Source: an uncultured Lachnospiraceae bacterium
GTDB lineage: Bacteria; Bacillota; Clostridia; Lachnospirales; Lachnospiraceae
Direction of reading: 5' to 3'
Assembly (NCBI GenBank): GCA_947174705.1
Contig: CAMWKB010000009.1
Coordinates: 1 to 41,302 of the forward strand
DNA length: 41,302 nucleotides
Shown here: positions 1 through 41,302 of the stretch, piece by piece
Layout of the letters: every line of letters begins with the position of its first letter
Position numbering within the stretch: position 1 is the stretch's first letter
The notes under the pieces: generated by a model
Told to the model about the DNA's origin: nothing
Database searches by the model: none
The model's input: the letters and a program-made list of their open reading frames with translations, nothing else
Program-made: the position numbers and the translations under genes

Positions 1-138
1 ATGATGAAGTTTCTTGGTATAAAACACAGAACCACATTCAGAAGCGATTACCTGAATCCATTATTGGATGAGGGAAAAATTGCAATGACAATACCTGATA
101 AGCCGCGAAGCAAGAATCAAAAATTTTATTCTGTTTAA
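1..138 (+). CDS. C-terminal tail of a Fic/AlbA-type ATP-binding or DNA-binding protein (partial)
   Basis: The reading frame is open from the first base and ends at TAA 136-138, so 45 residues of a longer protein are visible. The tail contains LGIKHRTTFRSDYLNPLLDEG followed by MTIPDKPRSKNQ. From memory this pattern (a short winged-helix segment, then MT.PDKP.S..QKY) ends many Fic-family and AlbA_2-type 'putative DNA-binding' ATPases in Clostridia. The ATG codons at 1 and 4 are probably internal methionines. The family call rests on this tail only; the catalytic domain lies outside the window. Confidence 0.55.
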   Translation: MMKFLGIKHRTTFRSDYLNPLLDEGKIAMTIPDKPRSKNQKFYSV

Positions 139-179
139 CTTTCATAATATAATGATTTTGTATTTTATAACAATAAGTT

Positions 180-226
180 CAATGTCAAAAGCCTTATATT
201 TTACATGGTTTTTGACATTGTTTTGT
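180..226 (+). terminator. AT-rich stem-loop, possible terminator
   Basis: CAATGTCAAAA (180-190) is exactly complementary to TTTTGACATTG (210-220), with a 19-nt loop, and TTTTG follows. It lies 41 bp after the stop of the partial gene. The stem is AT-rich and the T-run short, so termination may be weak. Confidence 0.45.
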
Positions 227-243
227 TAAAATATTACCAATAA

Positions 244-309
244 TTTACAACAAAAAATATCTGTTTTACAACATATTCTTCCCACAATCCAAACACATTC
301 CGTTATAAT
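244..309 (+). promoter_or_regulatory. Candidate LytTR-type operator plus -10 box for the sensor kinase gene
   Basis: The 9-mer TTTACAACA occurs at 244-252 and 265-273, start-to-start 21 bp, i.e. two helical turns with a 12-bp gap. A perfect TATAAT follows at 304-309, and the -35 position near 281-286 (cccaca) is poor. Known AgrA/ComE-type LytTR regulators bind two 9-bp repeats with about 12 bp between them upstream of weak -35 promoters. That a LytTR regulator binds here is inference. Confidence 0.45.
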
Positions 310-365
310 TTTTATTAAGAACCCCGAATCCCCCACCCACATACAAGAAAGGAAGCACAAACCAC

Positions 366-1742
366 ATGGAAATCGATGTATTATATTGGGATATAGTAAC
401 GTATATAACAGATATTATATGCATTTATATTGAAGGCTATTTCTGCTACCGTTTTGTAAAGCCTTTTCTATATGAATGTAAACGTGACTACTATATTTGG
501 ATAACGTATGTTATTGTAAATGTGTTAATATTTTTTGTTCCTTGTGAAGTATCAGGGTCAATAGCGTCAGCCATTTTATCGGCGGCGATATTTACAGTTA
601 TGTATTTTATGGATAAAAGAAATATGGAGCAGAAGATATTCCTGGCAGTGGTTTGCTATCTGCTGGAATGGGTTACATGGGGAATGGTTGTTTCTATGTG
701 GAATACCTCATTTGATATTTCTCTGTCAATACCTTTCGTGCTGGATTCTTTCCGTGTGCAGTTCTTATTATATGTGATAATGGAGATATTATGGTGCGTT
801 ACGTTTTTTTTCATAATGAAGCTATTGGTTAAGCTGCTGCATAAGGCATATATCTATAAAAGGGAAAATATGACAAAAAGAGAGCTTGTGCTTATGCTTG
901 CGCCTTTATTTTCCCTTATTGCCGGAAGATGGGTATTCAAATTTTTTACAGATGTATATGAAATGGATTTAAAGCAGTATGTGTGGGAGAATCATCATAG
1001 TTTTAATTTGCTGCTGTTATTTCATCAGCTGATATCTATTGTCTCAATGTTAACCGTAATTACGATATATCAGAGCATAAAGAGTGCTCAGAGGAGGGAA
1101 AAGGAAGAGGCCGTACTGGCAAGGCAGATTGATGACATGGAGAAGCATATAGCTGAAGTGGAGAAGCTGTATTATGATATCCGGAGTCTTAAGCATGATA
1201 TGAGGAATCATGTGATGGTTCTTAAAAATCTGTGTGGAGAGAATGAGGAAGCGGGAAAGTATGTGACGCAGTTAAAAGCGCAGATTGACGAGAGCGCATT
1301 GTCGGAATGTGTAAAAAGTGGTAATCCCATTACGGATATAATCATCAGTGAAAAGAAAAAGGCAGCTGAAGAAAAGGGGATTGATTTCCAATATGAATTT
1401 CATTATCCGGAGAATACGAAACTCAATGCTTTTGATGTCAGCGTGATACTTAATAATGCGATTAATAATGCTATAGAGGCGGCTGTAGAATGTGAAAATC
1501 CATTTGTTAAAATTTTGTCATACCATAAAAACAGGGCTTATATGATAGAAATCCGCAATAGTATTGTGGGGCAGCGGGTTATAGACAGTTACAGCGGTCT
1601 GCCGGTTACGACCAAATCCGGAGAGGGGCATGGTTTTGGGCTTGCCAATGTAAAGAAGGTGGCGCAGAAGTATTATGGGGATATTGATATAGAGCAGAAT
1701 GGGAGTGAATTTATACTGGTGGTTATGCTGATGGTGGAGTGA
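366..1742 (+). CDS. AgrC-like GHKL sensor histidine kinase (orphan in this window)
   Basis: A 458-aa membrane sensor kinase. The first ~235 residues are a series of hydrophobic segments, consistent with six or so membrane spans. A coiled linker (about 240-270) leads to the phosphoacceptor region SLKHDMRNH with H277. The GHKL ATPase follows, with N-box NNAINNAIEAA (363-373), IRNS (396-399) and glycine lid SGEGHGFGLANVKK (418-431). This matches peptide-sensing AgrC/FsrC-type kinases that signal to LytTR response regulators. The start has AAAGGA (349-354) upstream. No response regulator, AgrB or signal peptide gene lies next to it: upstream is an unrelated gene tail and downstream a MoxR operon. 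The ligand is unknown. Confidence 0.85.
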   Translation: MEIDVLYWDIVTYITDIICIYIEGYFCYRFVKPFLYECKRDYYIWITYVIVNVLIFFVPCEVSGSIASAILSAAIFTVMYFMDKRNMEQKIFLAVVCYLLEWVTWGMVVSMWNTSFDISLSIPFVLDSFRVQFLLYVIMEILWCVTFFFIMKLLVKLLHKAYIYKRENMTKRELVLMLAPLFSLIAGRWVFKFFTDVYEMDLKQYVWENHHSFNLLLLFHQLISIVSMLTVITIYQSIKSAQRREKEEAVLARQIDDMEKHIAEVEKLYYDIRSLKHDMRNHVMVLKNLCGENEEAGKYVTQLKAQIDESALSECVKSGNPITDIIISEKKKAAEEKGIDFQYEFHYPENTKLNAFDVSVILNNAINNAIEAAVECENPFVKILSYHKNRAYMIEIRNSIVGQRVIDSYSGLPVTTKSGEGHGFGLANVKKVAQKYYGDIDIEQNGSEFILVVMLMVE

Positions 1743-1932
1743 AGGGGAATGTGTTGTAAGCTTAAATATGTTATTTGATGTATGTTTTGAACTGTGATTT
1801 TAAAAATGGTCTGTCTTTTTTTAATAATAAAGTGTAAGATATATATAGTACCATTTATGTGATAGAAAAGGATTTATTTCATATAGGGGCGTAAACTTCA
1901 GCCTAACGCAGAATTATGGAGGAGAAGACAAA

Positions 1933-2862
1933 ATGTATCAGGACAAGCTGCAAATGATTCAGGACGAAGTAAATAATGTGTTGCGCGGCAAGGAAGATGT
2001 GGTGCGTAAAGTATTGGCAGCGATGATTGGCGGCGGGCATATTCTGATGGAGGATATTCCGGGGGTTGGAAAGACCACTCTTGCTACTACGTTTGCCAAG
2101 GCGCTTTCTTTGGATTATAGGAGGGTGCAGTTTACGCCGGATGTGTTGCCCAGCGATATTCTGGGCTTTTCCATGTATAATAACAAAATCGGGGAATTTG
2201 AATTCCATGAGGGTCCTATTTTTTGCAACCTTTTTCTTGCAGATGAAATAAACCGTACTTCGCCCAAAACGCAGTCTGCGCTGCTTGAGGTTATGGAGGA
2301 GAGGCAGGCGAGTGTGGAAGGGGAGACAAGAAAGTTAGAGGAGCCTTTTATTGTAATTGCCACGCAGAATCCCACAGGCTCATCGGGAACCCAGATGCTG
2401 CCGGATTCCCAGCTTGACAGGTTTCTTATCTGTTTATCTATGGGATATCCCGGGCATGCTGCAGAGGTGGCAATGATAAAGGATGAGGTCTGGAAGCAGC
2501 TTTTGTCTGTCAAGCAGGTCATTTCGGTAGAGGAATTTAAGCAGCTGCGTGACAGTGTGGAAAAAATTTTTGTGCATGATGCAATTTATGAATACATAGT
2601 GTCGTTAGTGGAAGAAACCAGGAAAAACGAGCTTTTTTCAATGGGCGCAAGCCCCCGCGCCGATATCGCGCTGCTTCGTATGTCAAGGGCAATGGCGTTC
2701 ATCGAGGGAAGGGACTTTGTGACGGCGCAGGATGTGCAGAGTGTGCTCATAGACGTTCTTGGACACCGCGTGAAGTTAAGCTCCCGGGCGCGTGCCGAAG
2801 GGAAAAATATGTGGGCGTGTATGCAGGAGCTTTTATACAGTGTAAAAAGTCCGCGAAGTTGA
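1933..2862 (+). CDS. MoxR-family AAA+ ATPase
   Basis: A 309-aa AAA+ ATPase. It has Walker A GVGKTT (44-49), Walker B FLADEINR (D104/E105), an arginine-rich NRTSPKTQ segment and the TQNP sensor-1 motif, and ends in the winged-helix-like lid typical of MoxR. MoxR proteins are chaperone-like and are usually encoded with DUF58 and transglutaminase or VWA proteins, as here. The start follows GGAGGAG (1918-1924). It heads an operon with the next three genes: DUF58 begins 12 bp after its stop. Family and operon assignments are firm; the client is unknown. Confidence 0.92.
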   Translation: MYQDKLQMIQDEVNNVLRGKEDVVRKVLAAMIGGGHILMEDIPGVGKTTLATTFAKALSLDYRRVQFTPDVLPSDILGFSMYNNKIGEFEFHEGPIFCNLFLADEINRTSPKTQSALLEVMEERQASVEGETRKLEEPFIVIATQNPTGSSGTQMLPDSQLDRFLICLSMGYPGHAAEVAMIKDEVWKQLLSVKQVISVEEFKQLRDSVEKIFVHDAIYEYIVSLVEETRKNELFSMGASPRADIALLRMSRAMAFIEGRDFVTAQDVQSVLIDVLGHRVKLSSRARAEGKNMWACMQELLYSVKSPRS

Positions 2863-2874
2863 GTGAGGTGCCGG

Positions 2875-3930
2875 ATGGAAGAAAAGATTCGTTTCAGGCT
2901 GCGTCCGATAAGGATAATAAGTTATCTGGTTTCTATCGGTTTAGATATTTTTCTTTACTATGTTCTTCACAGTTATTTTCTATTGCTAATAGCTATAGTT
3001 ATGTCAACCATGCCGTTTATATCGATAGCCGGGGCTTTTTATACATGTAAAAATCTTGAGGCTGAGCTTGGAATAGGTAAAAGTACGCTTGAGTACGGTG
3101 AAGAGATGTTAATGGAAATAAGGTTGAAAAATCATGTATGGTTTCCGGCGCTTCATAGTAGTATTAAAGTCTTTTTATCCAATACTTTCTTAGAAAACGA
3201 GATAGAGCGGGTTCTGGAGATGCCTGTTAAGGCGCATGGGGAGAGTAAGCTTGCGCTGTCGTTTCGTTTCATTAATCTGGGGCGCTTTACCATAAAAGCC
3301 GATACCTTTTTCCTTCAGGATATAATGGGACTTATTATTGTAAAAAAACCGGTTTATATTTCGGGAGAGATATATGTGCTGCCAAATCCGGCCGCTGACG
3401 CATTGCCTGATGTTACAAATTTCATGTCAGGGGCGGCGGAAGTCGAGGAAAGTACACATAAAGGCAGTGATTTCAGCGAAGTGAGTGATATACGCGAATA
3501 TGTTCCGGGAGACCGTATCAGGGATATTCATTGGAAGATATCGGCAAGATGCAGTGAACTAATGGTCAAGGACCGTGTAGCAACGGCAGGAAGCGAGATG
3601 GTATTGTTTCTTGACCTTGTAAGAAACGAGGAGGCTGCGCAGCACATTCTCACATGTACATACAGCCTTGCCTGTGCTTTTATACGGCAAAGACTCCCTG
3701 TGTGTGTCTTATGTTGGAATCAGTCGGAGTATTGTTTTAATGAGTATAGGTGTGCTTCGGATGCCGAGTTAGTTCAGGCTTACTCGGAAATATACAGACT
3801 GCCGCTGACTGCACATGTTAATGAAGACTGGATGAGGCTGATTAGCAATTTTTTCCCATATTTAAAAACTTATGTTTGTGTAGGTTTAAGAGATGGTTTG
3901 GTGCAGGTCGGGATGCTTGAGAACTTGTAA
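2875..3930 (+). CDS. DUF58 domain protein, membrane-anchored
   Basis: A 351-aa protein with two hydrophobic segments near the N-terminus (about residues 15-55), then a beta-rich region and the DUF58 hallmark SDIREYVPGDRIRDIHWK, followed by a VWA-like region beginning VLFLDLVRNE. ATG 2875 is preferred because GAGG sits at 2865-2868; the in-frame GTG at 2863 would lengthen the protein by four residues but has no ribosome binding site. DUF58 proteins pair with MoxR ATPases, whose gene ends 12 bp upstream, and with transglutaminases, whose gene begins 30 bp downstream. The molecular function is not established for the family. Confidence 0.88.
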   Translation: MEEKIRFRLRPIRIISYLVSIGLDIFLYYVLHSYFLLLIAIVMSTMPFISIAGAFYTCKNLEAELGIGKSTLEYGEEMLMEIRLKNHVWFPALHSSIKVFLSNTFLENEIERVLEMPVKAHGESKLALSFRFINLGRFTIKADTFFLQDIMGLIIVKKPVYISGEIYVLPNPAADALPDVTNFMSGAAEVEESTHKGSDFSEVSDIREYVPGDRIRDIHWKISARCSELMVKDRVATAGSEMVLFLDLVRNEEAAQHILTCTYSLACAFIRQRLPVCVLCWNQSEYCFNEYRCASDAELVQAYSEIYRLPLTAHVNEDWMRLISNFFPYLKTYVCVGLRDGLVQVGMLENL

Positions 3931-3960
3931 TTTTTATAAAAAGATATGAGGATGTAATGG

Positions 3961-6336
3961 ATGTTTGGCATAAGAAGGAATAAAAAGGAAGGGGAAACGA
4001 CAGCTTTTCCGGAAAAAGGAATCATAATAAGCTGTGACGGCGTTTGTCAGGAAGAAAAACGTAAATATACGCTGTTTCTTAAAGGGGTACTCGTATATTT
4101 AATCGTGATGGGCGCTATGGGCTCTTTTTTGTCTTCGCTTGATATAAAGTATTCTGCAATTACGCTCCATCTGGTAATCTTTGCATGTGCAATTTTTTGT
4201 TCGTCCCTTTACTATAATAAGTTTTGGGAAACTACGGGATATCTGTTCTTACTATTTTTGGTTTTATTCCTCGGAAATTTATTCAGTAAATATATAAACA
4301 GCGGATTTTATGCGATAGCCAATGAGATTTCAAATCGGGCGGCTGTTTTTTTTGACACAAGCGCTATGAGAAACTATGGAGAACAGATAGGGAACCGTTA
4401 TTTGGCGGTTACAATATCGATGAGTTTCATCGGCTGTGTGTGTTGTATTACTACCAATATCATGGTTTCGAGGAAAATGCGTTTTCCCTTTTTAAGTTTT
4501 GTAATAATGCTGATACCTATGTATCTGGAGCTGGAACCTGATATTATATATGTGATAATGTATGTAAGCAGTCTTGTTTTGGTTTACATAATTGGGGTGG
4601 GCGGGCATTACGCCCTGACACTGAATAATAATACTTATGAATTTCGGAGCAAGGGGAAAAAGTTCGCATATACCTATGCGGCACGGACAAACGCCGGGAT
4701 TATGGCGGCGGTTCTTATAATAAGCTCGGTGTTGATTGGCGCCTTTTCCATAATTTTTCCTAAAGAACAGTTTAGGAACGCCAATACCATGAGTACAATT
4801 AAAAAAAGTACGATGGATACGGTGGAAAATATATCGATTCTTGGTTTGATGGGACTATTTAATTTTTCATCAAATACAGGCGGACTTACAAACGGAGTGC
4901 TGGGCGGGGTCAGTTCGGTCAGATTGGACCTTGAGACGGATTTAATTGTAGAGTTTACGCCATATAATGACGAGCGTGTGTATTTGAAAACTTTTGTGGG
5001 TGAAACATATCTTCCATATAGTAATAGATGGAGCAGTCAGGTTGACTATAGCGGTCAAGTGATAGTAGAAGCGGATGAAACGGCCGCGCTGCTGAAAAAA
5101 CGCTATGAGGATGGTAAGGAATATTCTGCAAAAGGCGTTATGAAGATTACGAATGTGGCGGCGGCAATCGGTATGTATCTGCCCTATTATTCAGAGGAGA
5201 CGGATAAACAGGTTTATGTGGGGCGGACGCAGGAATATACTTATTATCCGCGAGTATATGAAGGGTCGCTGAAGAGAAAGGACGGTTCGGCGGGTAGAAG
5301 CACGTCGGATGACGACTGGCCATATGAACGCCTGACGGCTGAGGAATGGAATGAGAAAGCTCAGCTTTGGCAGTGGATGCAAGTACCAAGGGAAAATGCG
5401 GGGGTTATATCGACTTTGATATCGGAAGCAGGGCTTAGCTCATACTATGGAGATGCAGAGGGTGCAGTGAAGGCGCTTGCAGAGTATTATCAGGACAACA
5501 TACCATATACGCTGCGACCCGGAATGACGCCGTATAGGAAGGATTTTGTTAACTATTTTCTGGCTGAAAATAAGAGGGGATACTGTGCGCATTTTGCGAG
5601 TGCGGCAACCCTCATATTCCGCTATCTTGGAATTCCGGCGAGGTATGTGGAAGGATATGCCATTGACCCGGCTGATATTGCAGGAAGGGGCGAGTTGCTT
5701 TCCGATAAAGAATACAGTCAATACTATGACGGTTTTTCACCGCTTCAGACAAATGCGGTAGTTTCGGTAGCGGCTACTGACGCCAACGCTCATGCATGGG
5801 TAGAGGTTTATGACAGTGAAGTCGGCTGGATTGTGGCAGAAGTGACTCCGGTGTCATATGAGGAAGAACCGGGCGAAAGTCTTTGGCAGCGGCTTATGGA
5901 CTTCCTGACAGGAAGCCAGGACTCTGAAAATCAGGATGATGAAGACGCAGACGAGCAGGAAGGAACAGGCTTAGATGAACAGACCAGACAGTTCTATGTA
6001 AGGGTATTATGCTGTATTGCAGCACTTTTTATAGTCGTACTGATATGCCGCCCATTGGTTAAAAAGCTACAATTACTATATAATTATCACAATTCTGACA
6101 GGAATGGCAGATTGGTTATACGTTATCAAAACTATATCAGTCATATTGCAAGGAAAAACAAAGAGTTGACTAAAATGGTCAACCATGAAGAACAGATTGA
6201 CTGGTTAGTTCACAATGGCTTCTGGAAAATTGATTTGAGTGAAGGCAGTGAGTGCGTGAAAATAATGGAAAGGGCTGCTTTTTCCAAGGCTATGGTGTCT
6301 GAGGCGGAGTTTGAAAAGGTAGTAAAAAATATTTAA
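3961..6336 (+). CDS. Membrane protein with extracytoplasmic transglutaminase-like domain (TgpA type)
   Basis: A 791-aa protein with several membrane spans in residues ~35-265, a large outside region, then a transglutaminase core and a last membrane span near 675-690 followed by a cytosolic tail. The core shows the Cys motif RGYCAHFASA (C542) and His motif ANAHAWVEVY (H611). The third triad position reads WIVAEVTP with Glu (E627) where many relatives have Asp. I believe Glu is common here in clostridial members, so I do not take it as inactivation. The tail resembles the region labelled DUF4129 in relatives. It is the third gene of the MoxR-DUF58 operon and starts after GAGGATG (3948-3954). 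The substrate is unknown; a cell-envelope protein cross-linking or protease role is inferred. Confidence 0.85.
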   Translation: MFGIRRNKKEGETTAFPEKGIIISCDGVCQEEKRKYTLFLKGVLVYLIVMGAMGSFLSSLDIKYSAITLHLVIFACAIFCSSLYYNKFWETTGYLFLLFLVLFLGNLFSKYINSGFYAIANEISNRAAVFFDTSAMRNYGEQIGNRYLAVTISMSFIGCVCCITTNIMVSRKMRFPFLSFVIMLIPMYLELEPDIIYVIMYVSSLVLVYIIGVGGHYALTLNNNTYEFRSKGKKFAYTYAARTNAGIMAAVLIISSVLIGAFSIIFPKEQFRNANTMSTIKKSTMDTVENISILGLMGLFNFSSNTGGLTNGVLGGVSSVRLDLETDLIVEFTPYNDERVYLKTFVGETYLPYSNRWSSQVDYSGQVIVEADETAALLKKRYEDGKEYSAKGVMKITNVAAAIGMYLPYYSEETDKQVYVGRTQEYTYYPRVYEGSLKRKDGSAGRSTSDDDWPYERLTAEEWNEKAQLWQWMQVPRENAGVISTLISEAGLSSYYGDAEGAVKALAEYYQDNIPYTLRPGMTPYRKDFVNYFLAENKRGYCAHFASAATLIFRYLGIPARYVEGYAIDPADIAGRGELLSDKEYSQYYDGFSPLQTNAVVSVAATDANAHAWVEVYDSEVGWIVAEVTPVSYEEEPGESLWQRLMDFLTGSQDSENQDDEDADEQEGTGLDEQTRQFYVRVLCCIAALFIVVLICRPLVKKLQLLYNYHNSDRNGRLVIRYQNYISHIARKNKELTKMVNHEEQIDWLVHNGFWKIDLSEGSECVKIMERAAFSKAMVSEAEFEKVVKNI

Positions 6337-6367
6337 TAATCGGGTTTACGCGTAGGAGAATATAGAA

Positions 6368-6712
6368 GTGTTGAAAAAAATAAAAACCTGTTTTTCGGTT
6401 ATATGGGCTGTTTTGATGGGAATGGCAACGCCGTTATGGATAGCGATTATCTACATGGATATTACGGGGCATGCCAAAGGATACGGCTATGATTTGGGAG
6501 ACGAAAAGGATATTTCAATTATGATGGGCGTCTTTGAACTTCTTGTATGGATAGCGGCGGTCTGCCCTGTACTTGTCAGTTTATGCAGGAAGCTGTATTC
6601 AAAGGATAAGCGCCTGTGCCTGCTGCCGGTATTGGGATTTGTGATAATTGGGGCTGTGATTATCGTGATTATAGGGTGGAATGAGTATTTGAAGTGTTTT
6701 GGGGTGGTTTGA
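6368..6712 (+). CDS. Small integral membrane protein, function unknown
   Basis: A 114-aa protein I do not recognise. It has three hydrophobic segments (about residues 10-32, 50-72 and 85-108) separated by short charged loops. GTG 6368 is chosen because AGGAG (6354-6358) is 9 nt away; a TTG codon follows directly as residue 2. It begins 31 bp after the transglutaminase gene, so it is probably the last gene of the MoxR-DUF58-transglutaminase operon. An accessory role in that membrane system is only a guess from position. Confidence 0.6.
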   Translation: MLKKIKTCFSVIWAVLMGMATPLWIAIIYMDITGHAKGYGYDLGDEKDISIMMGVFELLVWIAAVCPVLVSLCRKLYSKDKRLCLLPVLGFVIIGAVIIVIIGWNEYLKCFGVV

Positions 6713-6758
6713 AGTTGGGAATGGTGGTTAGAAGATATGCAATTTTTCACATGAACAC

Positions 6759-6787
6759 TTTACATTTCCAAATTATTCATGTAAAAT
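6759..6787 (+). promoter_or_regulatory. Sigma-A-like promoter for the small-protein pair
   Basis: TTTACA (6759-6764) and TAAAAT (6782-6787) are separated by 17 bp, giving a predicted start near 6794, about 60 bp before the 39-aa ORF. TTTACAT/ATGTAAA also form an inverted repeat (6759-6765 and 6779-6785) overlapping both boxes, which could be an operator. Confidence 0.5.
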
Positions 6788-6854
6788 ATAAACGGTTAGA
6801 TAAATAACCAATTCACGTAATAATATACCAAGCGTTGAGGGAAGGGTTTAAGAT

Positions 6855-6974
6855 ATGGAAGGATTCTTTTTATTAGCAGGTGGTTTCGTAGTTATTATAA
6901 TTCCGGTTGTAATTTCAGTAGTTTCTGCGGTTGTCAGCGGAGTGGCAGCAGCAGTAGATGATGAGGAAGATTAA
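6855..6974 (+). CDS. 39-aa hydrophobic small protein
   Basis: A short ORF with one long hydrophobic stretch (residues 4-33, rich in Val, Ile, Ala and Gly, with a central Pro) and an acidic tail DDEED. It looks like a single-span membrane peptide with its charged end in the cytosol or at the surface. A strong purine-rich site GAGGGAAGGG ends about 8 nt before ATG. It is flanked by a promoter and, after the next ORF, a terminator, which supports it as a real gene. I know of no named family. A toxin-like or membrane-signalling peptide is possible, but nothing in the sequence decides this. Confidence 0.6.
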   Translation: MEGFFLLAGGFVVIIIPVVISVVSAVVSGVAAAVDDEED

Positions 6975-6976
6975 AT

Positions 6977-7150
6977 ATGAATACATTTCAGTATCAGGTA
7001 GTAAGCATTGACGGGGATTATGCGCATCTTAAGCGTATTGATATCGAAAGTGATGAGCTTAAGCTGGTAGCCAGAGCGTTACTTCCGCCTGAGATTACTG
7101 AAGGAACAAAGTTGTTGTATGAATATATGCAGTATCAGATTATGGAGTAG
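6977..7150 (+). CDS. 57-aa small protein, DUF3006-like pattern
   Basis: The ATG lies 2 nt after the stop of the 39-aa ORF, suggesting translational coupling. The protein runs MNTFQYQVVSIDGDYAHLKR, then ARALLPPEITEGTKLLYE. The pattern 'V..IDGDYAHL ... LLP..I.EGTKL' recalls small beta-rich DUF3006-type proteins and short unnamed proteins common in Lachnospiraceae. It is soluble, acidic, and has no signal peptide. The pair ends at a good terminator (7197-7228). Coding status is well supported by the context; function is unknown. Confidence 0.65.
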   Translation: MNTFQYQVVSIDGDYAHLKRIDIESDELKLVARALLPPEITEGTKLLYEYMQYQIME

Positions 7151-7196
7151 GTAGGTCTGAATATACTTGTGTAAATATGAGATATGTAAATAATTA

Positions 7197-7228
7197 ATGG
7201 TTATGTGGAAACGCATAGCCATTTTTTT
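7197..7228 (+). terminator. Rho-independent terminator after the small-protein pair
   Basis: ATGGTTATG (7197-7205) pairs with CATAGCCAT (7214-7222) with one G-T wobble and an 8-nt loop, followed by TTTTTTT. It separates the small-protein unit from spoVAA. Confidence 0.8.
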
Positions 7229-7334
7229 AACGCATAAAATCATGAATAAAATATTTTTAATTTATAAATAATAATCTATAGATTTACGCTGTGGTGTAAT
7301 TTCCCATAATATAAAAAGAAAGTGTGGACACATT

Positions 7335-7970
7335 ATGTCAACCAACAATGTAACGCTGTACTTAAAGGCTGAACAAAACGTAGAATTACAGTCTGAGGAT
7401 GTTTATATCAAAGATATCGGAAAGCTGACCTGTAAGGATGAGCATATCCTGGCTAAGGTAAAGGCTATTAAACTTTATCATTTTAAAGAGGGAGAAAAGA
7501 AAAGACAGGTCATAAGTATACTGAAGGTGATTGAAGAGATTGAAACGGCTTTTCCCAATGTGACGGTGGAAAACTTAGGCGAGATTGATGTTTTGGTGGA
7601 ACAAATTGATGTTGATAAGCATAAAGGGGCCGTGCAGACGATAAAGATTATATTTGTGTCTGCAATCAGCTTTTTCGGAACCGCTTTTACAATTATGGCG
7701 TTTCACAATGATATTGGGATTAATGACGTATTTACCAAAGTTTATGAAATGGTTATGGGGCAGGCAAGCGACGGCTATGGAATTTTGGAGCTTTCGTATT
7801 CTATTGGGCTTGCAGTCGGTATTATTGTCTTTTTCAATCATATAGGGGGCCGGCGTATTACAAAAGACCCTACGCCTATCGAGGTGGAGATGCGCGTATA
7901 TGAAGCCGATGTAAATAAGGCTTTGATAGAGACTGCGGACAGGGAAGGAAAAATGATAGATGTTAATTAG
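7335..7970 (+). CDS. spoVAA: Stage V sporulation protein AA
   Basis: A 211-aa protein matching SpoVAA. An N-terminal soluble part (residues 1-100) starts VTLYLKAEQNVELQSEDVYI.DI and contains the VLVEQ region; two membrane spans follow (about 103-122 and 147-168), then a short cytosolic tail with DPTPIEVEMR. SpoVA proteins form the spore inner-membrane channel that moves dipicolinic acid. The gene overlaps spoVAB by 11 bp. A forespore sigma-G promoter is expected; CATAATA at 7305-7311 fits a sigma-G -10, but I see no convincing -35. The ribosome binding site is weak (AAGAAAGTG). Confidence 0.85.
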   Translation: MSTNNVTLYLKAEQNVELQSEDVYIKDIGKLTCKDEHILAKVKAIKLYHFKEGEKKRQVISILKVIEEIETAFPNVTVENLGEIDVLVEQIDVDKHKGAVQTIKIIFVSAISFFGTAFTIMAFHNDIGINDVFTKVYEMVMGQASDGYGILELSYSIGLAVGIIVFFNHIGGRRITKDPTPIEVEMRVYEADVNKALIETADREGKMIDVN

Positions 7971-8460
7971 GCAGATATTTATGGCGGTTTTGGGTATAAG
8001 TTTCGGATTTGTTGTATCGGGCGGGGTTTTTACGGTACTCTTATCCGTTGGGCTGATTCCGCGTTTTGCAGGTAAGATGCATATAGCAAAGCACATTTTC
8101 ATACTGGAGGAAATGGTGGTCTTAGGAACCCTTGTGGGTGATTTTGCCAGTGTATTCAGCGACAATGCCTATTTTGGGGAATGGATACTTTCTCATGATG
8201 TATTTGGCGTTTCACTTACAGGGACGGTCTGGAGTATGATAGGTAACGCTTTAATGATAATATTCGGACTTTTTTCGGGTATATTTGTGGGGGCGCTGGC
8301 GCTTGCAATTGCAGAGATGCTTGACACAATACCGATTTTCTCAAGAAGAATCGGGTTTAGGCATGGACTTGGGATTGCGATTCTGGCGGTAGCGCTTGGA
8401 AAACTTGTGGGGAGCTTGATTTACTTTACGCAGAGTGTGTATCTTTATGGAGGGGTATAG
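7960..8460 (+). CDS. spoVAB: Stage V sporulation protein AB
   Basis: A 166-aa protein with four or five membrane spans, matching SpoVAB. Recognisable parts are the glycine-rich first span (FGFVVSGGVFTVLLSVGLIP), the LEEMVVLGTLVGDFASVF segment, and the C-terminal ALAEMLDTIPIFSRR-type stretch (here ALAIAEMLDTIPIFSRRIG). It overlaps the end of spoVAA and is followed 31 bp later by spoVAC, as in classical spoVA operons. It acts with SpoVAA and SpoVAC in the spore inner membrane for dipicolinate passage; the individual role of AB is not defined. Confidence 0.85.
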   Translation: MLIRQIFMAVLGISFGFVVSGGVFTVLLSVGLIPRFAGKMHIAKHIFILEEMVVLGTLVGDFASVFSDNAYFGEWILSHDVFGVSLTGTVWSMIGNALMIIFGLFSGIFVGALALAIAEMLDTIPIFSRRIGFRHGLGIAILAVALGKLVGSLIYFTQSVYLYGGV

Positions 8461-8491
8461 AAAATTATAAAAAGAAAGAGAGGTATTATAC

Positions 8492-8989
8492 ATGGAACAA
8501 AATAATCAAGGCATACAGCAGGATAAAAATAAACAGGCAGACAGCAGTGCCGGAAATAAGAAGTATCAGGAGCAGGTGAAGGCTTTGACGCCCACACATA
8601 ATCTGTTAGTTCAGATGCTTAAAGCATTTTTGGTTGGAGGAATTATCTGCTGCATAGGGCAGGCTATTTTAAACTATGCAACAAATAGCATGGGGCTTGA
8701 TAAGGAGACTGCGGGTGCGTGGTGTTCCATGCTGCTTGTTTTGCTCAGCGTAGTGCTTACAGGCTTAAATATTTATCCAAGACTGGTTGAATGGGGCGGT
8801 GCAGGCGCGTTGGTGCCGATTACGGGATTCGCCAATTCGGTATCGGCTCCTGCGATTGAATATAAGAAGGAAGGACAGGTTTTTGGTATTGGATGCAAAA
8901 TCTTTACGATAGCCGGACCGGTTATTCTGTACGGAATATTTACCAGTTGGATATTGGGAGTGGTTTATTGGATGGTTTCGTATATTTGA
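8492..8989 (+). CDS. spoVAC: Stage V sporulation protein AC
   Basis: A 165-aa protein with a hydrophilic Gln/Lys-rich N-terminus (1-40), then the SpoVAC pattern MLKAFLVGGIICCIGQ, NIYPRLVEWGGAGALVPITG and FANSVSAPAIEYKKEG, and four or so membrane spans. In B. subtilis SpoVAC behaves as a mechanosensitive channel and is one of the core channel subunits. A GAGAGG site precedes ATG. The usual next gene, spoVAD, does not follow: the next 477 bp hold palindromes and a promoter, then a translation GTPase. Either spoVAD/AE lie elsewhere or the operon was broken here. Confidence 0.9.
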   Translation: MEQNNQGIQQDKNKQADSSAGNKKYQEQVKALTPTHNLLVQMLKAFLVGGIICCIGQAILNYATNSMGLDKETAGAWCSMLLVLLSVVLTGLNIYPRLVEWGGAGALVPITGFANSVSAPAIEYKKEGQVFGIGCKIFTIAGPVILYGIFTSWILGVVYWMVSYI

Positions 8990-9022
8990 GAGTATGATTG
9001 CGAATGTTCAATTCAGAGCCAC

Positions 9023-9129
9023 GAACTTAGGGACGGACACAGGCGTTATAAACAAAAAGAGGGGTGCGACCGCGGGAGCGAACTTACCCCTCCCTTTTGT
9101 TTATAACGCCTGTGTCCGTCCCTAAGTTC
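9023..9129. repeat. Palindromic element 1 (107 bp, MITE/REP-like)
   Basis: Left arm 9023-9057 and right arm 9095-9129 are perfect 35-nt inverted repeats ending in GAACTTAGG/CCTAAGTTC. Inside, AGGGGT (9060-9065) pairs with ACCCCT (9086-9091) around a 20-nt loop (9066-9085) that contains CGC-GGGA-GCG, i.e. a 3-bp stem closed by a GNRA-type tetraloop. A T-rich stretch follows the inner stem, as in a terminator core. It follows spoVAC by 33 bp. No ORF or transposase is inside. Confidence 0.85.
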
Positions 9130-9180
9130 TGGTTATTGGGAATTCAACTCTTCACTATCAAATTCCGTCCAAATTTTCAT

Positions 9181-9210
9181 TTGACAAATCCAAATTTAAA
9201 GGACTATAAT
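9181..9210 (+). promoter_or_regulatory. Near-consensus sigma-A promoter for the translation GTPase fusion
   Basis: TTGACA (9181-9186), 18-bp spacer, TATAAT (9205-9210). The predicted start is near 9217, which leaves a leader of about 250 nt containing palindromic element 2 before ATG 9467. Confidence 0.75.
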
Positions 9211-9262
9211 TTGACATTGGAAAACTAATAGGGAAATTGCAAAACTCCCCTTTCAATACCCA

Positions 9263-9347
9263 GAACTTAGGACAATATAAATAAAAAGGCGGGGTGAGTT
9301 CGCTCCCGCGGTCGAACCCCGTTTTTTATTTATATTGTCCTAAGTTC
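9263..9347. repeat. Palindromic element 2 (85 bp), inverted relative to element 1
   Basis: Perfect 25-nt arms at 9263-9287 and 9323-9347, again ending in GAACTTAGG/CCTAAGTTC. The inner stem is CGGGGT (9290-9295) with ACCCCG (9316-9321), then TTTTTT. The 20-nt loop (9296-9315) equals the reverse complement of the element 1 loop at 18 of 20 positions, so this copy lies in the opposite orientation. The arms differ in sequence and length from element 1, yet pair perfectly. The inner stem plus T-run makes a terminator-like core inside the leader of the downstream gene. Confidence 0.85.
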
Positions 9348-9466
9348 GTCCGCATGAACCCACTTTCGCAATTACCCAAAGAAATTCACCCCAATGACTA
9401 TACTTACTCCACATTTTGTCCTATAATAAAAACGATTACTAAATCATGGGAAATGGGATTTGACAG

Positions 9467-12190
9467 ATGGATAGAAAGAAACTGGCGCTGGGGATTCTGG
9501 CACACGTTGATGCCGGTAAAACGACATTGGCGGAAAGTATGTTATATATAAGCGGCAGCATACGAAAAGCCGGACGTGTGGATCATGGGGATACCTTTCT
9601 TGATACCGATGCCCAGGAGAGGACAAGAGGAATTACTATTTTCTCTAAGCAGGCTGAGTTTTCATGGAATAATATGGATGTAACCCTGCTTGACACACCG
9701 GGGCATGTGGATTTTTCTGCGGAGATGGAGCGTACACTGCAGGTGCTTGATTATGCGGTGCTTCTTATAAGTGCGGCTGACGGCGTGCAGGGGCATGTGC
9801 TTACGTTGTGGAAGCTGCTGGAGCGCTATGATATTCCGGTTTTTTTATTTATAAATAAAATGGACCAGCCGGATACTGACAGGGAGCTATTGCTTAAAGA
9901 GCTGCAGGAGCGTTTGAGCGCACAGTGTATTGATTTTACATTTGAGGGTGATGAGGCGTTTGCTGAGAGTCTTGCCGTATGTGATGAAGAAATGCTGGAC
10001 AAGTACCTTAATAACGGAAAGCTTGAAACAGAAGATATTGCGGCGCTTATAAAGCAAAGAAAAGCCTTTCCCTGCTATTTTGGCTCTGCCCTGAAAATTG
10101 AAGGGGTGGATACACTTTTAGACGGAATTCAGAAGTATACTCTCGATACGCAGTATCCTGATGTTTTTGGAGCAAGGGTATATAAAATCGGCAGGGATGA
10201 TGCCGGGACCCGTCTCACATATATGAAGATTACAGGAGGAAAGCTTACCGTAAAGCAGACTCTTCAGGACAGGAACGGAGAGTGGGAAGAAAAAGCGGAT
10301 CAGATCAGGATTTATTCGGGTGTTAAGTACACTATGGAAAAAGAGGCAGCAGCAGGTACAGTCTGCGCGGTAGCGGGACTTAGCCGGACTTTTTCGGGAG
10401 AAGGGCTTGGTTTTGAAGCTGACTCCATAACTCCGCTTCTTGCACCGGTGCTTACCTATAGAATTATGTTGCCGGAGGGCAGCGATGTACATGTGATGTA
10501 CAAAGAGTTATGTAAACTGGAAGAAGAGGAGCCGCTTTTGCATATCGTATGGAAAGAGCAGCTTGGTGAGATTCATGCACAGCTTATGGGAGAAGTGCAG
10601 ATAGAAATTTTGAAAAATCTGATAGCAAACCGGCTTGGCGTGGATGTCGAATTTGACTCAGGCAGTATAGTATATAAAGAAACAATCAGTGACGCTGTAG
10701 AGGGAGTAGGGCATTTTGAACCTCTGCGACATTATGCTGAAGTACATCTTATGTTAGAGCCGCTTGAGGCAGGAAGCGGTCTGGTATTTGATGTAAGATG
10801 CAGCGAGGATGTGCTTGATAAAAACTGGCAGCGTCTGGTACTTACACATTTGGAAGAAAAAGAGCATATCGGAGTCCTTACCGGTTCTCCGATTACCGAT
10901 ATGAAGATAACATTAATTGCCGGAAAAGCGCATTTAAAGCATACTGAAGGCGGCGATTTCAGGCAGGCTACTTACCGCGCCATAAGGCAGGGGTTGTGTA
11001 AAGCGGAAAGTATATTGTTGGAACCGGTTTATGAGTTCAGGTTAGAGCTGCCCTCTGCAATGATAGGGAGGGCTATGTCGGATATTCAGGCTATGCATGG
11101 CCGTTTTGATACGCCGATGGTAGAGGGCGATATGTCAATATTGACCGGTACGGTCCCTGTTGCAACGATGCAGGGCTACCAGACAGAAGTGATGTCATAC
11201 TCCGGCGGACTTGGAAGGGTGTTTATGTCCTTAAAAGGATATGAACCCTGTCATAATGCCGAAGAAGTAATAGAGAAGGCCGGTTATGATGCCGAAAGCG
11301 ATTTGGATAATCCGCCTTCTTCCGTATTTTGTGCTCATGGCGCAGGTTTCGTGGTGCCTTGGTATGAAGTGGAAGATTATATGCATGTGGAGAGTGCATT
11401 TGGCAGAAGTGTGAGACCGGACTGTATGCAGGATACGGTCAATGAAGCCGGCGAAATAAAGTATCAACCAAACCGGTCAACAGGTCGTTCCGACAGCGAC
11501 ATCAATGTCAGCGATAAAGAATTAGAAGAAATTTTTCACCGTACTTACGGGAATAAGGAGCAAACAGTTCCCGGAAGAAAAAACCCGGGCTATCATAAAA
11601 TAATACGCGCCGGAGATAGTAACAACGCAGGATACAGAGCTAAAAAGGCCTCCGATGAAAAAAAGGACGAATATCTGTTGGTGGACGGCTACAACATTAT
11701 TTTTGCATGGGAAGAGTTGGAGGAACTGACTAAAATCAGCTTAGACAGCGCAAGAGGGCGGCTGATGGAAATCTTAAGCAACTATCAGGGCGCCCATAAG
11801 ATGAATCTTATTCTGGTATTTGACGCATACAGGGTAAAAGGAAATCCGGGCAGTGTCCAGACCTATCATAATATACATGTGGTTTATACAAAGGAAGCTG
11901 AGACTGCAGACCAGTACATTGAGAAAGTTACACATGAAATAGGTAAAAAGCATAATGTGACAGTAGCAACCTCAGACGGCCTTGAGCAGATTATAATTAT
12001 GGGACAGGGTGCAAGGCGTATGTCTGCAAGGGAATTAAAAGAGGATATTATGTCAACCAATCAGGAGCTGAGAAACTTGTTTAAAGATAAAGTTTCGGAT
12101 GGGAAACAGTATTTATTTGATACAGTGGAAGAAGAACTGGCAGAGAAGCTGGAGGATGTCAGGATGGGAAAGCGTGAGTTTGACAATTAG
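9467..12190 (+). CDS. EF-G/ribosomal-protection-type GTPase fused to a Rae1/YacP NYN endoribonuclease domain
   Basis: A 907-aa protein. Residues 1-~665 are a translation GTPase of the TetM/EF-G type: P-loop AHVDAGKTT (12-20), switch-1 RGITI (54-58), DTPGH (76-80), NKMD (130-133), then EF-G-like domains including EPVYEFRLELP and a CAHGAGF segment. In domain IV, the loop that in TetM reads YSPVSTPADFR is here HLKHTEGGDFR (489-499), so a tetracycline-resistance role is doubtful. A polar linker (~665-735) leads to a Rae1/YacP-like NYN nuclease domain: LLVDGYNIIFAW (D740), TKEAETADQYIEK (D815), ATSDGLEQ (D837) and GQGARRMSARELK. In B. subtilis, stand-alone Rae1 cuts mRNA in the ribosomal A site. 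I infer a ribosome-targeted GTPase carrying a tethered nuclease. The ribosome binding site is weak (GGGA); the Mrp operon begins 56 bp downstream. Confidence 0.88.
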   Translation: MDRKKLALGILAHVDAGKTTLAESMLYISGSIRKAGRVDHGDTFLDTDAQERTRGITIFSKQAEFSWNNMDVTLLDTPGHVDFSAEMERTLQVLDYAVLLISAADGVQGHVLTLWKLLERYDIPVFLFINKMDQPDTDRELLLKELQERLSAQCIDFTFEGDEAFAESLAVCDEEMLDKYLNNGKLETEDIAALIKQRKAFPCYFGSALKIEGVDTLLDGIQKYTLDTQYPDVFGARVYKIGRDDAGTRLTYMKITGGKLTVKQTLQDRNGEWEEKADQIRIYSGVKYTMEKEAAAGTVCAVAGLSRTFSGEGLGFEADSITPLLAPVLTYRIMLPEGSDVHVMYKELCKLEEEEPLLHIVWKEQLGEIHAQLMGEVQIEILKNLIANRLGVDVEFDSGSIVYKETISDAVEGVGHFEPLRHYAEVHLMLEPLEAGSGLVFDVRCSEDVLDKNWQRLVLTHLEEKEHIGVLTGSPITDMKITLIAGKAHLKHTEGGDFRQATYRAIRQGLCKAESILLEPVYEFRLELPSAMIGRAMSDIQAMHGRFDTPMVEGDMSILTGTVPVATMQGYQTEVMSYSGGLGRVFMSLKGYEPCHNAEEVIEKAGYDAESDLDNPPSSVFCAHGAGFVVPWYEVEDYMHVESAFGRSVRPDCMQDTVNEAGEIKYQPNRSTGRSDSDINVSDKELEEIFHRTYGNKEQTVPGRKNPGYHKIIRAGDSNNAGYRAKKASDEKKDEYLLVDGYNIIFAWEELEELTKISLDSARGRLMEILSNYQGAHKMNLILVFDAYRVKGNPGSVQTYHNIHVVYTKEAETADQYIEKVTHEIGKKHNVTVATSDGLEQIIIMGQGARRMSARELKEDIMSTNQELRNLFKDKVSDGKQYLFDTVEEELAEKLEDVRMGKREFDN

Positions 12191-12246
12191 GAAAATGTTA
12201 TTGCTAGTGACTGAACTAACATAATTAAGAAAGGTGAAGATTCCAA

Positions 12247-12708
12247 ATGATTTTATTATATTTTTGCTTATGGGTAATATTTAACGGACAACTGACATTG
12301 GAGATTGCGATATTCGGCGTGTTCATATCAGCGGCGTTATTTGCGTTTACCTGTAAATTTGTAGACTACAGCATAGAAAAAGAAAAGAGGGTTTTTAAAA
12401 ATTTTTTCAGAATAATTCACTATATTTTTGTGCTTATTATAGAAATCGTTAAGGCGAATATGGCGGTCATCCATCTTATTTTGACACAAAAAGAGGAACC
12501 ACAGCCGCAGCTTGTAACGTTTACGTCAGATTTAAAGACACCAATCGGGCGCTCGATGCTTGCCAATGCGATTACGCTTACGCCGGGAACGATTACGGTG
12601 ATTCTTGAAGATAATAAGTATACGGTTCATTGTCTCGATGAAGATTTTTCCGAAGGAATAGATGAACTTGTTTTTGCACAGATAATAAAGAAATGTGAGG
12701 AAGCATAG
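12247..12708 (+). CDS. mrpE: Mrp-type antiporter subunit E
   Basis: A 153-aa protein with two or three N-terminal membrane spans, then VKANMAVIHLIL and the MrpE signature NAITLTPGT (about residues 106-114), ending in a small cytosolic domain. MrpE is a structural subunit of the multi-subunit Na+/H+ antiporter. AAGGTGA (12231-12237) precedes ATG. It is the first gene of a ten-gene operon in the order E, F, G, DUF4040, B, C, then four antiporter-like subunits, and starts 56 bp after the translation GTPase fusion. No strong promoter is visible in that gap, so read-through from upstream is possible. Confidence 0.9.
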   Translation: MILLYFCLWVIFNGQLTLEIAIFGVFISAALFAFTCKFVDYSIEKEKRVFKNFFRIIHYIFVLIIEIVKANMAVIHLILTQKEEPQPQLVTFTSDLKTPIGRSMLANAITLTPGTITVILEDNKYTVHCLDEDFSEGIDELVFAQIIKKCEEA

Positions 12709-12723
12709 GGGGTGCGTTTATAG

Positions 12724-13050
12724 ATGAAAACGGGAATACCGGCGCTTGACCAGGCATATGAAATCTTATTTATAGCGGTACTGCTTGTTTTGGCAATCAT
12801 GGTCATACTTTGTCTTGTCCGTGCAATAAAGGGGCCAAGGGTTGCCGACAGAATCGTTGCGACCAATATGATGGGAACGATTGTTATGGTTATTATTGCC
12901 ATATTTGCGATTATGCTGGATGAGGGGTATCTGGCGGATATCTGTATTATATATGCGATGATAAGCTTTCTGGCAGTTATTGTGCTTACTAAGGTTTATA
13001 TGGGAGTTTACAGGGAGAAGAAAGGAGAGGGAGAAAATGGAAGTAATTGA
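12724..13050 (+). CDS. mrpF: Mrp-type antiporter subunit F
   Basis: A 108-aa protein with three membrane spans and the MrpF motif IKGPRVADRIVATNMMGT (about residues 36-53), which marks the loop between the first two spans. The third span (LADICIIYAMISFLAVIVLTKVY) is typical. AGGGGGTG (12707-12714) precedes ATG, and the gene follows mrpE by 15 bp. It overlaps mrpG by 14 bp. MrpF is a small structural subunit of the cation/proton antiporter, also called MnhF or PhaF. Confidence 0.9.
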   Translation: MKTGIPALDQAYEILFIAVLLVLAIMVILCLVRAIKGPRVADRIVATNMMGTIVMVIIAIFAIMLDEGYLADICIIYAMISFLAVIVLTKVYMGVYREKKGEGENGSN

Positions 13051-13393
13051 GTGGATACGGTTTGGTATTGGCGCTCTATTCATGCTCTGCGGCCTTCTTA
13101 TCTTTGTGATAGAAATGGTTGGCGTGTTTCGGTTTAAATATGTTCTTAACAGGATGCATGCCGCTGCGCTCGGGGATACCCTTGGCATAGGCTGTTCACT
13201 GATAGGGCTTATGATAATAAGCGGACTTAATTTTACCTCGCTTAAGCTTTTTTGTGTCATTGTATTTTTATGGTTTTCTTCACCTACATCCTCACATCTT
13301 ATTGCAAGACTGGAGGTTGCAACTGATGAAGAGCGGGAGGAGCATTATTTGCTGAAAGAGCTTACGGATTCTAAGAAGAAAGCCCAGAGCTGA
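13037..13393 (+). CDS. mrpG: Mrp-type antiporter subunit G
   Basis: A 118-aa protein with three membrane spans and the MrpG motif RMHAAALGDTLGIG in the first loop, then FLWFSSPTSSHLIARLE. The start is placed at ATG 13037, after AAAGGAGAGGGAG; the open frame extends 19 codons further upstream, but those residues are charged, lie inside mrpF and have no binding site. The 14-bp overlap with mrpF suggests translational coupling. MrpG is a small structural subunit of the antiporter. Confidence 0.9.
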   Translation: MEVIEWIRFGIGALFMLCGLLIFVIEMVGVFRFKYVLNRMHAAALGDTLGIGCSLIGLMIISGLNFTSLKLFCVIVFLWFSSPTSSHLIARLEVATDEEREEHYLLKELTDSKKKAQS

Positions 13394-13413
13394 TAGAAAG
13401 GTGTGATTTTGAT

Positions 13414-13698
13414 ATGCAGTTATTTATATACATTTTGCTTGCATTTTTGATTTTGTGCGCTATAGCGGCAAGTTTATCCAAGAATCTTTTGAATACTATT
13501 TTAATTTTTATGTCGTACAGTCTGATAATGTCAATTATATGGATAATCCTTGAGGCGCCGGATTTAGCGATTACGGAGGCTGCGGTAGGAGCCGGGGTTA
13601 CCAGCGTATTGTTCTTTGTTACGTTAAAGAAAATACGGGCTATGGTTAAGACTGATAATGAGGAAGGGGAGAAAGGCAATGAGCAGGAAAATTCCTGA
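13414..13698 (+). CDS. DUF4040/MbhD-like Mrp subunit (MrpA C-terminal module as a separate protein)
   Basis: A 94-aa protein with three membrane spans. The pattern ILEAPDLAITEAAVGAGVTS (about residues 46-65) is the DUF4040 signature found near the C-terminus of classical MrpA and in MbhD of archaeal membrane-bound hydrogenases. Here it is a separate small gene. AAAGGTG lies upstream of ATG. The charged C-terminal end overlaps the start of mrpB by 20 bp. It is the membrane part that, in Mrp/Mbh structures, sits between small subunits and the antiporter-like subunits. Confidence 0.82.
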   Translation: MQLFIYILLAFLILCAIAASLSKNLLNTILIFMSYSLIMSIIWIILEAPDLAITEAAVGAGVTSVLFFVTLKKIRAMVKTDNEEGEKGNEQENS

Positions 13699-14647
13699 CA
13701 AGGAGTATGAAAAGACACTTTCTTTTCGTTTAAAGAGATGGCTTGACGGTACGAAGGATGCATTTGTCGATACCGTAGAAATGAAAGAACAAGAGGAATT
13801 TAAAGAAGACGACACGGTTGTCATAAATAGGACAAAGGAAAGACAGCAGCGTATGGCAAGGGTTTATGACCTTGCAAACAACTTGGGAATAAGCGGTTTT
13901 AACAAGCTGTACAGGATTTTCTGCGTATGCTTTTGTCTGTTTTTAGTGCTTATGTTACTGATAGCAGTGTCATTTCTGCCCGCATACGGACACCCGGAGA
14001 ATCCGGTAAATAATGAGGTGGCAAAGCGTTATATAGAGGACGGACTACAAGAGACCGGTTCGGTCAATATTGTAACGGGCATGATTCTGGACTACAGGGC
14101 CTTTGATACGTTAGGCGAATCCCATGTTCTTTTTATTGCAACCTGTACTGTACTCATCCTGCTTCGTAAAGACAGGAAAAAAGACGAGCATGGCAATAAT
14201 ATAGATGTGAGCGACAGAATCTATGAGCCTAAAAATGATGTGATTCTGCAGACGGCAGCACGTGTGCTTGTACCGCCGATCATCATCTTCGGAATATATG
14301 TTGTTCTTGGCGGACATTTAGGACCGGGCGGAGGCTTTTCAGGCGGAGCCATTATAGGCGCAGGCTTGATCTTATATCTGAATGCTTTTGGCTTTAAGAA
14401 GACGGAGCGCTTTTTTACGGGAAAAACATATAAGATACTGAGTGTATGCGCACTTGGCTGTTACTGTCTGGCAAAGAGTTATTCGTTTTATACCGGAGCC
14501 AACCATATTGAGAGCATAATACCTCTTGGAACGCCGGGGGCAATCCTCAGCAGCGGCCTTATTCTTATTTTGAATATCTGCGTTGGAATTGTTGTTGCCG
14601 GAACCATGTATACTTTCTATGTTATGTTCCGAAAAGGAGATTACTAA
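13679..14647 (+). CDS. mrpB: MrpB with N-terminal MbhE-like extension
   Basis: A 322-aa protein. Residues 1-75 are a charged cytosolic extension. One membrane span follows and then an MbhE/MrpA-C-terminal-like module with NIVTGMILDYRAFDTLGESH. The C-terminal half is a standard MnhB domain: LVPPIIIFGIYVVLGGHLGP, GGGFSGGAIIGAG and four spans. Classical MrpB is about 140 aa, so this is an MbhE-MrpB fusion. ATG 13679 follows GGGGAG (13666-13671) at 7 nt; an in-frame ATG at 13658 lies inside the upstream gene and lacks a good site. The gene ends 1 nt before mrpC. Confidence 0.88.
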   Translation: MSRKIPDKEYEKTLSFRLKRWLDGTKDAFVDTVEMKEQEEFKEDDTVVINRTKERQQRMARVYDLANNLGISGFNKLYRIFCVCFCLFLVLMLLIAVSFLPAYGHPENPVNNEVAKRYIEDGLQETGSVNIVTGMILDYRAFDTLGESHVLFIATCTVLILLRKDRKKDEHGNNIDVSDRIYEPKNDVILQTAARVLVPPIIIFGIYVVLGGHLGPGGGFSGGAIIGAGLILYLNAFGFKKTERFFTGKTYKILSVCALGCYCLAKSYSFYTGANHIESIIPLGTPGAILSSGLILILNICVGIVVAGTMYTFYVMFRKGDY

Positions 14648-14648
14648 A

Positions 14649-15026
14649 ATGGATTTTGGAAATATTTTTGTAAATTATGAAGAAGCCGTATCAATGATTT
14701 TGTTCGGCATCGGTTTCTCCAATCTGCTGATGCAGAAAAATCTGATAAAGAAAATCGTGGGCATGAACATAATGGATACTTCCATGTATCTTTTCCTTGC
14801 GCTGAAAGGATATATATCAGGCCGTAAGGCGCCCATAGTAGTAGACGGTGTACAGAGCGTGGAAGCTTATATAAATCCTATTCCAAGCGGTCTTGTGCTG
14901 ACGGGAATCGTCGTATCCGTTTCGGTAACCGCACTTATGCTTGCGCTTACCATACGTTTGTATAACAGATATCATACGTTGGATCTGGACGAAATATCCA
15001 CGAGGCTTAAAAAGGAGGGATTGTGA
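14649..15026 (+). CDS. mrpC: Mrp-type antiporter subunit C (NuoK-like)
   Basis: A 125-aa protein with three membrane spans, homologous to NuoK. The MrpC region KKIVGMNIMDTSMYLFLALKG is clear, followed by VEAYINPIPSGLVLTGIVVS and a last span LMLALTIRLYNRY. ATG 14649 follows AAAGGAGA (14633-14640); an upstream in-frame ATG at 14583 lies within mrpB and is rejected. The stop TGA overlaps the ATG of the next gene by one base (14024-type TGATG overlap at 15024-15028), implying coupled translation. Confidence 0.9.
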   Translation: MDFGNIFVNYEEAVSMILFGIGFSNLLMQKNLIKKIVGMNIMDTSMYLFLALKGYISGRKAPIVVDGVQSVEAYINPIPSGLVLTGIVVSVSVTALMLALTIRLYNRYHTLDLDEISTRLKKEGL

Positions 15027-16534
15027 TGGCATTTGTACAGAATTTTCCCTTTATATCCATATTGCTTTCACTTTTTGCAGGCCCTATATCTTCGGTGCTT
15101 GATAAAAAGTGGGCAAAGCGGCTGAATCTGTTTGTAATTGTTGCAATAGGAATTATGTCAACCGCCGTACTTATTTTTGTGCTTGGAAGCGGGCAGGAGT
15201 ATGTCTATACAATGGGGCATTTTCCGGCGCCCTGGGGCAATGAAATCAGGGTCGGTATTTTGGAAGCGGCTATGGCATTGTTTTTCTGCGTGGTTATGTT
15301 TTTGTGCGTAATTGGCGGCGTACTTGAGCGTGAGCTTGAAATAGAAGAGACCAAGCATAATTTGTATTATATTATGGTAAACCTCTTACTCTGCTCGCTG
15401 TTAGCGCTTATCTACACTAACGACCTGTTTACGGCTTATGTGTTTGTGGAAATTAATACGATATCGGCCTGTGGACTGATTATGATAAGACAGACCGGAA
15501 GGACGATTGAGGCGGCAACCAGATATATGATCATGAGCCTGCTCGGTTCGGGTCTGCTTTTGCTCGGAATCTGCTTTTTATACAGTCTGACAGGACATTT
15601 GCTGATGAGTAATATCAAGGGACAGGTGGCTCTTATTCAGGCAGCAGGAGCGTATCAGGTTCCGTTGCTTACCGCTATCTGCCTTATGTCGGTGGGACTT
15701 GCGATTAAAAGCGCGCTTTATCCGTTTCATACATGGCTGCCCGATGCATATGGATATTCAACTCTTTCATCAGCGGCGATTTTGTCCTCATTGGTTTCAA
15801 AAGGATATATTTTCCTGCTTGTAAAAATCTTTTACCGTGTGATCGGTTTTGACATTATTAAAGAAAGCAAGGTTATAAACGTACTGTTTGTGTTCGGTAT
15901 TGCAGGTATGATAATGGGTTCGGTCAGCGCGATCAGGGAGAGCGATATACAGCGCATGATAGCTTATTCGTCGGTGGCGCAGATTGGTTATATTTATATG
16001 GGCTTTGGTCTTGGAACTACCGCGGGTATAATTGCAAGCATATATCATATTCTTTCCCATGCCGCCACCAAATCGCTTTTATTTATTGCCTCATCGGGAA
16101 TTACCGATGCTTCGGGAAAAAGCAACGACTTTTTTGACTTAACGGGCTCCGGCTACCGAAACAGGCTGGCCGGCGCAGCATTTACGGTAGGTTCGCTGTC
16201 AATGGTCGGAATACCGATGTTTTCGGGCTTTATATCCAAATTGCTGTTCGCTCAGGCGGCGCTTGAAAACAGACATAAGATATTGATTGCTCTGCTTGCG
16301 CTTGCAATCAGTACTGTTTTGAATACAGTCTACTTCCTCAAAACCGTTATCCGCATTTATACTCCTGAAAAAAGGGAAGTTGTTATAGATAAAGGATTTC
16401 AGGATGTTGCGATATGGGAACAGTCTTCTAAAAGCATTGCGATGATATGTCTTATCGCACTGAATCTGTTCCTTGGTCTGTGTTCCGAACCGCTTGTTGC
16501 GTTGATTGAGCGTGGACTTGAGATGTTTGCATAA
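15026..16534 (+). CDS. mrpD: Antiporter-like subunit 1 (MrpD/NuoM/NuoN family)
   Basis: A 502-aa protein with about 14 membrane spans of the proton-translocating ND2/4/5 family. The key charged residues are kept: Glu in span 5 (E142 in YVFVEINTISA) and Lys in span 7 (K228 in LAIKSALYPFHTWLPDAYG). The region YSSVAQIGYIYMGFG and a His-rich SHAATKSLLF helix are also typical. ATG 15026 follows AAAGGAGG (15011-15018); the GTG at 15023 is too close. Of the four large subunits it looks closest to classical MrpD by length and position after mrpC. Confidence 0.88.
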   Translation: MAFVQNFPFISILLSLFAGPISSVLDKKWAKRLNLFVIVAIGIMSTAVLIFVLGSGQEYVYTMGHFPAPWGNEIRVGILEAAMALFFCVVMFLCVIGGVLERELEIEETKHNLYYIMVNLLLCSLLALIYTNDLFTAYVFVEINTISACGLIMIRQTGRTIEAATRYMIMSLLGSGLLLLGICFLYSLTGHLLMSNIKGQVALIQAAGAYQVPLLTAICLMSVGLAIKSALYPFHTWLPDAYGYSTLSSAAILSSLVSKGYIFLLVKIFYRVIGFDIIKESKVINVLFVFGIAGMIMGSVSAIRESDIQRMIAYSSVAQIGYIYMGFGLGTTAGIIASIYHILSHAATKSLLFIASSGITDASGKSNDFFDLTGSGYRNRLAGAAFTVGSLSMVGIPMFSGFISKLLFAQAALENRHKILIALLALAISTVLNTVYFLKTVIRIYTPEKREVVIDKGFQDVAIWEQSSKSIAMICLIALNLFLGLCSEPLVALIERGLEMFA

Positions 16535-16554
16535 TTGTTGTTGGAAAGGCATGG

Positions 16555-17961
16555 TTGATTGTAATGGATCGTAAATTGCAAAAATTACATCTTTTTGTTT
16601 TGATAACACTGCTGGCTTTAGCATTGGCGGCGTTATATATTGTGTGGTCGGGTGAGGGAAGTCTGACATTATTCTATTTAATGGATAATATTCCGGTTTA
16701 TTTTCATGTGGACGCGCTTGCAAGGGTATTTGTTACACTGACAAGTATAATATGGGTGCTTGTCGGGATTTATGCATTTGTGTACATGGAACATGAGGGA
16801 AAAGAAGGTAGGTTTTTTGGTTTCTATATTCTGGTATATCTTGTACTTATCGCACTTGAACTTGCCGGTAATCTCGTTACATTGTATTTCTTTTATGAAC
16901 TGATGACGTTGACTTCCATGCCTTTGGTTTTGCATAACGGCTCAAGGGAAGCGATTATGGCGGCTTTAAAATATCTTTTTTATTCCATGTGCGGAGCTTA
17001 CTGTGCATTGTTTGGAATATATTTTCTGTACAAGTACTGCGATACCCTGACATTCAGGGCGGGCGGTACATTGAATATGACACTTGTGTCAGGAAATGAG
17101 GCCATACTTTTGATAGCTGTATTCATGATGCTTATAGGTTTTGGGGCGAAAGCCGGTATGTTTCCGCTTCATTCATGGCTTACTGCAGCGCATCCAATAT
17201 CACCTGCGCCGGCTTCCGCAGTGCTTTCTTCTATTATTGTAAAAGGCGGTGTATTGGCGATAATAAGAAGCGTCTATTATATTGTCGGCGTGGATTTCAT
17301 AAGGGGAAGCTGGGTTCAGAACGCATGGATTGTGCTCACGCTTTTGACCGTATTTATGGGCTCAATGTTAGCGTATCGGGAGAAGGTATTTAAAAAGCGT
17401 CTCGCATATTCAACGGTTTCGCAGGTTTCTTATATATTATTCGGGTTATCAATGCTTACGCCGGAGGCTTTTGTGGGTTCAATACTTCATGTTGTATTCC
17501 ATGCGTGCATTAAGAGCGTGCTCTTTTTAACGGCGGGCAGTTTCATTTTCCATACGGGCAAAACGAGGGTGGATGAGTATGCAGGGATTGGAAAGCATAT
17601 GAGCCTTACCCTTTGGTGCTACACATTTGCATCGCTTGCGCTCATAGGTATTCCGCCGATGAGCGGCTTTATAAGTAAATGGTATCTGGCTCAGGGAGCT
17701 TTGCAGTCGCAGACCGGGGTATTCCGTTTCCTTGGACCGGCGGTTCTGCTTGTAAGTGCGCTTTTGACAGCGGGGTATTTACTTCCCGTTACAATGAAGG
17801 GCTTTTTACCGGGAAAGGATACCGTGGTGGAGGAAAAGAAAGAACGCTTGGATAAGATGAACGCTGTGCTGCTTATTCTTGCGGCATTTACGGTACTTAT
17901 GGGAGTTTGGCCTAATCCGCTTATAAAGTATATTGTGGAAATTATGGGCGGGCTCTTTTAG
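16555..17961 (+). CDS. Antiporter-like subunit 2 (NuoM/MrpD family)
   Basis: A 468-aa polytopic protein of the same family. E115 (YFFYELMTLTSMP) and K199 (GFGAKAGMFPLHSWLTAAHP) match the span-5 Glu and span-7 Lys. The remaining helices include YSTVSQVSYILFGLS and HACIKSVLFLTAGS. The start is uncertain: TTG 16555 has AAAGG 5 nt upstream (16545-16549), while the in-frame ATG 16564 would be 14 nt away. It follows subunit 1 by 20 bp and precedes subunit 3 by 18 bp. Confidence 0.85.
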   Translation: MIVMDRKLQKLHLFVLITLLALALAALYIVWSGEGSLTLFYLMDNIPVYFHVDALARVFVTLTSIIWVLVGIYAFVYMEHEGKEGRFFGFYILVYLVLIALELAGNLVTLYFFYELMTLTSMPLVLHNGSREAIMAALKYLFYSMCGAYCALFGIYFLYKYCDTLTFRAGGTLNMTLVSGNEAILLIAVFMMLIGFGAKAGMFPLHSWLTAAHPISPAPASAVLSSIIVKGGVLAIIRSVYYIVGVDFIRGSWVQNAWIVLTLLTVFMGSMLAYREKVFKKRLAYSTVSQVSYILFGLSMLTPEAFVGSILHVVFHACIKSVLFLTAGSFIFHTGKTRVDEYAGIGKHMSLTLWCYTFASLALIGIPPMSGFISKWYLAQGALQSQTGVFRFLGPAVLLVSALLTAGYLLPVTMKGFLPGKDTVVEEKKERLDKMNAVLLILAAFTVLMGVWPNPLIKYIVEIMGGLF

Positions 17962-17979
17962 AAGGATGGAGGACTAACA

Positions 17980-19455
17980 ATGAATTCGTATATTATGGTG
18001 ATAGCGGTTTTGCTGCCGATTTTGGGAGGGGTGCTTATTCCGTTTCTTCCTTTTGGCAAAAGAAATATTATGGCGGCTTATATAGAGATAATAGTGCTTA
18101 TAACCTCAGTGCTTACGTTTATGCTCATATTTAACAGACCTGCGGATGCATTTGTACTGTTTCGTTTTACGGGACAGCTTAGTATAAGTTTCAGACTGGA
18201 TGCTACAGGCAGCGTGTTTGCGACAATACTTGCGTTTATGTGGCCGCTTGCTACTCTCTATTCCTTTGAATATATGAAACATGAGGGACATGAGAAGATA
18301 TTTTTCATGTTTTATACTATTACCTTTGGCGTAACGCTTGGAATTGCTATGGCGGAAGATATTGTAACTTTGTATTTCTTCTATGAAATGCTTACGCTTG
18401 TTACGGTGCCGCTTGTACTGCATACGCTTTCAAGGGAGGCGGTACTTGCAACCCGTACCTATTTGTATTATTCGATCGGAGGCGCGGCCTTTGCCTTTAT
18501 CGGAATGATTTTTGTGTTAATGTATGGTAATACATCAAATTTTATACCGGGAGGGGTAATGGATTTATCAAAGATGGGCGGTAATATTAATTTATTACTC
18601 CTTGTCTATGTAATCTGCTTTTGCGGTTTCAGTGTCAAGGCAGCAATGTGTCCGTTCTCAGACTGGCTTCCACAGGCAGGCGTGGCCCCGACTCCTGTTA
18701 CGGCGCTGCTTCATGCGGTGGCAGTTGTAAAGGCAGGCGCTTTTGCAACGCTTAGGATTACTTATTTCAGTTTCGGTACAGAGTTACTTAGGGGAACATG
18801 GGCGCAGTATCTGCTGATGGCGCTTGTAATCTTTACAATTGTATACGGATGCAGCCGGGCGCTTAAAGAAACGCATTTAAAACGTAGACTGGCTTGGTCA
18901 ACAGTCAGCAACCTGTCTTATATATTATTTGGCGTTCTGCTGATGTCTCCGATTGGACTTGCAGGAGCATTGACCCATATGCTCAGTCATGCGCTTATGA
19001 AAATATGCGCTTTCTTCTGTGCAGGTGCGGTAATTTATAAGACCGGAAGAAACTATATACATCAGTTAGACGGATTTGGAAAGAAGATGCCGTGGGTGTT
19101 TGGCATATATACCGTATCGGCAATGGCGCTTATGGGAGTGCCGGGGCTTTGCGGGTTCGTCAGTAAATGGTATCTGGCAAAGGGTGCAGTAGAGAGCCTT
19201 AATCCGCTTGGTTATATAGGGCTTGCCGCAATTCTGGTTTCCGCACTTTTAACGGCTATATATATGTTGACTGTTACGGTACGTGCCTTCTTTCCGGAAA
19301 AAGGCTTTGACTTTGAAAAAATATCGGATGTAGAGGACCCGAACTGGGTTATGCTGCTTCCGCTTACGATATTTGTTATTGCGATGTTTATAATCGGGCT
19401 GCACCCGCAGATTATGGTGGATGCGGTTGCAGGGGTTGTGGCGTCGGTGTTTTAA
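17980..19455 (+). CDS. Antiporter-like subunit 3 (NuoM/MrpD family)
   Basis: A 491-aa polytopic protein, close in layout to subunit 2, suggesting an old duplication: both contain 'VTLYFFYE(L/M)(M/L)TL' and 'PLVLH..SREA'. E136 and K220 occupy the functional positions. The span-7/8 region differs, reading CPFSDWLPQAGVAPTPVTALLHAVAVVKAG, so the usual His after the span-7 Lys is replaced and the Ala-His pair is lost. This might change proton handling. A GGATGGAGG site precedes ATG. Confidence 0.85.
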   Translation: MNSYIMVIAVLLPILGGVLIPFLPFGKRNIMAAYIEIIVLITSVLTFMLIFNRPADAFVLFRFTGQLSISFRLDATGSVFATILAFMWPLATLYSFEYMKHEGHEKIFFMFYTITFGVTLGIAMAEDIVTLYFFYEMLTLVTVPLVLHTLSREAVLATRTYLYYSIGGAAFAFIGMIFVLMYGNTSNFIPGGVMDLSKMGGNINLLLLVYVICFCGFSVKAAMCPFSDWLPQAGVAPTPVTALLHAVAVVKAGAFATLRITYFSFGTELLRGTWAQYLLMALVIFTIVYGCSRALKETHLKRRLAWSTVSNLSYILFGVLLMSPIGLAGALTHMLSHALMKICAFFCAGAVIYKTGRNYIHQLDGFGKKMPWVFGIYTVSAMALMGVPGLCGFVSKWYLAKGAVESLNPLGYIGLAAILVSALLTAIYMLTVTVRAFFPEKGFDFEKISDVEDPNWVMLLPLTIFVIAMFIIGLHPQIMVDAVAGVVASVF

Positions 19456-19520
19456 TTTGCAGCTATGAGCATTAGTTTCACAATTGGTTATATTAAAATT
19501 GTTATAAGGAGACTGGGAAT

Positions 19521-21605
19521 ATGAACGGAGATGTGATTCTTGCCGTATTGGTGTTTTATCCTTTTATAGGGGCAGTTTTATCCTGTATTATTGGTAAGAA
19601 AAAGGAAATAGTGAGGGATTATTTTGCGGATTTTATTGTAATAAGTGAGTTTATAATAACGCTTGCGTTATTTGTATCTAATTGCACTAAAAGCACTTCC
19701 TTGTCTTTTTATTATTGCGAGATATACGGAATCTGTGGTATGGGGCTGCATTTTACAATGGAAGGCTTCAGACTTGTTTATGCTATGGTGGCGGCATTTA
19801 TGTGGATGATGACGATTATACTTTCAAGGGAATATTTCAGGCATCATGATAACAGAAACCGGTTTTATCTGTTTATGCTCGCTACGCTTGGAGCGACAAT
19901 GGGAGTATTTCTTTCCTGTGATTTGTTTACAACCTTTATATTCTTTGAAGTTATGTCTTTTACTTCTTATGTATGGGTAGCGCAGGAAGAAAACGAGGCT
20001 TCGCTAAGGGCGGCGGCAACCTACCTTGCCGTTGCGGTTATTGGCGGTCTTGTGATGCTTATGGGAATTTTTATTCTTTATCACGAGCTTGGAACTGTGG
20101 ATATGGATGAGATTTTCATAATGACGCTGCTTTATCCGGATAAACCGCTGCTTTACGTTGCAGGCGCATGTCTGCTTGTAGGTTTTGGCGCTAAGGCAGG
20201 CGCTTTTCCACTGCATATCTGGCTGCCTAAGGCCCATCCGGTAGCGCCGGCGCCGGCTTCTGCGCTTTTGTCAGGTATTTTGACCAAAACAGGCGTATTT
20301 GGGATAATTATAGTAAGCTGCGACATTTTTCTGCATGATGCCATGTGGGGAAGTCTGATTTTGGGAATCGGCGTACTGACTATGTTTGGTGGTGCGCTTT
20401 TAGCGGTATTTTCAATAGATTTAAAACGTACTCTTGCTTGTTCGTCTATGTCACAGATTGGTTTTATTCTGGTGGGCATAGGTATGCAGGGACTTTTGGG
20501 TGAAGAAAACACACTGGCTGTTAATGGTACTATGCTTCATATGCTCAATCACTCAATGATCAAGCTGGTTTTGTTTATGGCAGCAGGTATTATCTTTATG
20601 AATATACATGCCCTTGACCTAAACGAGATACGTGGTTTCGGAAGAAAGAAACCGCTTCTTATGCTTAGCTTCTTAACCGGTGCGCTGGCTATAGCCGGAA
20701 TTCCGTTATTTGGCGGCTATATCAGTAAGACGCTTCTGCACGAGAGCATAGTGGAATACGGCGGCGCAGGGGTAATGAAAGCGGTTGAGGTTATTTTCCT
20801 GTTAAGCGGCGGACTTACGCTGGCATATATGACTAAGATTTTCGTCGCAATTTTTGTGGAAAAAAATAAGGATGTTAATAAGCAGAGTAAATATGACAAT
20901 TTAAAGCATTATATGAATGCAGAAAGCACGTTTGCACTTACGGTGAGTGCGGCAGTTCTGTTTATATGGGGGCTTTTCCCACATACGTTAATGGACAGAG
21001 TGGCAAGACTTGGTAAGAATTTCATGGATTATAAAGCGCTAAGGCTTGGCTTTTACGCAGCAGAGGACACTGGGCATGCGGTGGCATATTTTAGCCTTAA
21101 TAATTTAAAGGGCGCTGCCATATCAATTATAATCGGAGTTTTAGTATATTTCCTGATAATACGAAAACTGCTTATGCGTGAGGACAATTATATCAATGCA
21201 TGGCCGAAGTGGCTGGATATGGAAAACCTGATATACAGACCTATACTATTAGGCTTCCTTCCGACTGTCTGTGCGATTGCAAGCAGAGTCTGTGATAGTT
21301 TATTGGATACCGTTGTAGTAATACTTCGTAAGACTCTGTATAAAGACTCCAAACTGCCACATGAGCGCAGGGAAGGGAATATTATAAGCGAATTTATAGG
21401 AAAGACCATGAATTTATGTCAGACAGTCCGCAACCGCCTGTGGGGTAGAAAAAATCCTACGAATATTGATTTCGTGCATGCGGCGGCAGCAAGACATGAG
21501 GAGATTAGAGAGAGTTCTATGATCATTCAGAGAAGCTTGTCGTTTGGATTGTTGATGTTTGGGATTGGGTTGGCGTTGACGTTTATATATATTATTATGA
21601 TGTAG
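19521..21605 (+). CDS. Antiporter-like subunit 4, long (NuoL/HyfB/MrpA-like)
   Basis: A 694-aa protein. The first ~500 residues are an ND5/NuoL-type core with E143 (FIFFEVMSFTSYVW) and K225 (GFGAKAGAFPLHIWLPKAHP). The C-terminal ~190 residues add a membrane span, a long amphipathic stretch (about 565-665, with many Arg and Lys) and a final span, recalling the lateral helix arrangement of NuoL. It lacks the DUF4040/MbhE modules that end a classical MrpA. GGAG lies upstream of ATG, 65 bp after subunit 3. It is last in the operon, followed by a terminator at 21634-21662. Confidence 0.85.
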   Translation: MNGDVILAVLVFYPFIGAVLSCIIGKKKEIVRDYFADFIVISEFIITLALFVSNCTKSTSLSFYYCEIYGICGMGLHFTMEGFRLVYAMVAAFMWMMTIILSREYFRHHDNRNRFYLFMLATLGATMGVFLSCDLFTTFIFFEVMSFTSYVWVAQEENEASLRAAATYLAVAVIGGLVMLMGIFILYHELGTVDMDEIFIMTLLYPDKPLLYVAGACLLVGFGAKAGAFPLHIWLPKAHPVAPAPASALLSGILTKTGVFGIIIVSCDIFLHDAMWGSLILGIGVLTMFGGALLAVFSIDLKRTLACSSMSQIGFILVGIGMQGLLGEENTLAVNGTMLHMLNHSMIKLVLFMAAGIIFMNIHALDLNEIRGFGRKKPLLMLSFLTGALAIAGIPLFGGYISKTLLHESIVEYGGAGVMKAVEVIFLLSGGLTLAYMTKIFVAIFVEKNKDVNKQSKYDNLKHYMNAESTFALTVSAAVLFIWGLFPHTLMDRVARLGKNFMDYKALRLGFYAAEDTGHAVAYFSLNNLKGAAISIIIGVLVYFLIIRKLLMREDNYINAWPKWLDMENLIYRPILLGFLPTVCAIASRVCDSLLDTVVVILRKTLYKDSKLPHERREGNIISEFIGKTMNLCQTVRNRLWGRKNPTNIDFVHAAAARHEEIRESSMIIQRSLSFGLLMFGIGLALTFIYIIMM

Positions 21606-21633
21606 GGATATATACAGTAAAGGCTAAGGCGAT

Positions 21634-21662
21634 AAAAAGGGACTGGTGACAGTCCTTTTTTT
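21634..21662 (+). terminator. Rho-independent terminator after the Mrp operon
   Basis: AAAAAGGGACTG and CAGTCCTTTTTTT pair around a GTGA loop with one bulged G; the stem ends in a seven-T tract. It lies 29 bp after the last Mrp gene. Confidence 0.8.
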
Positions 21663-21717
21663 GACATATAATATTTAAGGTAGAAGCGCCTAGGCAGCGG
21701 CACCTAAAATTTTACAT

Positions 21718-21801
21718 TTGCACTTGTCAGTGTGAGGTGTTAAGATAGAGTAAATGCGCAAATAGGCGCCAGAGGAGCCGTCATCGATACATATTTGCGC
21801 A
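21718..21801 (+). promoter_or_regulatory. rarA promoter and leader inverted repeat
   Basis: TTGCAC (21718-21723) and TAAGAT (21741-21746) with a 17-bp spacer form a good promoter. Just downstream, TGCGCAAATA (21755-21764) is complementary to TATTTGCGCA (21792-21801) with a 27-nt loop. The repeat lies inside the predicted 5' leader, so it may be an RNA hairpin or a repressor site. Confidence 0.5.
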
Positions 21802-21840
21802 CTTATCATTCATTCCCTTTCACACAGGAGCCACACTGCA

Positions 21841-23178
21841 ATGGACTTATTTGATTTAATGAGAAGCAAAAATATGGAAAAAGAATCCCCGCTTGCGGCA
21901 AGATTAAGACCGACCACGTTGGATGCGGTAGTGGGTCAGCAGCATATTATCGGTAAGGACAAGCTGTTGTACCGCGCAATAAAGGCGGACAAGCTGAGTT
22001 CGATCATATTCTATGGGCCGCCTGGAACCGGTAAAACTACGCTTGCCAAAGTGATTGCCAATACAACGAGCGCGGAGTTTACGCAGATTAACGCCACCGT
22101 AGCCGGTAAGAAGGACATGGAAGCAGTGGTGGAACAGGCCAAAAATGTGAATGGTATGTATGGAAAAAAGACTATACTTTTTATAGATGAAATACATCGT
22201 TTTAACAAGGGCCAGCAGGATTATCTGCTGCCGTTTGTAGAGGATGGAACAATCATACTTATTGGTGCGACTACCGAAAATCCGTATTTTGAGGTAAACG
22301 GAGCTTTAATTTCCCGTTCCATAATTTTTGAACTTAAACCTTTGGATAGGGAGGATATCAAAGAATTAATCCGGCGGGCTGTGTATGATAAGGATAAGGG
22401 AATGGGAGGCTATGATGCGGTCATAGACGAAGATGCAATGGAGTTTCTTTCTGACCTTTCCGGAGGAGATGCAAGGCATGCACTTAATGCGGTGGAGTTA
22501 GGCATAATGACTACGCCGAGAAGTGAGGATAATAAGATACATATTACGCTGGAAGTAGCCAAGGAGTGTATTCAGAGAAGGACTATACGCTATGATAAGG
22601 GCGGAGACAGTCATTATGATACAATATCCGCTTTTATCAAAAGCATGAGAGGGTCTGACGCGGATGCGGCTGTTTACTATTTGGGAAGGATGCTTTACGC
22701 GGGAGAGAGTGTAACTTTTATCGCAAGAAGAATTATGATATGCGCGGCAGAGGATGTGGGAAATGCAGACCCCAATGCATTGACTGTGGCGGTTAGTGCA
22801 TCTCTGGCAGTCGAAAGGGTCGGTATGCCCGAAGCGCAGATAATTTTATCGCAGGCAGCCGCTTATGTGGCGTCGGCTCCTAAGAGCAATTCCTGCTGTG
22901 AAGCAATTTTTGAAGTAATGGAAACGGTTAAACAGACCGGAAATCTTCCGATTCCGACGCATTTACAGGATGCGCATTATAAAGGAGCCAAAAATCTCGG
23001 CCGCGGGGTCGGATATAAGTATGCGCATGATTATCCCAATAATTATGTAGAGCAACAGTATTTGCCGTATGAACTGAACGGAAAGGAGTTTTACAAGCCT
23101 TCAGGAAACGGTTATGAAGCAAAAATCAGAGAACACATGAAACGTATAAAGGAAGATGCTGCCCATGAATCAGAATGA
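21841..23178 (+). CDS. rarA: Replication-associated recombination protein RarA (MgsA)
   Basis: A 445-aa AAA+ ATPase of the RarA/MgsA/WRNIP1 family. It has an N-terminal PLAARLRPTTLDAVVGQQH, Walker A GPPGTGKTT (59-67), Walker B LFIDEIHRF (D116/E117), sensor-1 ATTENP and a C-terminal tetramer region with YKYAHDYPNNYVEQQYLP. RarA acts at stalled replication forks with SSB and clamp-loader-like biochemistry. AGGAG lies upstream of ATG. The last 14 bp overlap the next gene. Length and motifs are complete. Confidence 0.95.
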   Translation: MDLFDLMRSKNMEKESPLAARLRPTTLDAVVGQQHIIGKDKLLYRAIKADKLSSIIFYGPPGTGKTTLAKVIANTTSAEFTQINATVAGKKDMEAVVEQAKNVNGMYGKKTILFIDEIHRFNKGQQDYLLPFVEDGTIILIGATTENPYFEVNGALISRSIIFELKPLDREDIKELIRRAVYDKDKGMGGYDAVIDEDAMEFLSDLSGGDARHALNAVELGIMTTPRSEDNKIHITLEVAKECIQRRTIRYDKGGDSHYDTISAFIKSMRGSDADAAVYYLGRMLYAGESVTFIARRIMICAAEDVGNADPNALTVAVSASLAVERVGMPEAQIILSQAAAYVASAPKSNSCCEAIFEVMETVKQTGNLPIPTHLQDAHYKGAKNLGRGVGYKYAHDYPNNYVEQQYLPYELNGKEFYKPSGNGYEAKIREHMKRIKEDAAHESE

Positions 23179-25357
23179 AAAAATGGACAAACATAAGATT
23201 AAATATAGAAGAAGAGAACTTGACAGAGAAAAGATAGAAGAGAATAAAAATAAAATAAAAGAAAAGAAACGCAGGGAAAAGGAGATAAGGCTCAGGGAAA
23301 AAGAGCTGATGCGTGAAGAAAAAGAGACAGCGCGTAGAGAAAAAAGGCGGATACGTGAAGAGGAGAAAGCAGATAATAATTCAGGGAACATAGTAACGGA
23401 AGAAAATGAGACTAAGAATGAGTCAATAAGCAGAGTAATTGAAGAGAAAGTAACAAGCAACGAATCAAACACAGACAGGAATAAAGAAAATACCAAAATT
23501 GACCAAAACAGTCAAAAGGACAGCGTTTTAAAAAATGTAAAAATATCAGATTTATTATGCAATCCGGCAGTCAGAATTTCCGCGGCAGTAGCAGCCGTAC
23601 TTTTACTTTCTGTATCGGCTTATCTTTTACTGCGTACCCATAAAGCGAAACTTACAGCGGTAGAAACCATGAACTATGCCGGTATGGAAGAAGTTATGGA
23701 ATACTCTTATAGACAGAGTAAGAAGGCAGGGCTGGTAAAGGCGGCAGGTAAAGATACTTCTGCAGTTCCTGTGGAAGTAATGCGCTATATGCTGGAAGGT
23801 ATAGGGAACAGGCCGGAGGAGGTAGAGCTTACGGCGGAAAATACGGCTGAATTTGCTACAATCGAAAGCTGCCTGTTTAACAGCAAGACCGGGAAGGTGG
23901 ATGTTAAAGTTACTGCGCCGACGCTTGCGGCAAGTGATGACGGTTATTATTATATATTTGAGGAAAAACCCTTTGAAAGCGCGATAAACGGCGAGGAATA
24001 TATAATAGAAGAACAGAAAGATACAGAATTGACTTTTTCAGTCAATCTTAATTACAATAAAGCCAATTCCAGGCTTTTTTCAAAATTTGTTGTGGCGATG
24101 CTTAAAGACGGGGAATTTGTTGAAATCAGCAAACCGCGCTACATCACCAATCCTGAGGAGATTGCAAAGTATAAGCCGTCCTTTTCACAGACGAAGTCAA
24201 AGAAGGGGCTGTTAGTTGACCCTACCAGACTCTCGGGCTCTGAACTCGATGACCTAGGCGTTAAACATGCGGCTTACAATATCTTCTTAAGCCGGTTTTT
24301 CAGCGGCTCAGGAGTGAATTATACATATAATGGAAAAACTTATTCATTCAATCGCTCGGTGGTGGAAGAATATGACCATGTTTTTTCAACACTGACCAGA
24401 AAAGGAATAGATGTTACGGCGATCATATTAAATAATGCGTCGGGTAAGACAGAGCTTATTCATCCGCTGGCACGTTCAGGCGGAAGCGCGCCTTATGCTG
24501 CTTTTAATGCGGCGGATGAGAGCGGTGTAGAGCATATAGCGGCAATAGCTTCATTTTTGGCGGAGCGTTACAGTGGAAATTCCCATGGAAAGGTTATGAA
24601 CTGGATAATCGGAAATGAAATCAACGCCAGACATGAGTGGAATTATATAAAATATATGGAGACACCGGCTTACGTGGAGGAGTATGCCAAGGCTTTTCGC
24701 GTTTTTTACAATTCCATTAAGAGCATCAACGGCAATGCAAGGGTCTATATTTCCTTAGACCAGCAGTGGGGTAAGAGTCTGACAAGAACCAATGGATACG
24801 GCTCTAAGGAAATACTGGATGCTTTTAACATTAATATTAAAAACGGCGGAAATATTGACTGGGCTGTAGCGCAGCATCCTTACAATTACCCCCTGAACAG
24901 CGCAAAAGCATGGAGCCTGTCCGGTAAAGCTGCATCATATGTACTGGACTCGGAGACTACGCCGGTCTTGTCTATTAAAAATATACATGTACTGACGGAT
25001 TATTTGCAAAAAGAGGAGTTTTTGACAGATTCGGGAGAGGTCAGGCATGTATCGCTCAGTGAAATGGGATATACCTCTTCTGCGGGACAGGAATTGCAGG
25101 CAGCATCCTTTGTATATGCATATAAAATTGTGGAAGCAAACCAGTATATTGATTCCCTGCTTTTATCCAGACAAACGGATGCGTCCGTAGAGGTGGCGCA
25201 GGGGCTTGCTTTTGGCTTAAACAGTGCCGGAGGCGGACACAAGTCCATATATAACGCATATAAGTATATAGATACGGATAAGGCGGCGGAATATACGGAC
25301 TTCGCACTGAGACTGATAGGAATTTCAAGTTGGAGTGAAGTGATTAAGAATTATTAA
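23165..25357 (+). CDS. Membrane-anchored DUF5722-like protein with glycosidase-type (clan GH-A) features
   Basis: About 730 aa. Residues 10-75 are very rich in Lys, Arg and Glu and likely form a cytosolic coiled coil; a polar stretch and one membrane span (near 137-157) follow, and the rest should face outside. The outer part has a beta-rich region, then a TIM-barrel-like domain recalling DUF5722. Two Glu residues fit a retaining glycosidase: acid/base E485 in WIIGNEINA and nucleophile E633 in LSEMGYTSS. ATG 23165 is used, with AAAGGAAG at 23148-23155; ATG 23156 is an alternative with very short spacing. The gene overlaps rarA by 14 bp. The substrate is unknown, and the glycosidase role is inferred from motifs. 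Confidence 0.75.
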   Translation: MNQNEKMDKHKIKYRRRELDREKIEENKNKIKEKKRREKEIRLREKELMREEKETARREKRRIREEEKADNNSGNIVTEENETKNESISRVIEEKVTSNESNTDRNKENTKIDQNSQKDSVLKNVKISDLLCNPAVRISAAVAAVLLLSVSAYLLLRTHKAKLTAVETMNYAGMEEVMEYSYRQSKKAGLVKAAGKDTSAVPVEVMRYMLEGIGNRPEEVELTAENTAEFATIESCLFNSKTGKVDVKVTAPTLAASDDGYYYIFEEKPFESAINGEEYIIEEQKDTELTFSVNLNYNKANSRLFSKFVVAMLKDGEFVEISKPRYITNPEEIAKYKPSFSQTKSKKGLLVDPTRLSGSELDDLGVKHAAYNIFLSRFFSGSGVNYTYNGKTYSFNRSVVEEYDHVFSTLTRKGIDVTAIILNNASGKTELIHPLARSGGSAPYAAFNAADESGVEHIAAIASFLAERYSGNSHGKVMNWIIGNEINARHEWNYIKYMETPAYVEEYAKAFRVFYNSIKSINGNARVYISLDQQWGKSLTRTNGYGSKEILDAFNINIKNGGNIDWAVAQHPYNYPLNSAKAWSLSGKAASYVLDSETTPVLSIKNIHVLTDYLQKEEFLTDSGEVRHVSLSEMGYTSSAGQELQAASFVYAYKIVEANQYIDSLLLSRQTDASVEVAQGLAFGLNSAGGGHKSIYNAYKYIDTDKAAEYTDFALRLIGISSWSEVIKNY

Positions 25358-25371
25358 TAGGTTAAAAAATA

Positions 25372-25890
25372 TCAAAATAATTGTTCGATTAAAAGCTTAT
25401 ACACTGCCTGATTTTTCTTCTGCCAGTTATCGCAGATTGAAGCCGCGGTTTCGGCATCAGGCACCGACATAGTTATGTCAACTAAAGTGATTTTCTTTTC
25501 CATAGCAACAAGATGAACCTCGTATTCTCCCGATGTGGATTTGTAGTAATCGGAGAGAATGGAGACTTCATTGCGCATTTCCAGTTCATTTTCGCGAAAG
25601 AAATCGTCGATTTTTTTTCTGGTGACATTGCTTAAACGTTTTTCAAAGTAGGACAGGGTTTCCCTGCCCTCTTTTGTTATTGCAAGATGGGTGCGGTTGC
25701 GGACGGTTCTTGCCGTTATCATCTCCGAGTTGTCAAGCTCGGCAAAAACCTGTTGCAGCGTCAAAAAGTCAGTATATTCCTGCTCTAAAATAAAATCTGC
25801 AATCTGCGCTTTGGTAATAGGAAAAGCTGCGCGGTTAAGCATATACAGCACAATTAATTTATATTGTATTAAGGAATCTTCTTGTATCAT
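25372..25890 (-). CDS. DUF4364 family protein, winged-helix regulator-like
   Basis: A 172-aa protein matching DUF4364. The N-terminal half (QYKLIVLYMLNRAAFPITKAQ, then ITKEGRETLSYFEKRL) looks like a winged helix of the PadR/MarR type; the C-terminal half is mixed alpha/beta. It lies 15 bp downstream of the malic enzyme gene on the same strand and is probably cotranscribed. DUF4364 proteins are widespread in Clostridia and lack an assigned role; DNA binding is inferred from the fold pattern. Its stop is 14 bp from that of the convergent DUF5722-like gene. Confidence 0.8.
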   Translation of the reverse strand: MIQEDSLIQYKLIVLYMLNRAAFPITKAQIADFILEQEYTDFLTLQQVFAELDNSEMITARTVRNRTHLAITKEGRETLSYFEKRLSNVTRKKIDDFFRENELEMRNEVSILSDYYKSTSGEYEVHLVAMEKKITLVDITMSVPDAETAASICDNWQKKNQAVYKLLIEQLF

Positions 25891-25905
25891 AAGCAGTCAT
25901 GCCTT

Positions 25906-27060
25906 TCAGTCATGGATATGGGATTTAACCGCGTTGGCAACTACCTCTGCCACCTTAGGATTAAAAGCCTCGGGCATAATGTTATTTTCATTTAATTCAT
26001 CATCCGGCACAAGTCCTGCAATCGCGTTAGCAGCCGCTAACTTCATTTCTTCGGTAATCTGCCTTGCACGTCCTTCAAGGGCGCCTTTGAAAATTCCGGG
26101 AAATGCAACTACGTTATTAACCTGGTTAGGGAAGTCCGAACGCCCTGTGCCCACTATACGGACACCCGCGGCTTTGGCTATATCCGGCATGATTTCCGGT
26201 ACGGGATTAGCCATTGCAAAAAGAATGGAATCCTTGTTCATGGATGCCGCCATTTCAGGACTTACAATATTTGGTGCTGAAACTCCGACGAAAATATCCG
26301 CACCTTTCATTGCATCTGCAAGGCTGCCGCTTTCATTGTCCGGATTGGTCAATTCAGCCATTTTCTGCTGCATATAATTAAGACCTTCAACGGATTTATT
26401 TATAATACCTACCTTGTCGCACATGATTACATTGGTAAAACCGTATGTGAGAAGCAGCTTGGTAATGGCAATTCCTGCGCTGCCGGCACCGTTTACAACT
26501 ACCTTACAGTCTTCTTTTTTCTTGCCTGTAACCTTGAGTGCATTGATGATTCCGGCAAGTACGACGATTGCCGTACCATGCTGGTCATCATGGAATACCG
26601 GGATGTCAAGAATCTCTTTTAATCTTTCTTCTATTTCAAAGCAGCGCGGAGCGCTTATATCTTCCAGATTTATGCCGCCAAAGCCCGGTGCAAGATAAGT
26701 TACCGCTTTGATAATTTCTTCGGTGTCCTGGGTATCAAGGCAGATAGGTACGGCGTTAACCCCGCCGAATTCCTTAAACAGCACCGCTTTTCCTTCCATA
26801 ACCGGCATAGCGGCGTAGGGTCCTATATTTCCAAGTCCAAGCACTGCACTTCCGTCTGAAACCACCGCTACCGTATTGGCTTTCCAGGTATAGGTATAGG
26901 CAGCTTCTTTATCCTGCGCAATTACCTTACAGGGTTCCGCTACCCCGGGGGTATAGGCGAGCGCTAAGTCTTCTCTGGTTTTAACCGGAGTTTTTGATAT
27001 TGTTTCAAGTTTTCCGTTCCATTCTTTATGTAATTGTAGTGCCTTTTCATTAGTCGTCAT
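25906..27060 (-). CDS. NAD(P)-dependent malic enzyme
   Basis: A 384-aa short-form malic enzyme that converts malate to pyruvate and CO2. Motifs include LALAYTPGVAEPCK, the metal-site region NLEDISAPRCF, FHDDQHGTAIV, and a Rossmann motif VVVNGAGSAGIAI. Length fits the short bacterial class without the phosphotransacetylase domain. The start is ATG at 27058-27060, with GAGGTAA in front; a longer in-frame form to 27099 adds 13 residues with no binding site. Upstream are a good promoter (27105-27133) and tandem 16-bp repeats. Whether NAD or NADP is used cannot be decided by eye. Confidence 0.93.
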   Translation of the reverse strand: MTTNEKALQLHKEWNGKLETISKTPVKTREDLALAYTPGVAEPCKVIAQDKEAAYTYTWKANTVAVVSDGSAVLGLGNIGPYAAMPVMEGKAVLFKEFGGVNAVPICLDTQDTEEIIKAVTYLAPGFGGINLEDISAPRCFEIEERLKEILDIPVFHDDQHGTAIVVLAGIINALKVTGKKKEDCKVVVNGAGSAGIAITKLLLTYGFTNVIMCDKVGIINKSVEGLNYMQQKMAELTNPDNESGSLADAMKGADIFVGVSAPNIVSPEMAASMNKDSILFAMANPVPEIMPDIAKAAGVRIVGTGRSDFPNQVNNVVAFPGIFKGALEGRARQITEEMKLAAANAIAGLVPDDELNENNIMPEAFNPKVAEVVANAVKSHIHD

Positions 27061-27104
27061 GGGATTACCTCGTTTCTTTAAATTAATAGAAAAGTTCAAA
27101 TATA

Positions 27105-27133
27105 ATCATATATTATTTATGGATTTTCTGCAA
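27105..27133 (-). promoter_or_regulatory. Sigma-A-like promoter of the malic enzyme operon
   Basis: On the minus strand, TTGCAG (27128-27133) and TATGAT (27105-27110) are separated by 17 bp. The predicted start lies about 40 bp before the malic enzyme ATG. Confidence 0.65.
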
Positions 27134-27144
27134 TGATTAAAAAA

Positions 27145-27192
27145 GTTTATTAAATGAACTGTTTATTAAATTAACTTTTTATTGAAATTGTC
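27145..27192. repeat. Tandem 16-bp direct repeats upstream of the malic enzyme promoter
   Basis: GTTTATTAAATGAACT (27145-27160) is followed directly by GTTTATTAAATTAACT (27161-27176), 15 of 16 identical, and then a degenerate third unit TTTTATTGAAATTGTC (27177-27192). They sit just upstream of the malic enzyme -35, where an activator would bind. The opposite-strand Fic gene begins 90 bp away, so they could serve it instead. Confidence 0.55.
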
Positions 27193-27281
27193 AATACCGG
27201 CAAAATAATACTATTATTTTTGCATACCTCATTGCTTTCTTGCCGATAATAAGATACACTTATATTATTCGGAGGTGGCTT

Positions 27282-28172
27282 ATGAAATACTTATCATCTG
27301 CAGAGATTGCTAAAAAATGGAATGTATCTGAGCGGACAGTGCGTAATTATTGCGCAAATGGAAGAATACAGGGTGCTTTTATAAATGGAAAAACCTGGAA
27401 TATACCTGAAAATGCAAGACGGCCGGAACGTATTAACAGAAAAAGTAACAGGTCGAGAACTTTGCTTGAAATTTTAAATTTAGAAAAAAGCGACGGAGTA
27501 AGTGGAGGAATTTATCATAAAGTGCAGATTGAATTGACATATAATTCCAACCATATGGAAGGAAGCCGTTTGACACACGAGCAAACAAGATATATTTATG
27601 AAACCAATACAATTGGTGTAGTAAACGGCAGTGTAAATGTAGATGATATAATAGAAACGGCAAACCATTTTAAATGTATTGATATAGTGATAGAACGGGC
27701 AAACCAGATGTTAAGTGAGGCATTTATTAAAAGACTTCATATGATTTTAAAAAGTGGTACAAGTGATTCACGCAAAGACTGGTTTGCCGTGGGCGAATAT
27801 AAAAAACTTCCTAATGAAGTGGGAGGAATGGATACCACTGCGCCTGAGCAAGTGTCTAAACAACTTAATGAGCTTTTGAATGCTTATAATGCTAACCGGC
27901 ATAAAACACTTATAGAGCTTCTTGAGTTTCATTATGCTTTTGAATTGATTCATCCGTTTCAGGATGGTAACGGTCGTATTGGGCGTCTGATTTTATTCAA
28001 GGAATGTCTTAGGAACAATATTGTTCCATTTATTATTGATGAAGAAATAAAAATGTTTTACTATAGAGGCCTTAAAGAGTGGAAAAGGGAGAGGGGATAT
28101 CTGATTGATACCTGTCTTACGGCACAGGATAGATTTAAGAAGTATCTGGATTATTTTAGAATAGAATATTAG
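27282..28172 (+). CDS. Fic domain protein with N-terminal helix-turn-helix
   Basis: A 296-aa protein. Residues 1-45 form an excisionase-like helix-turn-helix (SSAEIAKKWNVSERTVRNYC). The Fic domain follows with the full active motif HPFQDGNGRIGR (224-235), predicting AMP (or other NMP) transfer to a target hydroxyl. The inhibitory motif SNHMEG (S89-G94, E93 key) lies ahead of the Fic core, so this is an auto-inhibited class II-type enzyme. ATG 27282 follows a perfect GGAGGTG (27271-27277); a longer frame from 27240 has no site. It is a single-gene unit. The target is unknown. Confidence 0.88.
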   Translation: MKYLSSAEIAKKWNVSERTVRNYCANGRIQGAFINGKTWNIPENARRPERINRKSNRSRTLLEILNLEKSDGVSGGIYHKVQIELTYNSNHMEGSRLTHEQTRYIYETNTIGVVNGSVNVDDIIETANHFKCIDIVIERANQMLSEAFIKRLHMILKSGTSDSRKDWFAVGEYKKLPNEVGGMDTTAPEQVSKQLNELLNAYNANRHKTLIELLEFHYAFELIHPFQDGNGRIGRLILFKECLRNNIVPFIIDEEIKMFYYRGLKEWKRERGYLIDTCLTAQDRFKKYLDYFRIEY

Positions 28173-28372
28173 ACAACTGAGGAGCGCAGTCAGACTGTGG
28201 TCAAAATCTATAAAAAGTTCTTCCTATTTTTCCCATCATAGTGTATAATATCATTCATAAGCAGATATTAGGCATTTCAGTTTACATATCAAGAAGTACA
28301 ATCCCTAAACCAAAGAGTGAATGAAATAGTATCGGGTTGGTGTCCGTTTAAGTGGACAAGGAGGTATATTTA

Positions 28373-29767
28373 ATGAGAGAAAAGTATGAATCATTAGCGC
28401 TTGTCGATTTAAAAGAAATCGCAAAGCTAAGAGGTATCAAAGGAGTTTCTACTATGAAAAAGGCAGATTTAGTAGAAGCAATGCTGCGTGAGGATGAGAA
28501 GGACAAGGCGCAGGGAAAGGAAATCAGCGTTAAATCTGTTGTACCTAAGAAGACAGAGCAGTCCGAAAAGCCGGAAAAATCAGGGAGAACAGAAAATACG
28601 ACGTCTGGAAATGAAGAAGAAAAATTTCCGGCGGAACTTGACAGCGGTATAATGGCTCATGGTATTTTGGAGGTTATGAGCGACGGTTTCGGCTTTATAC
28701 GGTGTGAAAACTATCTTCCGGGTGAAAATGACGTCTATGTGGCGCCGAGCCAGATTAGGAGATTTGGGCTTAAGACAGGCGATATTTTGGAGGGAAACAC
28801 CAGAGTTAAGACGCAGAGTGAGAAATTCAGTGCACTTTTATACGTAAAAACGATAAACGGTTATTCTCCGGACGTTGCTATGAAAAGGGCTAACTTTGAG
28901 GATTTAACCCCGATTTTCCCCAATGAGCGCCTTAAGCTGGAAGTGCCGGGGTCTTCTGTAGCCATGCGAATTATGGACTTGATGAGCCCTGTGGGAAAAG
29001 GGCAGAGAGGAATGATAGTATCACCGCCTAAGGCCGGAAAGACCACACTTTTAAAAGAAGTGGCAAAATCAATTACCAGAAACACGCCGGAAGCGCATCT
29101 TATAATCCTTCTGATAGACGAGCGTCCTGAAGAGGTGACGGATATTAAAGAGGCGATTGAAGGTCCTAATGTAGAAGTTATTTATTCCACTTTTGACGAG
29201 CTTCCGGAGCATCATAAGAGGGTATCCGAGATGGTAATCGAGCGTGGAAAGCGTCTGGTAGAGCATAAAAAGGATGTTGTAATACTTTTAGACAGTATTA
29301 CAAGACTTACAAGGGCTTACAACCTTACGGTTCCGCCGAGCGGCCGTACATTGTCGGGAGGTCTTGACCCTGCCGCGCTTCATATGCCTAAGCGTTTCTT
29401 CGGAGCGGCAAGAAATATGCGCGAAGGCGGCAGTCTGACTATTCTGGCAACCGCGCTTGTAGAGACCGGCAGCAAGATGGATGATGTGGTATATGAGGAA
29501 TTTAAGGGAACCGGTAACATGGAAATGGTACTTGACCGTAAACTTTCCGAAAAAAGGGTATTTCCGGCAATCGATATTCCAAAATCAGGCACCAGAAGGG
29601 AAGATTTACTTTTGAATCCTGAAGAACTTGAGGCAATTAACATAATCAGAAAAGCCTTGAATGGCTTAAAACCGGAAGAGGCTGTTGACAAGGTTCTGGA
29701 TATGTTTGCAAGAACCAGAAATAACAATGAATTTGTTAATATGGTAAAAAAGATAAAATTCATTTAA
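28373..29767 (+). CDS. rho: Transcription termination factor Rho
   Basis: A 464-aa Rho. An N-terminal Rho_N fold (LVDLKEIAKLRGIKG, to about 40) is followed by a short polar insert (about 42-88, rich in Glu and Lys), the RNA-binding cold-shock-like domain (DGFGFIRCENYLPGENDVYV, 104-123), and the ATPase core with Walker A PPKAGKTT (218-225) and LLIDERPEEVTD (D249/E250). ATG 28373 follows AAGGAGG (28358-28364). The site is next to a small hairpin, TGTCC/GGACA (28341-28358), which could modulate translation. A lone TATAAT is at 28244-28249, leaving a ~120-nt leader. Confidence 0.96.
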   Translation: MREKYESLALVDLKEIAKLRGIKGVSTMKKADLVEAMLREDEKDKAQGKEISVKSVVPKKTEQSEKPEKSGRTENTTSGNEEEKFPAELDSGIMAHGILEVMSDGFGFIRCENYLPGENDVYVAPSQIRRFGLKTGDILEGNTRVKTQSEKFSALLYVKTINGYSPDVAMKRANFEDLTPIFPNERLKLEVPGSSVAMRIMDLMSPVGKGQRGMIVSPPKAGKTTLLKEVAKSITRNTPEAHLIILLIDERPEEVTDIKEAIEGPNVEVIYSTFDELPEHHKRVSEMVIERGKRLVEHKKDVVILLDSITRLTRAYNLTVPPSGRTLSGGLDPAALHMPKRFFGAARNMREGGSLTILATALVETGSKMDDVVYEEFKGTGNMEMVLDRKLSEKRVFPAIDIPKSGTRREDLLLNPEELEAINIIRKALNGLKPEEAVDKVLDMFARTRNNNEFVNMVKKIKFI

Positions 29768-29774
29768 AAAGTGC

Positions 29775-29803
29775 TTGCATACGAAAAATACCTATGCTAC
29801 AAT
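29775..29803 (+). promoter_or_regulatory. Extended -10 promoter of rpmE
   Basis: TTGCAT (29775-29780), 17 bp, then TACAAT (29798-29803) preceded by TGC, an extended -10. The leader holds a small hairpin, CTGTT/AACAG, near 29812-29828. The promoter starts 7 bp after the rho stop, so rpmE can be expressed apart from rho. Confidence 0.75.
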
Positions 29804-29894
29804 ATATAAGCTGTTGGTTAATAACAGCAGTAGGCGTAAAAGAATTCCAGGGACGTTATACGTTCGTAAAATATAGGAAAGGGAGTACGATAAA

Positions 29895-30101
29895 ATGAGA
29901 GAAGGAATTCATCCTGAGTATTATCAGGCAACTGTAACATGTAACTGTGGTAACACATTTGTGACAGGTTCTACCAAACCTGAGATTCACGTGGAAGTTT
30001 GTTCCAAATGCCATTCGTTCTACACAGGCCAGCAGAAAGCAGCACAGGCCAGAGGACGTATTGATAAGTTTAATAAGAAATACGGTGTGGGAAACAAATA
30101 G
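29895..30101 (+). CDS. rpmE: 50S ribosomal protein L31 (zinc form)
   Basis: A 68-aa bacterial L31 with [20 protein letters not shown] at the start and a C-terminal [11 protein letters not shown]. The four cysteines C16, C18, C36 and C39 make it the zinc-binding (C+) type rather than the zinc-independent form induced under zinc shortage. AAAGGGAG precedes ATG. It has its own promoter and a terminator just after it. The order rho-rpmE is common in Firmicutes. Confidence 0.97.
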
Positions 30102-30111
30102 TTTGGTTAAA

Positions 30112-30142
30112 AAGGTTGGGATGAATGTCTCAACCTTATTTT
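30112..30142 (+). terminator. Rho-independent terminator after rpmE
   Basis: AAGGTTGGGA (30112-30121) pairs with TCTCAACCTT (30128-30137) with one G-T pair, followed by ATTTTAT. The T-run is interrupted. Confidence 0.7.
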
Positions 30143-30189
30143 ATATGCGCAGGGGTTGATTAGTTGTAATTTAAACGGAGGCAGATAAA

Positions 30190-31152
30190 TTGAGAAATAG
30201 ACGTGACCATTACTCCGGAATTGGCGGGCAGGCTGTTTTAGAAGGCATTATGATGAAAAATAAGGAACAGTATGCGGTGGCTGTCCGTAAGCCGAATGGA
30301 GAGATTGAAGTAGAGGTCGATACCTATCATGGAATCATACATGGCAGCAGACTTCTTAATATACCGTTTATCAGAGGAATTTTTAACTTTATTGATTCAC
30401 TTATGTTAGGAATGAAGAGTCTTAACTTTTCCGCCAGCTTTTATGAGGATGAAGACGCAAAAGAAACTGTGGCGGATAAGGCTTTTAATAAGATATTTAA
30501 GGATAAGGCGGAGAATGTTTTTATGGGTATAGTGACGGTAATTTCCGTTATTCTTGCCATTGCAATTTTTATGGTTCTGCCTTATTATCTGACTTCATTG
30601 TTTAAAGATTACGTTAGGAACGCTTCCTTGATGGCCATAATTGAGGGGGTTATACGTATTCTTATTTTTGTATTGTATATACTCGCAATTTCGTTAATGA
30701 AAGATATAAAAAGGGTTTATATGTACCATGGCGCGGAGCATAAATGTATAAACTGTATTGAAAAAGGCCGTCCGCTTACGGTGCGTAATGTTATGAGAAG
30801 CTCTAAACAGCATAAACGCTGCGGTACCAGCTTTTTATTGTTTGTAATGTTAGTCAGCGTGGTTTTGTTTTTCTTTATCAGGGTGGATAATCCCGTTTAT
30901 AAGGTTGCGCTTAGAATTGCCCTGATTCCGGTTATTGCGGGAATTTCTTATGAGATTATCAGATTGGCGGGAAGAAGCAATAATATTATAATCAGAATTA
31001 TTTCCGCTCCGGGAATGTGGCTCCAGAGACTGACGACCAAAGAGCCGGATGAAGATATGGTTAAAGTTGCTATTGCGGCGGTTGAGGCTGTGTTTGACTG
31101 GAGAGGGTATTTGTATGATACCTTTGGGTATACAGTGGATGATGAGGAATAG
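30190..31152 (+). CDS. DUF1385 membrane protein (YqhQ family)
   Basis: A 320-aa protein of the DUF1385/YqhQ family. It has the N-terminal signature GIGGQAVLEGIMM, the central YHGAEHKCINCIE with neighbouring CGTSFLLFV (His, Glu and Cys possible metal ligands), and four membrane spans in about 105-240. TTG 30190 is the start, 8 nt after CGGAGG (30176-30181). Its position between rpmE and prmC-prfA is conserved in many Firmicutes, which suggests coupling to translation genes, but the function is not known. It precedes prmC by 5 bp. Confidence 0.9.
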   Translation: MRNRRDHYSGIGGQAVLEGIMMKNKEQYAVAVRKPNGEIEVEVDTYHGIIHGSRLLNIPFIRGIFNFIDSLMLGMKSLNFSASFYEDEDAKETVADKAFNKIFKDKAENVFMGIVTVISVILAIAIFMVLPYYLTSLFKDYVRNASLMAIIEGVIRILIFVLYILAISLMKDIKRVYMYHGAEHKCINCIEKGRPLTVRNVMRSSKQHKRCGTSFLLFVMLVSVVLFFFIRVDNPVYKVALRIALIPVIAGISYEIIRLAGRSNNIIIRIISAPGMWLQRLTTKEPDEDMVKVAIAAVEAVFDWRGYLYDTFGYTVDDEE

Positions 31153-31157
31153 AGATT

Positions 31158-32087
31158 GTGACGTTGAAGTATAGAGAAGTATATGAGTGGGGAACGGAGC
31201 GGCTGAGAGAGGCGGGCATTTCCGAGATGGAGTTGGACGCCAGACTTTTACTTGAATATGTATGCCGGACTGACAGGAATACGCTGCTTGTGCATGGGGA
31301 TAGAGAAGTATCATCGGAAGAATATGATAGTTATGTAAACCATATTTCCAAAAGAGAAAAGCATGTGCCTTTGCAGTATATTACAGGTATTCAGGAGTTT
31401 ATGGGACTGGAATTTGAAGTCAATGAAAATGTGCTGATACCGAGGCAGGATACGGAGATACTGGTGGAAGAAGTGATGCGGTATCTGCATGACGGGATGA
31501 GGATTCTGGATATGTGTACCGGTTCGGGATGTATTCTGCTTAGCCTCTTGTATTATTCTAACGATTGTATGGGATTGGGAATGGATGTTTCACAGGGGGC
31601 GCTGGATGTGGCAGCGCGTAATTTAGATAAATTAAAGGCTATTAAAGGTGAAATAGATGCGGAGTTCATGCGGGGGGATTTATTCGAAGGTCTTGAGGAT
31701 AGTCACTATGCGAATAAAGCTTCTGAAGGTGCCGACATTGAACGAGATGGTTTAAATGAAGTGGAAGCCCGGTTTGATATTATTGTTTCAAACCCCCCTT
31801 ATATAAAAAGCAGTGTAATTGAAACTCTTATGCCCGAAGTGAAGGAGCATGAACCAATATCGGCCTTAGACGGCAGGGAAGACGGGCTGTATTTTTACCG
31901 CAGGATAATAGAGCAGGCCGGGGCTTATCTTTCCGGCGGAGGAAGACTTTTCTTTGAAATTGGTTTTGACCAGGGAGAGGCGGTCAAAAGCATGATGGAG
32001 GCCGCGGGCTATAAGCAGGTGGAGATTGTGAAAGATTATGCAGGGCTTGACCGGGTTGTACACGGGATTTTTAGTGGAAGATTATAA
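31158..32087 (+). CDS. prmC: Peptide chain release factor N5-glutamine methyltransferase
   Basis: A 309-aa SAM-dependent methyltransferase. It has PLQYITGIQEFMG, PRQDTE (95-100), the SAM motif DMCTGSGC (118-125) and the catalytic NPPY (212-215). It methylates the Gln of the GGQ motif in RF1/RF2; the RF1 gene is next, 21 bp away. A polar insert between MRGDLFEG and FDIIVSNPPY (about 178-206) is longer than I recall for the family. GTG 31158 follows GAGG (31144-31147) at about 10 nt. Confidence 0.94.
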   Translation: MTLKYREVYEWGTERLREAGISEMELDARLLLEYVCRTDRNTLLVHGDREVSSEEYDSYVNHISKREKHVPLQYITGIQEFMGLEFEVNENVLIPRQDTEILVEEVMRYLHDGMRILDMCTGSGCILLSLLYYSNDCMGLGMDVSQGALDVAARNLDKLKAIKGEIDAEFMRGDLFEGLEDSHYANKASEGADIERDGLNEVEARFDIIVSNPPYIKSSVIETLMPEVKEHEPISALDGREDGLYFYRRIIEQAGAYLSGGGRLFFEIGFDQGEAVKSMMEAAGYKQVEIVKDYAGLDRVVHGIFSGRL

Positions 32088-32108
32088 TAGAAAGGCAAGG
32101 TTGTTCTA

Positions 32109-33182
32109 ATGTTTGATAAATTAGAGGATTTACTTAGAAAATTTGAGGAAATAATGAATGAGCTCAGCGAGCCTTCGGTAGCAAATGATCAGGAGCGATT
32201 TCGTTCTTTGATGAAGGAGCAGAGCAATCTTACTCCGATTGTAGAGGCTTATAAGGAATATAAAAAGTGTAATCAGGACATAGAGGACAGTCTGGCTATG
32301 CTGGAGAGTGAATCTGACGAGGAAATGCGGGATATGCTCAAGGAAGAACTGACCGCTTCCAGAAAGAGGGTAGAGGAGTTAGAGCATGAGCTTAAGCTGT
32401 TGCTTTTGCCAAAAGACCCGAATGATGACAAGAACGTAATCGTTGAGATACGTGCCGGGGCAGGCGGCGACGAGGCAGCCTTGTTTGCGGCGGAAATATA
32501 CCGTATGTATGTTCACTATGCCGAGGGCAGACGCTGGAAAGTGGAGACAATGGAAGTCGAGGAAATAGGAATCGGCGGAATGAAGAGCGTTACTTTTATG
32601 GTAACCGGTCAGGGCGCGTATTCTGTTCTTAAATATGAAAGCGGGGTACACCGCGTACAGCGTGTGCCTGAAACGGAATCCGGCGGACGTATCCATACTT
32701 CCACTATTACCGTAGCGGTTATGCCGGAGGCGGAAGAGGTAGATGTTGAAATTGACGAAAAAGATATCAGAATCGACGTAATGAGGGCTTCCGGAAACGG
32801 CGGACAGTGTGTCAACACAACGGATTCGGCGGTTCGTCTGACACATTATCCGACAGGTATAGTAGTCTACAGCCAGACCGAGAAATCACAGCTCCAGAAC
32901 AAGGCTAAGGCGTTTGCACTATTGCGTGCAAAATTATACGATATTGAACAGCAAAAGGCACATGATGCAGAAGCGGAGCTGCGTAAAAGTCAGATTGGTA
33001 CCGGCGACCGTTCAGAGAAGATCAGAACCTATAACTTTCCGCAGGGACGTGTGACAGATCACAGGATTAACCTGACACTGTATAAGTTAGATAAAATTAT
33101 GAACGGGGATATTCAGGAGATACTTGACGCCTGCATATCAGCAGACCAGGCTGCGAAACTGGTTAAGATGGGGGACAACTAA
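32109..33182 (+). CDS. prfA: Peptide chain release factor 1
   Basis: A 357-aa RF1 that recognises UAA and UAG. It has the GGQ catalytic loop SGNGGQCVN (G231-Q233), and the stop-codon-recognition region reads [10 protein letters not shown], the RF1-type PxT motif with Glu in the middle. Length and the N-terminal coiled helices are normal. AAAGGCAAGG precedes ATG. It forms a coupled pair with prmC, its methyltransferase. The next gene, a lipoprotein, begins only 3 nt after the stop. Confidence 0.97.
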
Positions 33183-33185
33183 GAG

Positions 33186-34793
33186 TTGAAGAAGAAAAGT
33201 ATTGTGCTGGCAGCGCTTATATCCGCAGCGTTAATAAGCAGCTGTGGCAGCAGTGAAAATCAGGAAGCTTCGCTTTCTGACAGGAATGAGATAGAAACAA
33301 ACGAAACAGAGGAAATTACCGCAGATGTAAAGCCCTCGGAAGATGAAGAGTTGTGGTCGGGGTATATCATGGACTTTACCGACTTAGACAGTATGGGTGA
33401 AACTTTTCGGGTTGACTGGCAAAGTCAATTAGGAAAAAACGTGTATTCCTATGGCGGATGCCGCAGTTCAGCGCAGGGATATATGGACTCGCCCAAAAAT
33501 TCCGATGAAGAGCGGGATTTTCCTTTTTATTTTTATACTTTGGATGAATTTTCTATTCCGACTTTCTATAAAACTACTGCTTATGGATATATAGCGGATG
33601 GCACAGCCTACATTATGAACCAGACCAATGAAGCCTTTGAAGAAATTACAGATGCCGGGAAGGCGGAAGAACTTGCAGAAATTATGTCAGATATGTTCAT
33701 ATATGAAATTTGTCTGGCTGATTATAAAGAAGAAGACGGAAATTTAGCCACAATAATAAGTAGTCTGGGTTTGGCTGACGGACGCATGTTTGACGGAAAA
33801 GTTGATTTGTCCACTCCCGAGACGGCAATCTCGCAGCTGCTGCATTATTCAGGCGGAACAGCAGAGAGTGTTCCTTGGGAAATTTACGGAAATTCAAGAA
33901 TAGTCACTTATACTTTTGCAGATGGCGGCAGTATTAGCTGGAATATGGCACAGGATTATGAAGACAATGCGAGCAACGGAATGGATGATTTTTGGTTTCC
34001 GTTCGGATATTGTTATGAGGAGACTCTCTTAAGGGCAAAGAAAATACAAAAATATATGACAGATGTGTCAGTTGATTCGTTAAAAGAAATTACGAATGAG
34101 CCGGACTTTAACAATGGTGAATTGATGACGCTGCCAGAAAATGAAAATAAGGATATGTTTGTGCTTTTGTATGAAGCCGATAAAGATGATATTGCGCTAT
34201 ATGGATTATACGGCGGCAACGGAGTTATACTGCGCGACGGTTCAGATATATATCCGATTTATACATCATGGATGGGGCCGCAGTCAATATGGCCTACGGT
34301 TAATAAGGCCGATTATGATAACGATGGAACTAAAGAGTATGCATTGTGGATGGTTTTAGGAACCGGAACCGGCTTTCATCATGACGGATTATTCATGCTT
34401 GAACCGGAGGAGGAACAGGAAACAGGGCTTAGGGTTCATCAGTTAACGCCTGATGATATGCTATATCAGTTTGATGTGATTGATTATACTTTTGATGAAG
34501 AAACAAATATATTGAAGGTTGATACAGGCTCCGGGAGTGTGAAGATGGATCTGACAAAATATCTGGAAGAGCAGGAAGAGGAGTATAGTGGCTTAGGCTG
34601 GGGAGATTTGATTTTTATGGAAGAAAAGGACGGCCAATGGTATATAACCATGTCGGCAGGCGTTATGCTCTCAAACTATGTGCAGCCTTCCTATGAGTGC
34701 GGAATGGATTTTACTGCACCGGTAACCTATATGGAGAATGGGTATTTCCAGGTGGGTGATATCAGTATAGAGAATGTTACTTATGGCTTTTGA
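33186..34793 (+). CDS. Secreted lipoprotein with a calcium-loop-like motif, function unknown
   Basis: A 535-aa protein I do not recognise. It has a lipoprotein signal peptide with lipobox ISSC and C20 as the lipidated residue, then an acidic Glu/Thr-rich linker. The mature part has many aromatic and acidic residues. A motif DYDNDGTKEYAL (about 378-389) resembles calcium-binding loops of FG-GAP/VCBS repeats. TTG 33186 is the start, 10 nt after GGGGGA (33170-33175). The 3-nt gap to prfA implies cotranscription. Confidence 0.7.
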   Translation: MKKKSIVLAALISAALISSCGSSENQEASLSDRNEIETNETEEITADVKPSEDEELWSGYIMDFTDLDSMGETFRVDWQSQLGKNVYSYGGCRSSAQGYMDSPKNSDEERDFPFYFYTLDEFSIPTFYKTTAYGYIADGTAYIMNQTNEAFEEITDAGKAEELAEIMSDMFIYEICLADYKEEDGNLATIISSLGLADGRMFDGKVDLSTPETAISQLLHYSGGTAESVPWEIYGNSRIVTYTFADGGSISWNMAQDYEDNASNGMDDFWFPFGYCYEETLLRAKKIQKYMTDVSVDSLKEITNEPDFNNGELMTLPENENKDMFVLLYEADKDDIALYGLYGGNGVILRDGSDIYPIYTSWMGPQSIWPTVNKADYDNDGTKEYALWMVLGTGTGFHHDGLFMLEPEEEQETGLRVHQLTPDDMLYQFDVIDYTFDEETNILKVDTGSGSVKMDLTKYLEEQEEEYSGLGWGDLIFMEEKDGQWYITMSAGVMLSNYVQPSYECGMDFTAPVTYMENGYFQVGDISIENVTYGF

Positions 34794-34824
34794 GCTTTTA
34801 CAACATTTAATTGTTATTTGAGTA

Positions 34825-34853
34825 TTGACAATTCTTTAAAAAGCTGATAGATT
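34825..34853 (+). promoter_or_regulatory. Sigma-A-like promoter of the second lipoprotein gene
   Basis: TTGACA (34825-34830), 17-bp spacer, TAGATT (34848-34853). It lies in the gap between the two lipoprotein genes, about 45 bp before ATG 34899. Confidence 0.6.
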
Positions 34854-34898
34854 AGTCTAATGATAATTTACTAAAATAATATTGTGGAGGGAAATAAG

Positions 34899-35534
34899 AT
34901 GAAGAAATTATCTATTATTGCAGCATGCCTTCTTATGATTAGCTTACTTGGCGGCTGCGGTGCCAAATTTGATGCATCAGGTTATGTTAAAGCATTATTG
35001 GACAATTCCTATAAGAATGATTCAGCTCAGTTTGTATCTATGAAGATAGGAACGGCAGATGAGGCATCAAAGCTGTATGAGGAAGGTCTTGATACTGAAG
35101 TTAATGCAATGGTTTCATCAATGGGCTATAGTGTTACGGATGATCAGAAACAGGCTATCAGAGAAGTTTTTGCTAAGATTCTGGCAGGAGCTAAATATAC
35201 TGTTGGTGAAGCAGAAAAACAGGATGATGGTTCTTATGTAGTAACAGTTACATATGAGCAGATGGAGATTTTTGAACCTGCAATAGAAAGCTATATGGAC
35301 AAAATCATGGAGATGCAGGAAGGGCTTACAGGCGAAGAATCAAGTGATGAGTTAGTTGCAATGGCAATTGATGCATTTAAGGATGTTTTGGATGCGTCAT
35401 TGGCAAACGTTTCATATGCTGAGCCTGAAACTACAACAATTACCGTTGAACTGATTGATAAGGTATATACACCAAACCAGAGCGATCTTTATGATCTTGA
35501 AGCATCATTATTTGATATAGATGCTGTAAATTAA
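34899..35534 (+). CDS. Small lipoprotein, function unknown
   Basis: A 211-aa protein with a clear lipoprotein signal (MKKLSIIAACLLMISLLGGC, C20 lipidated). The mature part is acidic and mostly helical with FDASGYVKALLDNSYKND and paired repeats of Glu-rich helices; it somewhat resembles unnamed lipoproteins of Lachnospiraceae. ATG 34899 follows GGAGGGA (34886-34892); the in-frame GTG at 34884 overlaps that site and is rejected. It has its own promoter and two terminators after it, so it is a single-gene unit. Confidence 0.7.
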   Translation: MKKLSIIAACLLMISLLGGCGAKFDASGYVKALLDNSYKNDSAQFVSMKIGTADEASKLYEEGLDTEVNAMVSSMGYSVTDDQKQAIREVFAKILAGAKYTVGEAEKQDDGSYVVTVTYEQMEIFEPAIESYMDKIMEMQEGLTGEESSDELVAMAIDAFKDVLDASLANVSYAEPETTTITVELIDKVYTPNQSDLYDLEASLFDIDAVN

Positions 35535-35561
35535 TACAGAGTATAGTAATTTGATTAACAT

Positions 35562-35597
35562 AACGGACAGTTCGCGAAGCGGACTGTCCGTTGTTTA
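35562..35597 (+). terminator. Long GC stem-loop after the lipoprotein gene
   Basis: AACGGACAGT (35562-35571) pairs with ACTGTCCGTT (35583-35592); CGC/GCG extend it to a near 14-bp stem with a GAA loop. TTGTTTAT follows. It lies 27 bp after the stop. Confidence 0.75.
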
Positions 35598-35604
35598 TAT
35601 AAAG

Positions 35605-35634
35605 TCCCATCGGATATTCCGGTGGGATTTTTTG
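35605..35634 (+). terminator. Second, stronger terminator
   Basis: TCCCATCGGA (35605-35614) pairs with TCCGGTGGGA (35618-35627), loop TAT, followed by six T. It lies 12 bp after the previous stem-loop, so the two act in series. Confidence 0.85.
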
Positions 35635-35690
35635 TTGTCTACTTTTATTTAGTGTGCTATAATTAAGAAAAAGGTTACAAAAAGGTTGCA
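35635..35690 (+). promoter_or_regulatory. Extended -10 promoter and tandem repeat before the AAA ATPase gene
   Basis: TTGTCT (35635-35640), 17 bp, then TGC-TATAAT (TATAAT 35658-35663). The -35 begins directly after the terminator T-run. Just downstream AAAAAGGTTAC and AAAAAGGTTGC are tandem 11-bp repeats in about 35668-35689, near the predicted transcription start; they could be an operator. Confidence 0.6.
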
Positions 35691-35734
35691 AAATATGCAG
35701 AATAAAGTCGCTAAAAGGAAGTGGGGATGCAAAT

Positions 35735-37024
35735 ATGTTGGAAAGAAAAATAGCAAAACATCTTGAGCAGTGGAAAGGAAAGAAGCGTAAGAAGGCGCTG
35801 CTTGTAGCAGGAGCCAGACAGACAGGAAAGACCTACAGTATCCGTCAGTTTGGAAAAGAGAAGTACGAGGTTTTTATAGAAATTAATTTTAAAGAAGATA
35901 AATCCGCAGCAGACATTTTTTCCAATGTATCGGTTGCGTATGCGCTGATTGCTAACCTTACAGCTTATACCGGAACGAGTCTTAAATCCGGTAAAACACT
36001 TATTTTCTTAGATGAGATTCAAGAGTGTCCGCAGGCAAGGGCAGCAGTCAGGCTTTTGGTAAAAGACGGAAGATATGACTGCATCGAAGCGGGTGTAGTG
36101 GATGATGTTTTGGAATATGAGGAAAGGTATTTGATGCGGGCGCTGGATGCGGAAGAATTTATGTATGCTAACGGAATTAAAAGCGCCGCAATCGATTATG
36201 TGCGCGACTGCTTTGAACAAAGGTGGGCGGTGAGCGGCAGCGCTCATGAGATGCTTAAACGGATTTTCGGATATTATGTAGTGGTAGGCGGGATGCCTGA
36301 GGCGGTTCAGATATTTATCGACACTCATGACATGGGCAAGGTAACGCAGGTGCATAAACGTATTTTGCAGCTGCAAAGGCAGGAAATTGAAAAGATGCGG
36401 AACGTATCTAAGACTGAAAAAACGAAAATGAATAAAATACTGGATTTTGTTCCCACAGAGTTAAATAAACCCAATAAGCGGTTTTTATTGGCTGATATAC
36501 GTAAAAGCGCCAGAATGGAGCGTTACGAGAACAGCTTAAACCGACTGGCTGATATTGGACTGACCCTGCCCTGCTATTATGTAAGCGAGCCAAAGAACCC
36601 TCTTGAAGAAAGCGAAAAACGTAATTTGTTTAAGCTATATCTTGCGGATTCCGGACTTTTATGCGCAATGTCTCCTGAGAATATGCAGTTTGGAATTATG
36701 CAAAGTAAGTTTGAAGCCGGTATGGAGAGTATACTTGAAAACACTTTTGCCGGAATACTTACTGCAAACGGATTTGCAATCAGATATTATAATGAGAAAA
36801 ATAAGGGAGAACTGGATTTCCTCATTCAAAAAGGTGAAGAGGTAATTCCTATAGAAATCAGGTCAGAGGATAATTATAAGTCCCACCAGACACTTGACTA
36901 TGTACTGGGCAATAAGAATTGGGGCATGGAGTACGGGATTGTATTTTGTGACCGCAATGTGGAAAAAGAAGGGAATATTTACTATATGCCGTGGTATATG
37001 GTTATGTTTTTGCGGAATGTGTAA
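35735..37024 (+). CDS. AAA ATPase of the AAA_14/DUF4143 type, sensor region altered
   Basis: A 429-aa protein. Walker A GARQTGKT (26-33), Walker B LIFLDEIQECP (D93/E94), and a C-terminal restriction-nuclease-like DUF4143 domain with GELDFLIQKGEEVIPIEI (PD-(D/E)xK pattern). The stretch after DGRYDCIEAG (111-120) reads VVDDVLEYEE, where relatives carry a Gly-Ser-x-x-Gly sensor loop and more residues. ATP hydrolysis coupling may therefore be changed. GGGG precedes ATG. The family is abundant in anaerobes and lacks a settled function; a role with toxin or transporter partners is speculative. Confidence 0.8.
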   Translation: MLERKIAKHLEQWKGKKRKKALLVAGARQTGKTYSIRQFGKEKYEVFIEINFKEDKSAADIFSNVSVAYALIANLTAYTGTSLKSGKTLIFLDEIQECPQARAAVRLLVKDGRYDCIEAGVVDDVLEYEERYLMRALDAEEFMYANGIKSAAIDYVRDCFEQRWAVSGSAHEMLKRIFGYYVVVGGMPEAVQIFIDTHDMGKVTQVHKRILQLQRQEIEKMRNVSKTEKTKMNKILDFVPTELNKPNKRFLLADIRKSARMERYENSLNRLADIGLTLPCYYVSEPKNPLEESEKRNLFKLYLADSGLLCAMSPENMQFGIMQSKFEAGMESILENTFAGILTANGFAIRYYNEKNKGELDFLIQKGEEVIPIEIRSEDNYKSHQTLDYVLGNKNWGMEYGIVFCDRNVEKEGNIYYMPWYMVMFLRNV

Positions 37025-37067
37025 TGGTCTGAACTTGAGATGAAATGTAAAGTAAGAGGAATATAAA

Positions 37068-37472
37068 GTGGAAAAAAGGGATGAGTTGTCAGGGCAGGAT
37101 TTTGAGCGGCCTGTTATGCTCAGGCCGCATCATGGAATGTGTCTTGCATATTTTAAGGGATATGGCTATAGTGATGAGTTTGCGGTACATATGCAGAAAG
37201 TGCAAAATTATCTTAAAACGGATGCTATCGTGCATTTGGCAGTGGAAACTGACATAATTTGTTCTAAATGTCCTAATAATATTAATGGAGTTTGTGAGAA
37301 ACCGGAGTTGGTGGCGCGCTATGATTCAGAGGTATTGAGGCGCTGCGGTCTAAGTGCGGGTGAAGAACTGCAGTTTACAGATTTTTTTGAGCTTGTACAG
37401 GAGAATATTCTTGAGCCGGGACTTCGTGGGGAGATTTGCGGGGACTGTCAGTGGGATGAGATTTGTAAATAA
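37068..37472 (+). CDS. DUF1284 domain protein, Cys-rich
   Basis: A 134-aa protein matching DUF1284: LRPHHGMCLAYFKGYGYS at the start, then CSKCPNN..GVCEKP and the C-terminal CGDCQWDEIC. The paired cysteines suggest zinc or an iron-sulfur cluster. GTG 37068 follows AGAGGA (37055-37060) at 7 nt. It is 43 bp after the ATPase gene and 47 bp before the aminopeptidase gene, so the three could share a transcript. Function is unknown for the family. Confidence 0.85.
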   Translation: MEKRDELSGQDFERPVMLRPHHGMCLAYFKGYGYSDEFAVHMQKVQNYLKTDAIVHLAVETDIICSKCPNNINGVCEKPELVARYDSEVLRRCGLSAGEELQFTDFFELVQENILEPGLRGEICGDCQWDEICK

Positions 37473-37519
37473 TACTTTCGCAGTCATCACCCTAAACTAA
37501 ATGAAGAGGATGTAAATGT

Positions 37520-38791
37520 ATGAATAATAAAAAGCAACTTCAACGGATGTTTACTTTTATTGACGAGAGCCCAACCTGCTTTCATGCGGTAGCGAATCTG
37601 GAGAATATGCTTGACAAAGAGGGGTTTGTTAAGCTGGACGAGAAAGAAGTATGGAAAATTGAAAATGGTGGCAAATATTATGTAAACCGAAACGGCTCAT
37701 CATTAATTGCCTTTGTTTTGCCAGGGAAAAAACCGTCAGGTTTTCATATGACGGCGGCACATAGTGATTCTCCTTGCTTTAAACTTAAAGAAGCGCCGGA
37801 GATTGTGGTGGATGATGCGTATCTTAAACTGAATGTTGAAAAATATGGTGGAATGATTATGTCAACATGGCTGGATAGGCCGCTTTCCATTGCAGGAAGA
37901 GTTGTAATTAAGAATGAAAATGGTTTCGAGAGCCGTCTGGTGAATCTGGATAAGGACAGTGCAATTATTCCGAATCTTGCTATTCATATGAATAGGGATG
38001 CAAATAAGGGAGTAGAGTACAATCCGCAGATTGATATGGAGCCACTGATAGGGGAAGGCGCTTCTAAAGATGAGTATTTAAGACTTCTTGCAAAAGAGGC
38101 GGATGTATCACAGGAGGATATTTTAGGCTTTGATTTGTTTTTATATAATAGGGACAAATGCCGGTTAATTGGGATTGATGATGCTTATATTGCAGGCCCA
38201 AGACTGGATGATCTGGAGTGTGCCTTTGCAACAATGACTGCATTGGTCAATGGAAAGCCGGATAAATATATTAATTTATGCGCAATTTTTGATAATGAAG
38301 AGGTTGGCAGCAGGACTAAGCAGGGAGCGGATTCTACTTTTTTACAGGATGTGCTGCGTAGAATATGCCTGAAAATGGGAATAGATGAGGAAGGATACCG
38401 CTGTATGCTGGCGGACAGTTTCCTGATTTCTGCCGACAATGCACATGCCCTGCATCCGAATCATCAGGAAAAGGCGGATGTAACTAATAAACCTGTGCTA
38501 AACGGCGGAATTGTCATAAAGTACCACGGTAGTCAACGCTATGCGACAGATGCATATTCTGCGGCATACATGAAGGACGTCTGCAACCGTGCAGGAGTGC
38601 CTTATCAGTCTTATGCGAACCGCTCGGATATTGCCGGCGGAAGCACGCTTGGAAATATTCTGACATCGCAGGTTTCGGTAAACATGGTTGACATAGGCCT
38701 TCCCCAGCTTGCCATGCATTCTGCAATGGAAACCGCTGGGGCTAAGGATGCGGCCTATTTGTTAGAGGCGCTTAGGGCGTTTTATAGGTAG
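37520..38791 (+). CDS. M18 family aminopeptidase
   Basis: A 423-aa metallopeptidase of family M18 that removes N-terminal acidic residues. Metal and catalytic residues are in place: H81 and D83 in TAAHSDSP, D230/D231 in PRLDDLECA, E260/E261 in FDNEEVGSR, and H400 in LAMHSAME. It is cytosolic and forms large homo-oligomers in studied relatives. GAGGA lies upstream of ATG. No signal peptide is present. Length matches the family. Confidence 0.95.
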   Translation: MNNKKQLQRMFTFIDESPTCFHAVANLENMLDKEGFVKLDEKEVWKIENGGKYYVNRNGSSLIAFVLPGKKPSGFHMTAAHSDSPCFKLKEAPEIVVDDAYLKLNVEKYGGMIMSTWLDRPLSIAGRVVIKNENGFESRLVNLDKDSAIIPNLAIHMNRDANKGVEYNPQIDMEPLIGEGASKDEYLRLLAKEADVSQEDILGFDLFLYNRDKCRLIGIDDAYIAGPRLDDLECAFATMTALVNGKPDKYINLCAIFDNEEVGSRTKQGADSTFLQDVLRRICLKMGIDEEGYRCMLADSFLISADNAHALHPNHQEKADVTNKPVLNGGIVIKYHGSQRYATDAYSAAYMKDVCNRAGVPYQSYANRSDIAGGSTLGNILTSQVSVNMVDIGLPQLAMHSAMETAGAKDAAYLLEALRAFYR

Positions 38792-38840
38792 ATGGCGGGA
38801 TTGATGACTATTTTGATAATGAGATGGATGATGTGTTCTT

Positions 38841-39773
38841 TCAATACCAATCATGCTTCTCATTACGATCAAGAGCATTGATACGTTCCATTTCACTTTC
38901 ACTTAATTCAAAATCAAATAATTCCGTATTTTCCTGGATATGTTCCGGGTTACTTGAACCCGGAATCACGATAACTCCTTTTTGCAGATTCCACCGAAGG
39001 ATTATCTGTGCCGAGGATTTTCCATGCGCTTTTGCAATTTCAGAAATCACTTCATTTCCAAGAAGGTCTGCCGTATAACCTCTGCCGCCAAATGGATACC
39101 AGCCCTGTACCACAATGCCAAGTTCCTGAATGTATGGAATCACATCATTTTCCTGATAGTAAGGATGAATTTCATTCTGCACTAAAGCAGGCGTAATGTT
39201 GACCTGCGGTAAAAATTCCTCCAATTCTTCAATATACCAGTTTGATAAACCGATAGAATGGATTTTACCTTCCGCCACTGCCTTTTCCATTGCAAGATAT
39301 GCCTCCACATCACCCGCTCCCGGATGATGTAGAAGCATCAGATCAATATATTCAATGTCAAGTTTTGCCAGTGCTTCCTCAATGGCTGTCTCTGGGTCTG
39401 CATATTGATTCGGATAAAGTTTTGTTGTTACAAATATTTCCTCTCTTGGAATACCGGAGTCACGAACCGCCTCACCCACGCTTTCCTCATTGTGGTACAT
39501 ATATGCTGTATCAATCAGACGAACTCCGCTGCTTAATGCGGCTGTAACAGAATCCACGCATTTCTCACCTGTCAGGCTGTAAGTCCCAAGGCCGTATATG
39601 GGCATTTCATAGCCGCTGTTCAGTATTACCGTCTTCGTGTCAAAATCAAAATCTGAGCTGTTCTGTATACTATTTTCATTTTCAGATAATGGCATTTCCT
39701 GCCCTATTTTTCCACAAGCACTCAATGTAAAGGCAGTAAAGAAAATAGGTATGCTGTATAATATTCTTTTCAT
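38841..39773 (-). CDS. Aldo/keto reductase with a lipoprotein signal peptide
   Basis: A 310-aa protein. Residues 1-20 form a lipoprotein signal with lipobox LSAC (C20), then a ~25-residue polar linker, then a complete aldo/keto reductase barrel. The catalytic tetrad is present: D88 and Y93 (LIDTAYMYHNE), K118 (TTKLYP), H149 (LLHHP). The cofactor region reads IPGSSNPEHIQEN, lacking the Lys that binds the NADPH 2'-phosphate in many members. Export of an NAD(P)H enzyme to the cell surface is unusual. It is the last gene of the minus-strand set and lies 65 bp after the hydrolase gene. The substrate is unknown. Confidence 0.87.
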   Translation of the reverse strand: MKRILYSIPIFFTAFTLSACGKIGQEMPLSENENSIQNSSDFDFDTKTVILNSGYEMPIYGLGTYSLTGEKCVDSVTAALSSGVRLIDTAYMYHNEESVGEAVRDSGIPREEIFVTTKLYPNQYADPETAIEEALAKLDIEYIDLMLLHHPGAGDVEAYLAMEKAVAEGKIHSIGLSNWYIEELEEFLPQVNITPALVQNEIHPYYQENDVIPYIQELGIVVQGWYPFGGRGYTADLLGNEVISEIAKAHGKSSAQIILRWNLQKGVIVIPGSSNPEHIQENTELFDFELSESEMERINALDRNEKHDWY

Positions 39774-39838
39774 ATAACTCCTCCATGTATACTGTATACT
39801 TTCAGCCGTATCGTCATAGTCAGCGGAAACAATCGCCT

Positions 39839-40840
39839 TTACTTTAAATATTCCCCGAAAAACTGTACCAGCTTGTCAAACGGAATTGCATTTTTGCTGC
39901 CTCCATCATAAAGGTCCGTATGAACAGCCTCCGGAATGATAAGCAATTCTTTATTATCTGCATAAGGATTATCTTTCACCATAGCTGCATATGCGTCACG
40001 GCTGAAGTAGCAGGAATGTGCCTTTTCGCCATGCATTACCAGAACAGCGCTGCGGATTTCATTGCTGTATTTCAGGATGGGCTGGTTCATAAAGGACATA
40101 CAGCCGATTACATTCCAGCCTCCGTTGGAATTCAGGGAACGTTTATGATAGCCACGCTCTGTTTTATAATAATCATAATAGTCTGCCACGAAGAACGGTG
40201 CATCTGCCGGGAGCGGGTCAACAACGCCGCCGCCTAATGCATAGCTGCCGTTTTTATAATCGGTGATACGTTGTGCGTTCATTGCCTTTTTCTTTTCATA
40301 TCTTGCATCAGCAGAATTCTCAGAATCAAAATATCCGTTTGCATTAACACGGGTCATATCATACATGGTAGATGCCACGGTTGCTTTAATCCGGGTATCC
40401 AGTGACGCAGCATTCAGAGCCAGACCGCCCCAGCCGCAAATTCCGATAATTCCGATTTTCTCCGGATCGACATTGTCCTGTAAAGAGAGAAAATCTACAG
40501 CAGCCTGAAAATCTTCGGTGTTTATGTCAGGAGATGCCATATATCGGGGTTCCCCGCCGCTCTCGCCCGTGAAAGACGGATCAAATGCAATCGTGAGAAA
40601 ACCACGCTCTGCCATTGTCTGGGCATACAAACCCGCAGCCTGCTCCTTTACTGCACCAAAGGGTCCGCATACCGCGATAGCCGAAAGCCTGCCCTCAGCC
40701 CCTTTGGGCTCATAAAGGTCTGCCGCCAATGTAATACCGTAGCGGTTATGAAATGTCACTTTGCGGTGGTTCACCTTTTCACTTTTCGGGAAAGTCTTAT
40801 CCCATTCATTTGTTAATTCCAATTTTACCATATCTGCCAT
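39839..40840 (-). CDS. Alpha/beta hydrolase with Cys nucleophile (YcjY/dienelactone hydrolase-like)
   Basis: A 333-aa cytosolic protein. The nucleophile elbow reads GICGWGG with C135 in place of the usual Ser, as in dienelactone hydrolase and the YcjY-like group. The acid appears in the region around HGEKAHSCYFSRD and the His in PEAVHTDLYDGG. FDPSFTGESGGEPRYM is typical of the group. A GAGAGG site precedes ATG. It lies 21 bp after the small ACG-start gene, so the two are probably cotranscribed from the divergent promoter. The substrate is unknown. Confidence 0.85.
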   Translation of the reverse strand: MADMVKLELTNEWDKTFPKSEKVNHRKVTFHNRYGITLAADLYEPKGAEGRLSAIAVCGPFGAVKEQAAGLYAQTMAERGFLTIAFDPSFTGESGGEPRYMASPDINTEDFQAAVDFLSLQDNVDPEKIGIIGICGWGGLALNAASLDTRIKATVASTMYDMTRVNANGYFDSENSADARYEKKKAMNAQRITDYKNGSYALGGGVVDPLPADAPFFVADYYDYYKTERGYHKRSLNSNGGWNVIGCMSFMNQPILKYSNEIRSAVLVMHGEKAHSCYFSRDAYAAMVKDNPYADNKELLIIPEAVHTDLYDGGSKNAIPFDKLVQFFGEYLK

Positions 40841-40861
40841 TTTACATATACCTCTCTTTCT

Positions 40862-41095
40862 TTATACATTCACTTTATTTTCATAATTTATTGCTTTTTC
40901 CATACGCCTGACTAAAAAGTCAAGGCAGTCAACTCTTTCTTGACTTTTATGTAAACTGTCCATCAGGGTGCAACGGTGTTTACGCAGTTTTTTAACAGCA
41001 TCCTGAATCTGTCCATTATCATAGAGTCTGCAAACTTCCATGATTGTTTCTGAACCACATCCTGCATCTTCTAAATTTTGAATAAGATCATCCGT
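40862..41095 (-). CDS. 77-aa helical small protein with an apparent ACG start
   Basis: On the minus strand, an open frame encodes (M/T)DDLIQNLEDAGCGSETIME, then LRKHRCTLMDSLHKSQERVD and CLDFLVRRMEKA. It has four Cys and is mostly helical, like small unnamed proteins I recall from Lachnospiraceae, where the first codon is ATG. AAGGGAGG (41103-41110) lies exactly 7 nt before ACG (41093-41095). Between the in-frame stop at 41126-41128 and this ACG there is no ATG, GTG, TTG or CTG; the first internal Met is residue 19. The gene either starts at ACG or lost its start by a T-to-C change. Confidence 0.7.
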   Translation of the reverse strand, partial: TDDLIQNLEDAGCGSETIMEVCRLYDNGQIQDAVKKLRKHRCTLMDSLHKSQERVDCLDFLVRRMEKAINYENKVNV

Positions 41096-41124
41096 ATGAC
41101 CGCCTCCCTTCCTGTTCTGTTTGT

Positions 41125-41171
41125 ATTATATCCTCTTGATTTTACTTTTGCTAATGGTTATAATTTATAAC
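41125..41171. promoter_or_regulatory. Divergent promoters with a LysR-type T-N11-A palindrome
   Basis: Plus strand: TTGATT (41136-41141), 17 bp, TATAAT (41159-41164), driving lysR. Minus strand: TATAAT (41125-41130) with TTAGCA (41149-41154) 18 bp upstream, driving the small protein and hydrolase. The perfect palindrome GTTATAATTTATAAC (41157-41171) contains T-N11-A and covers the lysR -10, so binding would block lysR and touch the upstream edge of the minus promoter. Confidence 0.65.
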
Positions 41172-41208
41172 ATGATATGAATTTTAGGAATGTCATAAGG
41201 AGAATCAT

Positions 41209-41302
41209 ATGGAACTGCGAACAATGAGATATTTTCTTGCGGTGGCGAGAGAAGAAAATATGACCCGTGCGGCAGAATTGCTCCACGTTACCCAGCCTAC
41301 GC
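41209..41302 (+). CDS. LysR-family transcriptional regulator, N-terminus (partial)
   Basis: Thirty-one residues are visible before the window ends. MELRTMRYFLAVAREENMTR followed by AAELLHVTQPT is the winged helix-turn-helix start of LysR regulators. AAGGAG (41198-41203) precedes ATG. It is divergent from the small protein / hydrolase / reductase set, the classical arrangement for a LysR regulator and its target. The effector domain is outside the window. Confidence 0.92.
   Translation, partial: MELRTMRYFLAVAREENMTRAAELLHVTQPT

Follow-up and report, generated by a model that had tools for sequence, protein, structure and literature searches.

The known proteins most like the one described here are the nuclease Rae1 (YacP) of Bacillus subtilis (PF05991; PDB entries 5mq8 and 5mq9), the tetracycline ribosomal protection proteins Tet(M) and Tet(O), and EF-G. 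Domain IV is the portion of EF-G and Tet(M) that enters the decoding site, and a histidine at its tip is important for translocation by EF-G. In B. subtilis the rae1 gene is situated in the order cysS-mrnC-rlmB-rae1-sigH, where mrnC is annotated as a mini-ribonuclease 3 and rlmB as a 23S rRNA methyltransferase. The available excerpts of two papers describe B. subtilis Rae1 as cleaving mRNA in a translation-dependent manner (PMC10100781, PMC12320835), and those of a third give no sign of mRNA cutting by the B. subtilis collision factor MutS2 (PMC10897456).

The locus reported here was picked out in an original prediction, made from the sequence alone, as a Rae1 nuclease fused to an EF-G/TetM-type GTPase with no known experimental account. 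The latter holds for the open-licence PMC papers listed, among which we found no experimental work on the fusion, but the architecture itself is in print, since one sentence in the available part of Atkinson 2015 reports it in ten species of Clostridiales, places the fusions under Tet and proposes a role in resistance (PMC4342817). What is added here to that part of the paper is the role proposed below as the Rae1 of its lineage, the operon position left vacant by rae1, the linker motif and the distinctness from Tet; we find the fusions in a clade of their own, near-core in the Lachnospiraceae and apparently a stand-in for rae1.

Results

A GTPase and a nuclease are encoded in one open reading frame

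The fusion gene lies within a window of 41,302 nucleotides (the whole stretch of DNA that was analysed) from an uncultured Lachnospiraceae bacterium, and its features are collected in Table 1. The frame is uninterrupted by ORF and Pfam analysis, with Pfam recognizing both halves, and the AF2 model of the fusion has a pLDDT of 84.5. Both halves lie within one frame at 31 of 31 loci (a sample preselected for long frames, with the window counted in) and at 75 of the best 80 named loci, which were retrieved by the NYN domain alone and include Mediterraneibacter, Roseburia, Hungatella and Blautia. Chance or an assembly artefact is ruled out by these two sets of loci, and the one-frame fusion that had been predicted is confirmed as a genuine gene architecture.

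Table 1. Features of the fusion gene and of the protein that it encodes, with coordinates in the window
Feature	Coordinates	Strand	Basis or remarks
Fusion gene: translational GTPase, extension, linker, Rae1/YacP NYN nuclease	9467..12190	+	907 aa, single ORF
G domain (aa 7-224)	9485..10138	+	Pfam GTP_EFTU, 2.2e-52
P-loop, aa 12-20 (AHVDAGKTT)	9500-9526	+	
DTPGH, aa 76-80	9692-9706	+	
NKMD, aa 130-133	9854-9865	+	
EF-G-like domains II and III (aa 236-396)	10172..10654	+	Pfam EFG_III, aa 327-396; EF-G structural match
EF-G-like domain IV (aa 400-514)	10664..11008	+	Pfam EFG_IV, 3.4e-18
Domain IV tip loop, aa 486-499 (GxxHxKHTEGGDFR)	10922..10963	+	Alignment with Tet and EF-G
EF-G-like domain V (aa 517-597)	11015..11257	+	Pfam EFG_C, 1.8e-18
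C-terminal extension, aa 598-645 (SVFCAHGAGFVVPW...MH)	11258..11401	+	Common with GTPase-only sister group
Variable disordered linker, aa 646-735 (~90 aa)	11402..11671	+	Identity and pLDDT
Conserved linker motif, aa 683-695 (ELxxIFxRTYG); predicted helix 683-694	11513..11551	+	Alignment of 70 fusions; AF2
NYN_YacP / Rae1 nuclease domain, aa 737-899; D740, D786, D815, D837	11675..12163	+	Pfam NYN_YacP

The five remaining named loci lack a clear fusion. L224 and L166 are stand-alone genes, the first situated in an rlmB cluster and the second in 16.5 kb that carries no cluster genes; L162 is truncated by the contig start, and L170 and L174 lie at most 160 bases from a contig start and are preceded by an in-frame stop, which leaves their fusion status undecidable, the frame ahead of L174 resembling the beginning of the fusion linker motif. 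A stop or frameshift between the two domains in homologues had been named in advance as grounds for rejecting the fusion, and one such break is seen in genome G042 (L288 1014-3699), where the gene is split within the linker into two overlapping ORFs; this may be either a natural fission or a sequencing error, the two being indistinguishable. In another genome (G140) a frame break falls within the GTPase.

The GTPase forms a subfamily beside the Tet proteins

The N-terminal half has the GTPase motifs and domains G, II, III, IV and V of the EF-G superfamily. Pfam EFG_III is above its cut-off and EF-G_D2 is below (17.4 versus 27), domain II being covered by a structural match to EF-G that spans model residues 1-611. 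Across 70 aligned fusions the residues of the P-loop, G3 and G4 motifs are invariant apart from A16 (Ala in 66, Ser in four) and M132 (kept in 90% or more). Domain IV is the most conserved part, the mean majority identity being 0.84 there, 0.77 in the NYN core and 0.70 in the G domain, and in its tip loop G486, H489 and K491-R499 are the same in all 70; the tip histidine, which aligns with that of EF-G, is retained.

A GTPase tree of 61 rows, 36 of them hand-picked fusions, groups all fusions, a broken copy (L094) and a gene from a Ligilactobacillus plasmid (L233) into one clade (100/97). The sister clade (100/98) consists of seven GTPase-only proteins, of which Lachnospiraceae that have rae1 as a stand-alone gene contribute five and other Bacillota the remaining two, and fusions and sisters form a joint clade (100/99). 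Tet(M/O/S/W) and two otr(A)-like proteins make up a separate clade of six rows (100/99), on whose side two further GTPase-only proteins (L101 and L131) are placed, and EF-G forms another.

With the NCBIfam tet_protect model, whose cut-off is 775, the score of the window protein is 421.7, with 879.8 for a Tet(M) control and 379-430 for one other fusion, two sisters and L233, and with the EF-G equivalog TIGR00484 it scores 293.5 against 659.4. Over domain IV, identity to the window protein averages 0.70 for nine other fusions and 0.60 for the seven sisters, but 0.28 for both four Tet proteins and three EF-G proteins. The Tet loop SPVSTPADFR reads KHTEGGDFR in the fusions, all 70 of which have Lys491 in the column of Pro509, whereas Pro509 is present in all four Tet controls; Pro509 sits in the drug site of Tet proteins according to the available excerpt of PMC8161019.

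On these sequence comparisons the fusion GTPase constitutes a subfamily of its own next to the Tet proteins, and the predicted 'TetM-type' describes it only loosely, given its clade, its score below the cut-off and the absence of the drug-displacing loop. It differs from Tet(M) and Tet(O) further in its C-terminal tail, in bearing a nuclease and in being encoded by a near-core gene. From EF-G, to which it is about 21-30% identical in structure alignments, the gene is also set apart by its sporulation and antiporter neighbors.

The two halves are joined by a shared extension and a variable linker

Domain V is followed by a conserved extension (SVFCAHGAGF...W...MH) that occurs in the fusions and in all seven aligned GTPase-only sisters but in none of the Tet and EF-G rows aligned with them, the Tet proteins having a different tail in its place; residue C622 within it is invariant in 70 of 70 fusions. 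With the extension included, about 140 residues separate domain V from the NYN domain, rather than the ~70 first estimated. The linker proper is variable, with a mean majority identity of 0.25 at residues 646-732 among the 70 fusions, and pLDDT falls below 50 at 648-683 and 695-728. Between these segments is the conserved motif, in which E685, I689, R692 and T693 are kept in 66, 69, 62 and 62 of the 70 fusions, respectively, and the strict pattern is matched by 84 of 125 fusion rows, some genomes being repeated among the rows. No segment resembling it is seen at the N-termini of the stand-alone Rae1 proteins examined or the C-termini of aligned GTPase-only proteins, and it thus belongs to the fused form.

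The nuclease probably descends from the lineage's own rae1

The C-terminal half belongs to the NYN_YacP family (1.2e-52, 178.7 bits against a curated cut-off of 24.6) and has the Rae1 fold with its conserved acidic cluster. All motif positions given in the original prediction proved correct, in the P-loop, DTPGH and NKMD as well as at D740, D815 and D837, and D786 adds a fourth invariant acid to the three listed there, all four being identical in 70 of 70 aligned fusions. Both halves retain their catalytic signatures, as read from the alignments.

The setting of the gene is where it departs from stand-alone rae1. Of 30 stand-alone genes examined, 28 are near rlmB (the exceptions are L052 and L056), and the two further stand-alone genes among the named loci fall one on either side of this division. 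By contrast, rlmB, mrnC and cysS are absent from the stretch examined around 33 of 33 fusions (the window, 30 genomes and two plasmids). The cysS-mrnC-rlmB cluster is itself retained, minus rae1, in 13 of 13 fused genomes, and is followed by sigH in ten of them; in the other three, the genome of the window included, there is no sigH within 1.5 kb. The fusion is thus not a stand-alone gene of the rae1 cluster, a location that is usual but not universal, although the homology of the domain is unaffected. It also differs from B. subtilis Rae1 in that the nuclease is joined to a GTPase through a 90-residue linker.

In an NYN tree of 74 rows, for which the bootstrap did not quite converge, the fused domains and 12 stand-alone genes of or near the family form one group (98/94, with the branching inside it not resolved), and 21 other stand-alone genes fall outside. 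With this grouping, and with rae1 gone from its former operon, descent of the fused nuclease from the lineage's own rae1 is most likely, the genomes seen keeping either the one form or the other.

The fusion is near-core in the Lachnospiraceae

The genome of the window, which is 84.5% complete, has one YacP, the fusion. In a family sample of 200 Lachnospiraceae genomes from 199 genera there is a YacP match in 180, and among the 167 of these with matches listed, 148 have a frame of 840 residues or more, a proxy for the fusion that held in 20 of 20 such genomes checked. Genome G178 is unsure, as its 931-residue frame has a GTPase match of merely 6e-73, far weaker than in confirmed fusions and taken from a search that scored six of 14 candidates. 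True stand-alone rae1 is present in ten examined family genomes, and the remaining listed matches are contig edges, shorter frames or breaks. An intact stand-alone rae1 alongside the fusion was not clearly seen in any listed family genome; G039 has a second YacP fragment at a contig edge, and G154 has two copies on separate contigs. As judged from these genomes, the fusion is near-core in the Lachnospiraceae and almost always the sole YacP there, and it seems to have taken the place of the separate nuclease gene found elsewhere.

The 20 family genomes that lack YacP also lack the GTPase, and with a tenth of the sample devoid of both halves the gene is dispensable for some members. Nor does either half require the other, since such a GTPase is missing from three of the ten Lachnospiraceae genomes in which rae1 stands alone (two of them being incomplete, at 67% and 87%), and G540 and G590 have a 45%-identical GTPase-only gene and no YacP match. 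In a phylum sample of 398 genomes the GTPase is matched at 1e-50 or better in 45, at least 23 of them in a fusion-length frame and across ten families, a lower bound with three candidates scored per genome.

Surroundings and mobility

In the window the fusion gene is preceded by spoVAA-AB-AC (7335-8989) and followed by a Mrp-type Na+/H+ antiporter cluster (12247-16534), neither of which is common beside the fusion elsewhere. Neighbor clusters recur at 29 of 108 fusion loci at most, the biggest of them varying in place and orientation. A mobile or defence gene was considered and set aside, with no PADLOC match, no constant neighbors and few plasmid or phage records.

A plasmid search gave two records that cover 80% or more of the fusion. 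Of the plasmid copies, that of Agathobacter rectalis (L234 2628-5429) adjoins genes for a BrnT toxin and a CopG antitoxin and is annotated as a TetM/TetW/TetO/TetS family tetracycline resistance protein, and that of Monoglobus is annotated as a translation factor GTPase family protein. Plasmid p612A of Ligilactobacillus salivarius (L233 2983-4917) carries a GTPase-only gene, without NYN and likewise labelled TetM/TetW/TetO/TetS family, which nests within the fusion clade beside the Monoglobus fusion (98/86) on a long branch with odd composition, and which, going by this placement, apparently lost its NYN part after transfer. Two phage records also reach 80% coverage, both unannotated 'Bacteriophage sp.' from faeces; MT835563.1 and MT835514.1 each contain the greater part of a fusion gene, with identities of 58% and 50%, respectively, and are possibly bacterial contigs.

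Upstream of the gene are two palindromic repeats (9017-9130 and about 9262-9350), and with 20 matches in its own genome, itself counted, the first is a dispersed family. There is no match in the window to Rfam at gathering scores. By a rough in-house method, tet(M)-like attenuators are not enriched within 150 nt upstream of fusions (18 of 102, compared with 30 of 200 control genes). A search for tmRNA gave nothing above the cut-off in the 84.5% complete genome, and the same search passed in nine of 14 control genomes.

Discussion

We have described here a nuclease tethered to a ribosome-type GTPase, an assignment of domains in which the original prediction is supported. Our main reading, to which we assign a probability of about one half, is that the sole Rae1 found in this genome, held by a GTPase of ribosome-binding type, is a housekeeping factor for paused ribosomes and not a drug resistance protein. 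The proposal that it acts on stalled or drug-bound ribosomes loses plausibility in its second half, as the GTPase lies outside the Tet/Otr clade, falls well below the tet_protect cut-off and has no drug-displacing loop.

Several models can be considered for how the two halves work together. In our main reading the GTPase would dock at the factor site in the manner of EF-G and Tet(M), with its conserved domain IV inserted into an empty A site. Upon GTP hydrolysis domain IV would withdraw and the tethered NYN domain would occupy the A site and cut the mRNA, so that the truncated mRNA could be degraded and the ribosome rescued. Both NYN and domain IV would need the A site and should therefore act in turn, and the ~90-residue flexible linker should be long enough to reach it from domain V. 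A bolder version, less likely than not, is a dedicated one-chain factor that cleaves mRNA on stalled bacterial ribosomes, with GTP hydrolysis handing the A site from domain IV to Rae1 and the conserved linker helix acting as a switch or docking element. Against the main reading are the occurrence of each half without the other, the Ligilactobacillus plasmid copy that lies within the fusion clade and lacks NYN, the genome with a frame break in the linker, the tenth of the family sample that lacks both halves, and the failure of tmRNA to reach the cut-off in a genome that is incomplete.

A rival model, somewhat doubtful in our judgement, is that the GTPase merely holds Rae1 near ribosomes, with GTP cycle and cleavage uncoupled and each half doing a separate job. 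A long, disordered and variable linker would suit this, as would the existence of stand-alone rae1 (in three of ten genomes without such a GTPase) and of GTPase-only sisters, and the one copy that seems to have dropped its NYN domain; but fusion-length frames extend across ten families of the phylum sample, a short helix is conserved amid the variable linker, and none of the genomes seen clearly has both the fusion and an intact stand-alone rae1, that of G039 being a contig-edge fragment. The proposal of Atkinson 2015, a tetracycline ribosomal protection protein with an added RNase, the former expelling the drug and the latter acting where the drug has stalled ribosomes, seems to us unlikely. 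The HMM scores are nearer Tet than EF-G, the tree position is beside the Tet clade, the Agathobacter copy bears a Tet label, and a chromosomal 'tetM' of Bacillus toyonensis, which is not among the 61 rows of our tree, confers resistance according to the available excerpt of PMC5209696. However, the tet_protect score is little more than half the cut-off that the Tet(M) control exceeds, the clade is a different one, lysine replaces Pro509 throughout, domain IV is no closer to Tet than to EF-G, and the gene is near-core and has no attenuator-like enrichment upstream. Similarly improbable is a nuclease directed at the rRNA or tRNA of GTPase-bound ribosomes, in maturation or quality control, rather than at A-site mRNA. 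NYN domains were first proposed to act in rRNA and tRNA maturation (as given in the available part of PMC4342817), and the annotated functions of the ancestral neighbors mrnC and rlmB point the same way, although the fusion gene has left that operon and B. subtilis Rae1 cuts mRNA.

We also note a consequence for annotation, in that at least one public record, from Agathobacter rectalis, names the fusion a tetracycline resistance protein, for which the sequence gives no support. That Rae1 is fused to a ribosome-type GTPase in a lineage whose operon no longer holds the separate gene hints at cooperation between the nuclease and a GTPase at the factor site. If the one-chain model is true, the protein would be a translational GTPase with a nuclease of its own to deliver, and a large family of gut bacteria would have it as their standard Rae1.
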